DNA from: Phycisphaerales bacterium
GTDB taxonomy: Bacteria; Planctomycetota; Phycisphaerae; Phycisphaerales; UBA1924
Length of the DNA stretch: 64,000 bases
NCBI GenBank assembly: GCA_023382935.1
Contig: JAHDXL010000001.1
Coordinates: 593,003 to 657,002 of the forward strand
Reading direction: 5' to 3'
Shown here piece after piece: positions 1 to 64,000 of the stretch (the stretch's first letter is position 1; every line of letters begins with the position of its first letter). Below the pieces are notes generated by a model. The model ran no database searches. It saw only the letters and a program-made list of their open reading frames with translations, and was not told where the DNA came from. The translations under genes were made by a program, and so were the position numbers.

Positions 1-516
1 CTGGCCAGCATCTCGTGCGACGCGGACTCGGGAACCTACTATCGCGGCCAATCGATTCCGGTGGACTTCGTGGTGCAGAACATCGGCAACACCGCCAGCG
101 GCTCCTACGTCGCCGAAGTGCGCCTGTCCAGCAACCGGATCATCTCCCTTTCCGATGCGCTCATGGCCACCAACAACTACTCCGGGCTCAATCCCGGCGC
201 CACGCGCACCGTCACCAACCTCATGGTGCAGATCCCCCTGGACACCTACCCTGGCATCTACTATGTCGGAGAGCGCCACACCGGAGGCGGTGACGCCTCG
301 ACCGGCAACAACTACATCGCCGACGTGGACACCATCACCGTCCTCTCCTGCGACGCCGACTTTGCCGCGCCCTACGGCGTCCTCAACTTCTTCGACGTGC
401 AGACCTTCCTCAACTACTTCAGCGCCCACGACGCGCGGGCCGACGTCAACAACGACGGGCAGTGGAACTTCTTCGACGTGCAGACCTACCTCAACTGGTT
501 CAGCGGCGGCTGCTAA
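1..516 (+). CDS. Exported CARDB-like protein with GC-type dockerin C-terminus (5' partial)
   Basis: The frame is open from base 1, so the N-terminus, including any signal peptide, lies outside the window. The visible part starts with a beta-rich segment containing VDFVVQNIGNTASGSY, typical of CARDB (cell-adhesion-related) Ig-like domains. It ends with two copies of a short Ca-binding-like repeat, NFFDVQTFLNYFSAHDARAD followed by NNDGQWNFFDVQTYLNWF, and closes with GGC. This is the layout of GC-type dockerin tails in Phycisphaerae. Such proteins are presumably exported and held at the cell surface; the partner is unknown. A strong terminator follows at 546-584. The role of the missing N-terminal domains cannot be told. 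Confidence 0.85.
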   Translation: MASISCDADSGTYYRGQSIPVDFVVQNIGNTASGSYVAEVRLSSNRIISLSDALMATNNYSGLNPGATRTVTNLMVQIPLDTYPGIYYVGERHTGGGDASTGNNYIADVDTITVLSCDADFAAPYGVLNFFDVQTFLNYFSAHDARADVNNDGQWNFFDVQTYLNWFSGGC

Positions 517-545
517 GCCTCACCACTGATCCGACTCGACACGAA

Positions 546-584
546 GGGAGGTCGCGGCCATCCGCGGCCTCCCTCGCTTTTTTT
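546..584 (+). terminator. Rho-independent terminator
   Basis: A 12-bp stem (546-557 with 562-573, one G-T pair, loop CCAT) is followed by TCGC and seven T residues at 578-584. It lies just after the dockerin gene and before the convergent gene ending at 614. Confidence 0.85.
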
Positions 585-613
585 GCCATTCCCCGCCGGC
601 GCGTGCCTCGTGC

Positions 614-1888
614 CTAGTTGAACCAGAACGAGAACCGGAACACGCGCTGGTCGAAGACATCCACCAGCCGCGCCCACGTCCCGTCGCTGGTGAACTCGCC
701 TTCACGCAAGTACGGCCCGGCCGCCGATCCCTGGATCCAGTACAGCAGGTCAAACTCGCGCGGCTGTTCGAACACCTTCACCACGTCGATTCCCTGGGTT
801 CCGTGACCGCGCCAGAACCGCAGCACCTTGCGCCCGGCCAGCAGGTCGTCGCACTCGCCGAGGAACAGCAGCCAGGCCTCGCGCATCTCCGCGTCCACCT
901 CGACGCCGAGCACGCCGGCGTGCTGGCCTGGATTGGGGATCCACTCGCGATCGTCGTCCGTCTCCGCGTCGTAGCGCGTCCACATTTCCTTCCCATGCAC
1001 CACGGTTGCGCGGAAGTGTTCCAGTGCCGCCTTCATCCGCGCCGGCTCGTCCACCGGCATTTCGAAGTTCCCGATCATCGCGATTAGATCGGTCACGTCG
1101 AACGGCGTCGGCGTTCGGTCACCCATCGCCTCGATGAAAAACGTCGAGTCCTTCAGGAAGTCGCACCTCATCTGCGCATCCGGAAACAGCACGTGCCCGG
1201 TCCGGTCAAACCAGTCCTGCCCGTCGTGCGCCAGCCACACCTCCCCCACGCCCATCAGGAAGTGGCAATACCCGCGCAGCCACGACGCGTCGCCGTGATC
1301 GAAGGCGATGGTCAACTCCTCCGGCACCAGCGGCACCTCCACGTACCGCTCCTCCCGCTCGTCATACACCCATCGCGCCGGCAACGCGCCCATCAGTGCG
1401 CCGATGCCTTCCTTCTCATCGGCCCGGCCGTCGGAGTTCACATCGAAGCGGATCGCCGGCACGTTGATCGCGCACTTGAACGGACCGAGCGCAGCCAGCT
1501 GCTCCTCGGCCCGCCCCAGCATCGAAACAAACCCCTGCACCGCCGCGTCCATGTCGGCGTAACTCGTGGGCGCGGACTGGTCATTGAAGATCCAAGACAC
1601 CAGGTTGCCCGCGCCGGTCATTGCAGCCACCGGGCGCATGGTGCTGAGAAAGCCGTGCCGGTGCGCCGCCTGCACCAGCCCCTCGCCGGCCATCAGGAAG
1701 TCCACCGCGGAGATCGCAAACTTCACTGCGTCGTCGCCCGCGTCACTGGCCAGCGTCGCCCGCACCTGCGCCAGCGTCGCACCCTGCAACTGCATCGCGA
1801 ACGCCGCGTCGATCTTCTCCTGCACGTCGCCCGGCGCTGCCCCGCAGCACCACACCAATGCGCCCGCCGCCCCGATCATCGTCTTCAT
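614..1888 (-). CDS. Exported protein of unknown function
   Basis: I do not recognise the family. The start is placed at the ATG at 1888 because it begins a good signal peptide (MKTMIGAAGALVWCC then GAAPGDV) and is preceded by AAAGGACG; an upstream in-frame start would add 30 residues with no signal sequence. The mature protein of about 405 residues is mostly helical in composition, rich in Asp and Trp, and contains one EF-hand-like loop (FDVNSDGRADEKEG, near residue 150). The C-terminal third is acidic and ends in aromatic residues (FRFSFWFN). It is divergently arranged with the acetyltransferase-OsmC gene, with 66 bp between the starts. A periplasmic or extracellular role is inferred from the signal peptide only. 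Confidence 0.75.
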   Translation of the reverse strand: MKTMIGAAGALVWCCGAAPGDVQEKIDAAFAMQLQGATLAQVRATLASDAGDDAVKFAISAVDFLMAGEGLVQAAHRHGFLSTMRPVAAMTGAGNLVSWIFNDQSAPTSYADMDAAVQGFVSMLGRAEEQLAALGPFKCAINVPAIRFDVNSDGRADEKEGIGALMGALPARWVYDEREERYVEVPLVPEELTIAFDHGDASWLRGYCHFLMGVGEVWLAHDGQDWFDRTGHVLFPDAQMRCDFLKDSTFFIEAMGDRTPTPFDVTDLIAMIGNFEMPVDEPARMKAALEHFRATVVHGKEMWTRYDAETDDDREWIPNPGQHAGVLGVEVDAEMREAWLLFLGECDDLLAGRKVLRFWRGHGTQGIDVVKVFEQPREFDLLYWIQGSAAGPYLREGEFTSDGTWARLVDVFDQRVFRFSFWFN

Positions 1889-1942
1889 TCGTCGTCCTTT
1901 CAAGGCCCCGCTGTCATCGTACAGCGCTGCGGCCCTGCACCC

Positions 1943-1955
1943 TATCCTCCACGCA
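1943..1955 (+). promoter_or_regulatory. Leaderless-type -10 element
   Basis: TATCCT at 1943-1948 ends six bases before the ATG at 1955, and there is no Shine-Dalgarno sequence. The expected transcription start is at or beside the start codon. Confidence 0.5.
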
Positions 1956-3007
1956 TGACCTGGGCCGTACCGGTGCATCTCGAGAACCAGTTTGCCGTCC
2001 TTCGCCCGCTGACGCTCGACGACGCCGCTCCGCTGGCCGAGGCGGCCGAATCGCTGGACACCTTCCGCTTCTTCTCACGCAAGCCGCATGACCTTTCCAC
2101 GCAGGGCATGCGTACCTTTCTCGAGTTTCTGCTCGCCCAGCCGAGCACCAGCGCCTTCTGCGTCCTCGAACCGGCCGGCCGGGCGCCCGTCGGCGTCACC
2201 ACCTACCTCGACATCCGCGAGGCCCACCGCGGGCTGGAAATCGGGTGGACCTGGTACGCCCCGCGCCTGCGCGGGGGCACGCTCAATCCGGCCTGCAAAC
2301 TGCTGCTCCTGCAACACGCCTTTGAGAATCTGGGCGCCATCCGCGTGCAACTGAAAACCGATGAACGCAATGCCCGCTCGCGCGCTGCCATCCTCAAACT
2401 CGGCGCTGTCTTTGAAGGCATCCTGCGTGAGAACGTCATCATGCCCGACGGCTTCCACCGTTCGACGGCGATGTACGCAATCCTCGCCTCCGAGTGGCCA
2501 GCCATCCGCGCCCGCCTGCACGAGCGTCTGCAGATCCTGCCCATTGCCGCGCGAGCATCAAGGTGGGGCGGCTTCCCGCCGCCGGTCGACCAACCCGGCG
2601 TGACTGTCTCCATCGCCCGCGACCACTATCGCGCCACCATCGACGCTTCCGGGCACATTCTCATCGCCGACGAGCCTGCCTCGCTGGGGGGCCGCGACTC
2701 CGGTCCGGCGCCGATGGACCTGCTTCTCTCGGCCCTTGGCGCGTGCAAGGCGATCACCTGCCGCATGTACGCCGACCGAAAGGGCATCCCGCTCCAAGCC
2801 ATGCGCGTCGCGTTGTCGATCCCGCGGAGCGAAGCCCCGTCTCCTCCGGCGCGCGATCTCAAGCACACCGCGATCGACGCCCGCATCACGCTGGAGGGTG
2901 ACCTGAGCGACGAGCAGCGCCGGCGGCTACTCGATATCGCGGCCCGCTGCCCGGTGGAACGCACGCTGGCCGGCACCATCACGGTGCAGAATCAACTGAC
3001 GAAGTGA
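1955..3007 (+). CDS. GNAT acetyltransferase fused to OsmC-like domain
   Basis: One 350-residue frame holds two domains. Residues 1 to about 190 are a RimJ/RimL-type GNAT acetyltransferase (starts MTWAVPVHLENQFAVLRPLT; RSRAAILKLGAVFEG is the typical CoA-binding end of the fold). Residues about 210-350 are an OsmC/Ohr-type domain with PMDLLLSALGACKAITC and RCPVERTLAG, keeping both redox cysteines (Cys264 and Cys332). OsmC proteins reduce organic peroxides through such a Cys pair; the GNAT half would acetylate an amine or protein N-terminus. The start is the ATG at 1955, directly after a TATCCT -10 box; the frame stays open upstream but that stretch has no protein-like features. I know no standard GNAT-OsmC fusion, so a joint role is inference. 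Confidence 0.85.
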   Translation: MTWAVPVHLENQFAVLRPLTLDDAAPLAEAAESLDTFRFFSRKPHDLSTQGMRTFLEFLLAQPSTSAFCVLEPAGRAPVGVTTYLDIREAHRGLEIGWTWYAPRLRGGTLNPACKLLLLQHAFENLGAIRVQLKTDERNARSRAAILKLGAVFEGILRENVIMPDGFHRSTAMYAILASEWPAIRARLHERLQILPIAARASRWGGFPPPVDQPGVTVSIARDHYRATIDASGHILIADEPASLGGRDSGPAPMDLLLSALGACKAITCRMYADRKGIPLQAMRVALSIPRSEAPSPPARDLKHTAIDARITLEGDLSDEQRRRLLDIAARCPVERTLAGTITVQNQLTK

Positions 3008-3214
3008 GGCCCGGGCGCGACATGGCCCAAGCCCAAACGGAGGTCACAGGCCGCGCAGGTCCGCCCTCAGCAAGGGGGTCAGTGCGTGCCGGGGCGGCAC
3101 ACCTTGCCTCCCAGACCCCGTCAGGGGGTGGCAAGTGCCCCCCGGCTCCCGCCTGCCTACCCTCTACTCCCACAAAACACGAAAACCGCCCGCCGTGCGG
3201 GCTTGGAGACTCAC

Positions 3215-3772
3215 ATGAAGGCCACCGACCTTCGCCCCGGTCAGGGCGTCAAGATGGACGGCAAGTTGTTCGTCATCACCCAGTTCGAGCACCGCACACC
3301 CGGCAATCTGCGCGCGTTCATCCAGATCAAGATCCGCGACGTCATCTCCGGCAAGTACCTGGAGAAGCGCCTGGCCTCCTCCGAGGAAATCGAGACCATC
3401 AACCTCGACCGCCGTGGCATGGAGTTCCTCTTCGGCGACGGCGTCGGCGGTGGCACCTTCATGGACCTGGAGACCTTCGACCAGGTCGAACTCCAGCCCG
3501 AACTGCTCGGCGACGCCCTGCTCTACATGGCCCCGAATACCCAGTGCACCGTCCTCTTCCACGAATCCACCCCCGTTTCCATTGAACTTCCCGCCGCCGT
3601 CGAGGTTACCGTCACTCAAACCCCGCCGGGCATCAAGGGCGCCACGGCCACCAACCAGTTGAAGGAAGCCACCTGCGACACCGGGCTGAAGACCAAGGTG
3701 CCGCCCTTCATCGAGATCGGCGAGAAGATCAAGGTCTCCACAGCCGACGGCTCATACATCTCACGAGCCTGA
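3215..3772 (+). CDS. efp: Elongation factor P
   Basis: EF-P binds next to the peptidyl-tRNA on stalled ribosomes and speeds peptide bonds at polyproline stretches. At 185 residues this is full length: a KOW-like N-domain (MKATDLRPGQGVKMDG), a central OB domain and a C-terminal OB domain with the family signature around GLKTKVPPFIEIGEKIKV. The start is set by ATG at 3215 with GGAG upstream. The residue at the tip of the first beta-hairpin, which is Lys or Arg in enzymatically modified EF-P, is Asn31 here (TPGNLRAF), so lysylation or rhamnosylation as known in E. coli or Pseudomonas is not possible at that position. No modifying enzyme gene is nearby. It stands alone between the OsmC fusion and the aminotransferase. 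Confidence 0.95.
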   Translation: MKATDLRPGQGVKMDGKLFVITQFEHRTPGNLRAFIQIKIRDVISGKYLEKRLASSEEIETINLDRRGMEFLFGDGVGGGTFMDLETFDQVELQPELLGDALLYMAPNTQCTVLFHESTPVSIELPAAVEVTVTQTPPGIKGATATNQLKEATCDTGLKTKVPPFIEIGEKIKVSTADGSYISRA

Positions 3773-3879
3773 TACACCGGTTTCGACCGCGCAAATCTTC
3801 TGACAAGATGACAAACCGCGCGCCCATTTCGCCGGCGGTTGGCGCTATGAATCGCGCCCAGCCCTGCACGGAGCCGATC

Positions 3880-5013
3880 ATGCCTGCCACCGCATCGACC
3901 GACAAACTCCTGTTCACGCCCGGGCCGCTGACCACCAGCATGAGCGTCAAGCAGGCCATGCTGCGAGACCTCGGCTCACGCGATGCCGAGTTCATCGCCA
4001 CGGTCCGCCGCGTCCGCAGCCGCCTGCTCGCGGCCGCCGGGTTGTCGCGCCAGGACGGGTACGAGGCGGTGCTCTTGCAGGGCAGCGGCACCTACGGCAT
4101 CGAGGCCGTCCTCACCTGCGCCGTCCCTCCCGGCGGCAAGTGGCTCGCCGTCGCCAACGGGACGTATGGCGAGCGCATGGTCAAGATCCTCAGGATGCAC
4201 CGGATCGATCACGCGGTCATCCGCGCGCCGGAGAATCAGCCGACCGATCCCACCGCGGTGGACGCCGCTCTGGCCACCGATCCTGCGATCACCGCCGTTG
4301 CCGTGGTCCACTGCGAAACCACCACCGGGCTGATGAACCCCGTGGAGCAGATCGGGCGCGTGGTCCACCAGCACGGCCGCACGTTCTTCGTGGACTCGAT
4401 GAGTGCGTTCGGGGCGGTGGAGTTTGGCTTTCGCGCCGCACACATCGACTTCCTCGTTTCTTCGTCCAACAAGTGCATCGAGGGCGTGCCCGGCTTCTCG
4501 TTCTGCATCGCCCGCCGCGAGGCGCTGCTGGCCTCCGAGACCTGGTCGCGCACGCTCGTGCTCGATCTGTGCGCCCAGTGGAAAGGCCTCGATGCCGACG
4601 GGCAGTTTCGCTTCACACCGCCGACGCATGCGATCCTTGCCTTCGACCAGGCACTGTCCGAACTCGAGGCCGAGGGAGGCCCCGCCGGGCGAGCGGCTCG
4701 CTACAGCGCGTGCCATCGCACGCTCGTGGCCGGCATGAAGGCGATGGGATTCGAGATGTTCCTGCCGCCGGAGATACAGGGGCACATCATCACGTCGTTC
4801 CGCTGCCCGGCCGATCCTAACTTCCAGTTTGACGCCTTCTACCGCCACCTGAGCGATCGCGGATATGTCATCTATCCCGGCAAGGTGAGTCAGGCCGACT
4901 GCTTCCGCATCGGCACCATCGGGCGGCTGACGCAGGCCGACGTGACGTCGCTGCTCGACGCGATTGCCGATGTCCTCTCCGAGATGGGCATAACCAACAC
5001 CAGCGCGTCGTGA
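3880..5013 (+). CDS. phnW: 2-aminoethylphosphonate-pyruvate transaminase-like
   Basis: A PLP enzyme of fold type I, 377 residues. The opening KLLFTPGPLTTSMSVKQAML, the following DLGSRD-EF, and SSNKCIEGVPGF carrying the PLP lysine match PhnW, which moves the amino group of 2-aminoethylphosphonate to pyruvate, giving phosphonoacetaldehyde and alanine. The start at 3880 is chosen for GGAG six bases upstream and because PhnW proteins begin just before the TPGP motif; two upstream ATGs (3808, 3847) give a non-conserved extension. No phosphonatase (phnX) or phosphonate transporter is next to it, so direction (degradation or phosphonolipid synthesis) and substrate remain open. A related alanine-glyoxylate-type aminotransferase is the main alternative. 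Confidence 0.8.
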   Translation: MPATASTDKLLFTPGPLTTSMSVKQAMLRDLGSRDAEFIATVRRVRSRLLAAAGLSRQDGYEAVLLQGSGTYGIEAVLTCAVPPGGKWLAVANGTYGERMVKILRMHRIDHAVIRAPENQPTDPTAVDAALATDPAITAVAVVHCETTTGLMNPVEQIGRVVHQHGRTFFVDSMSAFGAVEFGFRAAHIDFLVSSSNKCIEGVPGFSFCIARREALLASETWSRTLVLDLCAQWKGLDADGQFRFTPPTHAILAFDQALSELEAEGGPAGRAARYSACHRTLVAGMKAMGFEMFLPPEIQGHIITSFRCPADPNFQFDAFYRHLSDRGYVIYPGKVSQADCFRIGTIGRLTQADVTSLLDAIADVLSEMGITNTSAS

Positions 5014-5089
5014 TCCTCACCCCTTGCTTCCCTGGCGGGAAGTGGTGGCGGGAAGCAAGCCACAGCGGCCTCGGTTCGCCGCACCGCGT

Positions 5090-5101
5090 TACACTTGCCC
5101 A
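5090..5101 (+). promoter_or_regulatory. Leaderless-type -10 element, TACACTTGCCC block
   Basis: TACACT at 5090-5095 followed by TGCCC runs straight into the ATG at 5101. The same block occurs before the starts at 15377 and 20762. Confidence 0.55.
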
Positions 5102-5796
5102 TGCGACTGACACTCCTTGTGCTGCTGGTTTCCGTCCTTTGTTCCTGCCGCTCGCACCAGACCGCCGCGCCGCCGCAACCGGCCTGGTACGAGAACGAGA
5201 TCCGGGCGTTCGAAGAGGCCGACGCGGTCAACCCGCCGACGCCCGGGCAGGTGCTGGCGATCGGCAGTTCTTCGATCCGCATGTGGACGACGCTCGGCGA
5301 AGACCTGGCCCCCGCGCCGGTGCTCAACCGCGGGTTCGGCGGCTCTAGGACGCACGAAGTGCTCGCGGTCTTCGATCGCATTGTCAGGCCCTGCAACCCC
5401 AGCGTCATCATCTACTACTGCGGCGATAACGACCTGGGCACCGACAACACCGACGCACGAGCGGCCGCCGACGGCTTCATGGCGTTTGAGCAACGGGCCC
5501 GGGCGCTGTGGCCTCAGGTCGAGGTGTTCTACATCGCGATCAAGCCGAGCATGGCGCGCTGGACCAACTGGCCCGCGATGGCGACGACCAACGCGCTGGT
5601 GCGGCAGTACTGCGAATCCACGCCCGGGGCACACTTCCTGGACATCGCCACGCCCATGCTGACGCCGCGCGGACCCGACCCGATGCTCTTCCTGCCAGAC
5701 GGGCTGCACCTCAACAAGAGAGGCTACGAACTTTGGACCTCCATCGTCCGCCCGCCGGTGGTGGAGGCCTGGCAGAAGCAAGTGGGCCGCCCATGA
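5101..5796 (+). CDS. SGNH/GDSL-type hydrolase, lipoprotein
   Basis: A 231-residue SGNH hydrolase. The blocks are in order: GSSS with the nucleophile serine (AIGSSSIRMW), the glycine block (NRGFGGSRT), GDND (YCGDNDLG) and the terminal DGLHLN carrying catalytic Asp and His. The N-terminus MRLTLLVLLVSVLCSC looks like a lipoprotein signal with the cysteine at residue 14, so it should sit on a membrane facing the periplasm. The family removes acyl or acetyl esters from sugars, lipids or peptides; the substrate here is unknown. The ATG at 5101 is preferred over a TTG two codons earlier because of the adjacent -10 box. The stop overlaps the tag start by four bases, so the two are co-transcribed. Confidence 0.85.
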   Translation: MRLTLLVLLVSVLCSCRSHQTAAPPQPAWYENEIRAFEEADAVNPPTPGQVLAIGSSSIRMWTTLGEDLAPAPVLNRGFGGSRTHEVLAVFDRIVRPCNPSVIIYYCGDNDLGTDNTDARAAADGFMAFEQRARALWPQVEVFYIAIKPSMARWTNWPAMATTNALVRQYCESTPGAHFLDIATPMLTPRGPDPMLFLPDGLHLNKRGYELWTSIVRPPVVEAWQKQVGRP

Positions 5797-6377
5797 ACCG
5801 CTGCGCCTGGGCCCGCAGCGATCTGGCGATTGTCTACCACGACCAGGAATGGGGCCGCCCGGTGCACGATGACCGCGTGCTCTTCGAGTTCCTCATCCTC
5901 GAAGGTGCCCAGGCCGGGCTGAGTTGGGACACGATTCTCAGGAAGCGAGCGCGGTATCGGAAGGTCTTTGAAGGCTTCGACCCGGCGAAAGTTGCTCGAT
6001 TTCGGGCGGCGCGCATCGAGAACCTGCTACTCGACCCCGGCATCGTGCGCCATCGCCTCAAGGTCGCATCGGCCATCGACAACGCCAAGGCCTTTCTGAG
6101 AGTGCAGCGCGAGTTCGGCTCGTTTGACACGTACATCTGGCGGTTCATCGACCCCAGCGGGAAGCAATGCCCTCGCGTGAATGCATGGAAGTCGATGCAT
6201 GAAGTCCCGGCGAAAACGCCCGAGTCAGACGCGATGTCGAAAGACCTGAAGCAACGCGGATTCCGCTTCGTCGGCAGCACGATCTGCTACGCCTTCATGC
6301 AGGCTGTCGGCATGGTGAACGATCACACGACCGACTGCGCTTTGCGGGAGCCTGGCCGGGCGCTGCCCTCTCTCTGA
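5793..6377 (+). CDS. tag: DNA-3-methyladenine glycosylase I
   Basis: Tag removes 3-methyladenine from alkylated DNA as the first step of base excision repair. The 194-residue protein matches family length and keeps the zinc ligands known from E. coli Tag: Cys4 (MNRCAW), the His of YHDQEWG, and the His and Cys of VNDHTTDC. Further signatures are LEGAQAGLSW (base-binding pocket), PGIVRHRLKV and RGFRFVGSTICYAFMQA. The start ATG at 5793 overlaps the stop of the upstream SGNH hydrolase (ATGA), implying translational coupling. The gene ends 15 bp before the convergent lepA. Confidence 0.95.
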   Translation: MNRCAWARSDLAIVYHDQEWGRPVHDDRVLFEFLILEGAQAGLSWDTILRKRARYRKVFEGFDPAKVARFRAARIENLLLDPGIVRHRLKVASAIDNAKAFLRVQREFGSFDTYIWRFIDPSGKQCPRVNAWKSMHEVPAKTPESDAMSKDLKQRGFRFVGSTICYAFMQAVGMVNDHTTDCALREPGRALPSL

Positions 6378-6392
6378 CGCGGGAGGCTCAGG

Positions 6393-8225
6393 TCACCCCT
6401 CGCCCACATCCAGCACGGCCATGAAGGCTTCCTGCGGGATGTTCACGCTCCCGATCGACTTCATGCGCTCCTTGCCCTTCTTCTGCTTTTCGAGCAATTT
6501 GCGCTTGCGGGTCACGTCGCCGCCATAGCATTTGGCCGTCACGTCCTTGCGGTAGGCCTTGATGGTCTCGCGCGCGATCACCTTGCCGCCAATCGCGGCC
6601 TGGAGCGGGATCTCGAACTGGTGCCGGTCGATCTGCTTGCGGAGTTTGGTGAGCAGCAGGCGTCCGCGTCCCTCGGCCTTTTCGCGGTGCGTGATGAGGC
6701 TGAGCGCCTCGACCGGGTCGCCGTTGATGAGGATGTCGACCTTGACGAGGTTGTCCTTCTGGAAGCGGATGACCTCGTAGTCCATGGTGCCGTAGCCGCT
6801 GGTCATGCCCTTGAGTTTGTCGTAGAAGTCGTAGATCAGTTCGGCCAGGGGAATCTCGAACGTCAACATCTCGCGCGTTTCGCTAACGAACATCTGGCTC
6901 CGGTAGACGCCGCGGCGGTCGAGACACAGTTTCATGACGTCGCCGATGTACTCCTTCGGGAGCATGATCTCGACCTTACAGATCGGCTCGCGGATCTCGA
7001 TGACCTGTCCCATGTCGGGCAGGTCGGCGGGATTGTGAACTTCCCTTTCGATCAGTTCCCCGCCCTTGCCGCGGATGACGATCTCGTAACTGACCGTCGG
7101 GGCCGTCTGCACCAGTTCGAGATCAAACTCGCGCTCCAGCCGCTCCTGGATGATGTCCATGTGCAGCAGCCCGAGGAACCCACAGCGGAAGCCGAAGCCC
7201 AGTGCCTCGCTGTGCACGGCCTGAAAGGTGAAACTCGCGTCGTTGAGCGAGAGTTTCTCGATTGCGTCACGCATCTCCTCGAACGAGCCGCCCTTCTTCT
7301 CCGTGTTGGTGGCCGGGTAGAAGTCGCAGAAGACCATCTGGTGCGGGGGCTTGTAGCCTTCGAGCGGCTCGGCGGCCGGGTTGTTGTCCAGCGTCACGGT
7401 GTCGCCGATGCGCACGTCGCCCAGAGTCTTGATCTGCGCGACGACGTAGCAGGTTTCGCCCGGACCAACCTCGTCGACCTTCACCTGCTTGGGCGTGTAC
7501 TTTCCCAGTTCGGTAACCAGGAAGTGTCGCCCCATGCCCATCATGCGGATCTTGTCACCCACGCGCAGATGCCCGTCGAACACGCGGCAGTAGAGCACGA
7601 CTCCGCGATAGTCGTCGTACACCGCGTCGAAAATGAGCGCCCGCAGGTGCTCGGCGTCGGTCTCGTGCGGAGGAGGCAGACGCTCGCAGATGGCCTTGAG
7701 CAAATCGGGAATGCCGAACCCGGTCTTGGCCGACACGCTGATGCAGTCTTCGGCCGGCAACCCGAGCACCTGCTCAACTTCCATCGCAACCTCATCGGGA
7801 CGGGCGCCGGGCAGGTCGATCTTGTTGAGCACCGGGATCATCTCGAGGTTCTGCTCGACCGCCAGGTAGGCATTAACCACCGTCTGGGCCTCGACGCCCT
7901 GCGAGGCATCCACGACCAGCAGCGCGCCTTCGCACGCCTTGAGCGCCCGCGAGACTTCGTACCCGAAGTCCACATGCCCGGGCGTGTCAATGAAATTGAG
8001 CATGTACTCTTCGCCGTTGTGGTGATGGATCACCGTGACGGCCGAGGCCTTGATCGTGATCCCGCGCTCGCGCTCCAGGTCCATCGAGTCGAGCATCTGC
8101 TCCTTGGCCTCGCGGTCGGAAACGGCGTGCGTCGCCTGGAGCAGCCGGTCGGCCAGGGTGCTCTTCCCGTGGTCGATGTGGGCGATGATGGAGAAGTTCC
8201 GGATGTGTGGTGTCTTATCGGTCAT
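6393..8225 (-). CDS. lepA: Elongation factor 4 (LepA)
   Basis: LepA is a ribosome-bound GTPase resembling EF-G without domain IV; it affects initiation and back-translocation. The 610-residue product has the full G-domain (AHIDHGKST, ERGITI, DTPGHVDF, NKIDLPGA, SAKTG), the EF-G-like domains III and V, and the LepA-specific C-terminus rich in Lys ending SIGSVNIPQEAFMAVLDV. The start at 8225 (MTDKTPHIRNFS) matches the family; a TTG ten codons upstream is less likely. A TATGAT -10 sequence on this strand at 8255-8260 lies 29 nt before the start. Confidence 0.97.
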   Translation of the reverse strand: MTDKTPHIRNFSIIAHIDHGKSTLADRLLQATHAVSDREAKEQMLDSMDLERERGITIKASAVTVIHHHNGEEYMLNFIDTPGHVDFGYEVSRALKACEGALLVVDASQGVEAQTVVNAYLAVEQNLEMIPVLNKIDLPGARPDEVAMEVEQVLGLPAEDCISVSAKTGFGIPDLLKAICERLPPPHETDAEHLRALIFDAVYDDYRGVVLYCRVFDGHLRVGDKIRMMGMGRHFLVTELGKYTPKQVKVDEVGPGETCYVVAQIKTLGDVRIGDTVTLDNNPAAEPLEGYKPPHQMVFCDFYPATNTEKKGGSFEEMRDAIEKLSLNDASFTFQAVHSEALGFGFRCGFLGLLHMDIIQERLEREFDLELVQTAPTVSYEIVIRGKGGELIEREVHNPADLPDMGQVIEIREPICKVEIMLPKEYIGDVMKLCLDRRGVYRSQMFVSETREMLTFEIPLAELIYDFYDKLKGMTSGYGTMDYEVIRFQKDNLVKVDILINGDPVEALSLITHREKAEGRGRLLLTKLRKQIDRHQFEIPLQAAIGGKVIARETIKAYRKDVTAKCYGGDVTRKRKLLEKQKKGKERMKSIGSVNIPQEAFMAVLDVGEG

Positions 8226-8346
8226 GCGCTCAGGCTCGTGTGCCCTTTCCCCCAATCATACGGTTGAAGCGCCCGCATCCCCCGCCGGGCTGGCTCGAAG
8301 CCCCGGGCAGGGTATGCTCCACATGGCACCAGCCCCGGAGGTCGCC

Positions 8347-9276
8347 ATGCCCGATTCACGTCTGCGTCCGATTCGTCGCATCCTCGTCGGCACGGGCCTG
8401 ACCGTCGAGTCGGTCGGAGCCGTCCTCCTGGCACACTGGCTGAGCGACCAACTGTCAGCCGAACTGCACGCGGTCCACGCCATCAGCCCCATCTCGCCGG
8501 CCGCCGAACAGGCCATCCCCGGGCTGGCCAACACGCACATCGCTCAGGCCGAGGAGGAACTGGAGAAGTTCGTCGCCGCTCACAATATCCGTGACTTCGC
8601 CCAACTCCACGTCATCAAGGGTCGGCCTGCGGTCGAAATCATCCGCCTGGGCATGAAGATTGACGCCGACCTGCTCGTCATCGGCCGCTACGGGCGGGGC
8701 GGGCTGAAGCGCGGCATCCTCGGAGCCGTCGCCGAGCGCGTCGTCCGCAAGAACCCCACCAGCGTGCTGGTCGTCCAGCCCGAGTTCCGCGGCCCGATCC
8801 AGAAAGTCGGCGTTGCCAGCGCCTGCGAAGACAACCTGAACTTGGAACTCGAACGCGGGCTGGAACTGGCCTCACGCTTCGGCATGCCCACCATCACCAT
8901 GATCAAGGCCTACGAAGTGCCCACCGGGTATCACATGGTCTCCACCTACGAACAGGCCAGCGCCAAACTCGCGGAAGTGCACGCGAAGATCGCGCAGGAG
9001 CAGGTCCGGCTCGCCAGCGCCAGACTGGGCAACCCGCCTGCAGTCGAAGTCCAGACCCGCCTGGGCAGGCCGATCGACGTGCTTCCGAAGTTTGCCGAAG
9101 ACGCGGGCCTTGACCTGTTGGTCATCGGCACACATTCGCGCACTCAGCCCGCCGAACTCCTGCTCGACAATATTTCCGAGGCCATCGTCCGGCGGGCGAA
9201 CTGCAACATCTGGGCCGAGAAGAGTCCGGCCGAGACCCAGACGCTCCGTGGGTTCTTCCGAGCGCTGCTGGACTGA
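8347..9276 (+). CDS. Tandem universal stress protein (two UspA domains)
   Basis: 309 residues form two UspA-type alpha/beta domains. Domain 1 (about 10-150) contains IDADLLVIGRYGRGGLKRG then AERVVRKNPTSVLVV, which fits the ATP-binding G-2x-G-9x-G loop. Domain 2 (about 155-300) ends with LDLLVIGTHSRTQPAELLLD and AIVRRANCNIW, where the glycine loop is lost, so only domain 1 is likely to bind ATP. The start at 8347 is fixed by GGAGG four bases upstream; an ATG at 8323 lies 5 nt after a TATGCT box and could give a slightly longer leaderless form. Usp proteins respond to starvation and oxidative stress; the precise role is unknown. Confidence 0.9.
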   Translation: MPDSRLRPIRRILVGTGLTVESVGAVLLAHWLSDQLSAELHAVHAISPISPAAEQAIPGLANTHIAQAEEELEKFVAAHNIRDFAQLHVIKGRPAVEIIRLGMKIDADLLVIGRYGRGGLKRGILGAVAERVVRKNPTSVLVVQPEFRGPIQKVGVASACEDNLNLELERGLELASRFGMPTITMIKAYEVPTGYHMVSTYEQASAKLAEVHAKIAQEQVRLASARLGNPPAVEVQTRLGRPIDVLPKFAEDAGLDLLVIGTHSRTQPAELLLDNISEAIVRRANCNIWAEKSPAETQTLRGFFRALLD

Positions 9277-9445
9277 CAGATCGACCGTGGCACGGCATTT
9301 CTCCGCTCATGAAGTCACACCCATGCAATCTGCGCAGACACGACCCGGGCACTGAACCACCAACGCTGATCGTCCCTTGACGGCCGTCTTCCGATTGGTT
9401 GGCCTCATCGCACATGGACATGGACATGGACATGGCGGGGATGGG

Positions 9446-10570
9446 GTGGGCAGTCGCCTTGGCCGATTGGTCCGGGTGCTCACGCTGCTGATGATATCGG
9501 TTTGTGCCACCGATCTTTCACACGCGCAGGATCTGGGCTCGCTGGATTGGTTCAAAAGGCAGTGGGCGGCCGCGCGTGACGTCGCATTGCCGGCCAACAT
9601 TTACATCGAGTTCGACATCGAGAGCCCCGTCCCTGGCGACCGGTCAGATCTTGACCGCCTGCGGGAGGCTGTCGAGGCCAGGCCCGATCATCCCCTTCGC
9701 CAGCAATATGAGAGGCTCAAGTGGCAGTTCGAACATGGCCCCGAAAGGACTCGCCACCGGCTCCGGTACGGCGGGCCAACCCGATGGCGCCTTTCCCAGG
9801 ACTTCGAGGGAAGTCTGCCTATCAACTACGTGGATACCGCAGTGCGGGACCGGAACGCATGGCAACTCACCGAGCGAGCCCTGAGCCTCATGAGTCCCCG
9901 GAATCCGCCGCCGGATCGTGATCCCATGGCGCCGATCTCACCGTTGCGGTTCTACTTTCAGGCTTGGCTGTATCCGGGCATGACCGCCGGCTCCCCGCTC
10001 GATCTCTCCCCGGTCAGCGCGTCCGTTGTCGAAGGCAAGTGGACTGGATTGATCGAATCGCCCTCCGGCGATCGCCGCCTGGTGCTTCGAGGCCAGGTCA
10101 TCGATGAAACCTGGATTCGCGTGGACAGTGTTGAGACGACCCTCGCCCTCGATGCTCCGGACGTGGTCGGGTCCACCAGGTTCTTCTCCGAATGGCGCTA
10201 CTTTGATTTCCTCCGATCATGGGTTGCCGCTCGACAAGGCGGGCTGGACGTGCACGGATCGCCGCTCCAGAGCGTCTTGCTCCGCGACATTCGTCCGTTG
10301 CGGGGCGACGAACTCGATCCACTCCTGAACACCCCCGCGCCCGACGGGCAAGATCCGATCCGCGGGCCGGCAACGTTTGTCTCCATCAATGACTATCAAT
10401 CCGGCACCAAGGTCACGCTCGACGCCCCGGAGCCTTTCAAGGAGAAACTGACCGCTTCGCACGCTCGCCCGCCGGCACCCAACTGGCTTCGGCCCCTGGG
10501 CTGGCTGCTTGCCGGCGTTCTGATCGTCGCACTCGTGTGGGCGCGGCTCCGTCGTATCAGAACAACCTGA
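9446..10570 (+). CDS. Exported membrane-anchored protein of unknown function
   Basis: I do not recognise the family. The preferred start is GTG at 9446, which gives a signal peptide (RLVRVLTLLMISVCATDLSHAQ); a TTG at 9377 would add 23 residues including a run of His-Gly pairs encoded by a CATGGA hexamer repeat. After the signal peptide comes a domain of about 310 residues, acidic and Trp-rich, then a C-terminal transmembrane segment (WLLAGVLIVALVWARL) and a basic tail, so the bulk should lie in the periplasm with the tail in the cytoplasm. It is the first gene of a run with a Cys-rich exported protein, a MauE-like membrane protein and a pseudopilin, all on the same strand with short gaps. Confidence 0.7.
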   Translation: MGSRLGRLVRVLTLLMISVCATDLSHAQDLGSLDWFKRQWAAARDVALPANIYIEFDIESPVPGDRSDLDRLREAVEARPDHPLRQQYERLKWQFEHGPERTRHRLRYGGPTRWRLSQDFEGSLPINYVDTAVRDRNAWQLTERALSLMSPRNPPPDRDPMAPISPLRFYFQAWLYPGMTAGSPLDLSPVSASVVEGKWTGLIESPSGDRRLVLRGQVIDETWIRVDSVETTLALDAPDVVGSTRFFSEWRYFDFLRSWVAARQGGLDVHGSPLQSVLLRDIRPLRGDELDPLLNTPAPDGQDPIRGPATFVSINDYQSGTKVTLDAPEPFKEKLTASHARPPAPNWLRPLGWLLAGVLIVALVWARLRRIRTT

Positions 10571-10589
10571 ACCCACCGGAGTATCTGTG

Positions 10590-10946
10590 ATGGCACCTTC
10601 CATCTGGTATCGCAGAGGAATCGCCGCTTTCATGGCCGCTCTCGCGGCGTCGCTCGTGACGGCCAACTGCTGCAGACAACTGAATCCCCTGCCTGCCTGT
10701 GACCTGGTTTCCAGCGACACCGCCAGCGCCTGCGACCAGCCGTGGGTCGTCATGAATGAAGATGTGAAGACGACGTCAAATGACGGCAACCGAACTGTGA
10801 ATCCAGCACATAACTTTGCATGCTGGCGAGCGTGGCACACCCCTGATCCGGAGACCCACTTCTGCTCCGTGTACCAGTTCTGTGCCCCCACCGTTGCGGG
10901 GCGACTTGTCTCGGGCGGCATTTGCCCCTCGGTGCCCCCGGGATGA
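10590..10946 (+). CDS. Small exported Cys-rich protein
   Basis: 118 residues, family not recognised. An N-terminal signal peptide (RRGIAAFMAALAASLVTA) is followed by a mature part with eight cysteines: two adjacent at its start, then PAC, SAC, FAC, HFC, QFC and GIC. An even number of Cys in an exported protein suggests four disulfides or metal or haem binding; no CxxCH haem motif is present. GGAG lies eight bases before ATG 10590. The MauE-like gene begins four bases after the stop, so the two are almost certainly translated from one message. The pairing resembles methylamine dehydrogenase systems, where MauE and MauD help fold a disulfide-rich small subunit; that link is inference. Confidence 0.7.
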   Translation: MAPSIWYRRGIAAFMAALAASLVTANCCRQLNPLPACDLVSSDTASACDQPWVVMNEDVKTTSNDGNRTVNPAHNFACWRAWHTPDPETHFCSVYQFCAPTVAGRLVSGGICPSVPPG

Positions 10947-10950
10947 TGCC

Positions 10951-11469
10951 GTGTCACCGGACGCTCCGCCTAAAGCCGTTCACCCTGAACCCAAACCAAG
11001 CCCTCGCACACGAGCGCCTGGTGTGATCTTGTTCGCCGCGCGCCTCCTGCCCTCCATCGCGATGTTGGCGCTCGGAGTTGCAGGTCTGGCCAAAAGCCCC
11101 GATCTTCAGTCCTTTGCCGCCTCGCTGCAAGGCTGGAAGATCGTGCCGCCAGGATGGGAGATCGGGTTGGCTCCCGCGATTGTCGCCGCCGAAGTGACGG
11201 TCGCCGTGCTCTGGTTCCTGTGGATCGGGAGCAGGGGTCTACTCGTCGCGGCCCTGTTGCTGCTCTTGTTGGTGACCGGTGCCTTTGGCGCCGAAGCCAT
11301 CATCGCCCGGTCCCCGGATTGCCATTGCTACGGAATTCTGCTGAGGCACGAGAATCACCAGTCATCGCTGCGCACGCTGATGACACGGAACATCTTGCTG
11401 ATGGCCTTCCTGTCGGCCGGGCTCGTGACTGCTTGCCGCCGTCCCCATCACCCGGAGGCTGCATCGTGA
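10951..11469 (+). CDS. MauE/DoxX-like redox-associated membrane protein
   Basis: 172 residues with about four hydrophobic segments: near 25-45 (VILFAARLLPSIAMLALGVAG), 70-90 (LAPAIVAAEVTVAVLWFLW), 93-115 (LLVAALLLLLLVTGAFGAEA) and 145-160. The opening RLLPSIAMLALGVAGLAKSPDLQSF, the AE(V) in the second segment and the SPDCHCYG motif after the third are the pattern of MauE/DoxX-type proteins, which work in the membrane in thiol-disulfide exchange. The CxC pair is the likely redox site. The start is GTG at 10951, four bases after the upstream stop; the ribosome binding site is weak, suggesting re-initiation. Its stop overlaps the pseudopilin start by four bases (GTGA). Confidence 0.75.
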   Translation: MSPDAPPKAVHPEPKPSPRTRAPGVILFAARLLPSIAMLALGVAGLAKSPDLQSFAASLQGWKIVPPGWEIGLAPAIVAAEVTVAVLWFLWIGSRGLLVAALLLLLLVTGAFGAEAIIARSPDCHCYGILLRHENHQSSLRTLMTRNILLMAFLSAGLVTACRRPHHPEAAS

Positions 11470-12212
11470 ATCCGCCAGGCCGATCTCGACATACCGCATT
11501 CACGTTGGTGGAGATGTTTCTCTTGACGGCCCTGTTCGCACTCCTCGTCGCTCTTCTCCTCCCATCGCTCGGGCGGGCCCGGGCGCTGGCCGCCGATGGT
11601 GTATTCATCGCGCAACTTCGATCCCACGCCCAGGTGCTTGCCGCGTATGCAATCGACTGGGGGGACTCCGTTCCAGCGTTCACAGATCCTCATGCCACAC
11701 GCTCCGTTATCCGCGGCTGCGATCGGGTCGTGGTCGTCCCCTACTTTCATGCGGCGTACCTGTGGAACGTCGCGCTGTGCGATGCCTATTACGATGGCAA
11801 TGCCAGCCATCCCTCGTTCTTTCACCCGTCCGCTTCGCAAGATCCTCCGCCCATAGGCTATCTCCTCACCGCCTCATTCATGGCCACTCCCGACTACTGG
11901 AGCCCCGAGACTCGCCTGGCGGGCGCTGGCCAGTGGGGACATTCCCGCCTCAATTTCACCACCTTCCCTTCGCAGAAGGCCCTGCTCACCGAGTGGCATC
12001 CCCTCGGGGGCCTTCCCCTCCTCACCAACAACTCCGTGCCGATCCGGGGCGTCGGGCTCGCGTTTGCCGATGCCAGCGCCGCTCGCCTGGACTTTCCCGA
12101 TCTCCTCCCTCCTTACCCGGTCGGCGACGGCGGAGGCGACGCAGGCTTCCTCGGCTGGGGCGTTTATGGAATGCACACGCTCCAAGGATGGAACGGACGT
12201 GACAGAAGGTAG
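11466..12212 (+). CDS. Type II secretion/type IV pilin-like pseudopilin
   Basis: 248 residues with a class III prepilin signal: a short basic leader (MNPPGRSRH), then TAFTLVEMFLLTALFALLVALLLPSLGRARA, in which cleavage is expected before Phe and the Glu sits at position 5 of the mature protein. Cleavage and methylation by a prepilin peptidase are expected; no peptidase is in the window. The C-terminal part carries many aromatic residues and a LSSYG-free, GH-containing region seen in planctomycete pseudopilins. The GTG start at 11466 has GGAGG ten bases upstream and overlaps the stop of the MauE-like gene. Planctomycetes have many such orphan pseudopilins; most have no proven partner. Confidence 0.8.
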   Translation: MNPPGRSRHTAFTLVEMFLLTALFALLVALLLPSLGRARALAADGVFIAQLRSHAQVLAAYAIDWGDSVPAFTDPHATRSVIRGCDRVVVVPYFHAAYLWNVALCDAYYDGNASHPSFFHPSASQDPPPIGYLLTASFMATPDYWSPETRLAGAGQWGHSRLNFTTFPSQKALLTEWHPLGGLPLLTNNSVPIRGVGLAFADASAARLDFPDLLPPYPVGDGGGDAGFLGWGVYGMHTLQGWNGRDRR

Positions 12213-12295
12213 CGGCAGGCGCCGCCCCGGTTGCACGCACTGCTGATGACTCCGGTACCCGCGCGAACGCCGCCGTCACGCCCCCATCTGTTGCG

Positions 12296-12307
12296 TATCG
12301 TGCTCCA
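12296..12307 (+). promoter_or_regulatory. Leaderless-type -10 element
   Basis: TATCGT at 12296-12301 ends five bases before ATG 12307; no Shine-Dalgarno sequence is visible. Confidence 0.4.
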
Positions 12308-13314
12308 TGCACTGGAACAACTTCCACCGACTCCGCGACCACCTGGCCCGCTCCGGCCACGAAGGGGCCATCATCACACGCCGCGCCAACATCTCGTGGC
12401 TCACCGGGGCCGACACGCACGTCGACGGCTCCTCACCCTTTGCCATCTGCCGCCTCCACGTAACCTCGTCGGGTACGTGCACCGTCGTCACTGACCGCAT
12501 CGAGGCCCCACGCTTGCGCGTCGAGGAGTTTGACGGCGATCTCACCTACGAGATCCGCGACTGGTTCGCCCCGCCCCCGCCCACACCCGAGGGCTGGCTT
12601 TCCGACGAGATCGCCGACTTCTGCCAGCCGCTGCGCGCTTCGCTCAGCCCTCCCGAACTCGACGCGGCACGCACCCTCGCCCGCGAGTGCGCCGACGTGA
12701 TGCAACAGGCGATGCGCGACGTGCGGCCGGGTATGACCGAGCACCGACTGGCCGCCCGCATCGTCGGCGACCTGCGCGTGCACGGCATCTTCACCCCGGT
12801 GATGCTTGTGGCCGCCGATCAGCGCCTGCCCGCCTATCGGCACCCAATCCCCACCTATCACAAGATCAATCGCACAGTGATGGCGGCCATCTGCGCGCAG
12901 CGCCACGGACTGATCGTCAGCATCACGCGCCTGGTGCACTTCGGCCCGATGCACGACGACCTGAAGCGCCGGCATATGGCCTGCCAGCAAGTCAACGCCG
13001 CACTGCGCGAGGCCACCCGGCCCGGCGCCCGCTGGTGCGACATCCTCCAGAAGGCTATCGACACCTACGACGCCCACGGGTATCGAGACGAGTGGAAACT
13101 GCACCACCAAGGCGGGCCCATGGGATATGCCGCGCGCGACTTCGTCGCCACGCCGACGGAGACGCGCACCGTCCAGCCCGATCAACTCGTGGGCTGGAAC
13201 CCCACCGTCACCGGCACCAAGTGCGAGGACACCATCCTCTCCAGCGGGGAAGTGCTCACCTGCATGAAGGACTGGCCGACGACCGGGGGCCAGGCCGACA
13301 TCCTGGAGATGTGA
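12307..13314 (+). CDS. M24 (Xaa-Pro peptidase/creatinase) fold protein lacking metal ligands
   Basis: 335 residues with the two-domain layout of Xaa-Pro peptidases: a creatinase-type N-domain (about 1-120, with AIITRRANISWLTGADTHVDG) and a pita-bread domain (ARECADVMQQAMRDVRPGMTEH onwards). In active M24 enzymes five residues (Asp, Asp, His, Glu, Glu) bind two metals. Here the two Asp positions are replaced (VMAAICAQRHGLIVSITRLVHFG), the His of the HHQGGPMGY block is kept, the first Glu position reads WNPTVTG, and only the last Glu (KCEDTIL) remains. A metallopeptidase activity is therefore unlikely; a metal-free hydrolase like creatinase or a binding role is more plausible. The start ATG 12307 follows a TATCGT box. 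Confidence 0.75.
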   Translation: MHWNNFHRLRDHLARSGHEGAIITRRANISWLTGADTHVDGSSPFAICRLHVTSSGTCTVVTDRIEAPRLRVEEFDGDLTYEIRDWFAPPPPTPEGWLSDEIADFCQPLRASLSPPELDAARTLARECADVMQQAMRDVRPGMTEHRLAARIVGDLRVHGIFTPVMLVAADQRLPAYRHPIPTYHKINRTVMAAICAQRHGLIVSITRLVHFGPMHDDLKRRHMACQQVNAALREATRPGARWCDILQKAIDTYDAHGYRDEWKLHHQGGPMGYAARDFVATPTETRTVQPDQLVGWNPTVTGTKCEDTILSSGEVLTCMKDWPTTGGQADILEM

Positions 13315-13444
13315 GCGTGATCATTCGGTTCCCGGGCAGGCGTGCTCCGGCGACGTGGCGTCGACGGTGATGCTCGATCCACTCACTGGCCCAGAGTCGG
13401 CAGGCATTTGAATCACGCTCGGTGCCCTTAGTGCTCTCCGCGGT

Positions 13445-15166
13445 TCACAGCCCCCGCAGCGCCTCGCTGAGCGGCAGCCCCGCCGCGCTGGTCCCGCACA
13501 GATGCACCTCGATCCCCATCGCCTCGGCCATCGCCGCCTTGGCCGCCAGCGCCCGATCCGCCGTCGCCGCATCAGGTGCATACACCACCTGGATGTGATT
13601 GCTCTGGTGCTTGGCCATGAACTGGTCGCGACTGACGCCATGGATCACCGCGTGCATGATCGGCCACACCGGGGTCGTGCTCTCCCAGCGCCGCTTCGTC
13701 TCCGCCTCGGGCAGCGCGATCGCCTTCAGTCGCCCGACGTCCATGCACAGTTTCCCGCCCGGGCCACCGCTCACACCGTCCACATACACACGGCTCCACA
13801 CCACTTCGCCCACTTTGCTCACGCCGGTCACCGTGCTCCCGCCGGGCGCAAAGTACATCGCCGGCTGCCGCTCGCCGCGCGCGTCGGCCCAGCCTCTGGC
13901 AAAGTGCGACGCCGGCACCGCACCGGAAATCTCGAACACCCACACGTACTCGCCCGTCGTACCCGACGCGTCCCGATCGCCCCAGCGCACGTCGTGCAAC
14001 GTGTTGTCCGGACGCAGCCCCATCGCGCTCCACACGCGATCGGTGATCAGCGCATCCAGCCCCGCACACTCGTCCACCTCGTTGAAGTGCGGCAGCGCTC
14101 GCCCCTCGTGAATCACCTTCCCGGCGTTGGGCCCCTCCACCGCCTTCACCGGAGGCCGCTCCGTGCAGTTGAGCATCCCTTCCACTAGGTCGCTGGCCGC
14201 GCACGTCATCGTCAGCCCCAGTTGATACTGAATGCCGATCAGGTCACACCCGTACTTGTCAGCAAGACGCAACGCCGCGACGTACATGCGACACTGTTCG
14301 AGCACCTGCCGCTCCGTCAGGTCGGTCGCCTCGTTCTTCCCGAAGTTGAACTTCATGCCGCGCTCGCGCAGCCACTCGTACACGCTCCGGGTGTCCGTCT
14401 CGCTCACCTTCCCCATCGCGGCAAACAGCGTCGACTGGCTCAATCGCTCCTTGTACACCCCGCACGGGTGCAGCAGGTGATCGGGAATGATCGCGTTGAA
14501 CATCCCCATGCAGCCCTCATCGAACACCCCCATGATCGCCGGGCGGCCCGCCAGTTCGCACGCCAGCGCCCGCCCCAACTCGCGCTCCGCCTTCGGAAGC
14601 GACGCGCTGAGCAGCGGCCGCACATGCGACAAATCGTGCGCAATCGACCCCGTCTGGCACCACTGCTTCAACTTGTCCATGAAAACCGGGTCGCTGAAGT
14701 CTTCGCCCCATAGCAGACTGTGCTTCACGCCAGCCTTGGTCAAACTCCCGCGCAGGTTCAGCGCCCCCACAAGCCCGGGCCATTGCCCCGACCAGTTCGC
14801 CAGAATCAGGATCGGCCCGCGGTGCCGCACCAGCCCCGCCAGCACGTGCTGCGAATACTGCCACACGCTCTCAACCACCACCAGCGGCACATCGCGATGG
14901 ATGTTCGCGAACACCTCACGCCCGTGCGCCTGGCTGAACACAAACCCGTGCGGTTCGGCGTCCGAGTACCGCTCCGGACTGGCTCGCTCCAGCGTCCACC
15001 CGAATTTCGCAAACGCCGCCCGCGCCTGCCGCTCGGTTTCCAACTGCGTGGGCCAACACAGGGCGTTGGCCGACAGGCGGCTGTCGCCGCTGGCGATCAT
15101 CAACGCCGTGCGCGCCGCGGGCATGGCTGGCTCGGAAATCGAAGGACGGCGGTACGTGCTGGTCAT
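13445..15166 (-). CDS. L-fucose isomerase family protein
   Basis: 573 residues, close to E. coli FucI (591). The strongest family block is FDEGCMGMFNAIIPDHLLHP followed by GVYKERLSQSTLFAAM, near residues 215-250; the C-terminal part keeps an SDLVEGMLN stretch and metal-site-like E/D/H positions (HFNEVDECAG, WPIMHAVIHG). The family converts aldoses to ketoses with Mn2+; fucose, arabinose and unknown sugars are possible substrates. The start at 15166 (MTSTYRRPSI) has GGAGG nine bases upstream; the frame extends 37 codons further without support. No fucK, fucA or transporter is beside it, so the substrate cannot be assigned. It is convergent with the M24-fold gene and divergent from the nuoI-like gene. 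Confidence 0.75.
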   Translation of the reverse strand: MTSTYRRPSISEPAMPAARTALMIASGDSRLSANALCWPTQLETERQARAAFAKFGWTLERASPERYSDAEPHGFVFSQAHGREVFANIHRDVPLVVVESVWQYSQHVLAGLVRHRGPILILANWSGQWPGLVGALNLRGSLTKAGVKHSLLWGEDFSDPVFMDKLKQWCQTGSIAHDLSHVRPLLSASLPKAERELGRALACELAGRPAIMGVFDEGCMGMFNAIIPDHLLHPCGVYKERLSQSTLFAAMGKVSETDTRSVYEWLRERGMKFNFGKNEATDLTERQVLEQCRMYVAALRLADKYGCDLIGIQYQLGLTMTCAASDLVEGMLNCTERPPVKAVEGPNAGKVIHEGRALPHFNEVDECAGLDALITDRVWSAMGLRPDNTLHDVRWGDRDASGTTGEYVWVFEISGAVPASHFARGWADARGERQPAMYFAPGGSTVTGVSKVGEVVWSRVYVDGVSGGPGGKLCMDVGRLKAIALPEAETKRRWESTTPVWPIMHAVIHGVSRDQFMAKHQSNHIQVVYAPDAATADRALAAKAAMAEAMGIEVHLCGTSAAGLPLSEALRGL

Positions 15167-15364
15167 GCGCAAGAACCTCCCCCACATTGTTGGCACTGGG
15201 CAACGGCTGCCCCTTTTTGAATCGTGTCCGCCTGGGGAGTTTGATGGAAAGCCAGGCTCTTCGGCGTCAGCGAGCACGGGCTCAGGCCTAACCCGGGGAG
15301 GTGCCCGCAGACGGACACATCTTCGACGTCGTTACCGTCGCCCGCACTCCGTCGCTCCCCCGTC

Positions 15365-15377
15365 TACACTTGCCCCA
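15365..15377 (+). promoter_or_regulatory. Leaderless-type -10 element, TACACTTGCCC block
   Basis: TACACT at 15365-15370, then TGCCCC, then ATG 15377. It matches the blocks at 5090 and 20751 apart from one extra C. Confidence 0.55.
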
Positions 15378-15922
15378 TGGCCATCCGCGACGATGAAGTC
15401 ATCCTGATTGAAATCCCCTCGATGACCCGCACCGAGTCGGTCTACCTGCCGGAGATCGTCCGCGGATTCGGGACGACCATGCGGCATTTCTTCACGTCGT
15501 TCGGGCAGGGGCGCACCAGCCGGACCATGCAGTATCCCGAGGAACGCCGCGAGAACCTGCCCATCGAGCAGGGTGGACTGAACGCCTCAAACTTTCGTGG
15601 CGTGCACCGGCTCAACCGCGACTCGGCCGGGCGCGTCAAGTGCGTTGCCTGCATGATGTGCCCGACCATCTGCCCGGCCAACTGCATCCACATCGAAGCG
15701 GCCGAGAGCCCCTGGGACGACCGGGAGAAGTACCCCGCCAAGTTCGAAATCGACGAGTTGCGGTGCATCTTCTGCGGCATGTGCGAAGAAGCCTGCCCCG
15801 TCGATGCCATTGAACTGACCACCGAGTACGACGTCGTTGGGCTCACACGGCAGGAGATGGTCTTTGACAAGACCAAACTGCTGAGCATCTTCGACGCCAC
15901 GATCGACAAGAAACCCATGTGA
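15377..15922 (+). CDS. nuoI: NADH-quinone oxidoreductase subunit I-like ferredoxin
   Basis: 181 residues, normal for NuoI. Two 4Fe-4S motifs are intact: CVACMMCPTICP and CIFCGMCEEACP, separated by a stretch with KYPAKFEIDELR as in complex I. In complex I this subunit holds clusters N6a and N6b and passes electrons from the flavin arm towards quinone. The N-terminal region (EIVRGFGTTMRHFF) matches the NuoI membrane-facing helix. The gene stands alone: no other nuo gene lies within the window, and a rho-independent terminator follows directly. It could serve a dispersed complex I or another ferredoxin-dependent membrane complex. Confidence 0.88.
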   Translation: MAIRDDEVILIEIPSMTRTESVYLPEIVRGFGTTMRHFFTSFGQGRTSRTMQYPEERRENLPIEQGGLNASNFRGVHRLNRDSAGRVKCVACMMCPTICPANCIHIEAAESPWDDREKYPAKFEIDELRCIFCGMCEEACPVDAIELTTEYDVVGLTRQEMVFDKTKLLSIFDATIDKKPM

Positions 15923-15946
15923 CCCGCCTGGTTTTGGCGGGTTTTT
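15922..15946 (+). terminator. Rho-independent terminator of the nuoI-like gene
   Basis: Stem CCCGCC (15923-15928) with GGCGGG (15936-15941), then TTTTT. It begins right at the stop codon. Confidence 0.85.
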
Positions 15947-16409
15947 GTTCGGCTCCAGGCCGCCGCTTCATCACATCCGAATCGCGCTCAAACTACCCAT
16001 TCAGGGCAGTTCATTCCCATCTGGTCAGACACCAACGGTTCGCGTCAAGGCGAGCCGAATCCAGAAACGACCAATTCTGGTTGGTCTGATAACGAGCCGC
16101 TGGGCACGTTGAGCGGATCAACAGTCCTTTCCCATTGAACTGGGACACTTCGCCCAAACCACTCGCGTCCCGGCGGCGGGCGTTCGGTCACAAGTTCAGC
16201 AAACAACGAAGGTTATCTGCAAAGACCCCGGATATCAGACCTGGAGCGCAGGTCCGGGTCCGGTGTTATCTATGTCGATTGAACGCAAAAACTTGCAGAT
16301 GTCTTGCGTTCCTCGGTTTGTGGTGTACATCTGCTGACAGAGGACGCTACCCGTCTGTGCGGCGGGTAGTTCATTGACGACTTGAGTGAGATTGGAGAAG
16401 GAGGGCCCC
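15947..16409 (+). promoter_or_regulatory. Long 5' region of the PEP-CTERM gene
   Basis: No gene is seen in these 463 bp. It is more AT-rich than its surroundings. It contains an inverted repeat GACCAA-6-TTGGTC, overlapping GGTCTGATAACGAG at 16083-16096. The latter 14 bases recur exactly upstream of the other PEP-CTERM gene (47715-47728). GGAGAAGGAGGG just before ATG 16410 is the ribosome binding site. Confidence 0.45.
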
Positions 16410-17069
16410 ATGGTCCGGAATGCTGTGTTCGCTGGGCTTGTCGGGCTCGCTGCTTCGGCCGCGTCCGCTGATATCGCGTCGTTCGGTTTCACCGACCTGA
16501 ACGGCAGCTTCAACCTTGGAAGCATGCAGTTCACCGCGATGGCTACCGCCGGGGGCACGAGTTCGACCGCTGGAGACGTCACCCGCTTCGCCGAAGGCGG
16601 CGGGAACTCGGCTGAGTTCGACTCCGGCTTCTTTGGCGGCGGCTCGATGGCCGACGTTCAAATCATCATCGACGTGAGCAACGTCGTCGGCCCCATGGCC
16701 GACGGCAACGGCTCGTTCACCATCACCGACGCCGACGGTGACACCATCACCGGCACCGTCTCCGGCACGTGGTTCGCCGGCGCGATGGGCTTCGTGTTCA
16801 TGAACGGCCACACGACCGGCATCACCTTCAACAGCACCGGCGACGGGATGTTCGAAGGCCCCTCCGGCGGCGCGTTCAGCATCACCGGGCTCGTGGACGA
16901 GTACTTCGGCGCCCTCTCCATCCTCCTCCGCACCCCTCAGGGAGTCGGCTTCTTCAATACTTCCTTCTCCGAAGTCTCGACCCAGGCCGACGGGCTGATC
17001 GTCCCCACCCCGGCGACGATCGCTCTGGCCGGCTGCGGTCTGGCGCTGACCGTTCGTCGTCGCCGCTGA
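16410..17069 (+). CDS. Exported protein with PEP-CTERM-like sorting signal
   Basis: 219 residues: signal peptide (MVRNAVFAGLVGLAASAASA), a beta-rich Gly/Ser/Thr-rich body, and the C-terminal tripartite tail VPTPATIALAGCGLALTVRRRR (Pro-rich motif, hydrophobic helix, Arg cluster). PEP-CTERM tails are recognised by exosortase, cut and transferred to the cell surface in association with exopolysaccharide; here the motif is PTP instead of PEP. The body has no recognisable domain. The ATG at 16410 has a strong AGGAGGG site. A very strong hairpin terminator follows at 17107. No exosortase gene is in the window. Confidence 0.85.
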   Translation: MVRNAVFAGLVGLAASAASADIASFGFTDLNGSFNLGSMQFTAMATAGGTSSTAGDVTRFAEGGGNSAEFDSGFFGGGSMADVQIIIDVSNVVGPMADGNGSFTITDADGDTITGTVSGTWFAGAMGFVFMNGHTTGITFNSTGDGMFEGPSGGAFSITGLVDEYFGALSILLRTPQGVGFFNTSFSEVSTQADGLIVPTPATIALAGCGLALTVRRRR

Positions 17070-17106
17070 TTCGTCGCCCTGCGGGGCAACGACTGCTGAA
17101 AGCGAT

Positions 17107-17144
17107 CACCGGCTCCCCACGCGGGAGCCGGTGTTCATTTTCTC
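17107..17144. terminator. Terminator hairpin between convergent genes
   Basis: A perfect 11-bp stem CACCGGCTCCC (17107-17117) with GGGAGCCGGTG (17123-17133) is followed by a T-rich run. It serves the PEP-CTERM gene and possibly pyrF from the other side. Confidence 0.85.
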
Positions 17145-17161
17145 GCGTTCCGACACACTCA

Positions 17162-18022
17162 TCACCCCGCCAGCGCGCTCAACTCTCGCACCAACTCCAA
17201 GGCCGCACGGTGCACCGACGCCTGCCAGTCTTCGCCCGCCGCCTTGGGATAGAGCACGGACCGCGAGGCGTTCACCACCACTCCCAACCCGCCCACGTCC
17301 GCCGCTCCGGCCCGGCGCATCGGGCCCAACTCGCTCAGCGTGCCGCCTTGGGTGCCGAACCCCGGCGCCAGAAACACCGTGTCCGGCATGAGGGCTCGCA
17401 GTCGCGCCACCTCGCTGGCTTCCTTCGTCGCCCCCACCACCGCGCCCACCGCCGACAGCCCGCAGGCCCCAACCCGCGAGCATCCCGACTCGGCCAGCAT
17501 CTCGGCCACCCGCTCGGCCAGCGTCCGCGCGCCCGCGTCCAACGCCTGCAACCGCCCCGAGTCGGGGTTGCTGGTCCGACACAGTGCAAACACGCCCAGC
17601 CCCACCTCCAGGAAGGGCTCAATCGTCGAAGGGCCCATGTACGGACTGACCGTGATCCAGTCCGCGCCCATTGCCATCGCACCGTGCGCATAGTGCCGCG
17701 CCGACGAGTCGATATCTCCGCGCTTGGCATCGAGGATCACCACCAGATCGCGATGACGCGCCCAGGCCACCACCTCCTCCAGCACCGCATACCCGCGAGC
17801 ACCAAATCGCTCGAAGCACGCGCACTGAGGCTTGACCACCCCCACCACGTCAGCCACCGCGTCGATCACCCCCAGGCAGAACGTTCGCACCTGCTCGACG
17901 TCATCGCCCGGCCGGCTTCGCACTCGCATGGGAAGGCGATCCAGATCCGGGTCGATCCCCACGCAGGCGCACGTTCCCTTTGCCTGAATCACGCTTGCCA
18001 GTCGGTCTGCAGGATGCGTCAT
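17162..18022 (-). CDS. pyrF: Orotidine 5'-phosphate decarboxylase (long type)
   Basis: PyrF carries out the last step of UMP synthesis, decarboxylating OMP. The 286-residue length and architecture match the longer PyrF subfamily (about 270-280 residues). The catalytic block is ILDAKRGDID with Asp98, Lys100 and Asp103; PFLEVGLGVFALCRTSNP and APGFGTQGG are the phosphate-binding parts. The start ATG at 18022 has a TAGCAT -10-like box nine bases upstream and no Shine-Dalgarno site, so it may be near-leaderless. It is not linked to other pyr genes. It faces the DUF971 gene divergently with 65 bp between starts. Confidence 0.95.
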   Translation of the reverse strand: MTHPADRLASVIQAKGTCACVGIDPDLDRLPMRVRSRPGDDVEQVRTFCLGVIDAVADVVGVVKPQCACFERFGARGYAVLEEVVAWARHRDLVVILDAKRGDIDSSARHYAHGAMAMGADWITVSPYMGPSTIEPFLEVGLGVFALCRTSNPDSGRLQALDAGARTLAERVAEMLAESGCSRVGACGLSAVGAVVGATKEASEVARLRALMPDTVFLAPGFGTQGGTLSELGPMRRAGAADVGGLGVVVNASRSVLYPKAAGEDWQASVHRAALELVRELSALAG

Positions 18023-18087
18023 GCTCGGGCTATGCTAGCGTCGGGGCCGTCGGCAGCGTTCATCCGCTTCCCGCTCCGGTGAAGACC

Positions 18088-18468
18088 ATGCACATTCCTC
18101 GCAAGATCGACCTGAAAAAGGACCGCGGGCTGGCCATCGAATGGGACGACGGCCAGGCGTCGTACTTCTCCATTGCCTATCTCCGGCGCATGTCTCCCTC
18201 CGCCGACATGCGCGAACTGCGCAAAGCCATGGAAGACAACCCGCTCACCGTGCTTCCCGGCGTTCGCTCCCCGGGCCCGATCGTCGCCACCGGCGCCGAA
18301 CTGGTCGGCAACTATGCCATCCGCATTTCCTTCTCCGACGGGCACGACACCGGCATCTACACCTGGGCCTACCTACGCTCGCTCGACCCGGAACAGCAGA
18401 ACCCTTCCGGGCGCGCTCCGGGCGACCAGACGCCCCCGCACGCCGATCCACTGGGACTCGGCCCGTGA
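18088..18468 (+). CDS. DUF971 / GBBH-like N-terminal domain protein
   Basis: 126 residues. The DUF971 fold (the N-terminal domain of gamma-butyrobetaine hydroxylase) spans about residues 5-105: KIDLKKDRGLAIEWDDGQ, YFSIAYLRRMSPSADMREL, and the closing NYAIRISFSDGHDTGIYTWAYLR. Small proteins of this kind are found near Fe-S assembly or replication genes; the biochemical role is not settled. The tail is Pro-rich and probably disordered. Its last codons overlap the GTG start of recG by four bases, so both are translated together. The start ATG 18088 has no clear ribosome binding site. Confidence 0.85.
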   Translation: MHIPRKIDLKKDRGLAIEWDDGQASYFSIAYLRRMSPSADMRELRKAMEDNPLTVLPGVRSPGPIVATGAELVGNYAIRISFSDGHDTGIYTWAYLRSLDPEQQNPSGRAPGDQTPPHADPLGLGP

Positions 18469-20585
18469 GCAAGCCACACGCTTCCACTCCCAGCCACAAG
18501 CCCCAGCAGCCTGCGCCGCGCGATCTGGCCACCAGCGTGCGCTTCCTCACCGGCGTCGGACCTGCTCGGGCCGAGGCACTGGCCGAACTCGGACTGACCA
18601 ACATCGCTCGCCTCGTCACCCACCTGCCCTTCCGCTACGAGTGGGAACGGGCCGAGTCGCCAGTCAACCAACTCCAGCCCGGCGTCATGTCCTCGGCACG
18701 CGGGCAGATCACGGCGACCCGCCTGGCCGGACGCGGCGGCAGGCAGCGCTTCGAGGCCGTGCTGATGGATGAGTCCGGACGCCTCGACCTCGTCTGGTTC
18801 AACCAGCCCTACCTCAAGGACACCATCGTGCCCGGGCTGCGCCTGTGGGTGCAGGGCAAGCCCGTGCGCCGCGGCGGCTCGCTCCAGATGTCTCACCCGT
18901 TCTTTGAAGTCCTCCCCGACAACGAACCCGACCGGCGCCTCGAACGTCTCCGTCCCGTCTACCCCGCCACCGCGCGCATCTCCTCGCGCCAGATTCAGCA
19001 TCTCATCGAAGACGTGCTCCCAGACGCCGTCGCGCAGATCGACGATCACTTCGACGAAGCCTACCGCCGTACACGCGAACTCCCCACGCTCGCCGACGCC
19101 TATCGCATGATGCACGCCCCCGCCAGCGAGCAGGAACTGGCCGATGCACGTCGGCGACTGGCGTATGACGAACTATTCATGCTGCAACTGGCCGTGCATC
19201 TCAAGCGCGCTCACCTGCGCGAGCACCTTCGCGCCCCGCCCCTGCCCTCTTCGCCGGCCGTCGAGCGCCGCATCCGCGATCGACTGCCCTTCACACTCAC
19301 CTCCGCCCAGCAGCGCGTGGTGCGCGAAATCTCTGATGACCTCTCGCGCCCCACGCCGGCCAACCGGCTCATCCAGGGCGACGTCGGCTCGGGGAAGACG
19401 GCCGTCGCCGCCTGGGCCATGCTGCTGGCCGTCGCCAATGGGCACCAGGCCGCACTCATGGCCCCGACAGAAATCCTCGCCGAGCAACACTACGACGCTT
19501 TCACACGGCTGCTGGAAAACTCCCGCGTGCGCATCGCCCTGCTCACCGGAGCCCTGTCCGCCCACGAGCACGAGCAACTTCTGTCGCACCTCACGGCCGG
19601 AGAAATCGACCTGCTCATCGGCACCCATGCACTCTTGACCGAGCGCGTCGAGTTTGCCTCGCTGGCGCTGGCCGTGATCGACGAGCAGCACCGCTTCGGC
19701 GTCCACCAGCGCGCCGCCCTGCGCGCCAAGGGCGCCGACGAGCACTCCAGCCCGCACACGCTCGTCATGACGGCCACGCCCATCCCGCGCACTGTCGCCA
19801 TGACACTCTTCGGCGACTTGGATGTCTCGATCATCGACGAACTTCCACCGGGGCGCTCGCGCATCGCCACGCGGGTGCTTCCGCCCGAACGCCGCGACGA
19901 AGCCTACGCCTTCCTGCGCGATCGCCTCGCCCGCGGCGACCAGGCCTACGTCGTCGTGCCGACGATCGACTCGGACCAGTCCTCCGGCGTCGAGGCCGTG
20001 CTCGAGCGATTGCGCACCGGCGCGCTGGCGGGCCACCGCGTCGAACCGATGCACGCGCGCCTGCCTCGCCGCCAGCGTGAGCAGACCATGGCCGACTTCC
20101 GCGACGGGCACATCCACTGCCTCGTCTGCACCACCGTCATCGAGGTCGGTGTCGACGTGCCCAACGCCACGGTTATGCTCATCGAAGAGGCCGACCGCTT
20201 CGGACTGGCGCAACTCCACCAGTTGCGCGGGCGCGTCGGCCGCGGACCGCGAGCCTCGGCCTGCGTCCTGATCGCCGACCCAAAGACCCCCGACGCCGTC
20301 GAACGCCTCGAAGCCATGCGCACCATCGCCGACGGCTTTGAACTGGCCGAACGCGACTTCCAGATCCGCGGGCCCGGCGAACTCATCGGCGCGCGCCAGT
20401 CGGGCGACATGCTGCTCGAAGTGGCCGATCTCTCGCGCGACCTTGACCTGCTCAAACTCTCGCGCGCCGACGCGGCCGCATGGGTCAATCTCTCCCCCCG
20501 ACTCGACCGACCCGCCGACGCACTCCTGCGCCGACGCCTGGTCAAGAAGTACGGCGACGCGCTCGGCCTGGCCGACGTGGGCTAA
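18465..20585 (+). CDS. recG: ATP-dependent DNA helicase RecG
   Basis: RecG regresses stalled replication forks and branch-migrates Holliday junctions. The 706-residue protein has the wedge/OB domain at the N-terminus (RFLTGVGPARAEALAELGL helix-hairpin-like start, then OB fold), Walker A GDVGSGKT, DEQHRFGVHQR as the DExH motif, TATPIPRT, and the C-terminal helicase half with VIEVGVDVPNATVM and QLRGRVGRG, finishing in the TRG-like end. The start GTG at 18465 overlaps the stop of the DUF971 gene; no in-frame protein-like sequence lies upstream. Confidence 0.96.
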   Translation: MSKPHASTPSHKPQQPAPRDLATSVRFLTGVGPARAEALAELGLTNIARLVTHLPFRYEWERAESPVNQLQPGVMSSARGQITATRLAGRGGRQRFEAVLMDESGRLDLVWFNQPYLKDTIVPGLRLWVQGKPVRRGGSLQMSHPFFEVLPDNEPDRRLERLRPVYPATARISSRQIQHLIEDVLPDAVAQIDDHFDEAYRRTRELPTLADAYRMMHAPASEQELADARRRLAYDELFMLQLAVHLKRAHLREHLRAPPLPSSPAVERRIRDRLPFTLTSAQQRVVREISDDLSRPTPANRLIQGDVGSGKTAVAAWAMLLAVANGHQAALMAPTEILAEQHYDAFTRLLENSRVRIALLTGALSAHEHEQLLSHLTAGEIDLLIGTHALLTERVEFASLALAVIDEQHRFGVHQRAALRAKGADEHSSPHTLVMTATPIPRTVAMTLFGDLDVSIIDELPPGRSRIATRVLPPERRDEAYAFLRDRLARGDQAYVVVPTIDSDQSSGVEAVLERLRTGALAGHRVEPMHARLPRRQREQTMADFRDGHIHCLVCTTVIEVGVDVPNATVMLIEEADRFGLAQLHQLRGRVGRGPRASACVLIADPKTPDAVERLEAMRTIADGFELAERDFQIRGPGELIGARQSGDMLLEVADLSRDLDLLKLSRADAAAWVNLSPRLDRPADALLRRRLVKKYGDALGLADVG

Positions 20586-20750
20586 CTCCTCCCCCTCGGG
20601 GGTAAATCCCAGACGCCCCGAGACGGCAGTTGCGATCTTCCCGCATCGATCGCTTCCACGACGCCCGACCATGCGGGAGCGGTCGGTCCGTGCATGCCGC
20701 ACTCATGCGAGTCGCGTGGCTCTCTCTCCCCGACGCGCGATTCGCGCCTC

Positions 20751-20762
20751 TACACTTGCCCA
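20751..20762 (+). promoter_or_regulatory. Leaderless-type -10 element, TACACTTGCCC block
   Basis: TACACT at 20751-20756, TGCCC, then ATG 20762, identical to the block before 5101. Confidence 0.55.
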
Positions 20763-21637
20763 TGCCCGGCCGCTCGCACAAGCCGCTCTTCGAACACCTC
20801 GCCAAGGCGCGCGAGGAGAATCTTCCGCCCGTCGAATCGCCGCGCGCCCCGGTGCTGCGGACCCCCGCGCCCAGGCCGACCGCTGCCCCCGGCAGCCCGA
20901 CACCCGCTCTCACGCCGCGCCAGCCCATCGAGTCCGCACCGACCTCCGATCGCTATGCCCCGCCGCCGCCTCCAGCCGTCGCACCTGCCGGGCACGGGCG
21001 CCTGACGCTGTCCTACGCCGCGATCTACGGCTTCGTGGCCGCCGCCCTGGCTCTCGCGGTAGCCGCTTGGTCCATCGGGTATCGCGTGGGCTTCGGGGCC
21101 GGCGAGCGATCCTGGGCCGAGCAGACCCAGCCGACCAACCTGCCACCAGCCGGTCCCTTGGCGATTCCCAACGACTCCAACCAGGCCCTCAATCCCGTCC
21201 GACCGGGCAACAACACCAGCACCGACCCGCCACGGTCCGAGAACCAGGCCCAACCTCCCCGCACCGACGCCGCTGCCACCACCGCCGGCATCCTGTCTCC
21301 CAGCGGGACGCTGTACGCAGACCCGCGCGTTTCCGGGTCCAACTACCTGGAACTGGCGACCCTTTCGCGCGATCAGGCCGACGCCGCCATTCAGTTCCTG
21401 GCCTCCCGGGGCGTTCCGGCCATTGCGGTGCCGGTGGATTCGCGCCAGGGCACGGCCAACAATCCCGCCCGGTACCGGCTCGTCTCCATGAAACTGGGCA
21501 TCCCCAGCGAGCAGTACCGCGACACCGGCGCCCAGCGACGGGCCCACGAAGAAGAAGTCAAGCGCCTCGGCGCTGAATGGCAGGCCAACGGGGGCGCGTC
21601 CAACTTCGCCAAGCCCCTCTGGACCAGATTCCCCTGA
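20762..21637 (+). CDS. Single-pass membrane protein with SPOR-like C-terminal domain
   Basis: 291 residues. A Pro-rich cytoplasmic stretch (1-80) leads to one transmembrane helix (TLSYAAIYGFVAAALALAVAAW), a disordered Pro/Asn/Gln-rich linker, and a C-terminal domain (about 195-270) beginning NYLELATLSRDQADAAIQFLASRG. The last part looks like a SPOR-type repeat (strand, helix, strand), which binds denuded peptidoglycan at division sites; similarity is by eye. The start follows the TACACTTGCCC block. It heads a run with the small basic protein (11 bp downstream) and an aminotransferase. Confidence 0.75.
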   Translation: MPGRSHKPLFEHLAKAREENLPPVESPRAPVLRTPAPRPTAAPGSPTPALTPRQPIESAPTSDRYAPPPPPAVAPAGHGRLTLSYAAIYGFVAAALALAVAAWSIGYRVGFGAGERSWAEQTQPTNLPPAGPLAIPNDSNQALNPVRPGNNTSTDPPRSENQAQPPRTDAAATTAGILSPSGTLYADPRVSGSNYLELATLSRDQADAAIQFLASRGVPAIAVPVDSRQGTANNPARYRLVSMKLGIPSEQYRDTGAQRRAHEEEVKRLGAEWQANGGASNFAKPLWTRFP

Positions 21638-21648
21638 GGAGTGTCGTG

Positions 21649-21810
21649 ATGAGCATGGATCCCTCCCTCAAGTCGAAGAACAAACTCGCCGGCGTGCGCT
21701 CCGTCATGAACCGCGCCGAACGCATTGCCAAACTAAGCACCGACAAGCGCCTAGATCCCAAGAAGGATTCGGCGCTGGGTCTGCCCAAGACCAAGCCCAC
21801 CTCCAAGTGA
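21649..21810 (+). CDS. Small basic protein (TIGR04137-like)
   Basis: 53 residues, highly basic: begins MSMDPSLKSKNKLAGVRSVM, then NRAERIAKL and GLPKTKPTSK. This fits the small basic protein family known from planctomycetes and verrucomicrobia, whose role is unknown; ribosome or nucleic acid association would suit its charge. The ATG at 21649 has GAGGAG eight bases upstream, which decides the start over in-frame upstream codons. It sits 11 bp after the SPOR-like gene and 4 bp before the aminotransferase. Confidence 0.85.
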   Translation: MSMDPSLKSKNKLAGVRSVMNRAERIAKLSTDKRLDPKKDSALGLPKTKPTSK

Positions 21811-21814
21811 TCCC

Positions 21815-22993
21815 ATGGACGTCGCCTCCCTGCTGGCGCGCCGCGCCCTGCAGATCGATGTCTCCGGCATCCGTCGCGTCTTCGAACTCGGTTCGAAACT
21901 GACCGACCCCATCAACCTTTCCATCGGGCAGCCCGACTTCCCGGTTCCCCCCGCGGTCAAGCAGGCCGCCATCGACGCCATTCGCGCCGACCAGAACGGG
22001 TACACCCTCACCCAGGGCACCGCTCCGCTGCGCCAGCGCATCGCCCGGCACTTGGCCTCCGACCTCAACTGGCCCACCATCGGGCCGGGCGCTCCCGGCA
22101 TCGCCGTCACCAGCGGTACCTCGGGCGCCCTCCTGCTGGCCTTCCTCTCCATCCTCAACCCCGGCGATGAAGTCGTCATCCCCGATCCCTATTTCGTCGT
22201 CTATCCGCCGCTGGCCGAGATGTGCGGCGCCAGGGCCGTGCTCGCCGACACCTATCCCGACTTCCGGCTCACCGCCGCCCGTGTCGAGCCACTGCTGACC
22301 AGCCGCACCAAGATCGTGCTGCTCAACTCGCCGTCGAACCCGGCCGGGGTGGTGGCGCGCGAACAAGACTGCCGCGACCTGCTCGACCTGTGCCGCTCGC
22401 GCAACATCGTGCTCATCTCCGACGAAATCTACGACGCGTTCACCTTCTCCGACGGGCGCACGCAGCGCGATCCGTCGGGGCATCTGCGCTGCCCGACGCC
22501 CGCGCGCTTCGCCGGCTCGCACGAGTCCATGCTGCTCGTGCGCGGCTTCGGCAAGACCTACGGGTGCACCGGCTGGCGCCTCGGCTATGCCGCCGGCCCG
22601 GCGCCGCTCATCGAGCAGATCACCAAACTCCAGCAATACACCTTCGTCTGCGCCCCCGCTCCGTTGCAAGCCGGCGCCGCCGCCGCGCTCGACACCGACG
22701 TGGGCGACTTCGTTCATGACTACGAGCAGCGCCGCGACCTGGTCGTCGAGAAACTCTCGCGCGTCACTGAACTGACCCCGCCCTGCGGCGCGTTCTACGC
22801 CTTCCCCAAAGTGCCTGAACACCTCGGGCTGACCGGCTCGCAGTTCGCCGAGCGCTGCATCGAGCACAAGGTTCTGCTCATCCCGGGCCGCGTGTTCAGC
22901 GCTCGCGACACCCACATCCGCCTGTCCTTCGCGGCCCCGCGTGCCAAACTCGAACAGGGGCTGGACATAATCGCCAGGCTGATGAGGCCCTAG
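21815..22993 (+). CDS. Class I/II PLP-dependent aminotransferase
   Basis: 392 residues of the aspartate aminotransferase fold type I. Motifs: NLSIGQPDFPVPP, NGYTLTQGTAPLRQRIA, TSGTSGALLL, NSPSNPAG, DEIYDAF and RGFGKTYGCTGWRLGY with the PLP lysine in GKTYG, plus a terminal Arg in IRLSF for the substrate carboxylate. Aspartate, aromatic or broad amino donor specificity cannot be separated by eye. Start ATG 21815 lies four bases after the small basic protein stop with no clear ribosome binding site, implying re-initiation. It closes the three-gene run. Confidence 0.92.
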   Translation: MDVASLLARRALQIDVSGIRRVFELGSKLTDPINLSIGQPDFPVPPAVKQAAIDAIRADQNGYTLTQGTAPLRQRIARHLASDLNWPTIGPGAPGIAVTSGTSGALLLAFLSILNPGDEVVIPDPYFVVYPPLAEMCGARAVLADTYPDFRLTAARVEPLLTSRTKIVLLNSPSNPAGVVAREQDCRDLLDLCRSRNIVLISDEIYDAFTFSDGRTQRDPSGHLRCPTPARFAGSHESMLLVRGFGKTYGCTGWRLGYAAGPAPLIEQITKLQQYTFVCAPAPLQAGAAAALDTDVGDFVHDYEQRRDLVVEKLSRVTELTPPCGAFYAFPKVPEHLGLTGSQFAERCIEHKVLLIPGRVFSARDTHIRLSFAAPRAKLEQGLDIIARLMRP

Positions 22994-23062
22994 GCACTCA
23001 GCGATCACAAGCCAGAAGAACGCCGGAGGAGTGCCCGTCTCCGGGCATCTCGTGGAGGTTCC

Positions 23063-23329
23063 TCACGCGCCCTTCCCCGCCTGCAGCGCCAGTGCCTTGA
23101 GATCGCGCGTGGTGACGATGCGGTCCGCCTCCGTTTCTTTCACTCCCAGGTTCTTCAGCGCCGTCGCGGCCTGTTTCCACAGGCGCGCCGACTTCTTCTC
23201 GTCGCCCGCGCACAGGTACAACTCGCCCACCAGTTCCGAGAGTTTCGTCGCAGAAATGGTGTCCCGATGCTCGTAGTACCGACTCACAATCTTCTTCTGC
23301 TGGTTCGTCAGGTCGGGTCGCTTGGCCAT
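23063..23329 (-). CDS. Small conserved-looking basic protein, unknown function
   Basis: 88 residues, starts MAKRPDLTNQQKKIVSRYYE. The sequence is helical with regular Lys/Leu spacing (LSELVGELYL, RLWKQAATALKNLGV, TTRDLKALALQAG). It resembles short hypothetical proteins common in planctomycetes but I cannot name a function. The start at 23329 is chosen because upstream codons in the same frame give low-complexity sequence. It faces away from the phage head genes and marks their left boundary. Confidence 0.7.
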   Translation of the reverse strand: MAKRPDLTNQQKKIVSRYYEHRDTISATKLSELVGELYLCAGDEKKSARLWKQAATALKNLGVKETEADRIVTTRDLKALALQAGKGA

Positions 23330-23725
23330 GAGCGATTGTTGGCCGCATCGGGGAACCGGCGGGCCCGACGCCCGTATCGAACTCGTCTCCCCGTCCGGTC
23401 TCGGGCTCTTCGACCCTGCGGAGGGACTCGGGACACTTCGACCCTCCGAGGCGATGTCGTTCTTGGAGAGAACGACCCACCCCGGATGTCCGGTGCACCC
23501 CAACGCGCCGCTGATCTGAAATCCCATACCTCTCACGAGTGTGCGCGCGCCGGCGACCGAGCGGACGGCGCGTGCACACTCTTCTTCCGTTTTCCTTCTG
23601 CGCCTTGATTCCCCGGCACTTGCGCTCCTTTCCCGCGGCTCGCAACTCCATCCTCATGCGCGCGCCCGCGTCCGTGCCGGGCATGGGTATGCCCCGCACC
23701 GGGCGAGGGAAGGAGACGGGCACCC
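23330..23725. other. Structured intergenic region before the phage head genes
   Basis: No gene is seen in these 396 bp. Two strong hairpins are present: GTCGTTCT/AGAACGAC (23456-23463 with 23469-23476, perfect 8 bp) and a 14-bp stem with one mismatch (23539-23552 with 23566-23579). A partial direct repeat CTTCGACCCT occurs at about 23409 and 23437. AAGGAG at the end precedes the portal gene. Confidence 0.5.
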
Positions 23726-25237
23726 ATGTCCTACCGGCTCGAAGCGTTTTCCAGCGTCGGCCTCGATGAGGCATTGCTCCAACTCGTCATCGACGAGCAC
23801 ACCTCGGGGCGCATCCCCCGACTTACGCAACTCTGGACGTACTTCCGGAATCCGCTCGAGCCGGTGGGCGTGGGTGATGCTCTCGCACGCCTGCCCGCAC
23901 AACGCCGCGGACTGCCCCCGCGCCTGGTCGCGCCCGCGTCCCCGCTGCTCGACGATCGCATGCGCTCCACGCGCGAAATCGTCATCGAGAACGACATCGC
24001 CTGGCGCATTGCCACCATGGTCGACTTCATGTTCGGAAAACCCTTGCAACTGCTCAGCACCGCCGACGACGAACCGCTCCGCCGCACCATCGAACGCCTG
24101 CTCGACGCCGTCTGGGAGCGCTCCGGCGGAATCGCGCTGCTCCAGGACATGGCCCTGCTCGGGCATGTCTATGGCTACGTCGACCTGCTCGTCCGTCTCG
24201 ACGAGCCCGCCCTCGCCCGCACGGGCACACTCGTCCCCGGCGACGAATCCACGCACCTCATCGACCGCATCGCCTCGCTGGTCAGCATCGAAATCATCGA
24301 GCCCACACGCGGCATCCCCATCGTCAGCCCCGAGGACTACCGAACCCTCGACGCCTACGTAGTCCACTTCGAACGCGAAATCAACCTGGCCGAACCGGCC
24401 CGCGAGCCGCGTCGCTCGCTCTTCCCCCGCCAGCGCCCGCAGACGCCCGCGCCGCTCCATCGCCGACACCGCAGCGCCGTCACCGAAGTTTTCGGGCCCG
24501 GGCTGTGGCATCGCTACGAAGATGAACAACTCGTCGCCGAATCGCGCAGCACGCTGCTGCCCGGCGTCGTGCCCGTCATCCATGTCCAGAACATGGCCCA
24601 GCCCTTCCGCTACGAAGGGCTCAGCGAGGTCGAGCCGCTCATCCCCCTCCAGGACGAACTCAACACGCGCCTGTCCGACCGCGCCAACCGCGTGACCATG
24701 CAATGCTTCAAGATGTATCTGGCCACCGGGCTCGACGGCTTCGACCGCGCGCCCGTCGCCCCTGGGCAGATCTGGGTCACCGACAACCCCGACGCAAGAA
24801 TCGAGTCCTTCGGCGGCGACGCCGACTCGCCCAGCGAGCGAGCCCACATCGACGAAATCCGCGAGGCCATGGACAAAATCAGCGCCGTTCCGCCGCTGGC
24901 CGGGGGTGTCATTCGCGCCAAAATCGGAAACCTCTCCAGCGCCACGGCGCTCAAGGTCACGCTCATGGGCCTGCTCGCCAAGACCGCGCGCAAGCGCGTT
25001 ACCTACGGGCGCGGGCTCGTCGGCGTGTGTGAACTCGTGCTCACCGCGCTCGACGCGGCCGGCGTGCTGCACACCACGCCCCAGGATCGGCGCATCCGCA
25101 TTCTGTGGCCTAATCCGCAGCCCCTCGATGCGCACGAAGAGGTCGCGGCCGCTCGTGGCAAGATCGAACTGGGTGTTCCCGCCGAGCGCGTGCTCGGGGA
25201 ACTGGGCTACGCCGACAGCGATCCCGGCATCGCCTGA
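23726..25237 (+). CDS. Phage portal protein, SPP1 gp6-like
   Basis: 503 residues. Portal proteins form the dodecameric channel at one capsid vertex. Recognition is by pattern: an N-terminal helical region, WRIATMVDFMFGKPLQL, LIPLQDELNTRLSDRANRVT, and IGNLSSATALKVTLMGLL followed by the long C-terminal helices, as in the gp6-like family. A segment at about 220-255 (EPRRSLFPRQRPQTPAPLHR) is a basic Pro-rich insertion. The start has AGGAG ten bases upstream. No terminase gene lies upstream; the neighbour on that side is a host-like gene on the other strand. The frame is intact with host-like base composition, suggesting it is either recent or under selection. Confidence 0.85.
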   Translation: MSYRLEAFSSVGLDEALLQLVIDEHTSGRIPRLTQLWTYFRNPLEPVGVGDALARLPAQRRGLPPRLVAPASPLLDDRMRSTREIVIENDIAWRIATMVDFMFGKPLQLLSTADDEPLRRTIERLLDAVWERSGGIALLQDMALLGHVYGYVDLLVRLDEPALARTGTLVPGDESTHLIDRIASLVSIEIIEPTRGIPIVSPEDYRTLDAYVVHFEREINLAEPAREPRRSLFPRQRPQTPAPLHRRHRSAVTEVFGPGLWHRYEDEQLVAESRSTLLPGVVPVIHVQNMAQPFRYEGLSEVEPLIPLQDELNTRLSDRANRVTMQCFKMYLATGLDGFDRAPVAPGQIWVTDNPDARIESFGGDADSPSERAHIDEIREAMDKISAVPPLAGGVIRAKIGNLSSATALKVTLMGLLAKTARKRVTYGRGLVGVCELVLTALDAAGVLHTTPQDRRIRILWPNPQPLDAHEEVAAARGKIELGVPAERVLGELGYADSDPGIA

Positions 25238-25282
25238 TCGCGCCAAGCCCGCCATGCACACCAACAGCAAGGGAGAAGCATC

Positions 25283-25816
25283 ATGGGATCAATCGGAGGC
25301 GGCGGCAGCATCGGAGGCGGCGGACCCATCGGCGGCGGCTCGGGCGAACAGCAACCGCCCGCCGATTCGCCCGTCTCCGCTTCGCCCGCGATCAGCGAGG
25401 AAATGGTCTGGAAAGCCCGGGCCGTACGCGCCGAAGCCCGCGTGGGCGAACTCGAGGAACGCATCGCCCAGATCGAGCAGGAAATGCAGGATTTGCGCGC
25501 CAGCACCGCGCAACAGCAGCGTCAGCGCAACATGGAACTCGAACTCACCCTGGCCGAGGCCATCGACGTGGAGATCGCACGCCTGCTCGTCGAGCGCGTG
25601 CTCGAGGCCGACGCATCGCTCGACGTGCCCGCAGCCGTGGCGGAGGTAAAGCGCACCAAGCCCTTCCTCTTCCGCGGCACCCCTCGTCGCTCCGTGATGA
25701 GCGGGCAGGCGGTCTGTGAAGGGCGCGACCTGCTCGCCGGGCTGGCCGACGAAGCCAAGGCCTCGGGCGACCGGGCCGCTCTGCTTCGGTATCTCCGCGC
25801 TCGACGCGGCGCGTAA
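25283..25816 (+). CDS. Scaffold-like coiled-coil protein of the phage module
   Basis: 177 residues. A Gly-rich start (GSIGGGGSIGGGGPIGGG), a disordered Pro/Ser part, then a coiled coil (ARVGELEERIAQIEQEMQDL) and a C-terminal basic helical part. Its place between portal and major capsid genes, its size and the coiled coil fit a head scaffold protein, which guides capsid assembly. No protease gene is present, so the scaffold would have to leave uncut or the system does not follow that route. Assignment rests on position and composition. AAGGGAGAAGC precedes ATG 25283. Confidence 0.6.
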   Translation: MGSIGGGGSIGGGGPIGGGSGEQQPPADSPVSASPAISEEMVWKARAVRAEARVGELEERIAQIEQEMQDLRASTAQQQRQRNMELELTLAEAIDVEIARLLVERVLEADASLDVPAAVAEVKRTKPFLFRGTPRRSVMSGQAVCEGRDLLAGLADEAKASGDRAALLRYLRARRGA

Positions 25817-25865
25817 CTGAGTTCATCAAGCCGTTTCGCACACCTGACAAGGAGAGGAAAGGAAC

Positions 25866-27038
25866 ATGGCATTCACCGGCAAGGCAACCTACGACGGCGG
25901 GAGTTCGTTCCCGGAACTCATGGAGGACGTCTCCGACGTCATCGGGATCATCAGTCCCTTCGAGACGCCGCTGCTCGATCATCTCGGCGACGCCAAGCGA
26001 CCGGCGATGAGCACGCTGCACGAGTGGATCGAGGACAAACTGCTGCCCAACACCGGGCAGATCAACCAGACCACCTTCACGCCCACGCCGCAGACCTGCG
26101 CCGCCATCATCGTCGATGACGCGACCATCTTCCAGGTGGGCGACCTGGTGCGCCCCGGCTCATCGAGCGAAGTGATGTTCGTCGCGGCGATCAACCTGGG
26201 CACGCAGACTCTGACGGTGGCCCGCTCCTACGGCGGCACAACTCCGGCGACGCTGGCCAACGACATGGTGCTCTACATCCTCGGCAACGCAGCCCTCGAA
26301 GGCGCCGAGGCCCCGCAGGCCCGCTTCACCACCCGCGTCCGCAAGCAGAACTACACACAGATCTTCACGGCCGCCATCGAGGTCAGCGGCTCCATGCAGG
26401 CGGCCCGCGCGCACGGGGTCGGCGACGAGATCGACTACCAGAAGCAGGAACGCATGCGCGAACTCCTGCGCGATCTGGAGAACTGTGTCATCAACGGCGT
26501 GGCGCCTACCACCAACCAGCAGGGCTCGTCCACCGTCCGCCGCTCCATGAACGGCATCCGGCATTCCATTCAGTCCAACCGCTTCACGCCGGGCACCGGG
26601 GACATTCCCGACGGCGACGGAGACGGAAGCGAACTCAACGAGGCCGTCCTCAACGCGGCCCTGCGCGCCATCTGGGAACAGTCCAGCGGCTCGGTCGACA
26701 CCATCGTCGTCGGCGGGACGCAGAAGCGCCGGCTCAACTCCTTCACCACCGGCAGCCGCGCCTATCTGCCTGAGGATACGGCGTACCGCAATCTCGTGTC
26801 GGTGTACGAGAGCGACTTCGGCGTCTGCCGCATCATCCTCAGCCGCTGGATGCCCGCGGACTCCCTGCTTCTGATCGACTCCAGCCGCATCGCCGTGCCC
26901 CCGCTCCAGGGGCGCAGTTTCCACTACAAGCCGCTGGCGGCCAAGGGTGACTCGGTCAGCGGACAGGTCATCGGCGAGTACACGCTCGAGTTCAAGAACG
27001 AGGCGGCCCACGGACTGATCTCCGGGCTGGCAGTGTAG
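25866..27038 (+). CDS. Major capsid protein, SU10-type (DUF5309-like)
   Basis: 390 residues with the SU10-type HK97-fold capsid pattern: SDVIGIISPFETPLLDHLGD near the N-terminus, HEWIEDKLLPN, RKQNYTQIFTAAIEVSGSMQ, the DEIDYQKQERMRELLRDLE spine helix, VVGGTQKRRLNSF, and the C-terminal ILSRWMPADSLLLIDSSRI and LQGRSFHYKPLA. Capsid proteins of this group self-assemble into icosahedral shells around a portal. A purine-rich AAGGAGAGGAAAGGAAC leader gives strong translation, as expected for a capsid gene. A 10-bp GC hairpin after the stop (27071-27096) may limit read-through into downstream genes. Confidence 0.88.
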   Translation: MAFTGKATYDGGSSFPELMEDVSDVIGIISPFETPLLDHLGDAKRPAMSTLHEWIEDKLLPNTGQINQTTFTPTPQTCAAIIVDDATIFQVGDLVRPGSSSEVMFVAAINLGTQTLTVARSYGGTTPATLANDMVLYILGNAALEGAEAPQARFTTRVRKQNYTQIFTAAIEVSGSMQAARAHGVGDEIDYQKQERMRELLRDLENCVINGVAPTTNQQGSSTVRRSMNGIRHSIQSNRFTPGTGDIPDGDGDGSELNEAVLNAALRAIWEQSSGSVDTIVVGGTQKRRLNSFTTGSRAYLPEDTAYRNLVSVYESDFGVCRIILSRWMPADSLLLIDSSRIAVPPLQGRSFHYKPLAAKGDSVSGQVIGEYTLEFKNEAAHGLISGLAV

Positions 27039-27070
27039 TTTCGCGGGGACCGGGGGGACTCGCGTGCGCT

Positions 27071-27096
27071 CCGGGCGGGGGTCACACCCCGCCCGG
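27071..27096 (+). terminator. Hairpin after the major capsid gene (attenuator-like)
   Basis: Perfect stem CCGGGCGGGG (27071-27080) with CCCCGCCCGG (27087-27096), loop GTCACA. The T-run is weak (GGTTTCTC), so partial termination is more likely than full. Confidence 0.6.
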
Positions 27097-27118
27097 GGTT
27101 TCTCACAAGGAGGGTCAC

Positions 27119-27766
27119 ATGAGTTTCGCAAACGACGTGCTGCTGCTCACGCTCGAGCCAGCCCTGTTCCGCGATGTCGCATGGGTCAGCCAGCGCCTGG
27201 TGCTGGGAACCGGGTCGTGCACGGGCACCGTTCTGACAATGGCTTCACAGGACGTGCTCTTCGACGCTGCCGGGGTTCAGGCGGGTCACGTCGTGCTGGT
27301 CGCGGGCACGGCCTATGAGGTGATCGCACGCGTGTCCGGCACGGTGCTCACCATCTCGCGCCTCCGCTCATCGGGCGATGATGCGCTCATTCCCGCCAGC
27401 GGCTCGACGGGCGTGGAGGTCAGCGTGCTCACCTTTGCGCCGCAGATCGCGATGGTGCACCGGCAGGTGCTGCGCATGATCGGCATCGAGCCCGACGTGC
27501 ACGAGCGGGAGGAGAGCATCGGCGTCTCGGCGATTGTCAACCCCGAGGCGATGGCGCGCGTCGAGGCGCTGGGCGCTCTGCACCTGGTCTACACCGGCGC
27601 CAGTTCGGCGATGGGGCCCGAATCTCCACTGGCGCACAAGGCCGAGTTCTATCGACAGCGCTTCGCCGACGAGCGCCAGCGCGCGGTGGCGATGATCGAC
27701 ACCGACGGCGACGGGCAGCCCGACGCGGTCCGCCGGCTCAACATCCTGGCGCTGGTGAGGGGGTAA
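27119..27766 (+). CDS. Phage head-side protein of unknown function
   Basis: 215 residues. The N-terminal half is a beta-rich domain (TGTVLTMASQDVLFDAAGVQ, GHVVLVAGTAYEVIARVSG), and the second half has helices (MVHRQVLRMIGIEPDVHERE, EAMARVEALGALHLVYT) and DTDGDGQPD. The latter half looks like a head-tail connector, but I cannot name the family with confidence. Its location, directly after the capsid gene, suits a connector or head-completion protein. The frame is complete with AAGGAGGG upstream of ATG 27119. Confidence 0.6.
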   Translation: MSFANDVLLLTLEPALFRDVAWVSQRLVLGTGSCTGTVLTMASQDVLFDAAGVQAGHVVLVAGTAYEVIARVSGTVLTISRLRSSGDDALIPASGSTGVEVSVLTFAPQIAMVHRQVLRMIGIEPDVHEREESIGVSAIVNPEAMARVEALGALHLVYTGASSAMGPESPLAHKAEFYRQRFADERQRAVAMIDTDGDGQPDAVRRLNILALVRG

Positions 27767-27770
27767 GGCG

Positions 27771-28175
27771 ATGCTGGTGCTCAATCCGGAGAAGGTCACG
27801 TTCAACGGGCAGGCGTGGGAGAGGGTCGAGTCGATCGCCATCGATCGGCTGGCGCATCGCCTGGTGCAGGAGTGGAGCGATGCGGGCCCGCAGATGGTGT
27901 GGACCGACGCGCCCGAGCAGCGCGTGCGCATCGCCCTGGTGCAGCGCCTGGACAGCGGCTCAATCGAAAGCCCGCTGCCGGGGGCCCTCGGGCCGCTGCG
28001 CTTCGAGGTCGCCCGCTCGGGCACCGACGCTGGGCGTGTCATCATCGAAGCACAGGTCGTCGTCGGCGACGTGCGACACGAAGTGACGCGCAGGGGAGGA
28101 CTGCGGTCGATCGTGCTGTGGGCGCTGTCCGCAGACGGCGTGAGCGACCCGATCAGCGTGGGAGGTGGAGGATGA
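27771..28175 (+). CDS. Phage module protein of unknown function
   Basis: 134 residues, family not recognised. It begins MLVLNPEKVTFNGQAWERVE, has strongly alternating beta-type patterns (RVRIALVQRLDSGSIESP, RFEVARSGTDAGRVIIEAQV) and no transmembrane helix. Its size, beta content and position suggest a tail-tube or tail-completion type component. It starts four bases after the preceding stop and its own stop overlaps the next start by four bases (ATGA), so it is translated with both neighbours. Confidence 0.55.
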   Translation: MLVLNPEKVTFNGQAWERVESIAIDRLAHRLVQEWSDAGPQMVWTDAPEQRVRIALVQRLDSGSIESPLPGALGPLRFEVARSGTDAGRVIIEAQVVVGDVRHEVTRRGGLRSIVLWALSADGVSDPISVGGGG

Positions 28176-28552
28176 GCAGTTCGTTCAAGGCGCTTGATCT
28201 CTTCGGCTCAGGCCCGCACCGCTTCTGCATGGGCGAGCAGGGCCTGTACACGGTGGCGCTGCGCGCATTCGGGGATCCGTCGATTCCCGGATCGGCGGCC
28301 TTTGGCACGCTGGAACTGGAGGTGGTGGTGCGCGGGCGATTGACGGCCTCCAGCGACAGTGCCCTGTGGACGCTGCGCGACGCGATCAAGGCGCAGGCTA
28401 CGCACCCGGCAACGGCCGGGACGCTGGTGGACCATCACGGGCGCTCGTGGACGGGCATGACGCTTGTGAAGTTCGACGAACTGGACCGGGTGGACCGCGG
28501 GCGGGTGGTCAGCGTGGGATACGAAGCCAGGTTCCGCATGTTGGCCGGGTGA
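28172..28552 (+). CDS. Last phage module protein, unknown function
   Basis: 126 residues, start ATG 28172 inside the previous stop with GGAGGTGGAGG upstream. It is beta-rich (TLELEVVVRGRLTASSDSAL, GTLVDHHGRSWTGMTLVKF, GRVVSVGYEARFRMLAG). Short beta proteins with RSW-like motifs near the end occur among tail-tube-side proteins of siphophages, but this is by eye. The phage genes stop here: the next 190 bp have no clear gene, and a host-type pseudopilin follows. There is no tape measure, tail fibre, lysis or integrase gene. Confidence 0.55.
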   Translation: MSSSFKALDLFGSGPHRFCMGEQGLYTVALRAFGDPSIPGSAAFGTLELEVVVRGRLTASSDSALWTLRDAIKAQATHPATAGTLVDHHGRSWTGMTLVKFDELDRVDRGRVVSVGYEARFRMLAG

Positions 28553-28728
28553 GGGCGCGACGACCCGAACGTGGCGCAGGCGGAGACGGGAAGTGGAGGC
28601 GCCGGGCCCTGCAGGAGGGCCGGGGGGCCCTGAGCATCGGCGTGCCGGCCGGAATCGGACCTACGGGGCCGAACAGCCGGTTGCGCGCCTTTTCTGCACA
28701 TGCACTTGCATCAGCCACACCGACGGGC

Positions 28729-28742
28729 TATCTTCTTGCGAA
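28729..28742 (+). promoter_or_regulatory. Leaderless-type -10 element
   Basis: TATCTT at 28729-28734 ends seven bases before ATG 28742. Confidence 0.45.
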
Positions 28743-29632
28743 TGCGTATGCATGTGCGATATTTGACCGGACCCGGATTCACGCTCATCGAGTTGCTGGT
28801 GGTCATCTCGATCAGCGCGCTGTTGATCGGGGTTTTGCTCCCGGGGTTATCCAGTGCGCGGCGGACGGCCCGCGCCCTGGCGTGCCTGTCGAACATGCGG
28901 CAACTGGAGACGGCGCACCAGATGTATCTGGAGGGGTCGAGCGGCGCCTTCATTGACGCGGCCCTACCGCACGGGGGCGTCGCCAACGACTTTCCGTCGT
29001 CGTGGCTGGCGACGTTATCGGAGTATTACGGCTCGCCGCTGGTCACGCGGTCACCGGCCGACCGGAGCGTCTACTGGAATGTCGCCGACGGGGGGCAGGA
29101 CACGGGGCTGGTCCTTCCTGAATTGTTGAACTTCTTTGAAGAGCACCGGCGGGAGTTTTCGGATGGCGATCCGTCGAACGATCCGGCGATTCCGGCGTTC
29201 AGCCGGCTGAGCAGTTACGGGCTGAACAACTTCACGACGCGCAGCGTGGGCCCTTTCCTGCTGCATGACCCGGTGACGCATCGGCGCACGACGCGGACGA
29301 GTTATGACGCGCTTCACAAGATCCCCAGGCCGGGGGAAACCGTGCACTTTCTGATGATGGCCCAGCAGGGCCCGACGGAAACCAGCGTGGGATTTGCCAA
29401 GTCGGACCATGTGCATGCCGAGGCATGGGGCGATTGGCCGGACGAGGCGATTCCGACGTTCGCCGCCAAGGAGATGCAGATCGACGCGCACGGGGGACCG
29501 GAGAAGTCGATTTCGTCGATTGCCAATTATGGGTTCCTCGACGGGCACGCCCAGACGCTGCAGTTTGGCCAGGTGTACGAGAGCACGCTGAGGAACCGGT
29601 TTCACCCGGAAGCGGGCCTGCCATCGCGGTAA
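28742..29632 (+). CDS. Pseudopilin with prepilin-type cleavage signal
   Basis: 296 residues. The class III signal is canonical: short basic leader MRMHVRYLTGPG, then FTLIELLVVISISALLIGVL with Glu at mature position 5. The downstream part has the planctomycete pseudopilin pattern: RRTARALACLSNMRQLETAHQ, SSYGLNNFT and a terminal IANYGFLDGHAQTL. It should be cut and methylated by a prepilin peptidase and sit in the inner membrane with the globular part outside. An ATG 14 codons upstream exists, but the TATCTT box favours 28742. It ends 26 bp before a GC-dockerin gene and may be co-transcribed with it. Confidence 0.85.
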   Translation: MRMHVRYLTGPGFTLIELLVVISISALLIGVLLPGLSSARRTARALACLSNMRQLETAHQMYLEGSSGAFIDAALPHGGVANDFPSSWLATLSEYYGSPLVTRSPADRSVYWNVADGGQDTGLVLPELLNFFEEHRREFSDGDPSNDPAIPAFSRLSSYGLNNFTTRSVGPFLLHDPVTHRRTTRTSYDALHKIPRPGETVHFLMMAQQGPTETSVGFAKSDHVHAEAWGDWPDEAIPTFAAKEMQIDAHGGPEKSISSIANYGFLDGHAQTLQFGQVYESTLRNRFHPEAGLPSR

Positions 29633-29658
29633 GAGCGTGCCGGAATGGAGAGAAAGTC

Positions 29659-30468
29659 ATGTGCAACATGACGTGGAAGTGGTTTGTCGGCGGCTTCATT
29701 GCATCGGTACTGGCCGAGGCCAGCGGAGCGCAGGTGCACACCGCTGACGTGATTCTCAGCGTCGGGTGGGGAAACCGGATCGAGACAAACCGTTCAACCG
29801 ACGGAATCGCCATTGAGCCGGCGCGGGTGTTTGCGGCCAGGTTCGGGGCCGAGGGATTTGCTGATTTTACCAACGATCCCGGCTTCGACTCCCTGGTTGG
29901 CGCTCTGCCACCCGGTGCCGTGTTTGGGTTTGACATCATGCGCGGACTGCGCCGGTGGGATGCCGCGGCCCAGGAGTTCCCGGAGGTCATTCCGACCGAG
30001 CGCATCCGCATTCGCAGGAGCGGCATCGACCGGTTCACGCCCACAAGTGACATGATCGTGCCGGGCTATGCCTTCGGTGACGTGAGCGGAGCGGGCGTAT
30101 TTCATCATCACTTGGGTTTTGCGCTCATCGGTGGAGGCAGCGCGATGAGCGGCGTGTGGCTGCTGGAACTGACGCTGTGGACCGAGGGCGGGGTGCTCTC
30201 GCCCAGCGAGCCGTTCTGGGTGGTCTTTGCGCAAGGCGAGGGCCTGCCCGAGCAGGAGGGGGCAATGCGGTGGGTGCTCGATCACCTGACGGGGCCCGCG
30301 TGCGTGCCTGATTTCAACGCTGATGGCGCGCTCAACTTCTTTGACGTGCAGGCGTTTCTTGCGGCTCTTGCGTCGCATGACGCCCGCGCCGACCTGAACG
30401 GCGACGGGATGTTCAACTTCTTTGATGTGCAGAACTTCCTGGGCTTGTTCGCAGGAGGGTGTAATTGA
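29659..30468 (+). CDS. Exported protein with GC-type dockerin tail
   Basis: 269 residues. A signal peptide (WKWFVGGFIASVLAEASGA) is followed by a beta-rich body of about 190 residues homologous to the protein at 30621 (matching stretches: GFDIMRGLRRWD against GFDVLAALRVWN, and FWVVFAQG against IWTVFNHG). The C-terminus carries two FFDVQ repeats (ALNFFDVQAFLAALASHDAR and MFNFFDVQNFLGLF) and ends AGGCN, the GC-type dockerin layout. ATG 29659 has GGAG upstream. The body is of unknown function; surface display is inferred from the tail. Confidence 0.82.
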   Translation: MCNMTWKWFVGGFIASVLAEASGAQVHTADVILSVGWGNRIETNRSTDGIAIEPARVFAARFGAEGFADFTNDPGFDSLVGALPPGAVFGFDIMRGLRRWDAAAQEFPEVIPTERIRIRRSGIDRFTPTSDMIVPGYAFGDVSGAGVFHHHLGFALIGGGSAMSGVWLLELTLWTEGGVLSPSEPFWVVFAQGEGLPEQEGAMRWVLDHLTGPACVPDFNADGALNFFDVQAFLAALASHDARADLNGDGMFNFFDVQNFLGLFAGGCN

Positions 30469-30620
30469 GTGGGGAGCGGGAGCGTGGAGGAGACATCCAC
30501 GCCGTTGTTAGAGCGTGACGGGTGTCCGGTTCGTCCACGTCGGAAGATCTGCGTGGCCGGCACGCAACGCGGTTGGCTGAACGCTGCGACGCGGCGTTCT
30601 CGGGGAAGGAGAGTTGTGTC

Positions 30621-31301
30621 ATGGGACGTCAAGGGGGACGGGTGATTTCGGCTTGTCTGATGGGTGTTGCCAGCGGGGCGGCCTTCGGGCACGGGGAGAA
30701 CGGCGACTACGGGCTGGTGGTGCGAAACGGGCGGATCGTGGTCGGGCTGGGCGATCACGACACGGGCACGGTGACCGACCTAGGTGCGCGTGTGTTCGCA
30801 GCCGAGATGAGTTTCAACGGAAGCGTCGTGGCGTCTGACGAGCCGGGGGTATTCATCCCGGCCGACGAGTTTGCGCCCGGCACGGGAATCGGCTTTGACG
30901 TGCTGGCAGCACTGCGGGTGTGGAACGCGAGCGGGCAGCACTTCCACGACGTAGCAGGCGACGCCATGACGATCGAGTTCGGACCCAACTCGGTGAGCAC
31001 GCCGGGTGTCGATGGCGTCGTGCCCGGGTTCCATATTGTCTACACCGGCGGAGTGTTTGATGAACACTATGACTTTCTGCTTCCGCAGTCGGCGGCGGCG
31101 GGCATCTATCTGCTCCAACTGCGTTTTGCCGCGACAGACCCCGGCATCGCCGCGTCGAAGTCCATCTGGACGGTGTTCAACCACGGCATGAGCGAACAGG
31201 AACACGACGCCGCGATCGAGTGGGCCGAACGCAACGTGCCCTCTCCGGCGACGGGGATGCTCGTCGGCATGCTGGTGCCGATGAGGAGGCGCGGTCGCTG
31301 A
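30621..31301 (+). CDS. Exported paralog with PEP-CTERM-like tail
   Basis: 226 residues. A signal peptide (GRVISACLMGVASGAAFG) leads into the same body domain as the neighbour at 29659. Instead of a dockerin it ends with VPSPATGMLVGMLVPMRRRGR, a Pro-motif, short hydrophobic stretch and Arg cluster resembling PEP-CTERM. The body motif GIGFDVLAALRVWN and the closing SIWTVFNHGMSEQEHDAAIEW align with the paralog. ATG 30621 has GGAAGGAGAG upstream. The pair most likely arose by duplication followed by replacement of the sorting signal. Confidence 0.78.
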   Translation: MGRQGGRVISACLMGVASGAAFGHGENGDYGLVVRNGRIVVGLGDHDTGTVTDLGARVFAAEMSFNGSVVASDEPGVFIPADEFAPGTGIGFDVLAALRVWNASGQHFHDVAGDAMTIEFGPNSVSTPGVDGVVPGFHIVYTGGVFDEHYDFLLPQSAAAGIYLLQLRFAATDPGIAASKSIWTVFNHGMSEQEHDAAIEWAERNVPSPATGMLVGMLVPMRRRGR

Positions 31302-31324
31302 TCGCGGGTCCAGGCCCTTTCGGC

Positions 31325-31337
31325 TAGACTGCGCCCA
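31325..31337 (+). promoter_or_regulatory. Leaderless-type -10 element
   Basis: TAGACT at 31325-31330 ends six bases before ATG 31337; no Shine-Dalgarno sequence. Confidence 0.5.
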
Positions 31338-31882
31338 TGACCAGATGCATGGGTGCCGTCAAGTTCTGTGGGACGCCAATCGTGTGCGGTGCGGTGGCGT
31401 GCGCGAACAACGCATTGCTTTGGGGCTGTGCGGGTGCTGGGCATCGGCATGGCGCGATGCGCGAGGTGAATGCGGCGCTGGATGGCTTTCACGCGGCGGC
31501 GGCGCGGGCCGACATGGAGGGCTACGTCGGTCGCCTGAGCGCCGACGGCGTGTTCCTCGGCACCGACGCCGGCGAGCGATGGACGCGCGAGGAGTTTCGG
31601 GCATTCTGCAAGCCGTACTTCCGTGCGGGGCGAGGGTGGGAATATGTGCCGCACGAACGGCATGTGGCGTTTTCGGCGGACGGGCGCACGGCCTGGTTCG
31701 ACGAGATCCTGAGCAACGAGGCCTACGGCACGCTGCGAGGCTCGGGTGTGCTGACGCTCCAGAACGGGCAGTGGCGGGTCGAGCAGTACAACCTGGCGAT
31801 GCTGGTGCCCAACGACGTGGCCAAGGCGGTGGCGGAGTTGATTGGCCAGTGGGAGGTCGGGAAGAGGCCTGCAGATCCGTGA
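31337..31882 (+). CDS. NTF2/SnoaL-like domain protein
   Basis: 181 residues. After an N-terminal stretch with several Cys (possible lipoprotein-like ALLWGC near residue 31), a SnoaL-like domain runs from about residue 40: VNAALDGFHAAAARADMEGY, RLSADGVFLGTDAGERWTREE, FRAFCKPYF, AFSADGRTAWFDEIL and SGVLTLQNGQWRVEQYNLAM. This is the classic cone-shaped fold of small enzymes and binding proteins; without a known ligand pocket no activity can be named. The start follows a TAGACT box. Confidence 0.8.
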   Translation: MTRCMGAVKFCGTPIVCGAVACANNALLWGCAGAGHRHGAMREVNAALDGFHAAAARADMEGYVGRLSADGVFLGTDAGERWTREEFRAFCKPYFRAGRGWEYVPHERHVAFSADGRTAWFDEILSNEAYGTLRGSGVLTLQNGQWRVEQYNLAMLVPNDVAKAVAELIGQWEVGKRPADP

Positions 31883-31948
31883 GGTGCGGGCGCGAGGCGG
31901 TTTGCCAGTTCGAGGCGAGGTCATTCACGGAGACAACGCGCGCGCCGC

Positions 31949-32905
31949 TCACCCCAGCACGCCGCGGGCGCGGAGGGTATGGAGCATGAAGTGGTTGAGG
32001 TCGGTGTCGCTGGGGACGAGCATCCAGCGCATGGATCGGGCCTTGCAGTCGGCTTCGAGGCGGGCAAGCAAGTCGCGGAGGCGCTGTTCATAGCGGCGGA
32101 TGACGTCGCGGGTGACGGTGACCTCCGTGGCGCGGCCGGACTCGACGTCGGTCAATCGCACGTCGCCGACAAGCCCGCGTTCGATTTCGAGTGCGGGTTC
32201 GAGTTCGCCGCGTGCGAGGATCTGCAGGCAGGTGACGTCGAAGCCGCCTCCGGCGTGGGCAAGGTAGTTGAGGGCGCTGGTCCAGCCGGAGGGGTAGAGG
32301 AAGTCGCTCATGAGGATGAGGACGCCGCGCCCACCCTGGCTGGCGGCGATGCGTCGGACGGCCGATGCGAGGTCGGCCTGCCCCGGGGCGGCGGTGGACA
32401 AGGTCAGGCCTTCGAGGAGGAAATCGGCGAGGCGCTGCAGGCTCTGGCGTCCGCGCACGGGCCGGAGTTGCTCGACGCGACCGGTGTGGTCGAAGCGTGC
32501 GGCGGAGAGGCGGTTCTGGTTGACCAGGGCGACGTATCCCAGGGCCATGGCCAAGCGATTGGCAAAGATGAGTTTGGAAGGCGAACCGACGTCCATGGAA
32601 GACGAACAGTCGAGGACGAGGACGACGGAGAGGTCTTCCTCTTCGCGGAAGAGTTTGATGAAGAGTCGGTTGAGTCGTGCGTAGACGTTCCAATCGACGT
32701 GTCGGAGGTCGTCGCCGGCGACGTAGGGGCGGAAGTCTTCGAACTCGACGCTCTGCCCGCGCTTCTTGGAACGGCGCTCGCCCGGGAGTTTGCCGGCGAA
32801 AACCTTGCGGCTGATCACGTCGAGACGATCGAGACGGCGCATGATCTCCGGGGAAAGGAGTTCATCGAGCGACTGGGGCCTTGGCGTCCGTTGTCCGATG
32901 ATCAT
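31949..32905 (-). CDS. DUF58 domain protein
   Basis: 318 residues. The DUF58 signature is complete: GERRSKKRGQSVEFEDFRPY, VAGDDLRHVDWNVYARLNRL with FIKLFREEE, then a von Willebrand A-like domain beginning VVLVLDCSSSM (a MIDAS-type DxSxS). In many bacteria this protein works with a MoxR AAA+ ATPase in assembly or maturation of envelope complexes; no moxR gene is in the window. The start is set at 32905 (MIIGQRTPRP); upstream frames overlap the divergent gene. The TACAGTA at 32916-32922 can serve as -10 on either strand. Confidence 0.9.
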   Translation of the reverse strand: MIIGQRTPRPQSLDELLSPEIMRRLDRLDVISRKVFAGKLPGERRSKKRGQSVEFEDFRPYVAGDDLRHVDWNVYARLNRLFIKLFREEEDLSVVLVLDCSSSMDVGSPSKLIFANRLAMALGYVALVNQNRLSAARFDHTGRVEQLRPVRGRQSLQRLADFLLEGLTLSTAAPGQADLASAVRRIAASQGGRGVLILMSDFLYPSGWTSALNYLAHAGGGFDVTCLQILARGELEPALEIERGLVGDVRLTDVESGRATEVTVTRDVIRRYEQRLRDLLARLEADCKARSMRWMLVPSDTDLNHFMLHTLRARGVLG

Positions 32906-32915
32906 GTCGAGGTGG

Positions 32916-32922
32916 TACAGTA
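32916..32922. promoter_or_regulatory. Shared symmetrical -10 element of a divergent promoter
   Basis: TACAGTA reads TACAGT on the plus strand (22 nt before ATG 32943) and TACTGT on the minus strand (11 nt before ATG 32905). One box could serve both genes. Confidence 0.35.
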
Positions 32923-32942
32923 GGTGGGACAGGAGACGCACC

Positions 32943-33839
32943 ATGGTCGCACGCATTCAGATGTTGGCGGTATTGCTGGCGGCGTGGCTGGGCGGACTGG
33001 CGCCAGCCCAGGAGGAGACGCCGGCCGAGTTGCGCAACGAGATTGCGCTGCTGCGGGAGAAGGTGGCGCTGCTCGAGGCCGAGCGCGAGCAGTTGGCGGA
33101 GAACCTGGAAGCCGCGTTGGTGGAGAACAGATCGCTGGCCGAGCGTCTCGGGCAGACCGAGGCGAAGGCGCGAGCGCTGGAGGAACAGTTGGCCCAGCGC
33201 TCGGCGGCTCCGTCGCCAGTCCAGCCCGAGCCACAGCGGGCGCCGACGCAGGCTCCCGAGCAGATCAGTCCGGCGGAGATTGCCCAGGAAGCACCCATCC
33301 CGGCCGATCCGCTGGCGTCGCCGGCTTCGCTGCTGCGGTCGCTGCGCGAGTCGTGGGAACGGTCGTTTGCCGGCCTGTCGCTGGCGTCGGACGACGCGCG
33401 AGCCGAGTACCAGCGCCGGCTGGGGCAGTGGATCGACTCGGTGCAGCGGTCGATGCACGGGAACACGCGCTGGCGGCTGCTGATCTCGGAGATTCGGCCC
33501 GGTCCGCGGAATCGTGACGCCAACGCGCGTTTCCAGGTGATCGATCCGGGAACGGGACTTCCGATCGGCAGGTCGTTCCTGGGGACGATCCCCTCGCGCA
33601 TGGTGCTGAAGATGGACGACCTGACGGGTGCGCAGTTGTGGGACGTGACGTTGACGCTCACTCCCAGGCCGAAGATCAACACCAGCCGGCTCAGCGCGGG
33701 CCCGTTCGACTATCCGCCGCTGATCGGGCCGATGGTGGAGTTTCAGTTCGAGTTTGACTGGATCGGGATGAAGCGTGTGACCGAACAGGGCGCCCCGACG
33801 CCGGACAACCCGCAGCCCGAGGGTGCTCCGAGGCCTTGA
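32943..33839 (+). CDS. Exported coiled-coil protein of unknown function
   Basis: 298 residues: signal peptide (MVARIQMLAVLLAAWLGGLAPA), then a long coiled coil at about 25-85 (AELRNEIALLREKVALLEAE, EREQLAENLEAALVEN), a Pro-rich linker, and a C-terminal globular part (about 135-280) with repeated W residues and VTLTLTPRPKINT. I do not recognise the family. It starts with GGAG upstream and is divergent from the DUF58 gene. The stop is three bases from the stop of the convergent 3D-domain gene. Confidence 0.7.
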   Translation: MVARIQMLAVLLAAWLGGLAPAQEETPAELRNEIALLREKVALLEAEREQLAENLEAALVENRSLAERLGQTEAKARALEEQLAQRSAAPSPVQPEPQRAPTQAPEQISPAEIAQEAPIPADPLASPASLLRSLRESWERSFAGLSLASDDARAEYQRRLGQWIDSVQRSMHGNTRWRLLISEIRPGPRNRDANARFQVIDPGTGLPIGRSFLGTIPSRMVLKMDDLTGAQLWDVTLTLTPRPKINTSRLSAGPFDYPPLIGPMVEFQFEFDWIGMKRVTEQGAPTPDNPQPEGAPRP

Positions 33840-33842
33840 GAG

Positions 33843-34496
33843 TTAGCGAACGCGGCGTGGGTTGGTGGCGGGCTTGCCGTCGGCGTATTCCCAGATGGTG
33901 ACCTTGAGGCGCTGTCGCCCCCACTTGCGGGCCTGGGAATGTGAGGGATACAGGACGTCGAGACGGTTGCCCTTGATCGCTTGTCCGCAGTCGAGGACGG
34001 GGACGATGTCGCCCGAGGCGTAGCCGGGGACGCTCACGATGGAACCATAGGGTAACACCCTGGGGTCGGCAGCCACGATCTGCATGGCGTTGGTGCAAAC
34101 CGAGTGGAGGGTGGCGGTCCGGCCGTCGGCGAAGTCTCCGCACGAACGGGCGTCGGGGGAATAGGCGGTGACGACCATGGTCACCACTCGGGCAGGGCGG
34201 ACCGGACGCCCGTCGAACCAGCGGATGTTCGAGGCTTGGCGGACGGGCACGTGCTCGACCACCTGTTCTTCATGCTCCGGTTCAGGATCGGCGAAGAGGT
34301 GCCCGGCGGGCAGGGCGAGGGCCTGACGGGCCGGAAGAGTCTCGACGCGGGCGAGGGGTGGAGCCGAACCGAGTTCCTTGACCACGATGGCCGAGGCGGC
34401 CGTGGCAAAGGTGGCGAAGGTCCACGCGAGAGCGGTCAGTGCCGGGTTGGCGCGCGCACGACAACCGCGCGGAGAGTTCGCCTTTGCGTATCTCAC
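33843..34496 (-). CDS. 3D domain protein (MltA-like double-psi barrel)
   Basis: 217 residues. A membrane-anchor or signal segment (ALTALAWTFATFATAASAI) is followed by a linker and a C-terminal 3D domain from about residue 105: VVTMVVTAYSPDARSCGDFAD, then SIVSVPGYASGDIVPVLDCG and GNRLDVLYPSHSQARKWGRQ, the three-Asp barrel seen at the end of MltA lytic transglycosylases and in resuscitation-promoting-like YuiC proteins. This suggests a role in peptidoglycan cleavage. The start is GTG 34496 with GGAG nine bases upstream. The family's usual Asp residues (Gly-Asp-Phe, Val-Leu-Asp, Leu-Asp) are kept. Confidence 0.85.
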   Translation of the reverse strand: MRYAKANSPRGCRARANPALTALAWTFATFATAASAIVVKELGSAPPLARVETLPARQALALPAGHLFADPEPEHEEQVVEHVPVRQASNIRWFDGRPVRPARVVTMVVTAYSPDARSCGDFADGRTATLHSVCTNAMQIVAADPRVLPYGSIVSVPGYASGDIVPVLDCGQAIKGNRLDVLYPSHSQARKWGRQRLKVTIWEYADGKPATNPRRVR

Positions 34497-34828
34497 GGTT
34501 CAAGTCTCCCGATCATCGCCTCACCCGCATCAACGTGGAGGGCAGATCCCACCCTGCACACCACGCCGCCGGGCCTGGTCCCAAAACCAAGCCCGAACGA
34601 GATCGGCAACGGGAGACACTGTAGCCCAGATTCAGGTCGGGCACACCGGAGTGGATTCGAAGGGTGCTCGGGGTTGCGCCCTGTGACGCCTGAAACGGGT
34701 GGATACACGAACACAGACCATATCACGAGTGCGCGGGACGGCTGTGCCCGAGGGACGCCGAGGGAAGGGCGGGGGCGGGGTCGCACGGTCGCGGGGCGTA
34801 GCATGTCGGCTTTGCGGAGGGTTGCCGG
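34497..34828. other. Divergent intergenic region
   Basis: 332 bp with no gene found. It holds the start regions of the 3D-domain gene and the TauE/SafE gene. TAGCAT at 34799-34804 and GGAGG at 34817-34821 precede the GTG at 34829. Nothing else stood out. Confidence 0.4.
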
Positions 34829-35716
34829 GTGTTCGTGTTCGTGGCCACGCTTCTGATCGGACTGGGGGCCGGCGTTGTCGGCGGACTTGCCGGCATCGGA
34901 GGTTCGATCATCATGCTGCCCGGGCTGGCGATTGTTCTGGGCTATGCCACGCCGGCGCGGGACGAGCACCACCTGTACATGGCGTCGGCCATGCTGGTGA
35001 ACGTGGTCGTGGCCTACTTCTCACGGGTGCAGCACGCCCGGCAGGGAGCGGTGCGGCGAGAACTGGTGCGTCCGATCCTGGCCTCGATGAGCGTGTCGAT
35101 CGTATTGGGAGTGCTGGCGGTCAACCTGTTTGACGGTACGGTGGCCAAGAACGTGCTGATTGTCTTTCTCGGGTGCTACTGCCTTTTCAATCTGTACTCG
35201 GCGGTTCGCAAACTCCCGGAGCCCGAGCCTCACCATCAATGGGGGGGCAGGTTGCTGTTGGTGAGCATCGGGTGCGTGACGGGGTTTCTCGGCGGGTTCC
35301 TTGGGATCGGCGGGGGCATCGTGATGGTGCCATTGCTGCAGATCGTGGCCAAGGTGCCGTTGAGACAGTGCATCGCGGCCAGCGCGGCGGTGATGTGGGT
35401 GACGGCGCTGATCGGTTCGGTGACCAAACTGGCCCTGCTGCACACGCACGGGCAACACTGGCTGGACGCGCTGGCGATCGCGGGGCCGATGGGGCTGGGA
35501 GCGGTGGCCGGGGCGCGGTTCGGCGCGTGGTGCACGCACCGGCTGCACCTGCCATATCTCAAGGTCGCGATTTCGGTGATTCTCGGGGCGTCGGCGGTGA
35601 AGATGGCGTACGACAGCCTGACACAGTTCAAGGCCCGCCAGACTGACAGCGCCGCGGTCGAACAGACGCCGGGCGGGCAGGAGCCGACAGCCCTGACGCG
35701 GCCGGAAAGCCCCTGA
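34829..35716 (+). CDS. TauE/SafE family sulfite exporter-like permease
   Basis: 295 residues with about eight transmembrane helices in two similar halves, each starting with a Gly-rich motif: LIGLGAGVVGGLAGIGGSII and CVTGFLGGFLGIGGGIVMVP. This is the TSUP family, which exports or imports sulfite, sulfonates or other small anions. The start is GTG 34829 with GGAGG eight bases upstream. No sulfur metabolism gene is adjacent, so the substrate is not known. A hydrophilic tail of about 30 residues follows the last helix. Confidence 0.9.
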   Translation: MFVFVATLLIGLGAGVVGGLAGIGGSIIMLPGLAIVLGYATPARDEHHLYMASAMLVNVVVAYFSRVQHARQGAVRRELVRPILASMSVSIVLGVLAVNLFDGTVAKNVLIVFLGCYCLFNLYSAVRKLPEPEPHHQWGGRLLLVSIGCVTGFLGGFLGIGGGIVMVPLLQIVAKVPLRQCIAASAAVMWVTALIGSVTKLALLHTHGQHWLDALAIAGPMGLGAVAGARFGAWCTHRLHLPYLKVAISVILGASAVKMAYDSLTQFKARQTDSAAVEQTPGGQEPTALTRPESP

Positions 35717-35804
35717 GAACCCGGCACGCGGTATGCACGTAGTCTGACGCGGAAAGGGCTGGGTGCCTTCTCCAAACAAAGAGGAGACGCTCAAAGAGGT
35801 CATC

Positions 35805-36647
35805 ATGCACGGATTTGTGAACAATGCGAAGACGGCGATCCTGCTGGGCGCGCTCATGGGCCTGTTCGTGGCCGTGGGCGGCGCGATCGGGCAGGAATAC
35901 CTGTGGATGGGGCTGATTTTCGGCGGGATCGTGAACCTCATCGCGTTCTTCTTTTCGGACAAGATCGCGATTGCGGCGATGCGCGGGCGCGAACTGACGC
36001 CGGAGACGGGCGGCGACCTGTATCGCATGGTCGATCGGCTGCGCCAACGCGCCGGGCTGCCGATGCCGCGGGTGTACCTGTGCCCGCATCAGGCGCCCAA
36101 TGCGTTTGCGACCGGGCGCAGCCCGCGCAAGGCGGCGGTGGCGTTTACGCAGGGGGCGATTGACCTGCTGTCGCCGCACGAGTTGGAAGGGGTGGCGGCG
36201 CACGAGTTGGCGCACATCAAGAACCGGGACACGCTGATTTCGACCGTGGCCGCGATGATCGCGGGGACGCTGGCGTTCATTGCGCAGTACGGGTTCTTCT
36301 TCATGATGGGCAACCGTCGCGAGGGCGGGAACCCACTGGTGATGTTCGGGGCGATTCTGCTCGGCGCGATCGGGGCGGCGTTGATTCGGGCGATGATCAG
36401 CCGGACGCGGGAGTTTGAGGCCGACGCGGACGGGGCGGCGATCGCCGGCTCGCCGAACGGGCTGATGAGCGCGCTGCAGAAACTCGAGGTGTATGCGAAG
36501 CGGATTCCGCTGGACCAGCCGAACCCGGCGCAGAACAACCTGTTCATCGTGGAGCCGTTCTCGGGCGGAGGGCAGACGCTGGTGAACCTGTTTGCGACGC
36601 ACCCGCCGACGGAGAAGCGGCTGGCGGCGCTGGCGCGGCTGCGGTAG
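35805..36647 (+). CDS. htpX: HtpX zinc metalloprotease homolog
   Basis: HtpX is an inner membrane M48 protease that cleaves misfolded membrane proteins. 280 residues: two N-terminal helices (AILLGALMGLFVAVGGAIG, GLIFGGIVNLIAFFF), the metal site HELAH around His133, a pair of further helices (AAMIAGTLAFIAQYGFFFMM, LLGAIGAALIRAMI), and the third zinc ligand in REFEADADGAA. The end PPTEKRLAAL is typical. ATG 35805 is chosen for the GAGG upstream and family alignment; a GTG at 35763 would add 14 residues. Confidence 0.95.
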   Translation: MHGFVNNAKTAILLGALMGLFVAVGGAIGQEYLWMGLIFGGIVNLIAFFFSDKIAIAAMRGRELTPETGGDLYRMVDRLRQRAGLPMPRVYLCPHQAPNAFATGRSPRKAAVAFTQGAIDLLSPHELEGVAAHELAHIKNRDTLISTVAAMIAGTLAFIAQYGFFFMMGNRREGGNPLVMFGAILLGAIGAALIRAMISRTREFEADADGAAIAGSPNGLMSALQKLEVYAKRIPLDQPNPAQNNLFIVEPFSGGGQTLVNLFATHPPTEKRLAALARLR

Positions 36648-36685
36648 TGGGACCGGCTTCCAGCCGGTGGGCATCACGCCGCTGC

Positions 36686-38089
36686 TCAATCGTTCGAGTA
36701 ACTGTCGAGGAAGGTGGCAACGTCATCGGCGGTTTGGGCCGTGTCGAGGTTCAGGTCGGTCATCGCCTCGGCACTGGTGTAGTCGATGAGGTTGAGTGCC
36801 GCGTCGATGGTTTCGATGTTCCCGTCGCCGTTCCAGTCGGCGGGAAGTGTGTACTTTGTCACCTCTCCGACGGCCTCGCGCGCATTCATCAGACCAGCAC
36901 CCGTCGACTGGTCGTAGCCCGGTACTCCGATGTTGGTCGCCGTGACTTCGAGAATGTACTTCAAGGCTTCGAAGGTCAGCGCGGGATTGACGCCGAGCAT
37001 GAGCGCGACCATGCCGGGCACCTGCGGCGAGGCCCACGAGGTTCCAGCAACGTTTTCGTTGAGAAACCCGTAGAGAGCCCCGGGCGGACTCTGCGTCTGG
37101 TCGTACACAAAGGTGGCGATCATGTCCTCGATCGGGGCAACAACACTGAGCACGGGCAGCGGGGTGCAGGTCGGGTCGTCCGGATCGGCCAGAGCTTCCC
37201 AGCACACGCCAACATCGTTGCCGGTGATCGCAATGATAATACACCCGCGCGCGTGGGCTTTGTCGATAGCGCGGTTGAGCACGTTATTGTCATCGCAGAA
37301 GACGTTCGCATTGTTGTATTTGGCGATTCCGTCGGTGGCGGTGCAGATGACCCGTGCCCTTACAGGATTCCACCCGGAATCAACATCTTCACTCTGTTCG
37401 GGGTTCCAGCCAGCGGCGGAATGAATGCTCGCGGCGACCGGCCCAGCGGTGGCACGGCAACTGTTGGTGCAGTCTTGCCTGGTGTTGCGATGAAAGGTCG
37501 CGACCCTCAGAACCAGCAGCCTGCAATCCCAGCATACCCCGGCAATACCTTCGGCGTTTTGCGCGTAGGCGCCGGCAATACCCGCGACGATGGTGCCGTG
37601 CGGCAGTATACCTGGCTGAATCGCCCAAAGCCTGTCCTGCACGTCGGTTGGCCCGCCTTCGGGGTCAGGGGGTCGTCGATGGAGGAAACGCAGTCGCAGC
37701 CTGCGCATGCGGGAAACCCCTCCTGAACAAATGTCGCGCTCGCCGGGTGGAGTTTCCATGGCACCACGCCATCCCCACCAAACTCGTGGTGATCCATGTT
37801 AATGCCGCTGTCGATGAGTGCAATCGTGCGGTTGGGGTTGTTGTGGTCAACCGTGTAAGGCTGGTCGTAACCCACCAGTCGCCACGCATAGGTCACCTTG
37901 GTCGTGTGCAGCCAGTGCTGCCCATACGGCGAGAGGCTCGATGGCGAGAAGTGCGGGTCATTGAGCAGCGTGATCGGCTCGATGCCCTGGTACCCTCCTC
38001 CGATCTGACCGTACACCCCCCCCCACGGGAAGGAAAACAAGGCCGAACACGACCGCCCCCAGCAACCGAACTGCCGACCAACCAAACAT
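36686..38089 (-). pseudogene. Subtilisin-like (S8) protease with dockerin, broken by two frameshifts
   Basis: The parts of one secreted protease lie in three frames. Frame A (start ATG 38089, GGAGGA upstream) gives the signal peptide MFGWSAVRLLGAVVFGLVFL. A tract of nine G on this strand (38016-38024) breaks it; with eight G it would continue into frame B. Frame B carries ALIDSGINMDHHEFGGDG with the catalytic Asp. A run of five C (37668-37672) breaks again; with six it joins frame C. Frame C holds the catalytic His (HGTIVAGIAGAY), the Ser motif GTSWASP, and a terminal dockerin-like repeat (NGDGNIETIDAALNLIDY, then LNLDTAQTADD). A full product would be about 468 residues. Either a true decayed or phase-variable gene or sequencing error; see the neighbouring broken gene. 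Confidence 0.85.
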
Positions 38090-38186
38090 GGATTCCTCCG
38101 ATCTGGTTGACACGCCCCGGAAACTGTTGCACGATAGAGGAAACACGCTCCGTACGCAAGTCGAAAACTCAGGGGGGGTGATAGCG

Positions 38187-38939
38187 ATGCTGCGAAGGCT
38201 GACTCAAATCGCCGTATTGGCCGGGGTGCCGGTCGTCGCGCCAGCCCTGGCGCAGGCACAGGAACACATGTTCCGCACCTGGTTTGAAGCGCCAGAGTCG
38301 GTCATGGCCGGCGATACGTTTCAAGTGTGGTTGTGGGCAAAGTATGAAGTCAATGGCGTGCCGATACTGGGCATCGAAGGGCGATATTTGAATGGCGTGT
38401 ATGCCAGCGTCGAAACGGCGGGTTCACTCGGATCGCTCGATCATCTGTCTCCTGTTCTCGCTGGGTTCTACAGGCTCAGCCCCGGAACATCCGACGGCGC
38501 GTGACTGAGGGATTTTATGGTCTTTCAAGGGGAAGGCTGGCCTGTTCAACCTGTAGATTATAACAACCCACTGCCGGTGGCGATGTTCGAAGTGACAACC
38601 GTCGGAGCAAACCGAGGTACGTTAGAGTTCTTCCTTCGTGCGCCGTCCAGCATGCCTGTACCCTACCTTGTCTGGTTGGATTATCATGAAGACCTCGTCA
38701 TTGCGACCGCTGACCAGGGGACCGGTGACGTGGACCTGTTGGCCGGCCTGACCACATCGCCGATTTCCGTCCGCGTCATCCCCGCGCCGGCGGGCGTAGT
38801 GATCTTGGTGCTGGGCGAACTCGTCCGCGGCGGGCGGCGGAGGCGGTCTTCGCGTCACGATCCCCAAGAAGTGTCGCTGGTGGATGGATCGCTCCCTTTC
38901 GATCGGGCCTGCTTCAATCGTTGTCGACCGATGCGATGA
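38187..38939 (+). pseudogene. PEP-CTERM-type exported protein interrupted by an in-frame stop
   Basis: The frame starts at ATG 38187 with a signal peptide (MLRRLTQIAVLAGVPVVAPALA) and reads to a TGA at 38502-38504. The same frame then continues without a break through LRDFMVFQGEGWPVQPVDYN to a PEP-CTERM-like tail (VIPAPAGVVILVLGEL, then RGGRRRR), followed by about 25 extra residues before a stop at 38939. Both halves fit one exported beta-rich protein. The cause is a single stop codon, not a frame change. Selenocysteine is unlikely with no SECIS or other support. It is next to the broken subtilisin and divergent from it. Confidence 0.75.
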
Positions 38940-38959
38940 CCTCCCGCTCGCGCGGGAGG
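38940..38959. terminator. GC-rich hairpin, possible terminator
   Basis: CCTCCCGC with GCGGGAGG around a TCGC loop, directly after the broken PEP-CTERM gene. No T-run follows. Confidence 0.45.
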
Positions 38960-39019
38960 CTCTGATCTCCCTCGCCGGCGCTTCGGGCTCGCTTCGCTCC
39001 GTCCCTTCGTGCCTTCCAG

Positions 39020-39025
39020 TACAAT
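39020..39025 (+). promoter_or_regulatory. -10 element TACAAT
   Basis: TACAAT lies 35 nt before ATG 39061, which has its own GGAGG site, so this is a conventional leadered promoter. Confidence 0.4.
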
Positions 39026-39060
39026 GCGCTTCCGCGCTTGCGGGGACATGGAGGGTCGAC

Positions 39061-39801
39061 ATGAATCGCGCGATCAATCGTCTGGTGCTCTTGGGTGTCG
39101 TGATGCCGATGCTGGTGCTTGCTTCGTGCGGGCAGAAGCGGGCGGCGTCGTTGTTCAACGGGACTGATCTGGCGGGATGGCATGCGGACGTGCCGGCGGC
39201 CGACGGCGGCGCGAGCGTGCCCCCGAGTTTCGTGGCGCGGGACGGTCTGCTGGTGAGCATGGGCAACCCGCCGGGGCACCTGATCACGGACGAGTCGTAC
39301 CAGGACTATCGGCTGGACATCGAGTATCGGTTCCCGGGCGAGGCGGGCAACTGCGGGGTGCTGGTGCACTTGTCGAGGCCGCGGGCGTTGTACGGGATGT
39401 TCCCGGCTTCGATCGAGGTGCAGATGCACTCGGGGAACGCGGGGGATTTCTGGTGCATCGGGGAGAACATCAAGGTGGAGAACATGGCGGCGCGGCGCGG
39501 GGGGCCGCCGGAGAAATGGGGCGGCGGGCCCGAGGATTCGCGGCGGATTCTCAACCTGACCGACGGGAGCGAGAACCCTGTGGGTGAGTGGAACCGCATG
39601 GTGATCGAGGCGCTGGGAGGCCGGCTGCGTGTGTGGGTGAACGGCGACCTGGTGAATGACGGGTTTGAGTGCACGGCGACGAGCGGGCAGATCGCGCTGC
39701 AGGCCGAGGGATCGGTGGTGGAGTTCCGGAAACTGGAGATGAAGCCGATCAAGAAGTTGAGCGAGCCGGAGTGCGGCGCCAAGTGGGTGGCGGGGAAGTG
39801 A
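39061..39801 (+). CDS. 3-keto-disaccharide hydrolase-like (DUF1080) lipoprotein
   Basis: 246 residues. The lipobox LASC (cysteine at residue 23) follows a hydrophobic signal. The single domain is DUF1080/3-keto-disaccharide hydrolase-like: SLFNGTDLAGWHAD at the start, YQDYRLDIEYRFPGEAGNCG, GVLVHLS, SIEVQMHSGNAGDFWCI, NRMVIEALGGRLRVWVNGDL and a closing beta strand pair. Planctomycetes have large families of these; the characterised members cleave oxidised disaccharides or act as laminin-G-like sugar binders. ATG 39061 has GGAGG upstream. It should sit at the membrane facing the periplasm. Confidence 0.88.
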   Translation: MNRAINRLVLLGVVMPMLVLASCGQKRAASLFNGTDLAGWHADVPAADGGASVPPSFVARDGLLVSMGNPPGHLITDESYQDYRLDIEYRFPGEAGNCGVLVHLSRPRALYGMFPASIEVQMHSGNAGDFWCIGENIKVENMAARRGGPPEKWGGGPEDSRRILNLTDGSENPVGEWNRMVIEALGGRLRVWVNGDLVNDGFECTATSGQIALQAEGSVVEFRKLEMKPIKKLSEPECGAKWVAGK

Positions 39802-39854
39802 GAACCTCAATGACGAGGCGAGGGTGCGGGCCCGCGTTTCATGGATGCCAAAGG

Positions 39855-39878
39855 AGCCCCCCGCGGGCGCGGGGGGCT
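39855..39878. terminator. Strong hairpin between convergent genes
   Basis: Perfect 10-bp stem AGCCCCCCGC (39855-39864) with GCGGGGGGCT (39869-39878), loop GGGC. It lies between the stops at 39801 and 39941. Confidence 0.55.
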
Positions 39879-39940
39879 CTGATTATGGTTCGCGATGTGA
39901 GCCCATCGGCTGGGAGAGCCCATCTACCCAGAGGCACATA

Positions 39941-41611
39941 TCAGCCCCAGAAGTAGTGCCACTGCCAGGTAAGGTCGACGTGCTGGCCGGGGTCGAGTTG
40001 GAGTTCCCACTTGACACGGGCGGCACCATTGAGTCGGCTCCACCACCAGGGCCAGCCATACCAGCGGTACCACTGGAAGTTGGGGTTGCTCCAGTCGAGG
40101 TCGGTGTAGAAGTCGATCTGTTCGACCTTGCCGTCGTGTGAGGCGCCGTCGCCCAGGCCGAGGACGAACTTGGTGACTTCGAGTTTGACGGGGCGGGTTT
40201 TGTAGTTTGTGATCGCGGCGGCGCCTTCGAGGTTGATGCGCGCGTAGGTGTGGTCGTTCCAGCGGAGGCCATCCTGGGCGCGGGTGGTTTCCTTCTGCGA
40301 GGTTTCGACGCGGATGTCGACGGCCTTGGTGACATCGAGGTCGACCTTGGCCGACTTTGCGGTGTACTTCAGCAAGCCCTGAGCGAGTGGGCGTCCGTCG
40401 CGGATGATGAGGGCCGGGGCGGTGGTGAAGGGGTGATCGGTGGAGTTGGTCATGCGCAGGACGTGGGTGGCGGTGGGCTTGCTGAGCATGGCGGCGATCT
40501 GCCGCTGCTGGTCGGTGTTGAAGTACTGCCAGGCCTCGGTGGGCGGTGCGACGGGCAGGGTGAGGGTATAGACCGGCTCGAAAGGGACTTCGGCCGAGGC
40601 GATGGGGACGACGAGGCGCTCGCCCTTGCGGAGGGTGAGATGTTCGAGATGGAAGACGTAGAGGTCTTCCGTGCTTTCGGAGCCTCCGACTTCGATGTCG
40701 GCGGGCGGGGCGCCGTCATCGCTGACATAGCCGCCTGCGCCGCCGCGAGCACGAGATTCGCCCATGCGGGCGGTCTGCGACATGATGGCGTTGCTGAGGG
40801 CGTAGGCGGTCTGGTCGGCGCGGCCGAAGAATTGACCGAGCGGCGCGATCTGCTCCTGGAGCGCGATGGGGTCGATGGTGTCGGCGAAGGCGAAGGTGGG
40901 GACGCCGACGACGAGATGGGCGGAGACGTCTTCGAGGTCGGCCAGTTCATTGACGAGGGTGGCCTGGAGTTCGATGCGGGCGGTGTCGTCGTCAAGGAGG
41001 GTGACGCGGTAGGAGGGGATCCAGCGCAAGCCTCTCTGGATGTACATCATGCCGACGTCGGCCTGTTTGGCAGGGGAGTTTTGCCATGCCAGATCGATGG
41101 AGAGTCGGTTGCGCAGCACGGTGGTGCGCTGGCGGGCCTGCGCGGCGGAGGCGTCGGTGAAGTGGACGCGGCGGATGTCGGACAGAGGGATGGCGACGAG
41201 GGTGTCGCTCTGGATGAGGGCCGTGCCCGAGACGCTGCCCACGACCTTGACCAGCGTGCCAGTGACGGTGTTGGCGTCCATGAGCGTGACGGTCATGTGC
41301 TCGCCGATGCTCAACAGGAGCAGGTCTGTGAGATTGCCGGGGTCGACCTCGATGGGCTCTTCGACGGTGCCGGCCTTGACGCTGCGCAGCGTGGCGCCGT
41401 CCTGATTCTCGAAGGCCCAGAAGGTGCCGAGAATGGGCTGGGGGAGTTCCTCCAGCGTGACATCGCCGGCTTCGTTGGTGGGCATGGAGCCCGAGTGCAG
41501 AACCATGGCGTGCCCGTCCTTGAAGATGGTGACTTCGCGGATGGGAAGCGTTTCCTTCGCGATGGCGTGGCCGGCGAGCAGGACAAGAGCGAGCAATGCG
41601 GTGCGCTGCAT
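39941..41611 (-). CDS. Exported DUF4139-like protein
   Basis: 556 residues. A signal peptide (MQRTALLALVLLAGHAIA) is followed by an N-terminal beta domain (REVTIFKDGHAMVLHSGS) and a central and C-terminal part typical of DUF4139-like mucoidy-inhibitor-type proteins: GLRWIPSYRVTLLDDDTARI, ATLVNELADLEDVSAHLVVG, and ITNYKTRPVKLEVTKFVLG. The last residues are very Trp-rich (WYRWYGWPWWWSRLN). The start ATG 41611 has AAGGAGG upstream. The biological role in bacteria is unclear; export is certain from the signal. Confidence 0.8.
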   Translation of the reverse strand: MQRTALLALVLLAGHAIAKETLPIREVTIFKDGHAMVLHSGSMPTNEAGDVTLEELPQPILGTFWAFENQDGATLRSVKAGTVEEPIEVDPGNLTDLLLLSIGEHMTVTLMDANTVTGTLVKVVGSVSGTALIQSDTLVAIPLSDIRRVHFTDASAAQARQRTTVLRNRLSIDLAWQNSPAKQADVGMMYIQRGLRWIPSYRVTLLDDDTARIELQATLVNELADLEDVSAHLVVGVPTFAFADTIDPIALQEQIAPLGQFFGRADQTAYALSNAIMSQTARMGESRARGGAGGYVSDDGAPPADIEVGGSESTEDLYVFHLEHLTLRKGERLVVPIASAEVPFEPVYTLTLPVAPPTEAWQYFNTDQQRQIAAMLSKPTATHVLRMTNSTDHPFTTAPALIIRDGRPLAQGLLKYTAKSAKVDLDVTKAVDIRVETSQKETTRAQDGLRWNDHTYARINLEGAAAITNYKTRPVKLEVTKFVLGLGDGASHDGKVEQIDFYTDLDWSNPNFQWYRWYGWPWWWSRLNGAARVKWELQLDPGQHVDLTWQWHYFWG

Positions 41612-41683
41612 GGTGAACCTCCTTGCCTAGTGATACCAAATCGAAGCGTGGGCGGGCGTCACCGGTGCGTAACAGGCGAGAGA

Positions 41684-41720
41684 ACAAAACGAAAGCCCGG
41701 CCGCTCGAGAGCGACCGGGC
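41684..41720 (-). terminator. Rho-independent terminator of the metalloprotease gene
   Basis: On the minus strand, stem GCCCGGTCGCT.../...GCGGCCGGGC (41695-41720) is followed by TTTCGTTTTG. It lies 46 bp after the metalloprotease stop. Confidence 0.8.
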
Positions 41721-41766
41721 GTCTGGGCTGGGTTGCATCCCGTCGGGAAATGACTAGGCGACGGGG

Positions 41767-43938
41767 TTACGGGCAGCCGGCGGCGAAGAGGGCGAGAAAG
41801 GCCTGAACGTCGAAGAAGTCGAAGGAGTTGTCATCGTTGATGTCGGCCGAGGCGTTGTGGGCGGCAAAGGCGGCCAGGAAGTTCTGCACGTCGAAGAAGT
41901 CGAGGGCGCCGTCGTGGTTGAAGTCCGCCGGGCAGGGGTCTGGCGCGGCGGTGGAGTAGAACCAGGCTGAGGTGGGGATGACCGCCGGAGTCAGCCCGTC
42001 GAGCGCGTTGCGGACGATGAGCGCGGCGTTTCCGGTGGCCTCGAAGTACTCGATGTGGACCTGGTGCAGTCCGGGGAGCAGGCCGACCACGCCCCAGTCG
42101 GTCTGAACATCGTGCAGGCCGGAGTTGTCGACGACGAGATCATCTCCGATCCAGAGGACGGCGCCATCGCTGGATTCGACCTCGAAGCGATAGAGACCGG
42201 GGAAGGGGACGTTCACATAGCCATCGAAGACGGCGCCGACGTTCTGGTTGAGCGCGCTGGTGGCGAAGTTGCCGGTGGTGGAGGGATAGTTGATATTGGG
42301 CAGGATGTCGGAGAAGTAGGGCGTCATGCTGTCGAAGTTGGGCATGCCGGTGGGGTTGGTGAGCATGTAATAGGAAACCTGGACGCCGGGCTGAGGCTCG
42401 GCAGGGTTGTCGGGGCTGCGGAGGCTGTGCACCTCGACGCTGACGTTTCCGGCAAGTCCGTCGTTGATGGTGTAGGTGAAGGTATCGAGGCCGCTGAAGT
42501 TGGCCGGCGGGGTGTACTGGATCTTCTGGAAGGGGGAGCCGGCGATGATGGAGGCCGTGCCGCCGTGTGCGGTGGGCGACTGCACGCCGAGCAAACTGGG
42601 AGTAGAGCAGGAGGCGGCGTCATCGTTGGCGAGCACGTCGATGGCCACTGGCATGCCGGCGAGGGTGTAGGCCTGGTCATCGACAGTCACATAGGAGCCG
42701 GTGGAAGTGTCGATGCAACTGGCAGCCTGAGCGCGGCTTTGCATGATGGCGGCGATGCTGGGGTAGAAGTTGAGGACAATGTTGCGGACTCCGCCCGAGC
42801 AGAGGTGGCAGTAACTCATGATGGTGCCACCCCAGGCGCCGGCGCAGTTGCCGCTGCCGCACTGGTCGATGGGCGGGTTGTAGTCGTGGGTGTGCTGGGC
42901 GCCGAAGTTATGTCCGATTTCGTGTGGAACGACGATGATGTCCCAGTTGGCGTTGCTGTGGTCCTGCGGCGGGTTTGGAAATGAGCCGGCGAGGCTGGAA
43001 GAGACGCCGTAGCCGAGGTTGCGTGAGCACAGGACGTTGAGATAGGCGACGCCGCCGCCGAGGTTGCGCCCGGACAGTCCGTGCACGACGACGCGACTGA
43101 TGGCGGTCATGTTGGTGCGCCACTCGGAGCGGACCTGTTCGAGGAAGGTGTCGAGGTTGCCGGTGGTGTATGGGTCGATGTTGCTGCCCCAGACGCGCAG
43201 GTATCCGATGGAGATGGAGACGCCGATGTCGCGCTCGTAGATCGTGGAAGTGGCGCCCAAGAGGGTCTGGGCGTAGTCGGCCGAGGCGCTGGTGTTGTTG
43301 CCGAACAGACGGTTGGTGAACTCGTAATCGCTGTCGATGGCCAGGCTGGCCAGACGGCAGGTCGTGCCGCGGGAGGTGAACAGGGGTTGATCGTCGGCCT
43401 CGATCGGTCCCTCGCGCGTGGGATTCAGTTTCGCGATGCCGGGGTCGTAGTGGCAGAACGAGTCAGTGGTGGCGGTGAGGTCGAAGTTGCTGGTGACGGC
43501 GACTTCGGCGTCGGGCGCGAGCAGGCCGGTGTACGGGCCGGTGGTGATGGAGAAGAACTCGTCGTTGAGCGTGACCAGCCCGTTGATGCCCCACTTGCCA
43601 ACGGCGATGAATACGCTGGACTGTTCGTCGTGCCCGACGACGGTGCCCTTGAGCAGGACCAGCCCGGTGTCGGGCAGATCGACGTCGCCGGCGACCGTGC
43701 CCTCGACAATGCGGCCGCCGGGCGTGATGACCGAGAATCGGGTGACATCAAGGGCAAAGCGACCGGCGTCGGCAAGCGGGAAGTCTTCGAGGATGGTCGA
43801 CTCTCCCATCGCCAGGGCGCTGAGGCGAGCGTGGCTCAGCAGGTCGGCGGCCGAGGGAAGGTCAGCAATGGCGGACGACCCGGAGAGCACCAGACCGGTG
43901 GCGAATGCCATCAGGGCACGCATTCTGTTCTTCGACAC
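41767..43938 (-). CDS. Reprolysin-like metalloprotease with PA14 and GC-type dockerin
   Basis: 723 residues, exported. After the signal peptide (MRALMAFATGLVLSGSSAIA) and a pro-like region comes a metzincin catalytic domain with HEIGHNFGAQHTH near residue 340 and the Met-turn MSYCHLC. Next is a cadherin/Big_9-like repeat (VTVDDQAYTLAGMPVAIDVL then ANDD), then a PA14 carbohydrate-binding-like domain (FDGYVNVPFPGLYRFEVESS, DGAVLWIGDDLVVDN), and a GC-type dockerin: ALDFFDVQNFLAAFAAHNAS and SFDFFDVQAFLALF ending AAGCP. The start is GTG 43938 with AGGGGGT upstream, although ATG 43923 is possible. Likely role: extracellular protein degradation, held on the surface by the dockerin. Strong terminator downstream. 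Confidence 0.92.
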   Translation of the reverse strand: MSKNRMRALMAFATGLVLSGSSAIADLPSAADLLSHARLSALAMGESTILEDFPLADAGRFALDVTRFSVITPGGRIVEGTVAGDVDLPDTGLVLLKGTVVGHDEQSSVFIAVGKWGINGLVTLNDEFFSITTGPYTGLLAPDAEVAVTSNFDLTATTDSFCHYDPGIAKLNPTREGPIEADDQPLFTSRGTTCRLASLAIDSDYEFTNRLFGNNTSASADYAQTLLGATSTIYERDIGVSISIGYLRVWGSNIDPYTTGNLDTFLEQVRSEWRTNMTAISRVVVHGLSGRNLGGGVAYLNVLCSRNLGYGVSSSLAGSFPNPPQDHSNANWDIIVVPHEIGHNFGAQHTHDYNPPIDQCGSGNCAGAWGGTIMSYCHLCSGGVRNIVLNFYPSIAAIMQSRAQAASCIDTSTGSYVTVDDQAYTLAGMPVAIDVLANDDAASCSTPSLLGVQSPTAHGGTASIIAGSPFQKIQYTPPANFSGLDTFTYTINDGLAGNVSVEVHSLRSPDNPAEPQPGVQVSYYMLTNPTGMPNFDSMTPYFSDILPNINYPSTTGNFATSALNQNVGAVFDGYVNVPFPGLYRFEVESSDGAVLWIGDDLVVDNSGLHDVQTDWGVVGLLPGLHQVHIEYFEATGNAALIVRNALDGLTPAVIPTSAWFYSTAAPDPCPADFNHDGALDFFDVQNFLAAFAAHNASADINDDNSFDFFDVQAFLALFAAGCP

Positions 43939-44250
43939 GATGGAAACCCCCTTACCGAGAAAAACCCCTCATTGGAAGACCGAAGCAGGATCGGCCGACG
44001 CGATTTGATGCTGGCGAGCGAACGCCAAAACGAGTGATAGAACCGAGCCCTGCCGCGGCGGATGCGGCAAGCCGGTCCGAAAACGGCATGGTTCCCCTCA
44101 CCGCGTGGGAGCACGGTATCCTCTTGCACCGGCTTCCGGTACCTGAATCGACCCGTGGCGGTTCCGTCTTTGTGAGTGAAACGGAACCATCCGTCGGTGA
44201 AATATGGGGTTTTTTCTTGTCGGGGAGTGTTGGGAAGGCAGGAGCAAACA
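43939..44250. promoter_or_regulatory. Divergent intergenic region with inverted repeat
   Basis: 312 bp without a gene between the metalloprotease and the BNR repeat protein. GGTTCCGT (44160-44167) and ACGGAACC (44181-44188) form a perfect 8-bp inverted repeat that could be an operator or hairpin. AGGAG precedes ATG 44251. Confidence 0.4.
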
Positions 44251-47200
44251 ATGTCGAAATGGTTGGTCTTTGTTCTGATGCTCGGACTGGTGACTCCTGC
44301 GCTGGCGCAAGAGGAAGAGCAAGCGACGTCGGAAAGCACCGCGTTTCGGCAGGACGAGGGCGGCAATGAGCCCGAAGAGAGCGAAGTGGCGGCTGGAGAG
44401 GAAAGGAAGGACAAGCCGCGCGTGCTTGACGTCATCAACGCGCTCAAGTTCCGCTCGATTGGGCCCGCCTTCATGTCCGGGCGCATCGGCGACCTGGCGG
44501 TGGACCCGACCAACTACTCGCGGTTTTTCGTGGCGGTGGCCTCGGGCGGGGTGTGGCTGACCACCGACGCGGGCGTGACCTTCAAGCCGGTGTTCGATGG
44601 GGAGAACTCGTACTCGATCGGGTGCGTGAGCATCGACCCCAACAACCCGCAGGTGGTCTGGGTGGGCACGGGCGAGAACAACTCGCAGCGCAGCGTGTCG
44701 TGGGGCGACGGGGTGTACAAGTCGGTGGACGGGGGCTCGTCGTGGATCAACGTGGGCCTCAAGGCCAGCGAGCACATCGGAAAGATCATCATCGACCCGC
44801 GCGACTCGAACACCGTCTATGTGGCCGCTCAGGGCCCGCTGTGGAAGGCGGGCGGGGACCGCGGGCTTTACAAGACCACCGACGGTGGCGCGACATGGGA
44901 GAAGATCCTCGACATCTCCGAGAACACAGGCGTGAACGAGGTGCACCTTGACCCGCGCGACCCCGACACGCTGTACGCCTCGGCCTATCAGCGCCGCCGG
45001 CACGTGTGGACGCTGATCAACGGCGGGCCGGAGTCGGGGCTCTACAAGTCCACCGACGCGGGCAGAACCTGGCGCAAGATCGAGAAGGGCCTGCCGGGCG
45101 TGGACAAGGGACGCATCGGGCTGGCGGTCTCGCCGGCCAACCCTGACGTGATCTATGCGATCGTCGAGGCGGCCGAGGACAAGGGCGGCGTCTTCCGCTC
45201 GACCGATCGGGGCGAGAGCTGGGAAAAGCGATCGAGTTACATGAGTTCCAGCCCGCAGTATTACAACGAACTGGTGCCCGACCCGCGCCACGTGGACCGG
45301 GTCTACTCGCTCGATACATACCTGCAGGTGACCAACGACGGCGGCGCGACGTGGATGCGCGTACCCAACAACAGCCGGCACGTCGACGATCACGCGCTGT
45401 GGATCAATCCCCACGACTCCGACCACCTCCGGGTCGGCTGCGACGGCGGGCTCTACGAATCATGGAATCGCGGGCAGACCTGGCGCTATGCGCCGAATCT
45501 GCCCGTCACCCAGTTCTACAAGGTGGCGGTCGACAACTCCGAACCGTTTTATTACATTTACGGCGGCACGCAGGACAACAACACGGTGGGCGGACCTTCG
45601 CGCACGACCGATCGCGTCGGCATCACGAACGAAAACTGGTTCGTGGTGGTCGGGGGCGACGGGTTCGAGCCGCAGATCGACCCGACGGACCCGAACATCG
45701 TGTACGGGCAGTATCAGCACGGCGGACTGGTGCGCTATGACCGGCGCAGCGGGCAGGCGGTGTCGATCGTTCCGCGCGAGGCGCCCGGCGAAGAGCCGCA
45801 GGTGTTCAACTGGGACTCGCCGCTGCTCATCAGCCCCCACTCGCACACCCGGCTGTACTTCGGCGGACGCCGGCTGTATCGCTCCGACGATCGCGGGGAA
45901 AACTGGCAGGCGGTGTCAGGCAACCTGACGCGCCGCATCGACCGCAACGCGCTGGAAGTGATGGGCGTGATCCAGAAGCCCGAGGCGGTGGCCAAGCACA
46001 ACTCGACCTCGATCTACGGGAACACCGTGGCGCTGTCCGAGTCGCCACTGGTCGAAGGGTTGATCTACGTGGGCACCGACGACGGGCTGATTCAGACCAC
46101 CGAGGACGCCGGACAGACGTGGCGGCGGCTGGAGGTGGAACTGATCGGCAATGTGCCGAAACTGACATACGTGTCATCACTGCGCGCGTCAGTCACCAGG
46201 CCGGACACCGTGTTTGCAACCTTCGATAATCACAAACAGGGCGATTTTGCGCCGTATGTCTATCGCTCGGACGACCGTGGGCACTCATGGACTTCCATCG
46301 TCGGCGACCTGCCGGAGGGGCACGTGGTGTACGCGCTGGCGCAGGACGAGGTGGACGAGAATCTGCTCTTCGTCGGCACCGAGTTCGGCGTGTTCTGCTC
46401 GCTCGACGGGGGGGCGCACTGGCACAAACTCAAGGGCATGCCGACCATCTCGGCCCGCGACATCGAGATCCAGCGGCGCGAGCATGACCTGGTTGCTGGC
46501 ACGTTCGGACGCGGTTTCTACGTGCTCGATGACTATACGGCCCTGCGTCATCTCTCTGAAGAAGCGCTGGCGGCCGAGGCGGTGGTCTTCCCAGTGCGGA
46601 ACCCGAAGTTATATTACGAGCGCACTCGGCTGGGCAACCGCAACGGGCGCGGGTCGGCGGGGGCGACGCTGTACGCGGCCGAGAACCCGCCCTACGGCGC
46701 CGTGTTCACGTATTACCTGAAGGAGAAGTTCAGGACGCTGAAGGAAGTGCGCCAGGAAGCGGAAAAAAAGGAGGGATGGAGGTACCCGACGATGGACGAG
46801 TTCCGGGCCGAGGATGCGCAGCGTGCACCGCGCGTGCTGCTCGTGGTGCGCGACGCGGAGGGCTCGGTGGTGCGGCGCATCGTGGGAAGCCGCGACAGGG
46901 GCGCGCACCGGGTGGCGTGGGATCTGCGTTATCCGTCGTGGCAGCCGATTTCGTTCAGCGTCAGCGAGCCGGAGCCGTGGGATGATCGCCCGAGCGGATG
47001 CGTGGCGGCGCCGGGGACATACACGGTGGAACTGGCCAGCGAAGTGGAAGGCGTGGTGACGGCGCTGACCGAGCCGGTGGCGTTTGAACTCTCGGCCCTG
47101 GGGCTGGGGCTGCTCGAGCCGCAAGACCGGGCGGCGCTGCTGGCGTTCCAGCGCAAGGTGGGCGACCTGCAGCGCGCGGTGCTGGGCGCCAACCGACTGA

Positions 47201-47604
47201 TCCACGACGCCCAACAGCGCGTGAGGCACCTGCGGCAGGCGATTCTGGAAACGCCCGGCGCCGATCCGGCGCTGGCACAGCGGGAGGAAACGCTGCGGCT
47301 CAAACTGCGCGGTTTGGAGATCCGCCTGTCGGGTGATCCGACGGTCAGCGCGCAGGACGAAGCGCAGGAGGCCACGATCAACGAGCGCGTGGAGAGCATC
47401 GTCGATCGCCTTTGGTCGGGCGCGGTGGCGCCGGCAGCCAGCGACGAGGCGCAGTACCGCTACGCAGGCGAGGCATTCACCGAGGTGCTGGTGTCGCTCA
47501 AGACGATCGTGGAGTGGGACATTCCCTCGCTCGAGGCCGACTTGGAAAAGGCCGGAGCGCCGTGGACGCCGGGGCGTCTGCCGGAGTGGAAGTTGCAGCC
47601 ATAA
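44251..47604 (+). CDS. Large exported sortilin/BNR-type beta-propeller protein
   Basis: 1117 residues. A signal peptide (SKWLVFVLMLGLVTPALA) and an acidic linker lead into a ten-bladed-like propeller (about 70-790) built of BNR/Asp-box repeats: LYKTTDGGATWEKI, LYKSTDAGRTWRKI, VFRSTDRGESWEKR, IQTTEDAGQTWRRL, YRSDDRGHSWTSI. This is the sortilin-N-like/VPS10 type propeller abundant in Bacteroidetes and planctomycetes, sometimes called glycosyl hydrolase, though activity is unproven. The C-terminal 300 residues hold a beta-sandwich (VRRIVGSRDRGAHRVAWDLR) and a long helical region (LQRAVLGANRLIHDAQQRVR). AGGAG precedes ATG 44251. Extracytoplasmic role only can be stated. Confidence 0.9.
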   Translation: MSKWLVFVLMLGLVTPALAQEEEQATSESTAFRQDEGGNEPEESEVAAGEERKDKPRVLDVINALKFRSIGPAFMSGRIGDLAVDPTNYSRFFVAVASGGVWLTTDAGVTFKPVFDGENSYSIGCVSIDPNNPQVVWVGTGENNSQRSVSWGDGVYKSVDGGSSWINVGLKASEHIGKIIIDPRDSNTVYVAAQGPLWKAGGDRGLYKTTDGGATWEKILDISENTGVNEVHLDPRDPDTLYASAYQRRRHVWTLINGGPESGLYKSTDAGRTWRKIEKGLPGVDKGRIGLAVSPANPDVIYAIVEAAEDKGGVFRSTDRGESWEKRSSYMSSSPQYYNELVPDPRHVDRVYSLDTYLQVTNDGGATWMRVPNNSRHVDDHALWINPHDSDHLRVGCDGGLYESWNRGQTWRYAPNLPVTQFYKVAVDNSEPFYYIYGGTQDNNTVGGPSRTTDRVGITNENWFVVVGGDGFEPQIDPTDPNIVYGQYQHGGLVRYDRRSGQAVSIVPREAPGEEPQVFNWDSPLLISPHSHTRLYFGGRRLYRSDDRGENWQAVSGNLTRRIDRNALEVMGVIQKPEAVAKHNSTSIYGNTVALSESPLVEGLIYVGTDDGLIQTTEDAGQTWRRLEVELIGNVPKLTYVSSLRASVTRPDTVFATFDNHKQGDFAPYVYRSDDRGHSWTSIVGDLPEGHVVYALAQDEVDENLLFVGTEFGVFCSLDGGAHWHKLKGMPTISARDIEIQRREHDLVAGTFGRGFYVLDDYTALRHLSEEALAAEAVVFPVRNPKLYYERTRLGNRNGRGSAGATLYAAENPPYGAVFTYYLKEKFRTLKEVRQEAEKKEGWRYPTMDEFRAEDAQRAPRVLLVVRDAEGSVVRRIVGSRDRGAHRVAWDLRYPSWQPISFSVSEPEPWDDRPSGCVAAPGTYTVELASEVEGVVTALTEPVAFELSALGLGLLEPQDRAALLAFQRKVGDLQRAVLGANRLIHDAQQRVRHLRQAILETPGADPALAQREETLRLKLRGLEIRLSGDPTVSAQDEAQEATINERVESIVDRLWSGAVAPAASDEAQYRYAGEAFTEVLVSLKTIVEWDIPSLEADLEKAGAPWTPGRLPEWKLQP

Positions 47605-47976
47605 GCGAAAACGGATGTGAGCATCTGGTACTCACCAAGGCCGCACACCTTCGTGCGGCCTCGTAATGGTGCGCCCGAACAAATATATACGCCTCAGTTT
47701 ATCTGTTATAAGACGGTCTGATAACGAGGAAAAGTCATCCGCATCTCGTGCCATAACTCACTCGGCAAGAACGGATTGAAGCCCAATAACCACCTGTGGT
47801 CGGCACAGGCTGAACATAATTTCTGCAAATCGAGTGGACACATGGCTCTTTTGTGTTCCGGGAAGGAACCCTAGGCTAGACTGGAGCGAACGGCTGACTG
47901 GAGAGAGACAGGCCGAGCATCGGCCAAGCCGTAGCAACAGGGCGCCCCGGGGGGCGTGATCAAGAGGAGAGAGACC
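47605..47976 (+). promoter_or_regulatory. 5' region of the second PEP-CTERM gene, with a palindrome
   Basis: 372 bp with no gene. A hairpin follows the upstream stop (listed separately). An AT-rich stretch at about 47678-47710 leads into a 21-bp near-perfect palindrome at 47705-47725, arms GTTATAAGAC and GTCTGATAAC about a central G (9 of 10 positions pair). The right arm lies in GGTCTGATAACGAG (47715-47728), also found before the PEP-CTERM gene at 16410. TAGACT at 47877-47882 may be the -10. AGAGGAGAG is the ribosome binding site. Confidence 0.5.
47639..47660 (+). terminator. Hairpin after the BNR repeat gene
   Basis: GGCCGCAC (47639-47646) with GTGCGGCC (47653-47660), a perfect 8-bp stem; T-run absent. 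Confidence 0.5.
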
Positions 47977-48591
47977 ATGCGCGCCATCAGTATGTCCGCG
48001 ATCGTTGCGTTTGCCCTGGCCGGTGCGGCCCAGGCAGACATCGTCAACATTTCCGGCTCGGTCATGAACAGCACCGAGCAGACCGGCGCCAACTACACAG
48101 GCACGCTCGACTACACCTACGGCGGGGGGTCGAGCGGCACGCTGATCGTCAGCCTGACCAACACCACGCCCGGCGGCGTGGGCGGGTTCCTGACCGGGTT
48201 TGTGTTCAACATCAACTCGACCGACGCCGGGGCCTCGGCCATCCTGACCAGCACGACCAACGCCAACTTCCTGAACACCGGCAACGAGTCGGCTTCTCCC
48301 TACGGAAACTTCGACGCTGGCGCGGCCCTGGGCGCCAACTGGACGGGCGGCGGCAGCCCCGCTGACGGCATCGCCGTCGGCGGCTCGGCGACGTTCACCT
48401 TCGCCGTGACCGCGCTGGACGCCAACTTGCTCAGCGCCTCTTCGTTCATGAACGGGCCGAACCAGTGGAACTTCCTCGTCCGCTTCCGCGGGCTGGCCAA
48501 TGGCGGCTCGGACAAGGTTCCGGGCGTGCCGGCTCCGGGCGCGCTGGCGCTGCTCGGACTGGGGGCGGCCGCGGCCCGTCGTCGCCGCTGA
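47977..48591 (+). CDS. Exported PEP-CTERM protein
   Basis: 204 residues. Signal peptide MRAISMSAIVAFALAGAAQA, then a low-charge Gly/Ser/Thr/Asn-rich body with beta pattern (GGFLTGFVFNINSTDAGASA), then the tail VPAPGALALLGLGAAAARRRR, a clean PEP-CTERM-type signal (Pro motif, hydrophobic helix, Arg cluster). It would be sorted by an exosortase located elsewhere in the genome. ATG 47977 has GAGGAGAG upstream. The body shows no known domain; composition resembles the protein at 16410 but without obvious sequence identity. Confidence 0.88.
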   Translation: MRAISMSAIVAFALAGAAQADIVNISGSVMNSTEQTGANYTGTLDYTYGGGSSGTLIVSLTNTTPGGVGGFLTGFVFNINSTDAGASAILTSTTNANFLNTGNESASPYGNFDAGAALGANWTGGGSPADGIAVGGSATFTFAVTALDANLLSASSFMNGPNQWNFLVRFRGLANGGSDKVPGVPAPGALALLGLGAAAARRRR

Positions 48592-48614
48592 TTGCAACAA
48601 CCAGTTTCGACACC

Positions 48615-48646
48615 ATCGACCCGCTTCGGCGGGTCGATTTGCTTTT
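48615..48646 (+). terminator. Rho-independent terminator of the PEP-CTERM gene
   Basis: Perfect stem ATCGACCCGC (48615-48624) with GCGGGTCGAT (48629-48638), loop TTCG, then TTGCTTTT. Confidence 0.85.
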
Positions 48647-48676
48647 GTGCACCGCGTCCCAGCCGCGGGCAGCGGT

Positions 48677-49366
48677 CTACATGGCCGGGCGGCAGACCAC
48701 CAGTTGACACCCGTGCCAGGCGCGCGTCTGTAGCGGGCTTTGGGCGCGGAGAGCATGCTCCGCGTCGTCGAGGCGCGCCGGAGGCAGCAACTCGTGACGG
48801 AGGATCTCGAATCCGCGCGAGGAGACGTACCTGGCGAATTCGGCCGCATTCCACTCACGTACATGCACGTCCTTGACTGATCCCATGCAGTCGGCGCCGC
48901 GCACGATGTCGCGCTCCGGCGTGGAGAGGAAGCAGAAGCGCCCGGTCAGGCTGCGCAGGAACTCCATGCAAGGGTCGGGGTCGAGCAGGTGTTCGATCAC
49001 GTCGGCGCAGATGACCAGGTCAAAGGACTCGTCGCTGGTGCCGGGGCAGGCCAGATCGATCGGGCGAAACTCGGCCCCCGGGGCGTGCCGATGCACGACC
49101 TCCGCCAGCGTTGGCTGATCGAAGGCAACGACGCGATATCCCCTGAAGAAGTGGTTGAGTTTCCAGCCCGTTCCACAGCCGACGTCGGCGACGGAGCGGG
49201 GGCCGGTCGCGTCGGCCATTTGTCGCGCGGATTGGTACACATCGAACTGGTATTTTGAGGCCTGTTGGACGCGCCAGGGCTGCCAGTAGGCACCGGGGGC
49301 CGCTTCGAGCGAGTGGGCGGTCGTCTGGGGTACATAACCGTCTTTGATGCAGTAGCGATCGGGCAT
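48677..49366 (-). CDS. Class I SAM-dependent methyltransferase
   Basis: 229 residues with a Rossmann methyltransferase core: VADVGCGTGWKLNHFFRGY (motif I), VVAFDQPTL (motif II), SFDLVICADVIEHLLDPDPCMEFLR (motif IV region) and CFLSTPERD. The pattern is that of the broad UbiE/type-11 group; the acceptor is unknown. The N-terminus (MPDRYCIKDGYVPQTTAHSL) is Pro-rich and includes a YxxDxYQ stretch. The start is uncertain: 49366 is used here, but 49411 lies ten bases after a TATGGT box. It is divergent from the peroxiredoxin-like gene, and both have TATGGT boxes around a shared inverted repeat. Confidence 0.85.
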   Translation of the reverse strand: MPDRYCIKDGYVPQTTAHSLEAAPGAYWQPWRVQQASKYQFDVYQSARQMADATGPRSVADVGCGTGWKLNHFFRGYRVVAFDQPTLAEVVHRHAPGAEFRPIDLACPGTSDESFDLVICADVIEHLLDPDPCMEFLRSLTGRFCFLSTPERDIVRGADCMGSVKDVHVREWNAAEFARYVSSRGFEILRHELLPPARLDDAEHALRAQSPLQTRAWHGCQLVVCRPAM

Positions 49367-49421
49367 GCGCCCATCGTCGGCCCGGGGGCAGGGGCGGCTG
49401 GACTTTCCCATCCTGCGACTG

Positions 49422-49449
49422 ACCATACATCCTGCCCAGCAGGTATGGT
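49422..49449. promoter_or_regulatory. Divergent TATGGT pair within an inverted repeat
   Basis: CCATAC (49423-49428) and GTATGG (49443-49448) are a perfect inverted repeat; read outward each gives a TATGGT -10-like box, one for the methyltransferase gene and one for the peroxiredoxin-like gene. Confidence 0.4.
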
Positions 49450-49502
49450 GGATATGGCCCGTCGCGGTCGTCTCGGTCGCGAATGCAAATCGGGGGCGAA
49501 AG

Positions 49503-50165
49503 ATGCGAGTATGGGGGGTTTGTGTGTTCTTGGCCGCGTGCGGGATGGTTTCAGGGTGCTGCACGATCCGCTCGTGGATGGAGTGTGAGCCATGCGCGGC
49601 CCGGCAGAAGGCGAACGCGGCCGGGACGGACACGCAGCGCGGGCTTCTGGCGGGCGACCGGGCCCCGGATGCGACTCTGCAGGCTGCGGACGGGCAGGAG
49701 GTGCAACTGGCGGACGTGTACGCCCGGGGGCCGGTGGTGCTGGCGTTCTATCGCGGCGGGTGGTGCCCGTATTGTGCGAACGAACTGAAGGAGTGGCAGG
49801 ATCGGCTCGAGGAGTTGCGCGATCTGGGGGGCGAGTTGATCGCCATCACGCCGGAGTCGCCGGGCTTTGCATCACAAACCGCTGGCAAGCATGGACTTGG
49901 GTTCACTGTGCTGTCGGACGCGCGCGGAGAGGCGGCAGCGAGGTTTGATTTGGGCTTCACGCTCGACGCGCGGACGAGAGAGAGGTATCGGGGGCTCGGG
50001 ATCGACCTGGAGCAGGTCAACGCGCAGAAGAACTGGGATCTGGTGATTCCGGCGACGTACCTCATCGACGAGGACGGCGTGATTCGGTATGCGTACGTGA
50101 ATGAGGACTACACCAAGCGGGCCAGGCCCGACGAAGTGCTGGCGGCGCTGCGTCGGCTGGAATGA
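49503..50165 (+). CDS. AhpC/TSA-type peroxiredoxin-like lipoprotein
   Basis: 220 residues. The N-terminus (MRVWGVCVFLAACGMVSGCC) suggests a lipoprotein or short signal, with several possible lipid-attached cysteines. The thioredoxin-fold domain starts GDRAPDATLQAADGQEVQLA and has the reactive CPYC in FYRGGWCPYCANELKEWQ, as in peroxiredoxin-like and thiol-disulfide proteins; ELIAITPESPGFASQ and TYLIDEDGVIRYAYVNEDYT complete the fold. CPYC instead of PxxxTxxC means disulfide exchange is as likely as peroxidase activity. It lies outside the cytoplasm. It is followed 100 bp later by an EF-hand protein. Confidence 0.85.
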   Translation: MRVWGVCVFLAACGMVSGCCTIRSWMECEPCAARQKANAAGTDTQRGLLAGDRAPDATLQAADGQEVQLADVYARGPVVLAFYRGGWCPYCANELKEWQDRLEELRDLGGELIAITPESPGFASQTAGKHGLGFTVLSDARGEAAARFDLGFTLDARTRERYRGLGIDLEQVNAQKNWDLVIPATYLIDEDGVIRYAYVNEDYTKRARPDEVLAALRRLE

Positions 50166-50266
50166 CCGGTGCCGGACTGCAATGTCCGGGAACTATGATC
50201 GTTGGTCTCACGCGGGCGCCGAGAGTGCGCCCCGATTCCAGAAGATTCAATACAGGGAGACGGTCC

Positions 50267-51082
50267 ATGAAGAAGACGAACTGGCTGGCGTTGGCGGTGG
50301 TTCCGGTGCTTGGTCTGGCGGCCGCGTCGGGGCTGGCCCAGCAGGGCGGGCAGCCCTCGAACCAGCCTGGGGTGCAGCCGGTTCGGCAGGGGCAGCCCGG
50401 GCGCGAGGGGCAGCCGGGGCGTCAGTTTGACCCGGCGCAGATGATCGAGCGCATGATGCAGCAGGATGCCAATGGCGACGGGAAACTGTCGCGTGAGGAG
50501 GTCGCGGGCGGTCCGGGCGAACGCATGTTCGAGCGTGCGGACACCAACAAGGACGGGTATCTGGATCGGGCCGAACTGGAAGCGAATTTCGCGGCCCGCC
50601 AGCCGGGGCGTGAAGGCGGGCCCGCGGTGGAAGGCGCGCCGGGGGCTGCGATGACCTTCGAGGGCGGGATGTCGCAGGCCGGGCGTGCGATGCGGCGGCT
50701 GGGGCGGAGCGAGTTTGCGGCCGCGACGCGCGACGGCGATCTGGCGGCGCTTGAGCAGGTGCAGGTGGGGCTGGTGATGGCCAAGCAGCATCTGGCAACG
50801 GTCGAGATGTCCGAAGCCGCCCGGGCCAAGTTCGGCGAGAACAAGGCCGCGTACCAGATGGCGATGCGGGAGTCGCTGGTCAAGTCCATCCGCGAGACGC
50901 TGGAACTGGAACTGGCGATCGCGGCCGGGGACAGCGCCAAGGCCACCGCGGCCCGCGCGCGCCTCATCGAACTCCGGGATGCGGCTCACGACCTGTTCCA
51001 GACGGAAGAGGAGGAAGACGAAGGCGGGCGTCCGGGCGGCGGGCCTAGCGTTCGCCCCGTGCGCCCTGGAGCGGGCGGGTAA
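50267..51082 (+). CDS. Exported EF-hand protein
   Basis: 271 residues. Signal peptide (WLALAVVPVLGLAAASGLAQ), a Gln/Gly/Pro-rich linker, then two EF-hand loops (DANGDGKLSREE and DTNKDGYLDRAE, about 68-110) with all Ca-binding positions Asp/Asn, and a helical second half (about 140-245, with AAYQMAMRESLVKSIRETLE) ending in Glu-rich and Gly/Pro-rich tail. The EF-hands should bind two Ca2+; the helical domain resembles none that I can name. GGAGA precedes ATG 50267. A terminator follows. Confidence 0.82.
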   Translation: MKKTNWLALAVVPVLGLAAASGLAQQGGQPSNQPGVQPVRQGQPGREGQPGRQFDPAQMIERMMQQDANGDGKLSREEVAGGPGERMFERADTNKDGYLDRAELEANFAARQPGREGGPAVEGAPGAAMTFEGGMSQAGRAMRRLGRSEFAAATRDGDLAALEQVQVGLVMAKQHLATVEMSEAARAKFGENKAAYQMAMRESLVKSIRETLELELAIAAGDSAKATAARARLIELRDAAHDLFQTEEEEDEGGRPGGGPSVRPVRPGAGG

Positions 51083-51108
51083 ACCGAGCCCGTTGACACA
51101 GGACGACT

Positions 51109-51175
51109 AGAACTGGCGTTGAGGCGAGCGCTCCCGTTCACAAGGACGGCTCGTCGGGCGCCGGTTCTTTTTTTG
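51109..51175 (+). terminator. Rho-independent terminator of the EF-hand gene
   Basis: AGAACTGGCG (51109-51118) pairs with CGCCGGTTCT (51159-51168, one G-T) around a structured 40-nt loop, followed by seven T. Confidence 0.75.
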
Positions 51176-51190
51176 AGTCTGGGACCGGGC

Positions 51191-51448
51191 TCAGGCGGCC
51201 ATGCGAGGCTCGTCGGGCGACGAAGCGGGCGCTGTGTCTTCGATGATCTCGACTTCACCCTCGAGGGGTTGGTAGGTTGCGATGATCTGCTTGAGGTACC
51301 CGATGCGGACCTCGAAGACGCGGCGGCGCAGGTCGTGCAGGGCTTGGCCGTTGCGGACCTGAACGGCCATGGCGCGCAGCAGCGAGAGGACGGCGGCGGC
51401 AACCACGGCGGCCAAGCAGAACCAGGCCCATTGCGGCGTATGGGACAT
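51191..51448 (-). CDS. Small single-pass membrane protein
   Basis: 85 residues: a short N-terminus MSHTPQW, one transmembrane helix (AWFCLAAVVAAAVLSLLRAM), then a helical cytoplasmic part (LHDLRRRVFEVRIGYLKQII) and an acidic tail. Family not recognised. The start at 51448 is set by the hydrophobic helix; upstream in-frame sequence overlaps the promoter region of the divergent gene. The divergent partner is the large membrane protein at 51502, and co-function is possible but unproven. Confidence 0.65.
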   Translation of the reverse strand: MSHTPQWAWFCLAAVVAAAVLSLLRAMAVQVRNGQALHDLRRRVFEVRIGYLKQIIATYQPLEGEVEIIEDTAPASSPDEPRMAA

Positions 51449-51487
51449 GCGTGGGGCATCGGCTGAATCCGGTCGTCGCTTGATCGG

Positions 51488-51502
51488 TAGAATCCAGCCA
51501 AG
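51488..51502 (+). promoter_or_regulatory. Leaderless-type -10 element TAGAAT
   Basis: TAGAAT at 51488-51493 ends eight bases before GTG 51502, with no Shine-Dalgarno sequence. Confidence 0.5.
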
Positions 51503-53949
51503 TGACACGCGTGCGGCATCTGGGCATACTTCTGGGGGTTTTCGTGCTGCTGGCGCCGCCTGCGGGGCGTCAGGCTCATGCGCAGGAAGTGCCGGACGGG
51601 GTGCGCCTGGACCTGGGGAGGTTTGGTCCGGGTAACGTGGCCCGCGAAGGGTCGTGGACGGGGCTGCGGCTGGAGGTAGCCGACCAGGGGCTCAGTCCGC
51701 AGCGAGAGATCATTCTGCGGGTGCGAGTGCCCGATCCCGACGGCGACGAGACCGACTACGACCGGGTAGTCACTTCCAATGCGGGAGTGGTGCAGAGTTT
51801 CTGGCTGTACTTCCCAGTTCCAACGGGCGGGGCCGGGGTGGACAGCCTCGAAGTGTTTGCGTATGAGGCCGAAGAGAGCGATGCGGACGCGCGCTTCGGC
51901 TTTCGAGCCGGGCGGGTGCTGGGGCGAAGCACCATGTCGCTGAGCCGGGCGATTCCCGCCAGCAGCGGAGTGATCGGGGTGGTGGGATCGGCGCGTCTGG
52001 GGCTGGATGACTACGGACCGTCGGGCAACATCACTTCGCACCTGCCTTTGGGGCACGAGGTGAGTCGGCTGGCTTCCGGGCTGGAGGTGTCGGACATTCC
52101 CGATCGGTGGCAGGGGCTGGCGGGTGTGGACGTTTTGTGCTGGACATCGACGCGGGCCGGGGCCGACCCGGGGCAGTTGACGACGGACAAGGCGCGGGCG
52201 ATCCGGGACTGGATCGAGCGGGGCGGGCATTTCGTGGTCGTACTGCCCTCGGTGGGGCAGGAGTGGTTCAGCACGGTGGGCAATCCGCTGGCGTCACTGA
52301 TGCCGGCGATCAAGCCGCCGCAGACGGTCGAGGGCGTGGATCTTGGGGCATACCGGGCGTTGCTGACGTCGGATCGGGAAGCGCGACTGCCGACCAATGG
52401 GGTGGTGCGGTTCTTTGAGCGGGCCGACGGGGCCGGGACCGGCGAGGCGATGCCGATTCTGAACGACCCGGAGGGGCGTTGCATCGTGATGCGGCGTCTG
52501 GTGGGGTGCGGCGCGGTGACGCTGGTGGGGATTGACTTGAGCCTGAGCGGGCTGCGGGCCGGCGGGTTGCCCGATGCGGATGTGTTCTGGCACCGGGTGC
52601 TTGGTCGGCGTGGGCAGTTGCTCACGCCGGACGAGGCGGCGCAGAAGGGCATCGTGCAGTTTGCCACGCGGCTGGCGAGCCGGACGCCGATTCAACTGGA
52701 CATCGATCTGGAAAGCCAGATCGCCATGCGCGGCACGGCGGCGATGGGCGTGGCACTTGGGTTCGTGGTGTTTCTGCTGTATTGGCTGACCGCCGGGCCG
52801 GTGGGCTACATGCTGCTGGGTCGCGCGGGACTGAAGCGTCACGCGTGGACGGCGTTCGTGGGGTCGGTGGCGGCGTTCACGGTCGTGTCGTGGGTGGCGG
52901 CGACGGCTTCGAGGCCGCATCGGGCCAGCATCCGGCACATAACGCTGCTGCACGGGGTGCATGGACAGTCAACGCAGCGCGCCCGCTCGTGGATGGCGAT
53001 TCTCACGCCGTTCTACGGGCAGGCACAGGTCGACGTGGGAGCGGAAGACACGGGAGCGGGGTCGAACCTGGTGGCGCCGCTGCGGACGTCGGCCGCGTCG
53101 CTGTCGCTGGGCGGATTTCCGGACAATCGCTCGTATCGAGTGGAGTCGCGCCAGCCGGACCAGATGGTGTTTCCCGCGCGTTCGACGGTAAAGGAACTGA
53201 TGGTGGACTGGGCCGGGACGGGCGGATGGTCGCTGCCGCACCCGGTGGGACAGCCGGGCGACCTCGAGGAACCGCGCCTGCGCGCAACGGGGGCTGAGGA
53301 GTTCACGGCCGAAGGGACGCGGGTGGACTATGAGATCGAGGGGGAGTTGATCCACAACCTGCCGGGCCCGTTGGAGGACGTCCTCGTGCTGGTGAACACC
53401 GGGCAGGTGACGGTCGTCGAGGGGGCGCAACTGGGGGCGAATCTCTCGGCCAACGTGCTGGCGTATGAACTGCCGGATCCGTGGCGGCCGGGGACGCGGC
53501 TGTCGATGCCGGAGGTGACGCGGCGCGGGGCCACGCAGGGCGGGCGCCGGCGTCAACTGGCGTCGGCGTACCTGGAGTCGCTGCTGGCGTCGGAGAATCC
53601 CGGGCCGGCCGGGGGCATCAGGCCCGACCCGCGGCGACTGAGCGAGAGGCTCAAGGCGTTGGCGCTGTTTCCGCAATTGGGGCCGCCGACGTTCAATGAT
53701 GGGCCGGGAGTGCGCGACAAACTGGCCAGGCGTGATCGCACGCACGGGTTCGATGTTGGGATGTGGTTCACGCAGCCGTCGGTGATGGTGCTGGGGCTGG
53801 TGAACCAGACAGGGCGTGACGCGGCGGGGGTGGTGCCGGTGAGGCTGGACGGGGAGAGCGTGCCGGCGGAAGGGACGACGTTGGTGATGTGGGTGTATCC
53901 GCTCGACCCATCGCCTCCCGAGGTTCGTAGGGCAGGAAGCAGCGAATGA
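51502..53949 (+). CDS. Large exported/membrane protein preceding an ABC ATPase
   Basis: 815 residues. Signal peptide (HLGILLGVFVLLAPPAGRQA), a periplasmic part including a glutamine-amidotransferase-like or Gld-type segment (DRWQGLAGVDVLCW, DWIERGGHFVVVLPS, near 210-260, comparable to RGG-containing segments in ABC auxiliary proteins), two transmembrane helices about 415-475 (AMGVALGFVVFLLYWLTAGP, AFVGSVAAFTVVSWVAATAS) and a long second periplasmic part. I do not recognise a named family; the layout resembles the auxiliary subunits of ABC-2 type exporters in planctomycetes. GTG 51502 follows a TAGAAT box. The next gene is an ABC ATPase 13 bp away. Confidence 0.75.
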   Translation: MTRVRHLGILLGVFVLLAPPAGRQAHAQEVPDGVRLDLGRFGPGNVAREGSWTGLRLEVADQGLSPQREIILRVRVPDPDGDETDYDRVVTSNAGVVQSFWLYFPVPTGGAGVDSLEVFAYEAEESDADARFGFRAGRVLGRSTMSLSRAIPASSGVIGVVGSARLGLDDYGPSGNITSHLPLGHEVSRLASGLEVSDIPDRWQGLAGVDVLCWTSTRAGADPGQLTTDKARAIRDWIERGGHFVVVLPSVGQEWFSTVGNPLASLMPAIKPPQTVEGVDLGAYRALLTSDREARLPTNGVVRFFERADGAGTGEAMPILNDPEGRCIVMRRLVGCGAVTLVGIDLSLSGLRAGGLPDADVFWHRVLGRRGQLLTPDEAAQKGIVQFATRLASRTPIQLDIDLESQIAMRGTAAMGVALGFVVFLLYWLTAGPVGYMLLGRAGLKRHAWTAFVGSVAAFTVVSWVAATASRPHRASIRHITLLHGVHGQSTQRARSWMAILTPFYGQAQVDVGAEDTGAGSNLVAPLRTSAASLSLGGFPDNRSYRVESRQPDQMVFPARSTVKELMVDWAGTGGWSLPHPVGQPGDLEEPRLRATGAEEFTAEGTRVDYEIEGELIHNLPGPLEDVLVLVNTGQVTVVEGAQLGANLSANVLAYELPDPWRPGTRLSMPEVTRRGATQGGRRRQLASAYLESLLASENPGPAGGIRPDPRRLSERLKALALFPQLGPPTFNDGPGVRDKLARRDRTHGFDVGMWFTQPSVMVLGLVNQTGRDAAGVVPVRLDGESVPAEGTTLVMWVYPLDPSPPEVRRAGSSE

Positions 53950-53962
53950 GGAGTCTTTGCCC

Positions 53963-54928
53963 GTGCCGATGATCGAGACGATCAACCTGACCAAGCGCTA
54001 CGGGGAACTGGTGGCGCTGGACAATCTGAACCTCTCGATTGAGGAGGGGGCGTGCTTCGGGTTCATCGGTCCAAACGGGGCCGGGAAGACGACGACGATC
54101 AAGATTCTGGCCACGCTGCTCAAGCCATCGAGCGGGCAGGCGCAGATCGCGGGGCTGACGGTGGGGTATCAGAACCGCCTGATCCGTCCGCAGATCGGGT
54201 ACGTGCCGGACTTCATGGGCGCGTATGAGGACATGGTGGTGACGGAGTACCTGGAGTTTTTCGCGGCCGCGTACAACATCCACGGCCAGCAGCGCCGGAA
54301 AGTCGTGCGGGACGTGTTGGAGTTGACAGATCTCGGATACAAGGCGACGGCGGAGGTAAACAGCCTGAGCCGCGGCATGCAGCAGCGGCTGAGCATTGCG
54401 CGGGTGCTGCTGCACGACCCGAAGGTGCTGCTGATGGACGAGCCGGCGTCGGGGCTGGACCCGCGGGCGCGCATCGAGATCCGCGAGTTGCTCAAGGAAC
54501 TGAAGCGGATGGGCAAGACCATCTTGATATCCAGCCACATTCTGCACGAACTGGCCGAGTTGTGCAACACGGTGGGAATCATCGAGCGCGGGCAGTTGCT
54601 GTTCAGCGGCACGGTGGAGGCGATTCTGCGGCGAGCCAAGGTGGGGCACGTGATTCACGTCGGGGTGGTGGACCGGCTGGAGCAGGCGGCCGAAGCGGTG
54701 GCGGCGGTGCCGGGCGTGGAAAAAGTCCGCATTGTGTCCGGCGACGGGACGGCGGTGGGCGGGTCGGGGCGGCACCTGCACGTGGAGTACAACGAGCAGC
54801 GCGGTGGCTCGTACACCGATCTGGCGAATATCCTCGTCAATCAGGGCTACCGGCTCACGCAGTTCACGGAGGAGCCGGTGAACCTAGAGACGGCGTTCAT
54901 GCGATTGACCAAGGGTCTGGTCCAGTAG
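53963..54928 (+). CDS. ABC transporter ATP-binding protein
   Basis: 321 residues. Complete nucleotide-binding domain: Walker A GPNGAGKTTT, Q-loop region, signature LSRGMQQRLS, Walker B VLLMDEPASGLDPRA, H-loop SSHILHE. The C-terminal 80 residues form the extra domain of GldA/DrrA-like exporters. The start is likely GTG 53963 (GGAG nine bases upstream), although ATG 53969 and TTG 53957 are in frame. No permease gene follows; the upstream large membrane protein is the only candidate partner. The nearest related permeases are at 58248-60928. Confidence 0.92.
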   Translation: MPMIETINLTKRYGELVALDNLNLSIEEGACFGFIGPNGAGKTTTIKILATLLKPSSGQAQIAGLTVGYQNRLIRPQIGYVPDFMGAYEDMVVTEYLEFFAAAYNIHGQQRRKVVRDVLELTDLGYKATAEVNSLSRGMQQRLSIARVLLHDPKVLLMDEPASGLDPRARIEIRELLKELKRMGKTILISSHILHELAELCNTVGIIERGQLLFSGTVEAILRRAKVGHVIHVGVVDRLEQAAEAVAAVPGVEKVRIVSGDGTAVGGSGRHLHVEYNEQRGGSYTDLANILVNQGYRLTQFTEEPVNLETAFMRLTKGLVQ

Positions 54929-54963
54929 GGCCTCGTGGGAACAGGCGGTTGGAAGGAGGCGCG

Positions 54964-57150
54964 ATGCGCAGGTTCTTGTTGCTCAGCCTGGTGGTTTCGT
55001 GCGGTTCGCTCGCGGTTGCCGAGCCCCCGCAGACACGCAGGGAAACCGTGAAGGAGACCATCCACGGCGTGCAGATCGTCGACGACTATCGCTGGCTGGA
55101 GGGCGACAACTCGGACCCGGCTGCAATGGGCAAACCCACCCCCGAAGTCGACGAGTGGACGCATGCCCAGAACGCCTACACGCGAGGCGTGCTCGACTCG
55201 CTGCCGGGGCGGAGCAAACTCGAAGCGCGGATGCGGCAGTTGATGGAGGTCGGGACAATCAGTGCTCCGCAGATGGCGGGCAACCGCTACTTCTACTCCA
55301 AGCGCGAGGGGTCGCAGGCCCAAGCCGTGATCTACATGCGCGAGGGGGCCAGCGGCAAGCCGGTGGAACTGCTGAACCCGAACACGCTGGACGAGAGCGG
55401 GCTGCTGACGGTCTCGTGGGTGTCGCCGAACGATGACGGCTCGCTGCTGGCCTTTGGCATGTACCGGGCGGGCGACGAAAACTCGACGTGCTACGTGATG
55501 GACGTGCAGTCGAGGGTGTGGCTGGCCGACGAGATCCCGGGCAAGGTGAACGGGGTGGACTGGCAGCCGGACGGGCGGTCGTTCTTCTATGAGAACCTGG
55601 AGAGCACGAGCGACCCGTATTCGGGGCAGATCAAGTTTCACAGGATCGGCACGCACGAGCGTGAAGACCTGACGCTGTATTCGCAGCGTGACTTCGTGGA
55701 GATGTACCGGGCGTCGGGGCTGTACAGCGCCAAGCAACTGGACGAGGTGGCCAAGACCTACGGCTCGTTCGCGTACGCGAGCGACAACGGGCGGTGGCTG
55801 ATCGTGGGGTATTACACGGGCACGCGGTCCAACGACCTGTGGGCGATGGACCTGTCGGCCTTTCACCGCACGGGTGAGAAGAAACTGGTTCCGATTCTGG
55901 CCGACACGATCAACAGCAAGGCCAGCGGCATCGGTCCGGTGATCGGCGACACGATCTTCATGCAGACGACGCTGGATGCGCCGAACGGGTGCGTGGTGGC
56001 GGTGGACCTGCACAACCCGGCGCCGTCGGGGTGGAAGACGGTGGTGCCGCACCAGGCGAACAAGGTGATCGAGAGTTCTTCTCCGGCGCGCGGCATGCTG
56101 GCGGTGGAATACCTGGTGAACGCGACGACACGGATCGAGCGGTTCACGCTGGACGGCAGGAGTCTGGGAGAACTGACGCTGCCGGGCATCGGGTCGGCCG
56201 GCATCTCGACGGACATCGATCGCACGGAGGCCTTTCTGACCTTCACCAGTTTCAACGAGCCGCCTTCGATCTATCACGTGGACGTGGCAACCGACAGCCG
56301 CACGCTCTGGGAGCGTCCGGATGTGCCGGTGGACCCGTCGCTGGTCGAGGTCAAGCAGGTGTGGTACACGTCGAAGGACGGAACCAGGGTTTCGATGTTC
56401 ATCGTGCACCGCAAGGGGCTGAGCCTTGATGGCAACAACCCGACGATCCTGTATGGATATGGGGGGTTCAACATCGCGATGACGCCGACGTTCAGCGCCA
56501 CCATGTTTCCCTGGTACGAGTCGGGCGGGGTGTACGCCGTCGCGAACCTGCGCGGGGGCGGCGAGTATGGCGAAGCCTGGCACCAAGCGGGCATGCTCGA
56601 CCGCAAGCAGAACGTTTTTGATGACTTCATCAGCGCCGCCGAGTGGCTGATCTCCAACGGATACACAAGGCCCGAGCGGCTGGGCATCGCGGGCGGGTCC
56701 AACGGCGGACTGCTGACCGGAGCGGCGGTGACGCAGAGGCCCGACCTGTTCGCGGCTGCGATCTCGGCGGTGCCGCTGCTGGACATGATCCGCTACCAGG
56801 ACTTCCTGATGGCGCGGTACTGGATTCCCGAGTATGGAAGCAGTGAAGATCCCAACCAGTTCAAGTCCATCATCAAGTATTCTCCGTACCAGAAGATCAC
56901 ACCTGGCACGAAGTATCCCGCGATGCTGATCACGGCCGGCGCCAATGACGCCCGCGTGCATCCGATGCATGCGCGCAAGATGGTGGCGGCGTTGCAGGCG
57001 GCAACCGCCTCGAGCCCGGACACGGATCCGGTCCTGCTCTGGGTGGACTACGACGCCGGTCACGGGGCGGGCAAGCCGCTCCACCTGCGCGTGCGCGACG
57101 TGGTGGACCAACGCATCTTCATGATGTGGCAACTGGGCATGCTTGAGTGA
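54964..57150 (+). CDS. Exported prolyl oligopeptidase (S9A)
   Basis: 728 residues. Signal peptide (RRFLLLSLVVSCGSLAVA), short S9 N-terminal strand (VDDYRWLEGDN), a seven-bladed propeller to about residue 450, and the alpha/beta-hydrolase domain with the nucleophile in GIAGGSNGGLL, Asp in ANDARVH and His in GHGAGK. The RGGGEYGEAWHQAG stretch is typical for S9A. Family members cut small peptides after Pro. An exported form would act in the periplasm. AAGGAGG lies two bases before ATG 54964, a rather short spacer. It follows the ABC ATPase by 35 bp and may be in its operon. Confidence 0.95.
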   Translation: MRRFLLLSLVVSCGSLAVAEPPQTRRETVKETIHGVQIVDDYRWLEGDNSDPAAMGKPTPEVDEWTHAQNAYTRGVLDSLPGRSKLEARMRQLMEVGTISAPQMAGNRYFYSKREGSQAQAVIYMREGASGKPVELLNPNTLDESGLLTVSWVSPNDDGSLLAFGMYRAGDENSTCYVMDVQSRVWLADEIPGKVNGVDWQPDGRSFFYENLESTSDPYSGQIKFHRIGTHEREDLTLYSQRDFVEMYRASGLYSAKQLDEVAKTYGSFAYASDNGRWLIVGYYTGTRSNDLWAMDLSAFHRTGEKKLVPILADTINSKASGIGPVIGDTIFMQTTLDAPNGCVVAVDLHNPAPSGWKTVVPHQANKVIESSSPARGMLAVEYLVNATTRIERFTLDGRSLGELTLPGIGSAGISTDIDRTEAFLTFTSFNEPPSIYHVDVATDSRTLWERPDVPVDPSLVEVKQVWYTSKDGTRVSMFIVHRKGLSLDGNNPTILYGYGGFNIAMTPTFSATMFPWYESGGVYAVANLRGGGEYGEAWHQAGMLDRKQNVFDDFISAAEWLISNGYTRPERLGIAGGSNGGLLTGAAVTQRPDLFAAAISAVPLLDMIRYQDFLMARYWIPEYGSSEDPNQFKSIIKYSPYQKITPGTKYPAMLITAGANDARVHPMHARKMVAALQAATASSPDTDPVLLWVDYDAGHGAGKPLHLRVRDVVDQRIFMMWQLGMLE

Positions 57151-57300
57151 ACCGATCCGCGGGCCCGGCGACAGTCGGGCCCGTCGGCTTGTCAGGGTGA
57201 TCGTCTCGACCCGGACTTGACCCCGCGCGGCCCGGGCGCATAAGCCTTTTCGGTCTCGGCCGGGCTCTCGCGGGCGCCGGGAGACCTACGGAACGGACGC

Positions 57301-58251
57301 ATGATCGAACTCAGGAAACTGTGCAAACGGTTCGGAACCATCGTCGCCGTCGATGACCTTTCGCTGGGTGTGGCGCCCGGCGAGGTTCTGGGCTTTCTCG
57401 GGCCGAATGGCGCGGGCAAGAGCACGACCATGAAGATGGTCACAGGCTTCCTGCGTCCCACGTCCGGCTCGGCGAGCGTGTGCGGGCACGACGTGCAGCA
57501 GGAGCCGATGGCCGCGAAGAGACGCATCGGCTACCTTCCCGAGGGGGCGCCGGCCTACCCGGACATGACGCCGGAGTCGTACCTGCGCTTCATCGCGCAG
57601 GTGCGCGGGTTGGATGGAGCGGCCCGCAAGCGACGGATCGCCGAGGTTGCCTCGCTGGTGCATCTCGAGGGCGTGATGCGGCAGCCGATCGAGACGCTGT
57701 CAAAGGGCTACAAGCGCCGCGTCGGGCTGGCGCAGGCCATTCTGCACGACCCGGACGTGCTGATCCTCGACGAGCCGACCGACGGGCTGGATCCGAACCA
57801 GAAGCACGAGGTGCGCGAACTCATCCGCCGGATGGCGGGGGGCGCGCAGCCGGGCAAACTGATCGTGCTTTCGACACACATTCTCGAGGAGGTCGAGGCG
57901 GTGTGCACGCGGGCGGTGGTGATCGCGCGCGGGCGGGTGCTGGCTGACCAGACGCCGGCAGCCCTGCAGGCGCGTTCGCGCTTGCACAACGCGGTGACGC
58001 TGGGCGTGCGGGCGCCGGCCGAAGGGCTGGCGGCGGCGCTGCGGCAGTTGCCCGGCGTGCAGGCGGTGGAGGAACTCGGACAGCGGGACGGCTCGCTGAG
58101 GCTGCGGGTTTTCCCAAGGGGTGGAGCGCTGATCGTGCAGGAAGTGCGCGAAGTGGCGGCCGCTCGCGGGTGCGCGGTGGACGAGATGCGCGTCGAACCC
58201 GGCCGACTCGACGAGGTGTTCCGCACGATCACGATCGGAGGTGCGGCATGA
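57301..58251 (+). CDS. ABC transporter ATPase, GldA-like
   Basis: 316 residues. Walker A GPNGAGKSTT, the D-loop and signature LSKGYKRRVG, Walker B VLILDEPTDGLDPNQ, H-loop STHILEE. The C-terminal extension (about 225-316) is the exporter-type regulatory part. It is the first gene of a four-gene cluster in the order ATPase, ABC-2 permease, auxiliary membrane protein, DUF4340, the same order as the gliding-associated gldA-gldF-gldG set in Bacteroidetes and as a general exporter cluster in many other phyla. Gliding itself is not implied. Stop and permease start overlap by four bases. Confidence 0.93.
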   Translation: MIELRKLCKRFGTIVAVDDLSLGVAPGEVLGFLGPNGAGKSTTMKMVTGFLRPTSGSASVCGHDVQQEPMAAKRRIGYLPEGAPAYPDMTPESYLRFIAQVRGLDGAARKRRIAEVASLVHLEGVMRQPIETLSKGYKRRVGLAQAILHDPDVLILDEPTDGLDPNQKHEVRELIRRMAGGAQPGKLIVLSTHILEEVEAVCTRAVVIARGRVLADQTPAALQARSRLHNAVTLGVRAPAEGLAAALRQLPGVQAVEELGQRDGSLRLRVFPRGGALIVQEVREVAAARGCAVDEMRVEPGRLDEVFRTITIGGAA

Positions 58252-59003
58252 GGGGCCTGGCGGCCGTGCTGAAGCGCGAACTGGCGGGGTACTTCATCAC
58301 CCCGGTGGCGTACGTGTTCATCGTGGTGTTCTTGGTGCTGGTTGGAGTGTTCACGTTCAACGAGAACTTCGGCAACTTCTTCGGGTCAAACCCCGAGGGC
58401 AGCGGGCAGGCCAACCTGCAGGCGTTTTTCGCTTATCAGCCGTGGCTGTACCTGTTCCTGATCCCGGCGATCTCGATGCGCCTGTGGGCCGAGGAGCACC
58501 GCAGCGGCACCATTGAACTGCTGGCGACGCTGCCGATCGCGACATGGGCGGTGGTGTGCGGGAAGTTCGCGGCCGCGTGGGTGTTCGCGGGCATCGCGCT
58601 GGCACTGACGTTTCCGATTTGGATGACGGTGAACTTCCTCGGCGAGCCGGACAACGGCGTGATCGCGGCGGGATACCTGGGCTCGTTCGTGCTCGCGGGC
58701 GGATTCCTGGCCATCGGGGCGTGCATCTCGGCGGCGACGAAGAGCCAGGTGATCGCCTTCGTGCTCTCGGTGGTGTTGTGCCTAGCGTTTCTGCTGGCGG
58801 GCTTCTCGCCGGTGCTTGGGTTCATCGAATCGTGGGCGCCGCAGGCGATCGTCGAGACGGTGGCCAGTTTCAGTTTCCTGACGCACTTCCAGGCGATTTC
58901 GCAGGGCGTGATCGAGGCTCGCGACGTGGTCTTCTTCGCCAGCCTGATCGGGCTGGCTCTGCTGGTCAACGCCATTGTCCTTGAAGTGCGCCGCAGCGCC
59001 TGA
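58248..59003 (+). CDS. ABC-2 permease, GldF-like
   Basis: 251 residues with six transmembrane helices: around 15-35 (YFITPVAYVFIVVFLVLVGV), 55-75, 100-120, 135-160, 170-190 and 225-245. The EEHRSGTIELLATLPI block after helix 2 is the coupling-helix signature of ABC-2/GldF permeases. GGAGGT precedes ATG 58248, and the ATGA overlap with the ATPase gene ensures balanced translation. Works with the ATPase and the auxiliary protein to move an unknown, probably envelope, substrate. Confidence 0.93.
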   Translation: MRGLAAVLKRELAGYFITPVAYVFIVVFLVLVGVFTFNENFGNFFGSNPEGSGQANLQAFFAYQPWLYLFLIPAISMRLWAEEHRSGTIELLATLPIATWAVVCGKFAAAWVFAGIALALTFPIWMTVNFLGEPDNGVIAAGYLGSFVLAGGFLAIGACISAATKSQVIAFVLSVVLCLAFLLAGFSPVLGFIESWAPQAIVETVASFSFLTHFQAISQGVIEARDVVFFASLIGLALLVNAIVLEVRRSA

Positions 59004-59017
59004 GAAAGGAGTCTTGC

Positions 59018-60928
59018 ATGCACAGGCGACTGTTCTCGCTGCTTGCCCTGACTGCCATCATCGTGGTGTTCTTCGCGGTCAACATGCTGGCGTCGATGGC
59101 GCTGCGCTCGATGAGCGCGGACCTGACCCGGGACAGGCTGTACACGCTGCCGGTTGGCGCACGGAACATCGCGCGGGGCGTGGAAGAGCCGATCCGGGTG
59201 CGGGTCTACTTCTCGAAGACGCTGTTTGCCGACCAGCCGGGCGCCATCGCGCTGCAGCGTCGCGTGGAGGACACGCTCCGCCAGTTCGTGGCCGCGTCGG
59301 GCGGGAAGATCGAACTGGAGGTGATCGACCCCGAGCCATTCAGCGAGGAGGAGGACCAGGCGATCGCCGCCGGTCTGTCGGGGCGTCCGGTCGGCGCGGG
59401 CGGCGAGAAGGTCTACTTCGGGCTGGTGGCGACCAACTCGACGGACGGGCGCGAAGTGATTCCGTGGATGGGGGCAATCGAGCCGCGGCTGCTCAACTAT
59501 GAACTGGCGCGGCTGATCTACGTGCTCAACAACCCGGTCAAGCCGAAGATCGCGGTGATCAGCGGGCTGCCCATCGATGGGGCGGAGATGGACCCCATGA
59601 CCGGGCGTCCGCAGCGACCGTGGCTGATCATGAACGAACTGCGCGGGCAGTACGACGTGCAGGTGCTCAAGCCGGGCGTGTCGAGCATCCCGGAAGATAT
59701 CGGCGTACTGCTGGTGGTGTTCCCCAAGTCGTTCAGCGCCGAGACCTGGTACGCCATCGACCAGTTCATCATGCGCGGCGGGCGGGCGGTCTTCACGCTC
59801 GACTCCCAGTGCCAGTCGTACGTTCCACCGGAAGCCATGGCCAACCAGATGGCGCTCTACACCGCCGACCGCTCGGCCAACCTCGGTCCGATCGGAAAGG
59901 CGTGGAAGATCGACCTGGCGCCGCAGGTGGTGGCGGGCGACCAGCAGAACGCGATCATGGTGGATGCTCCGGGACAGGACGCGCGGCAGGTGTCGTATGT
60001 GGTGTATCTGCTGCTCAAGGGCGACCTGCTCAGCAAGGATGACGCCGTCACCACGGCGCTGCAACTGGTGACCGTGCAGGCCGGCGGGGTGATCGAGCAG
60101 CAGGCCGACAGCCCGCTGGCGATGGACGTGCTCGCGTCAACCGGGCCTGAGTCGATGCGCATCGCGGTGGAGAAGGTCAGTTTCCCGGATCCGATGGCCC
60201 TGATTCGCGACTTCGTGCCCTCAGGCCAGCCTCTTCCCATCGCGGTGCGGGTCAGGGGCGAGGCTCCGTCGGCCTTTGCGTCCGGTCCGCCTTCGGTGAA
60301 TATCCCGGCCGACCAGCACCTGGCCAGTTCGACCGGGCCGATCAACGTCATCATTCTGTCCGACTCGGACATGCTCTATGACCGGGCGTGGGCGCAGGAG
60401 ATGAACCTGGGCGGGATGACGCTGGGCTATCAGAAGTTCGCCGACAACGGCTCGCTGCTGCTCAACGCGGTGGAGAATCTCTCCGGCAACTCGGACCTGA
60501 TGTCGATTCGGGCCAGCGCGTCGTACTTCCGCCCGTTCACGCGCGTGGACGAGATGCGCAAGACGGCCGAGAAGGAGAGCCTTGCCGAAGAGCAGCGCCT
60601 GCAGGACGAGTTGCGGGCGGCCGAGCAACGGATCAACGAGATTCAGCGCACGCGCACGGACGGACAGGCGATGACGCTGACGCTGGAGCAGAAGTCCGAA
60701 CTGGAGCGAGCCCGCAACCAGCAGATCGAGGCGCGCAAGAAACTGAGGCAGGTGCAACTGGACCTGAACCGCGAGATTCACAACCTCGGGACCCTGCTGC
60801 GGGTGATCAACATTGCGCTGGTCCCGGCGGTGGTTGCCCTGTTTGCGATCAGCCTTGGGGTCTATCGCGTGTCGAGGCGCGGCGCCGACCGGCGTCGGGT
60901 GCGTGAGGCGGAGGTCAAGGCGTCATGA
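59018..60928 (+). CDS. ABC auxiliary protein, GldG-like
   Basis: 636 residues: an N-terminal helix (LFSLLALTAIIVVFFAVNML), a periplasmic domain beginning RSMSADLTRDRLYTLPVGAR, as in GldG, with a Rossmann-like second part (PKIAVISGLPIDGAEMDP, IDQFIMRGGRAVFTLDS), a coiled-coil (about 505-590, rich in Glu/Arg/Gln), and a C-terminal helix (VALFAISLGVYRVSRR). The family probably stabilises the permease and reaches into the periplasm. AAAGGAG precedes ATG 59018. It overlaps the DUF4340 start by four bases. Confidence 0.92.
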   Translation: MHRRLFSLLALTAIIVVFFAVNMLASMALRSMSADLTRDRLYTLPVGARNIARGVEEPIRVRVYFSKTLFADQPGAIALQRRVEDTLRQFVAASGGKIELEVIDPEPFSEEEDQAIAAGLSGRPVGAGGEKVYFGLVATNSTDGREVIPWMGAIEPRLLNYELARLIYVLNNPVKPKIAVISGLPIDGAEMDPMTGRPQRPWLIMNELRGQYDVQVLKPGVSSIPEDIGVLLVVFPKSFSAETWYAIDQFIMRGGRAVFTLDSQCQSYVPPEAMANQMALYTADRSANLGPIGKAWKIDLAPQVVAGDQQNAIMVDAPGQDARQVSYVVYLLLKGDLLSKDDAVTTALQLVTVQAGGVIEQQADSPLAMDVLASTGPESMRIAVEKVSFPDPMALIRDFVPSGQPLPIAVRVRGEAPSAFASGPPSVNIPADQHLASSTGPINVIILSDSDMLYDRAWAQEMNLGGMTLGYQKFADNGSLLLNAVENLSGNSDLMSIRASASYFRPFTRVDEMRKTAEKESLAEEQRLQDELRAAEQRINEIQRTRTDGQAMTLTLEQKSELERARNQQIEARKKLRQVQLDLNREIHNLGTLLRVINIALVPAVVALFAISLGVYRVSRRGADRRRVREAEVKAS

Positions 60929-61989
60929 ACACCCGGGGAATCCTGTTGCTGGTTGCGGTGGCCGCTCTGCTGGCCGGGCTGGCGGCGCTGGTGTACGTGT
61001 CATCGCGGTCCGCGCCGACGGTGGCGCCTTCAGAACGGCTTTTCCCGGATCTGCTGGCGCGCATCAACGACGTCGCCTCCGTCGAACTGAGCGGCGCGGG
61101 CGGGCAGGTGCGTCTTGCGCGACAGGACGGCGCATGGGTGCTGCCCGAGAAGGCCGGGGTGCCCGCGGTCGAGGCGCGGGTGCGCCCGATCATCATCGCG
61201 TTGGCCGAACTCCAGACCGGCGAACCCAAGACCCGCAACCCCGACCTGTACGCCCGCATCGGGGTTGAAGATCCGGGCGAGGGCGGCACTTCAACCCTGC
61301 TGACGCTCAGCGACGCCTCCGGGCAGACGCTCGCGTCGCTGATCCTGGGCAAGACCGAGTGGATCAGTTCAAACCAGATGAGGTATGTGCGCAAGAGCGG
61401 AGAGGCCCAGTCGTGGCTGCTCGAGTTCAAGCCCGACACCAGCCTCGACGCGACGGTGTGGGCCGACAAGACGCTGGCGCGGGTGGACGGCTCACGCATC
61501 CGCAGCGTGGTCATCCGGCAGCCGACCGGCGAGGAGATGCGGCTGACGAAGGAAACGCCCGAGCAGGAGCACTTTGCGGTGGCGCCGATGCCCGAGGGCC
61601 GCACGCTGCGTTCCGAGGGTGTGGCCGACCCGCTCGCCCGGGGGCTGCAGCAACTGAACTTCGAGGATGTGCGCTCCGCGGGCGAAAGCCTCGAGGGGCT
61701 GGTGACCACGATCACATTTCAGACGTTCGACGGTCTGACGGTCACAATGCGCGTGGTGGACGAGGATGGGGAGCGGTGGGCGACGCTGACGGCCGAGGGC
61801 GATGAGGCGGAGCGGGCGGAGGAACTGGTCGAACTCCAGAATCGCTTTGCGGGGCGGGAGTTCAAACTCGCGACGTGGGCGTTCAACAACCTGAACAAGC
61901 GTGTGATCGACATGATCGCCAGCACGGCGCCGAAGCCGGACGACCCGCTCGATCAACCGATCGGGCCGGTGCTCGACGTTGACGATTAG
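60925..61989 (+). CDS. DUF4340 protein
   Basis: 354 residues. N-terminal signal-anchor (GILLLVAVAALLAGLAALVY), then a DUF4340 body, rich in beta strands, with LARQDGAWVLPEKAGVPA, SLILGKTEW and LEGLVTTITFQTFDGLTVTM. DUF4340 proteins regularly follow GldG-like genes and are thought to form an extracytoplasmic part of the same exporter. Start ATG 60925 overlaps the GldG-like stop. The cluster ends here; the next operon starts 139 bp on with its own promoter. Confidence 0.92.
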   Translation: MNTRGILLLVAVAALLAGLAALVYVSSRSAPTVAPSERLFPDLLARINDVASVELSGAGGQVRLARQDGAWVLPEKAGVPAVEARVRPIIIALAELQTGEPKTRNPDLYARIGVEDPGEGGTSTLLTLSDASGQTLASLILGKTEWISSNQMRYVRKSGEAQSWLLEFKPDTSLDATVWADKTLARVDGSRIRSVVIRQPTGEEMRLTKETPEQEHFAVAPMPEGRTLRSEGVADPLARGLQQLNFEDVRSAGESLEGLVTTITFQTFDGLTVTMRVVDEDGERWATLTAEGDEAERAEELVELQNRFAGREFKLATWAFNNLNKRVIDMIASTAPKPDDPLDQPIGPVLDVDD

Positions 61990-62103
61990 GTGGGATCGAT
62001 GGGTGGGCAACGGAGATGTCGTTCTCGGAGTGAACGACTCATGCAGGGAACCCCGGCCCCCCCCACATTCGGACGGTCCTGCGGGCTTTTCGACGCCGTG
62101 CCG

Positions 62104-62109
62104 TACAAT
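62104..62109 (+). promoter_or_regulatory. -10 element TACAAT of the WXG100-like operon
   Basis: TACAAT lies 19 nt before ATG 62129, leaving room for the GGGAGG ribosome binding site. No clear -35 sequence was seen. Confidence 0.55.
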
Positions 62110-62128
62110 CTCCCCACGGGAGGTACCC

Positions 62129-62401
62129 ATGGCCAAGGCCGTCGTCGACCCGGAAGAACTGCGTCGCTTCGCCCAGTCGCTCAAGCGATTCAACGCGAAC
62201 CTGACGCAGCAGATGAATGCGTTGAACGGGCAGATGCAGTCGCTCAGCCAGACCTGGCGTGACCAGGAGCACGCAAAGTTTGTCAGCGAGTTTGAGCACA
62301 CGCTGCGCACGCTGACCCGATTCACGCAGGCGGCCGAGCAGCACATTCCCTTCCTGCTGCGGAAGGCCGATCGGGTCGAGGAATACCTGAGGCAGAGGTA
62401 G
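62129..62401 (+). CDS. WXG100-like small helical protein (Esx type)
   Basis: 90 residues, no signal peptide, entirely helical: helix 1 (VDPEELRRFAQSLKRFNANL), a turn with SLSQTWRDQEHAKF, helix 2 (FVSEFEHTLRTLTRFTQAAE). WXG100 proteins are about 100-residue helical hairpins with a Trp in the turn and form antiparallel dimers that are exported by FtsK/SpoIIIE-type ATPases. Here the turn reads TWRDQ instead of WxG. GGGAGG precedes ATG 62129. The gene lies first in an operon with three others with gaps of four bases or overlaps, one of which is a second WxDQ protein. Assignment is by pattern, not by a search. Confidence 0.75.
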   Translation: MAKAVVDPEELRRFAQSLKRFNANLTQQMNALNGQMQSLSQTWRDQEHAKFVSEFEHTLRTLTRFTQAAEQHIPFLLRKADRVEEYLRQR

Positions 62402-62405
62402 GCGC

Positions 62406-63461
62406 ATGTCGGGCGGTGCGAGAATCACGTCCATCGCGGCCTTGCGGGAGTTTCGCCCTGCGCTGATCAAGTTTGTGGAAGAGGCCCGGGCGGCGCTGAT
62501 CGCGGCCGAGGCCGACGCCTCACGCACCATCGACTGGCTGAGTCGCGATCAGGCCCCGTTCTGGAAGAAGGAGATCCGGCGCCGGCAGGACGCGATCGTG
62601 CAGGCCAAGACCAACCTGTTCAACAAGCAGCGGACGGCCAGCGGAGATCCCCGCTCGGCGGTGGAAGAACGCAAGGCGCTGGAGTTGGCCCAGCGTCGGC
62701 TGGAAGAGGCCGAGACCAGGGCCGCCAATACACAATACTGGATCCGGCAACTCGAAAAGGAGCACATGGCCTACAAGGGCGCGGCCCAGATGCTCAGTTC
62801 TCAACTGGTGGCGCTGGAAGACAAGGCTCTGTACGACCTTGACCGCATGAGCGCGGCCCTGGAAGAGTACGTGGCCATCCAGGCGCCGGCGATGGGAGAG
62901 ATGGGTCCGTCGCCAGAGCCAGCGGGCTTTGCCAAGGCCGCCGGCGAGAGTTTCGCGGATCGCGACCGCTTTCGGGACGCGCGTCCGTCGCCCTATGCCA
63001 TCTATCGGCAGGCAACGCCCGGGCCCGGTCGGCGTCGCCGGGCCGAGGCGCTGGCTTCGCTGGAAACGTTGCCCCGTTTTGACCTGTCGCGCGTGGACCG
63101 GATCCGGCAGTCGGACGTGATTTCAGAACTGGATCCGTCAGAAACGCTGGATACGAGCCTGTGGGTTCGGCTGTCGCCAGGGGTGCTGGAGCAGGAGCGC
63201 ATCTACCTTGAACGCGCCGAGCCGGTGGACGCAGAGGACTCGGGCTGGTACGTCGGACCGGCGGGGAACGACCTCCATCCCGAGCCGGAGCGGCGAGAAC
63301 TGGACCGGGTGCGGCTTTCGGACGTGATCACGCTGCGTCCGCCGCTGGAGTTGGTGCTGCGCCTGGCGCGGGGGATGCTGGTGATCGTGCATGGGGCGGG
63401 GGTTGAGAGCGTCACGCTGCCGAACGACACGCTGGCTTTTCCGCGGGAGCAGGCTCCATGA
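62406..63461 (+). CDS. WXG100-operon protein of unknown function
   Basis: 351 residues. The N-terminal half (1-155) is a long helical/coiled-coil stretch rich in Ala, Glu and Arg (FVEEARAALIAAEADASRTI, ERKALELAQRRLEEAETRAA), similar to Esx-associated LXG-like or PE-PPE-like helical parts. After a Pro-rich linker (residues 165-205) the second half has a beta pattern (SLWVRLSPGVLEQERIYLER) with VRLSDVITLRPPLELVLRLA. I cannot name the family. Start 62406 lies four bases after the previous stop; the stop overlaps the next start. It may be a substrate, chaperone or structural part of the secretion system. Confidence 0.65.
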   Translation: MSGGARITSIAALREFRPALIKFVEEARAALIAAEADASRTIDWLSRDQAPFWKKEIRRRQDAIVQAKTNLFNKQRTASGDPRSAVEERKALELAQRRLEEAETRAANTQYWIRQLEKEHMAYKGAAQMLSSQLVALEDKALYDLDRMSAALEEYVAIQAPAMGEMGPSPEPAGFAKAAGESFADRDRFRDARPSPYAIYRQATPGPGRRRRAEALASLETLPRFDLSRVDRIRQSDVISELDPSETLDTSLWVRLSPGVLEQERIYLERAEPVDAEDSGWYVGPAGNDLHPEPERRELDRVRLSDVITLRPPLELVLRLARGMLVIVHGAGVESVTLPNDTLAFPREQAP

Positions 63462-63673
63462 GTTCGGCGGTTGGACGAGCGATGTTGGCCGACGCACACA
63501 AGCAACTGACCACCGCGTGGCTGCGCGCCCGCGACGTGTGGAACGACCAGGCGGCCCGCGACTTTGAACAACGCTATCTTGAAGCACTGGGGCCGAAGAT
63601 CCGCTCGACGCTCTCGGCCATGGAAAAACTCTCCGACGCCACCGCGACGGCGCGGCGCGCCTGCTCCGAATGA
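63458..63673 (+). CDS. Second WXG100-like small helical protein
   Basis: 71 residues, helical: GRAMLADAHKQLTTAWLRAR, then the turn VWNDQAARDFEQRYLEALGP, then KIRSTLSAMEKLSDATATAR. Its turn motif W-x-D-Q-x-A-x-x-F-x-x-x-(F/Y) matches that of the first gene (TWRDQEHAKFVSEF). It may be the heterodimer partner of the 62129 protein, as EsxB is of EsxA, though it is shorter than the usual 100 residues. Start ATG 63458 overlaps the upstream stop (ATGA) and its stop overlaps the next start. Confidence 0.7.
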   Translation: MSSAVGRAMLADAHKQLTTAWLRARDVWNDQAARDFEQRYLEALGPKIRSTLSAMEKLSDATATARRACSE

Positions 63674-64000
63674 ACGGCATGACCACACCCGAAGAGCCCA
63701 TCACCGTCGAGCACCTGATGCAAGGGCCCTTCGCCCAGCGCCAGCGTGCCCTGATTACCCTGTTTCAACAGACCGTCGCCGAGTTTGCCGGCGAATCAGG
63801 TTCGCTGGACAAGCGCATCAGCGAGCAGACCGAGCAGGCCGAGCGTGAATACCGGCACGAGCGCCACAAGGCGCGGCAGGAAAGCGAATCGCGGCTGAAG
63901 GAACTCCACGAGAAGCGTGAGCGCACACTGGCCCGCCTGAACGAGCGGTTCTCCCAGAGTCTCACCGAGGCTCATCGCGCCTACGAGCAGGAACGCCTCG
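63670..64000 (+). CDS. N-terminal part of a coiled-coil protein, likely the secretion ATPase or motor (3' partial)
   Basis: The frame is open from ATG 63670 to the window end (110 residues visible). The visible part begins MNGMTTPEEPITVEHLMQGP, then a helical stretch (QRALITLFQQTVAEFAGES) and a long charged coiled coil rich in Glu, Arg and Gln (SEQTEQAEREYRHERHKARQ, KELHEKRERTLARLNERFSQ). There is no transmembrane or Walker motif yet. In WXG100 operons the following large gene is often an FtsK/SpoIIIE ATPase with a coiled-coil lead-in, so that is the expectation, but the decisive part lies outside the window. Overlap with the previous stop puts it in the same operon. Confidence 0.6.
   Translation, partial: MNGMTTPEEPITVEHLMQGPFAQRQRALITLFQQTVAEFAGESGSLDKRISEQTEQAEREYRHERHKARQESESRLKELHEKRERTLARLNERFSQSLTEAHRAYEQERL

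What the first reader, a model, noticed from the sequence alone, without database searches (positions are those of the whole stretch)
62129..64000. Candidate type VII-like secretion operon with two WXG100-like proteins in a planctomycete
Four genes with overlaps or four-base gaps begin with a 90-residue helical hairpin protein bearing a Trp in the turn, then a 351-residue helical and beta protein, then a second 71-residue Trp-turn protein, then a long coiled-coil protein cut by the window end. Small Trp-turn helical pairs in a tight operon are the hallmark of Esx/WXG100 type VII systems, which are well studied in Actinobacteria and Firmicutes but poorly in planctomycetes. The 351- and coiled-coil proteins match no component I know.
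Basis: partly seen in the sequence, partly recalled or inferred. Interest (0 to 1): 0.82.

Follow-up and report, generated by a model that had tools for sequence, protein, structure and literature searches.

The report
Minimal type VII-like secretion operon
A planctomycete carries a compact four-gene operon for a small WXG100 protein, two helical partner proteins and a motor related to type VII secretion ATPases, and the same four genes recur in other planctomycetes, which points to a stripped-down protein exporter in bacteria with two membranes.

Summary
The four genes are real; past the window end the fourth is 1306 aa with an EccC/EssC-like FtsK/SpoIIIE motor. The 90-aa protein passes the Pfam WXG100 cut-off. 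The 71-aa protein is a shortened relative with an invariant Trp-x-Asp turn. The 351-aa protein is a long helical hairpin plus an Imm33-like domain.

Fetched loci holding all four have one order (29 of 29; 64 of 64). In 294 planctomycete genomes WXG100, hairpin and motor occur together (37 of 39 hairpin genomes have the motor), even where scattered. No fifth gene is widely shared. EssB and YukD are absent here, with working controls. Most likely it is a minimal type VII-like exporter; secretion is unproven. Zhang et al. 2012 footnoted the WXG plus three-domain ATPase, planctomycetes included, as mobile; here it follows taxonomic class. New: the fixed four-gene set, predicted membrane helices in the motor, and the Imm33 fusion.

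The parts
62129..62401 (+). P1: WXG100 protein, 90 aa, turn motif WRDQE, C-terminus EEYLRQR
   Evidence: PF06013 39.4 bits vs cut-off 27.3; TIGR03930 38.8 bits, under its cut-off 44.85; profile matches H. pylori HP0062 3fx7 (1.8e-13) and EsxB; W43, D45, E47, F51, Y86, L87 invariant in 56 rows
62406..63461 (+). P2: 351 aa; residues 10-158 one long helical hairpin (conserved family), residues ~248-336 Imm33-like domain
   Evidence: PF24719 32.7 bits vs cut-off 27; AF2 model pLDDT 88.1, helices 10-77 and 82-158, then alpha+beta domain; relatives
63458..63673 (+). P3: 71 aa short WXG-like protein, turn motif WND
   Evidence: W28 and D30 invariant in 62 rows; W-x-D in 70 of 70 relatives; P3 HMM hits the Caballeronia WXG100 protein at 2e-10 in a set of 37 plasmid proteins and EsxA chain 2vrz at 0.016
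63670..64000 (+). P4: start of the 1306-aa EccC/EssC-like FtsK/SpoIIIE ATPase; only the N-terminal coiled-coil-like part lies in the window, the rest is G000:C1 up to L006:7593
   Evidence: PF01580 127.4 bits, residues 749-928; Walker A GKTGSGKS at 778 only; two predicted membrane spans 220-238 and 254-272 (hydropathy); fold match to EccC 4nh0 from the L077 homologue

Best explanation
The operon encodes a minimal type VII-like protein export module. P4 sits in the inner membrane through two helices, forms (inferred) a hexamer, and its one intact ATPase domain, the middle one, drives export. P1 (WXG100) and P3 (short WXG-like) are helical-hairpin partners that bind the long hairpin of P2 and bring it to P4 (inferred). 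P2 is the cargo carrier or export adaptor; in this genome it carries an Imm33-like domain as passenger or docking domain. Shown: gene content, order, co-occurrence, families, predicted folds of P2 and of the P4 motor, loss of Walker motifs in the two outer P4 domains. Inferred: membrane insertion, hexamer, P1-P2-P3 complex, export itself, and how anything would cross the outer membrane.
For: WXG100 and EccC/EssC-like motor in one operon. In the same 294 genomes P2 and P4 are shared by 37 of 39 carriers of each (Fisher 4e-42); a PF06013 match (E <= 0.001) occurs in 39 of 39 P2 genomes and in only two others, G107 (which has P4) and G028 (weak); 34 of the 41 are over the Pfam cut-off. Genes are kept even when dispersed: single-contig G024 and G105 have P1, P2 and P4 in three places. 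Across 41 fetched loci no ORF cluster outside the four genes reaches more than 6 loci, apart from clusters that lie mostly inside these genes in other frames. In relatives on plasmids the slot beside the WXG100 gene holds a coiled-coil protein with a WHH nuclease domain followed by a SUKH immunity gene (Helicobacter NHP19-012), or a longer coiled-coil protein plus a small gene (Caballeronia SBC2), which is the layout of polymorphic toxins. One or more predicted membrane spans before the motor in 90 of 91 planctomycete P4 with the Walker A pattern, 72 with two.
Against: No secretion data. Canonical export motif YxxxD/E absent in P1 (0 of 61), nearly so in P3 (1 of 70) and rare in P2 (6 of 67). 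EssB/YukC over cut-off in 0 of 41 (control rang), YukD in 6 of 41 and not here (control rang); EccB 0 of 41 but the control was silent. No outer-membrane partner was found, and none was searched for. In most loci P2 has no passenger domain: 94 of 106 have tails of 0-76 aa, so there it cannot be a toxin carrier. P2 shares little sequence with the plasmid toxin carriers (in a set of 37 proteins: Rhodococcus 2e-6, Deinococcus 0.003, Caballeronia 0.004, Helicobacter 37). P3 was not found beside P2 in L046, L048 and L063 (G105, G087, G216); for G216 it lies beside P4 (L242). The motor's highest single Z is to FtsK (26.9), tied with EccC (26.5).
Confidence: 0.6

Rival explanations
1. A conflict or stress-response module that works inside the cell: the EccC-like ATPase is a coiled-coil sensor or remodeller (Bell et al. 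suggest a different mechanism for CoCoNuT-linked relatives without membrane helices), and the WXG proteins are adaptors, not export partners.
For: The closest described relatives sit in defence and TerY-P islands; the Caballeronia motor has no predicted membrane span; no export motif; P2 often has no passenger; the coiled-coil part of P4 has weak PADLOC matches to ZorA (1.6e-5) and LeoBC (0.0045).
Against: 90 of 91 planctomycete P4 have one or more predicted spans upstream of the motor. Kinase, VWA, McrBC or other defence genes are not widely shared neighbours. The strong PADLOC matches (SspH, mad8, HerA) cover only the generic motor.
Confidence: 0.2
2. Same exporter, but P2 is an assembly part or chaperone (an EspG/EssB-like role) that is not exported, and the real substrates are encoded elsewhere or are P1/P3 alone.
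For: P2 is without passenger in 94 of 106 loci; the 12 long tails look like one kind of domain, not different toxins (10 of the 11 run against Pfam pass Imm33-like).
Against: P2 lies in the slot that the Helicobacter and Caballeronia relatives fill with toxin-like carriers. No genome shows more than one WXG100 match over the cut-off, so no second WXG substrate is seen.
Confidence: 0.15
3. A DNA translocase or segregation module, with P1-P3 as unrelated coiled-coil proteins.
For: The middle domain also matches FtsK (own FtsK 54 bits), and the top Z of the motor model is an FtsK motor, 26.9 over 258 residues.
Against: Middle domain scores higher against EccC D1 (72 bits) than own FtsK (54 bits); best whole-motor Foldseek match is EccC; the genome has a separate FtsK with a 920-aa frame; the partner is a WXG100 protein.
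Confidence: 0.05

Closest known systems
'Mobile versions of T7SS': solo WXG plus YueA-like ATPase with three FtsK/HerA domains, only the middle active (Zhang et al. 2012, PMC3482391, Table 1 footnote 6; passages read)
   Same: [quoted passage not shown] planctomycetes named among the carriers.
   Different: The passages read say nothing of P2, P3 or a fixed four-gene operon, and call them mobile; here the P4 tree splits cleanly by class and base composition is not odd.
CoCoNuT-linked EssC-like operon (Bell et al. 2024, PMC11090510; passages read)
   Same: Three-domain EssC-like ATPase with long N-terminal coiled coil, only the central domain active, two WXG100-fold proteins of which one lacks the motif, and a coiled-coil protein.
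   Different: There the coiled-coil protein carries a nuclease, the ATPase is said to lack membrane helices, and the operon sits between VWA genes of a restriction system; here no such neighbours are shared, membrane spans are predicted, and the window's P2 has an Imm33-like domain instead of a nuclease.
H. pylori HP0062/HP0066 and relatives (PMC3397514, PMC4978471; passages read)
   Same: HP0062 is the best solved match of P1, has WRD at the bend like P1, and is clustered with an FtsK/SpoIIIE gene; a dimeric hairpin structure is known.
   Different: The cluster there includes an HNH-type nuclease; distant phylum; the H. pylori genes themselves were not fetched or compared here.
T7SSa and T7SSb (EccC/EssC systems) and T7SSc-j (Garrett et al. 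2024, PMC11217815; abstract, Discussion and passages read)
   Same: WXG100 protein plus membrane FtsK-type ATPase as the shared core; small Lap-like partners of long helical substrates.
   Different: Those are described with four NTPase domains, nearly always a YukD-like TsxB, and further membrane parts; all from Gram-positives; 'planctomyc' does not occur in the text.

Membership tests
Type VII secretion system (a to j) | WXG100-family protein (TsxA/EsxA) | tested here: met
   PF06013 39.4 bits, cut-off 27.3; NCBIfam TIGR03930 38.8 bits, below its 44.85
Type VII secretion system (a to j) | W-x-G at the hairpin bend | tested here: not met
   W-x-D in 61 of 61 P1 and 70 of 70 P3; D45 of P1 invariant in 56 rows
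Type VII secretion system (a to j) | FtsK/SpoIIIE-type ATPase of the EccC/EssC kind, membrane-anchored | tested here: met
   PF01580 127 bits; best fold match EccC 4nh0 E 8.9e-32; two predicted spans. NCBIfam EccCa 118 bits is far under its cut-off 509, so kin, not a curated EccC; membrane insertion itself not tested
Type VII secretion system (a to j) | Number of NTPase domains in the ATPase (four by Garrett et al.; three in EssC by Bell et al.) | tested here: inconclusive
   Three in the model of the L077 homologue, residues 446-1306; only the middle has Walker A/B. Fewer than Garrett's count, equal to Bell's
Type VII secretion system (a to j) | YukD/TsxB ubiquitin-like protein | tested here: not met
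   Own genome none; 6 of 41 module genomes; control rang. T7SSd also lacks it
T7SSb | EssB/YukC | tested here: not met
   0 of 41 over the cut-off, one weak match below it in G107; B. subtilis control rang
T7SSa | EccB | tested here: inconclusive
   0 of 41, but no control genome rang
T7SSa | EccD, EccE, MycP | not tested
   No search was made
Type VII secretion system (a to j) | C-terminal YxxxD/E export motif on a substrate partner | tested here: not met
   P1 0 of 61, P3 1 of 70, P2 6 of 67
Type VII secretion system (a to j) | WXG100 protein is actually exported | not testable with these tools
   Needs secretion assay
Mobile/minimal WXG-ATPase system (Zhang 2012) | ATPase with three FtsK/HerA domains, only the middle active | tested here: met
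   Three domains in the model, Walker motifs in the middle one alone; activity itself not tested
Mobile/minimal WXG-ATPase system (Zhang 2012) | Solo WXG protein | tested here: met
   27 of 28 genomes with exactly one PF06013 match; one has a second under the cut-off; P3 is a second, shorter WXG-like protein
Mobile/minimal WXG-ATPase system (Zhang 2012) | Mobile | tested here: inconclusive
   P4 tree: Phycisphaerae and Planctomycetia one change each, SH-aLRT 100; GC 0.646-0.679 inside vs 0.638-0.695 around; but 1 of 7 genomes of the own family carries it
LXG polymorphic toxin | LXG domain and C-terminal toxin in the long helical protein | tested here: inconclusive
   P2's only Pfam match up to E 10 is PF24719 Imm33-like, no LXG and no toxin domain; its hairpin fold gave no specific match

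The most novel reading that the evidence does not exclude
This is a separate, self-sufficient class of type VII-like exporter for a two-membrane envelope: four proteins in all, vertically inherited through Planctomycetota, with one active ATPase domain and no YxxxD/E signal, in which a dedicated long hairpin protein (P2) replaces both the accessory membrane parts and the classical substrate tag; some Phycisphaerae have turned P2 into a carrier of an immunity-like domain.
Probability: 0.3. Interest if true: 0.8.

Novelty: new variant of a known kind. Interest (0 to 1): 0.6.

Why it matters
T7SS is usually treated as a Gram-positive system that needs many parts. A four-gene version kept in many lineages of a Gram-negative phylum would give a very small set of parts to test how WXG100 proteins and EccC-type motors move protein, and a lead on how planctomycetes deliver proteins. 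It would also tie together loose ends: the H. pylori WXG-like dimer HP0062, the TerY-P islands and the CoCoNuT-linked EssC-like operons.

Tried and rejected
Viral origin: a scan of viral contigs with the P4-specific profile gave 112 pattern matches and no relative. PHROG matches of P4 (FtsK/SpoIIIE-like, one terminase, unknowns) all lie on the motor; P1 has one weak match, 0.007.

Known defence system: the strong PADLOC matches (SspH, mad8, HerA) cover the generic motor; weak ones to ZorA and LeoBC cover the coiled coil, and P1 has one to PDC-S26 at 0.005. Five plasmid hits further down the list (Rhizorhabdus, Sphingomonas, Agrobacterium, Pseudanabaena, Chlorohelix) proved to be long FtsK/SpoIIIE-domain genes, three of them near phosphosulfate-reductase, cysteine-desulfurase or DUF262-type genes, with no annotated WXG gene in the stretch shown, and were dropped. 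A second plasmid search with the Caballeronia motor found the same few relatives at the top.

Recent insertion by a mobile element: composition is not odd, and the nearest relative L077 has the same flanks on both sides, so I do not favour it. The upstream DUF4340-like gene was looked for in 11 other genomes to find an empty site; only one weak match came back, so no empty site was seen.

P2 fold: Foldseek has no match with E <= 0.001; the Z scores of about 11 are the level common for long helices. The Imm33-like domain was not searched alone. The P2 profile against PDB sequences gave only chance-level matches (best 0.03), mostly MHC.

Which EccC domains the three P4 domains are: by sequence the middle one is nearest EccC D1 (72 bits; D2 55, D3 26 in the Streptomyces protein) and the third nearest D2 (HHalign 50% and 77%), while the first matches nothing. 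By order in the fold they lie on D1-D2-D3, and Bell et al. call the active one D2. Left open.

No sigma-70-type promoter pattern was found in L006:1800-8000.

Literature: no held paper has 'type VII secretion', 'Planctomycetes' and 'WXG100' together; 'planctomycet' plus 'WXG100' gave 3 papers, of which one was opened for passages; 'type VII secretion' plus 'planctomycet' gave 9, of which two were opened for passages. Listings were cut at 20 of 35 and 12 of 74. Anantharaman et al. 2012 (PMC4104200) is not held and is known here only through papers that cite it. PMC3935865 and PMC3843698 were read in passages.
Full report
What is there. Four genes lie head to tail at 62129-64000: P1 (90 aa), P2 (351 aa, 4 bases after P1), P3 (71 aa, 4-base overlap) and P4 (4-base overlap), which runs off the window. 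The window is G000:C1:593003-657002 of a 3.72-Mb genome. Fetching on shows P4 to be 1306 aa, followed by a convergent phosphofructokinase-like gene (name by eye).

Families. P1 passes Pfam WXG100 (39.4 bits, cut-off 27.3). P2 has an Imm33-like domain at residues 248-336 (32.7 bits, cut-off 27). P3 has only a sub-threshold WXG100_2 match (E 0.016). P4 has FtsK_SpoIIIE (127 bits). NCBIfam puts P4 nearest EccCa, EccCb and EssC (5e-34 to 9e-28), all far below their cut-offs, and P1 nearest TIGR03930 WXG100, below its cut-off. Against solved structures P4 matches EccC of T. curvata first (species). A profile of 56 P1 proteins matches H. pylori HP0062 (1.8e-13) and then EsxB/EsxA proteins. A P3 profile reaches EsxA only at E 0.016, but an HMM of P3 hits the WXG100 protein of the Caballeronia plasmid at 2e-10 in a set of 37 proteins, so P3 is best read as a shortened WXG relative. 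Both small families have Trp-x-Asp at the bend: 61 of 61 P1 and 70 of 70 P3.

P4 anatomy. Predicted membrane spans lie at 220-238 and 254-272 (hydropathy only), with coiled-coil-like sequence before and after (by eye). Of 92 full-length P4 ORFs examined, 91 have the Walker A pattern; 72 of these have two predicted spans before the motor, 16 one, 2 three and 1 none. Only the middle of three P-loop domains keeps Walker A and B. The AF2 model of the homologous motor in L077 (861 residues, pLDDT 84.6; 93% identical to the window's motor) matches EccC over its whole length (4nh0, Foldseek E 8.9e-32; Z 25.3 over 726 residues, rmsd 15.2) and EccC ATPases 2-3 (Z 26.5, rmsd 7.2). The large rmsd means domains match singly, not as one rigid body. 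The top Z, 26.9, is an FtsK motor on the middle domain, tied with these. By sequence the middle domain is closest to EccC D1, which I recall to be the catalytic one, and the third closest to D2; by order in the fold they map to D1-D2-D3. If D3 is the missing one, the absence of the YxxxD/E tag would fit, since I recall that D3 binds that tag in T. curvata EccC; this is inference.

P2. The AF2 model (pLDDT 88.1) is one long hairpin, helices 10-77 and 82-158, then a confident alpha+beta domain. No specific fold match. Of 106 P2 proteins examined, 94 end within 76 residues after the hairpin, and 12 carry tails of 169-216 residues; the shorter tails of 45 or more that were printed are mostly low-complexity. 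Eleven of these 12 were run against Pfam: 10 pass Imm33-like (P0002, nine of ten; L132 has no match; L078 was not run). On the P4 tree the long tail needs at least 5 changes among 49 rows, so the domain has come and gone.

Spread and linkage. In 294 planctomycete genomes P2 hits came from 41; I dropped G037 and G044, which match only the Imm33 part, leaving 39. P4 was found in 39 and PF06013 in 41 (34 over its cut-off). P2 and P4 share 37; P2-only G271 and G279, P4-only G107 and G219; WXG100 without P2 in G107 and G028, the latter weak and below the cut-off; P4 without WXG100 in G219, a 3.6-kb contig. Of 28 genomes looked at closely all have a WXG100 match, 27 exactly one. So in this sample WXG100 goes with this module. 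In some genomes the genes are dispersed: single-contig G024 and G105 have P1, P2 and P4 in three places, and G152 has P4 apart. One of the 12, L037 (G251), has the order P2-P3-P1 with P4 elsewhere. P4 is broken into pieces in L040 and L074. Among the 80 named loci, which are the best 80 of 539 relatives in a capped scan, 64 hold all four and 64 agree in order and strand; 16 lack one or more, some at contig ends, others (such as L103, L107, L112, L113) with room upstream. The unnamed and named sets may overlap. An all-against-all comparison of ORFs found the four families in 39, 35, 34 and 30 of 41 loci; three more large clusters (29, 25 and 25 loci) consist mostly of ORFs that lie inside these genes in other frames (53 of 63, 95 of 95, 66 of 66), and the largest cluster outside them reaches 6 loci.

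Accessory T7SS parts in 41 module genomes: EssB/YukC 0 over cut-off with the control ringing, YukD 6 and not here, control ringing, EccB 0 but the control was silent.

Inheritance. The motor tree (57 rows, quick method) separates named Phycisphaerae (23) and Planctomycetia (15) with one change each and SH-aLRT 100; 19 rows carry no class label, and the plasmid outgroups have long branches. GC in the operon equals its surroundings. Against this, only 1 of 7 genomes of the own family has it, so losses or transfers occur.

Relatives elsewhere. The best plasmid relatives of P4 are in Rhodococcus, Caballeronia, Deinococcus and Helicobacter. Beside four of the five are P1-family proteins (Caballeronia 2e-27, Helicobacter 1e-17, Rhodococcus AH-ZY2 6e-13, Deinococcus 7e-11); the fifth, R. 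pseudokoreensis, has only a weak one (0.013) (set of 37 proteins). In the Helicobacter plasmid the next gene is a coiled-coil protein with a WHH nuclease domain (44.6 bits, cut-off 25.1), then a SUKH gene (29.1, cut-off 25.4), a 77-aa gene and the ATPase. In Caballeronia it is a 436-aa coiled-coil protein with no Pfam match, which by eye ends in a nuclease-like region, then small genes, the ATPase and a VWA, phosphatase and kinase set. None of these ATPases shows two predicted spans; single weak segments are predicted in three (Helicobacter, both Rhodococcus), and in Deinococcus and R. pseudokoreensis a separate small gene ends in one. In planctomycete G107 the gene between P1 and the ATPase looks like a double span by eye.

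How it probably works. P4 as membrane motor; P1 and P3 as hairpin partners of the P2 hairpin; P2 as the cargo carrier or adaptor. The toxin-immunity pair in the P2 slot of the Helicobacter plasmid is the best hint that this slot is for cargo. In most planctomycete loci seen the carrier has no passenger, so a structural or signalling role outside the cytoplasm, or an adaptor role inside, remains possible.

What is known. Zhang et al. 2012 noted in a table footnote solo WXG proteins with a three-domain ATPase, only the middle active, in several Gram-negative lineages including planctomycetes, as mobile T7SS. Bell et al. 2024 described the CoCoNuT-linked form with two WXG-fold proteins and a coiled-coil nuclease and no membrane helices. 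HP0062 has WRD at its bend and an FtsK neighbour, and WxG plus FtsK, with HP0062 and HP0066 as examples of paralogues, were called a minimal T7SS set. Garrett et al. 2024 do not mention planctomycetes. I found no account of the planctomycete four-gene operon in the searches made; most subscription papers are not held and some listings were cut, so it may exist in print.

Verdict.

Noticed in passing
window 58170-61989; L077, L078, L083, L108: An ABC-transporter, GldG-like and DUF4340-like gene cluster lies directly upstream of P1 on the same strand in the window and, at 24-94% identity by gene, in L077, L083 and L108; L078 holds its last part, and L079 a DUF4340 piece 6.7 kb upstream. It may belong to the transcription unit in some Phycisphaerae (names by eye).
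   Followed up: partly
L072, L075 (G056:C1, G044:C31), G037:C299: A domain similar to the P2 Imm33-like tail occurs in other proteins of planctomycetes, away from the operon.
   Followed up: no
L229:5787-13569 (G107): A divergent module in a 9.5-Mb planctomycete: a sigma-54-type regulator (by eye), P1, a 119-aa protein that looks like a double membrane span, a 1006-aa motor frame, then a 983-aa coiled-coil-like protein; no P2 found.
   Followed up: partly
L157:6666-10634: The Rhodococcus sp. AH-ZY2 plasmid motor begins with a stretch that looks like a TerD domain, and TerD family genes follow the module (domain by eye).
   Followed up: no
L006:13105-14082: Three small tandem proteins with a hydrophobic start and a similar C-terminal tail (EGSMSPEQGERIL-like), apparently duplicates.
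   Followed up: no
L077, L097: Loci labelled Cyanobacteria and Candidatus Nealsonbacteria group inside planctomycetes on the P4 tree, and L077 shares both flanks with the window; likely mislabelled or mixed bins.
   Followed up: partly
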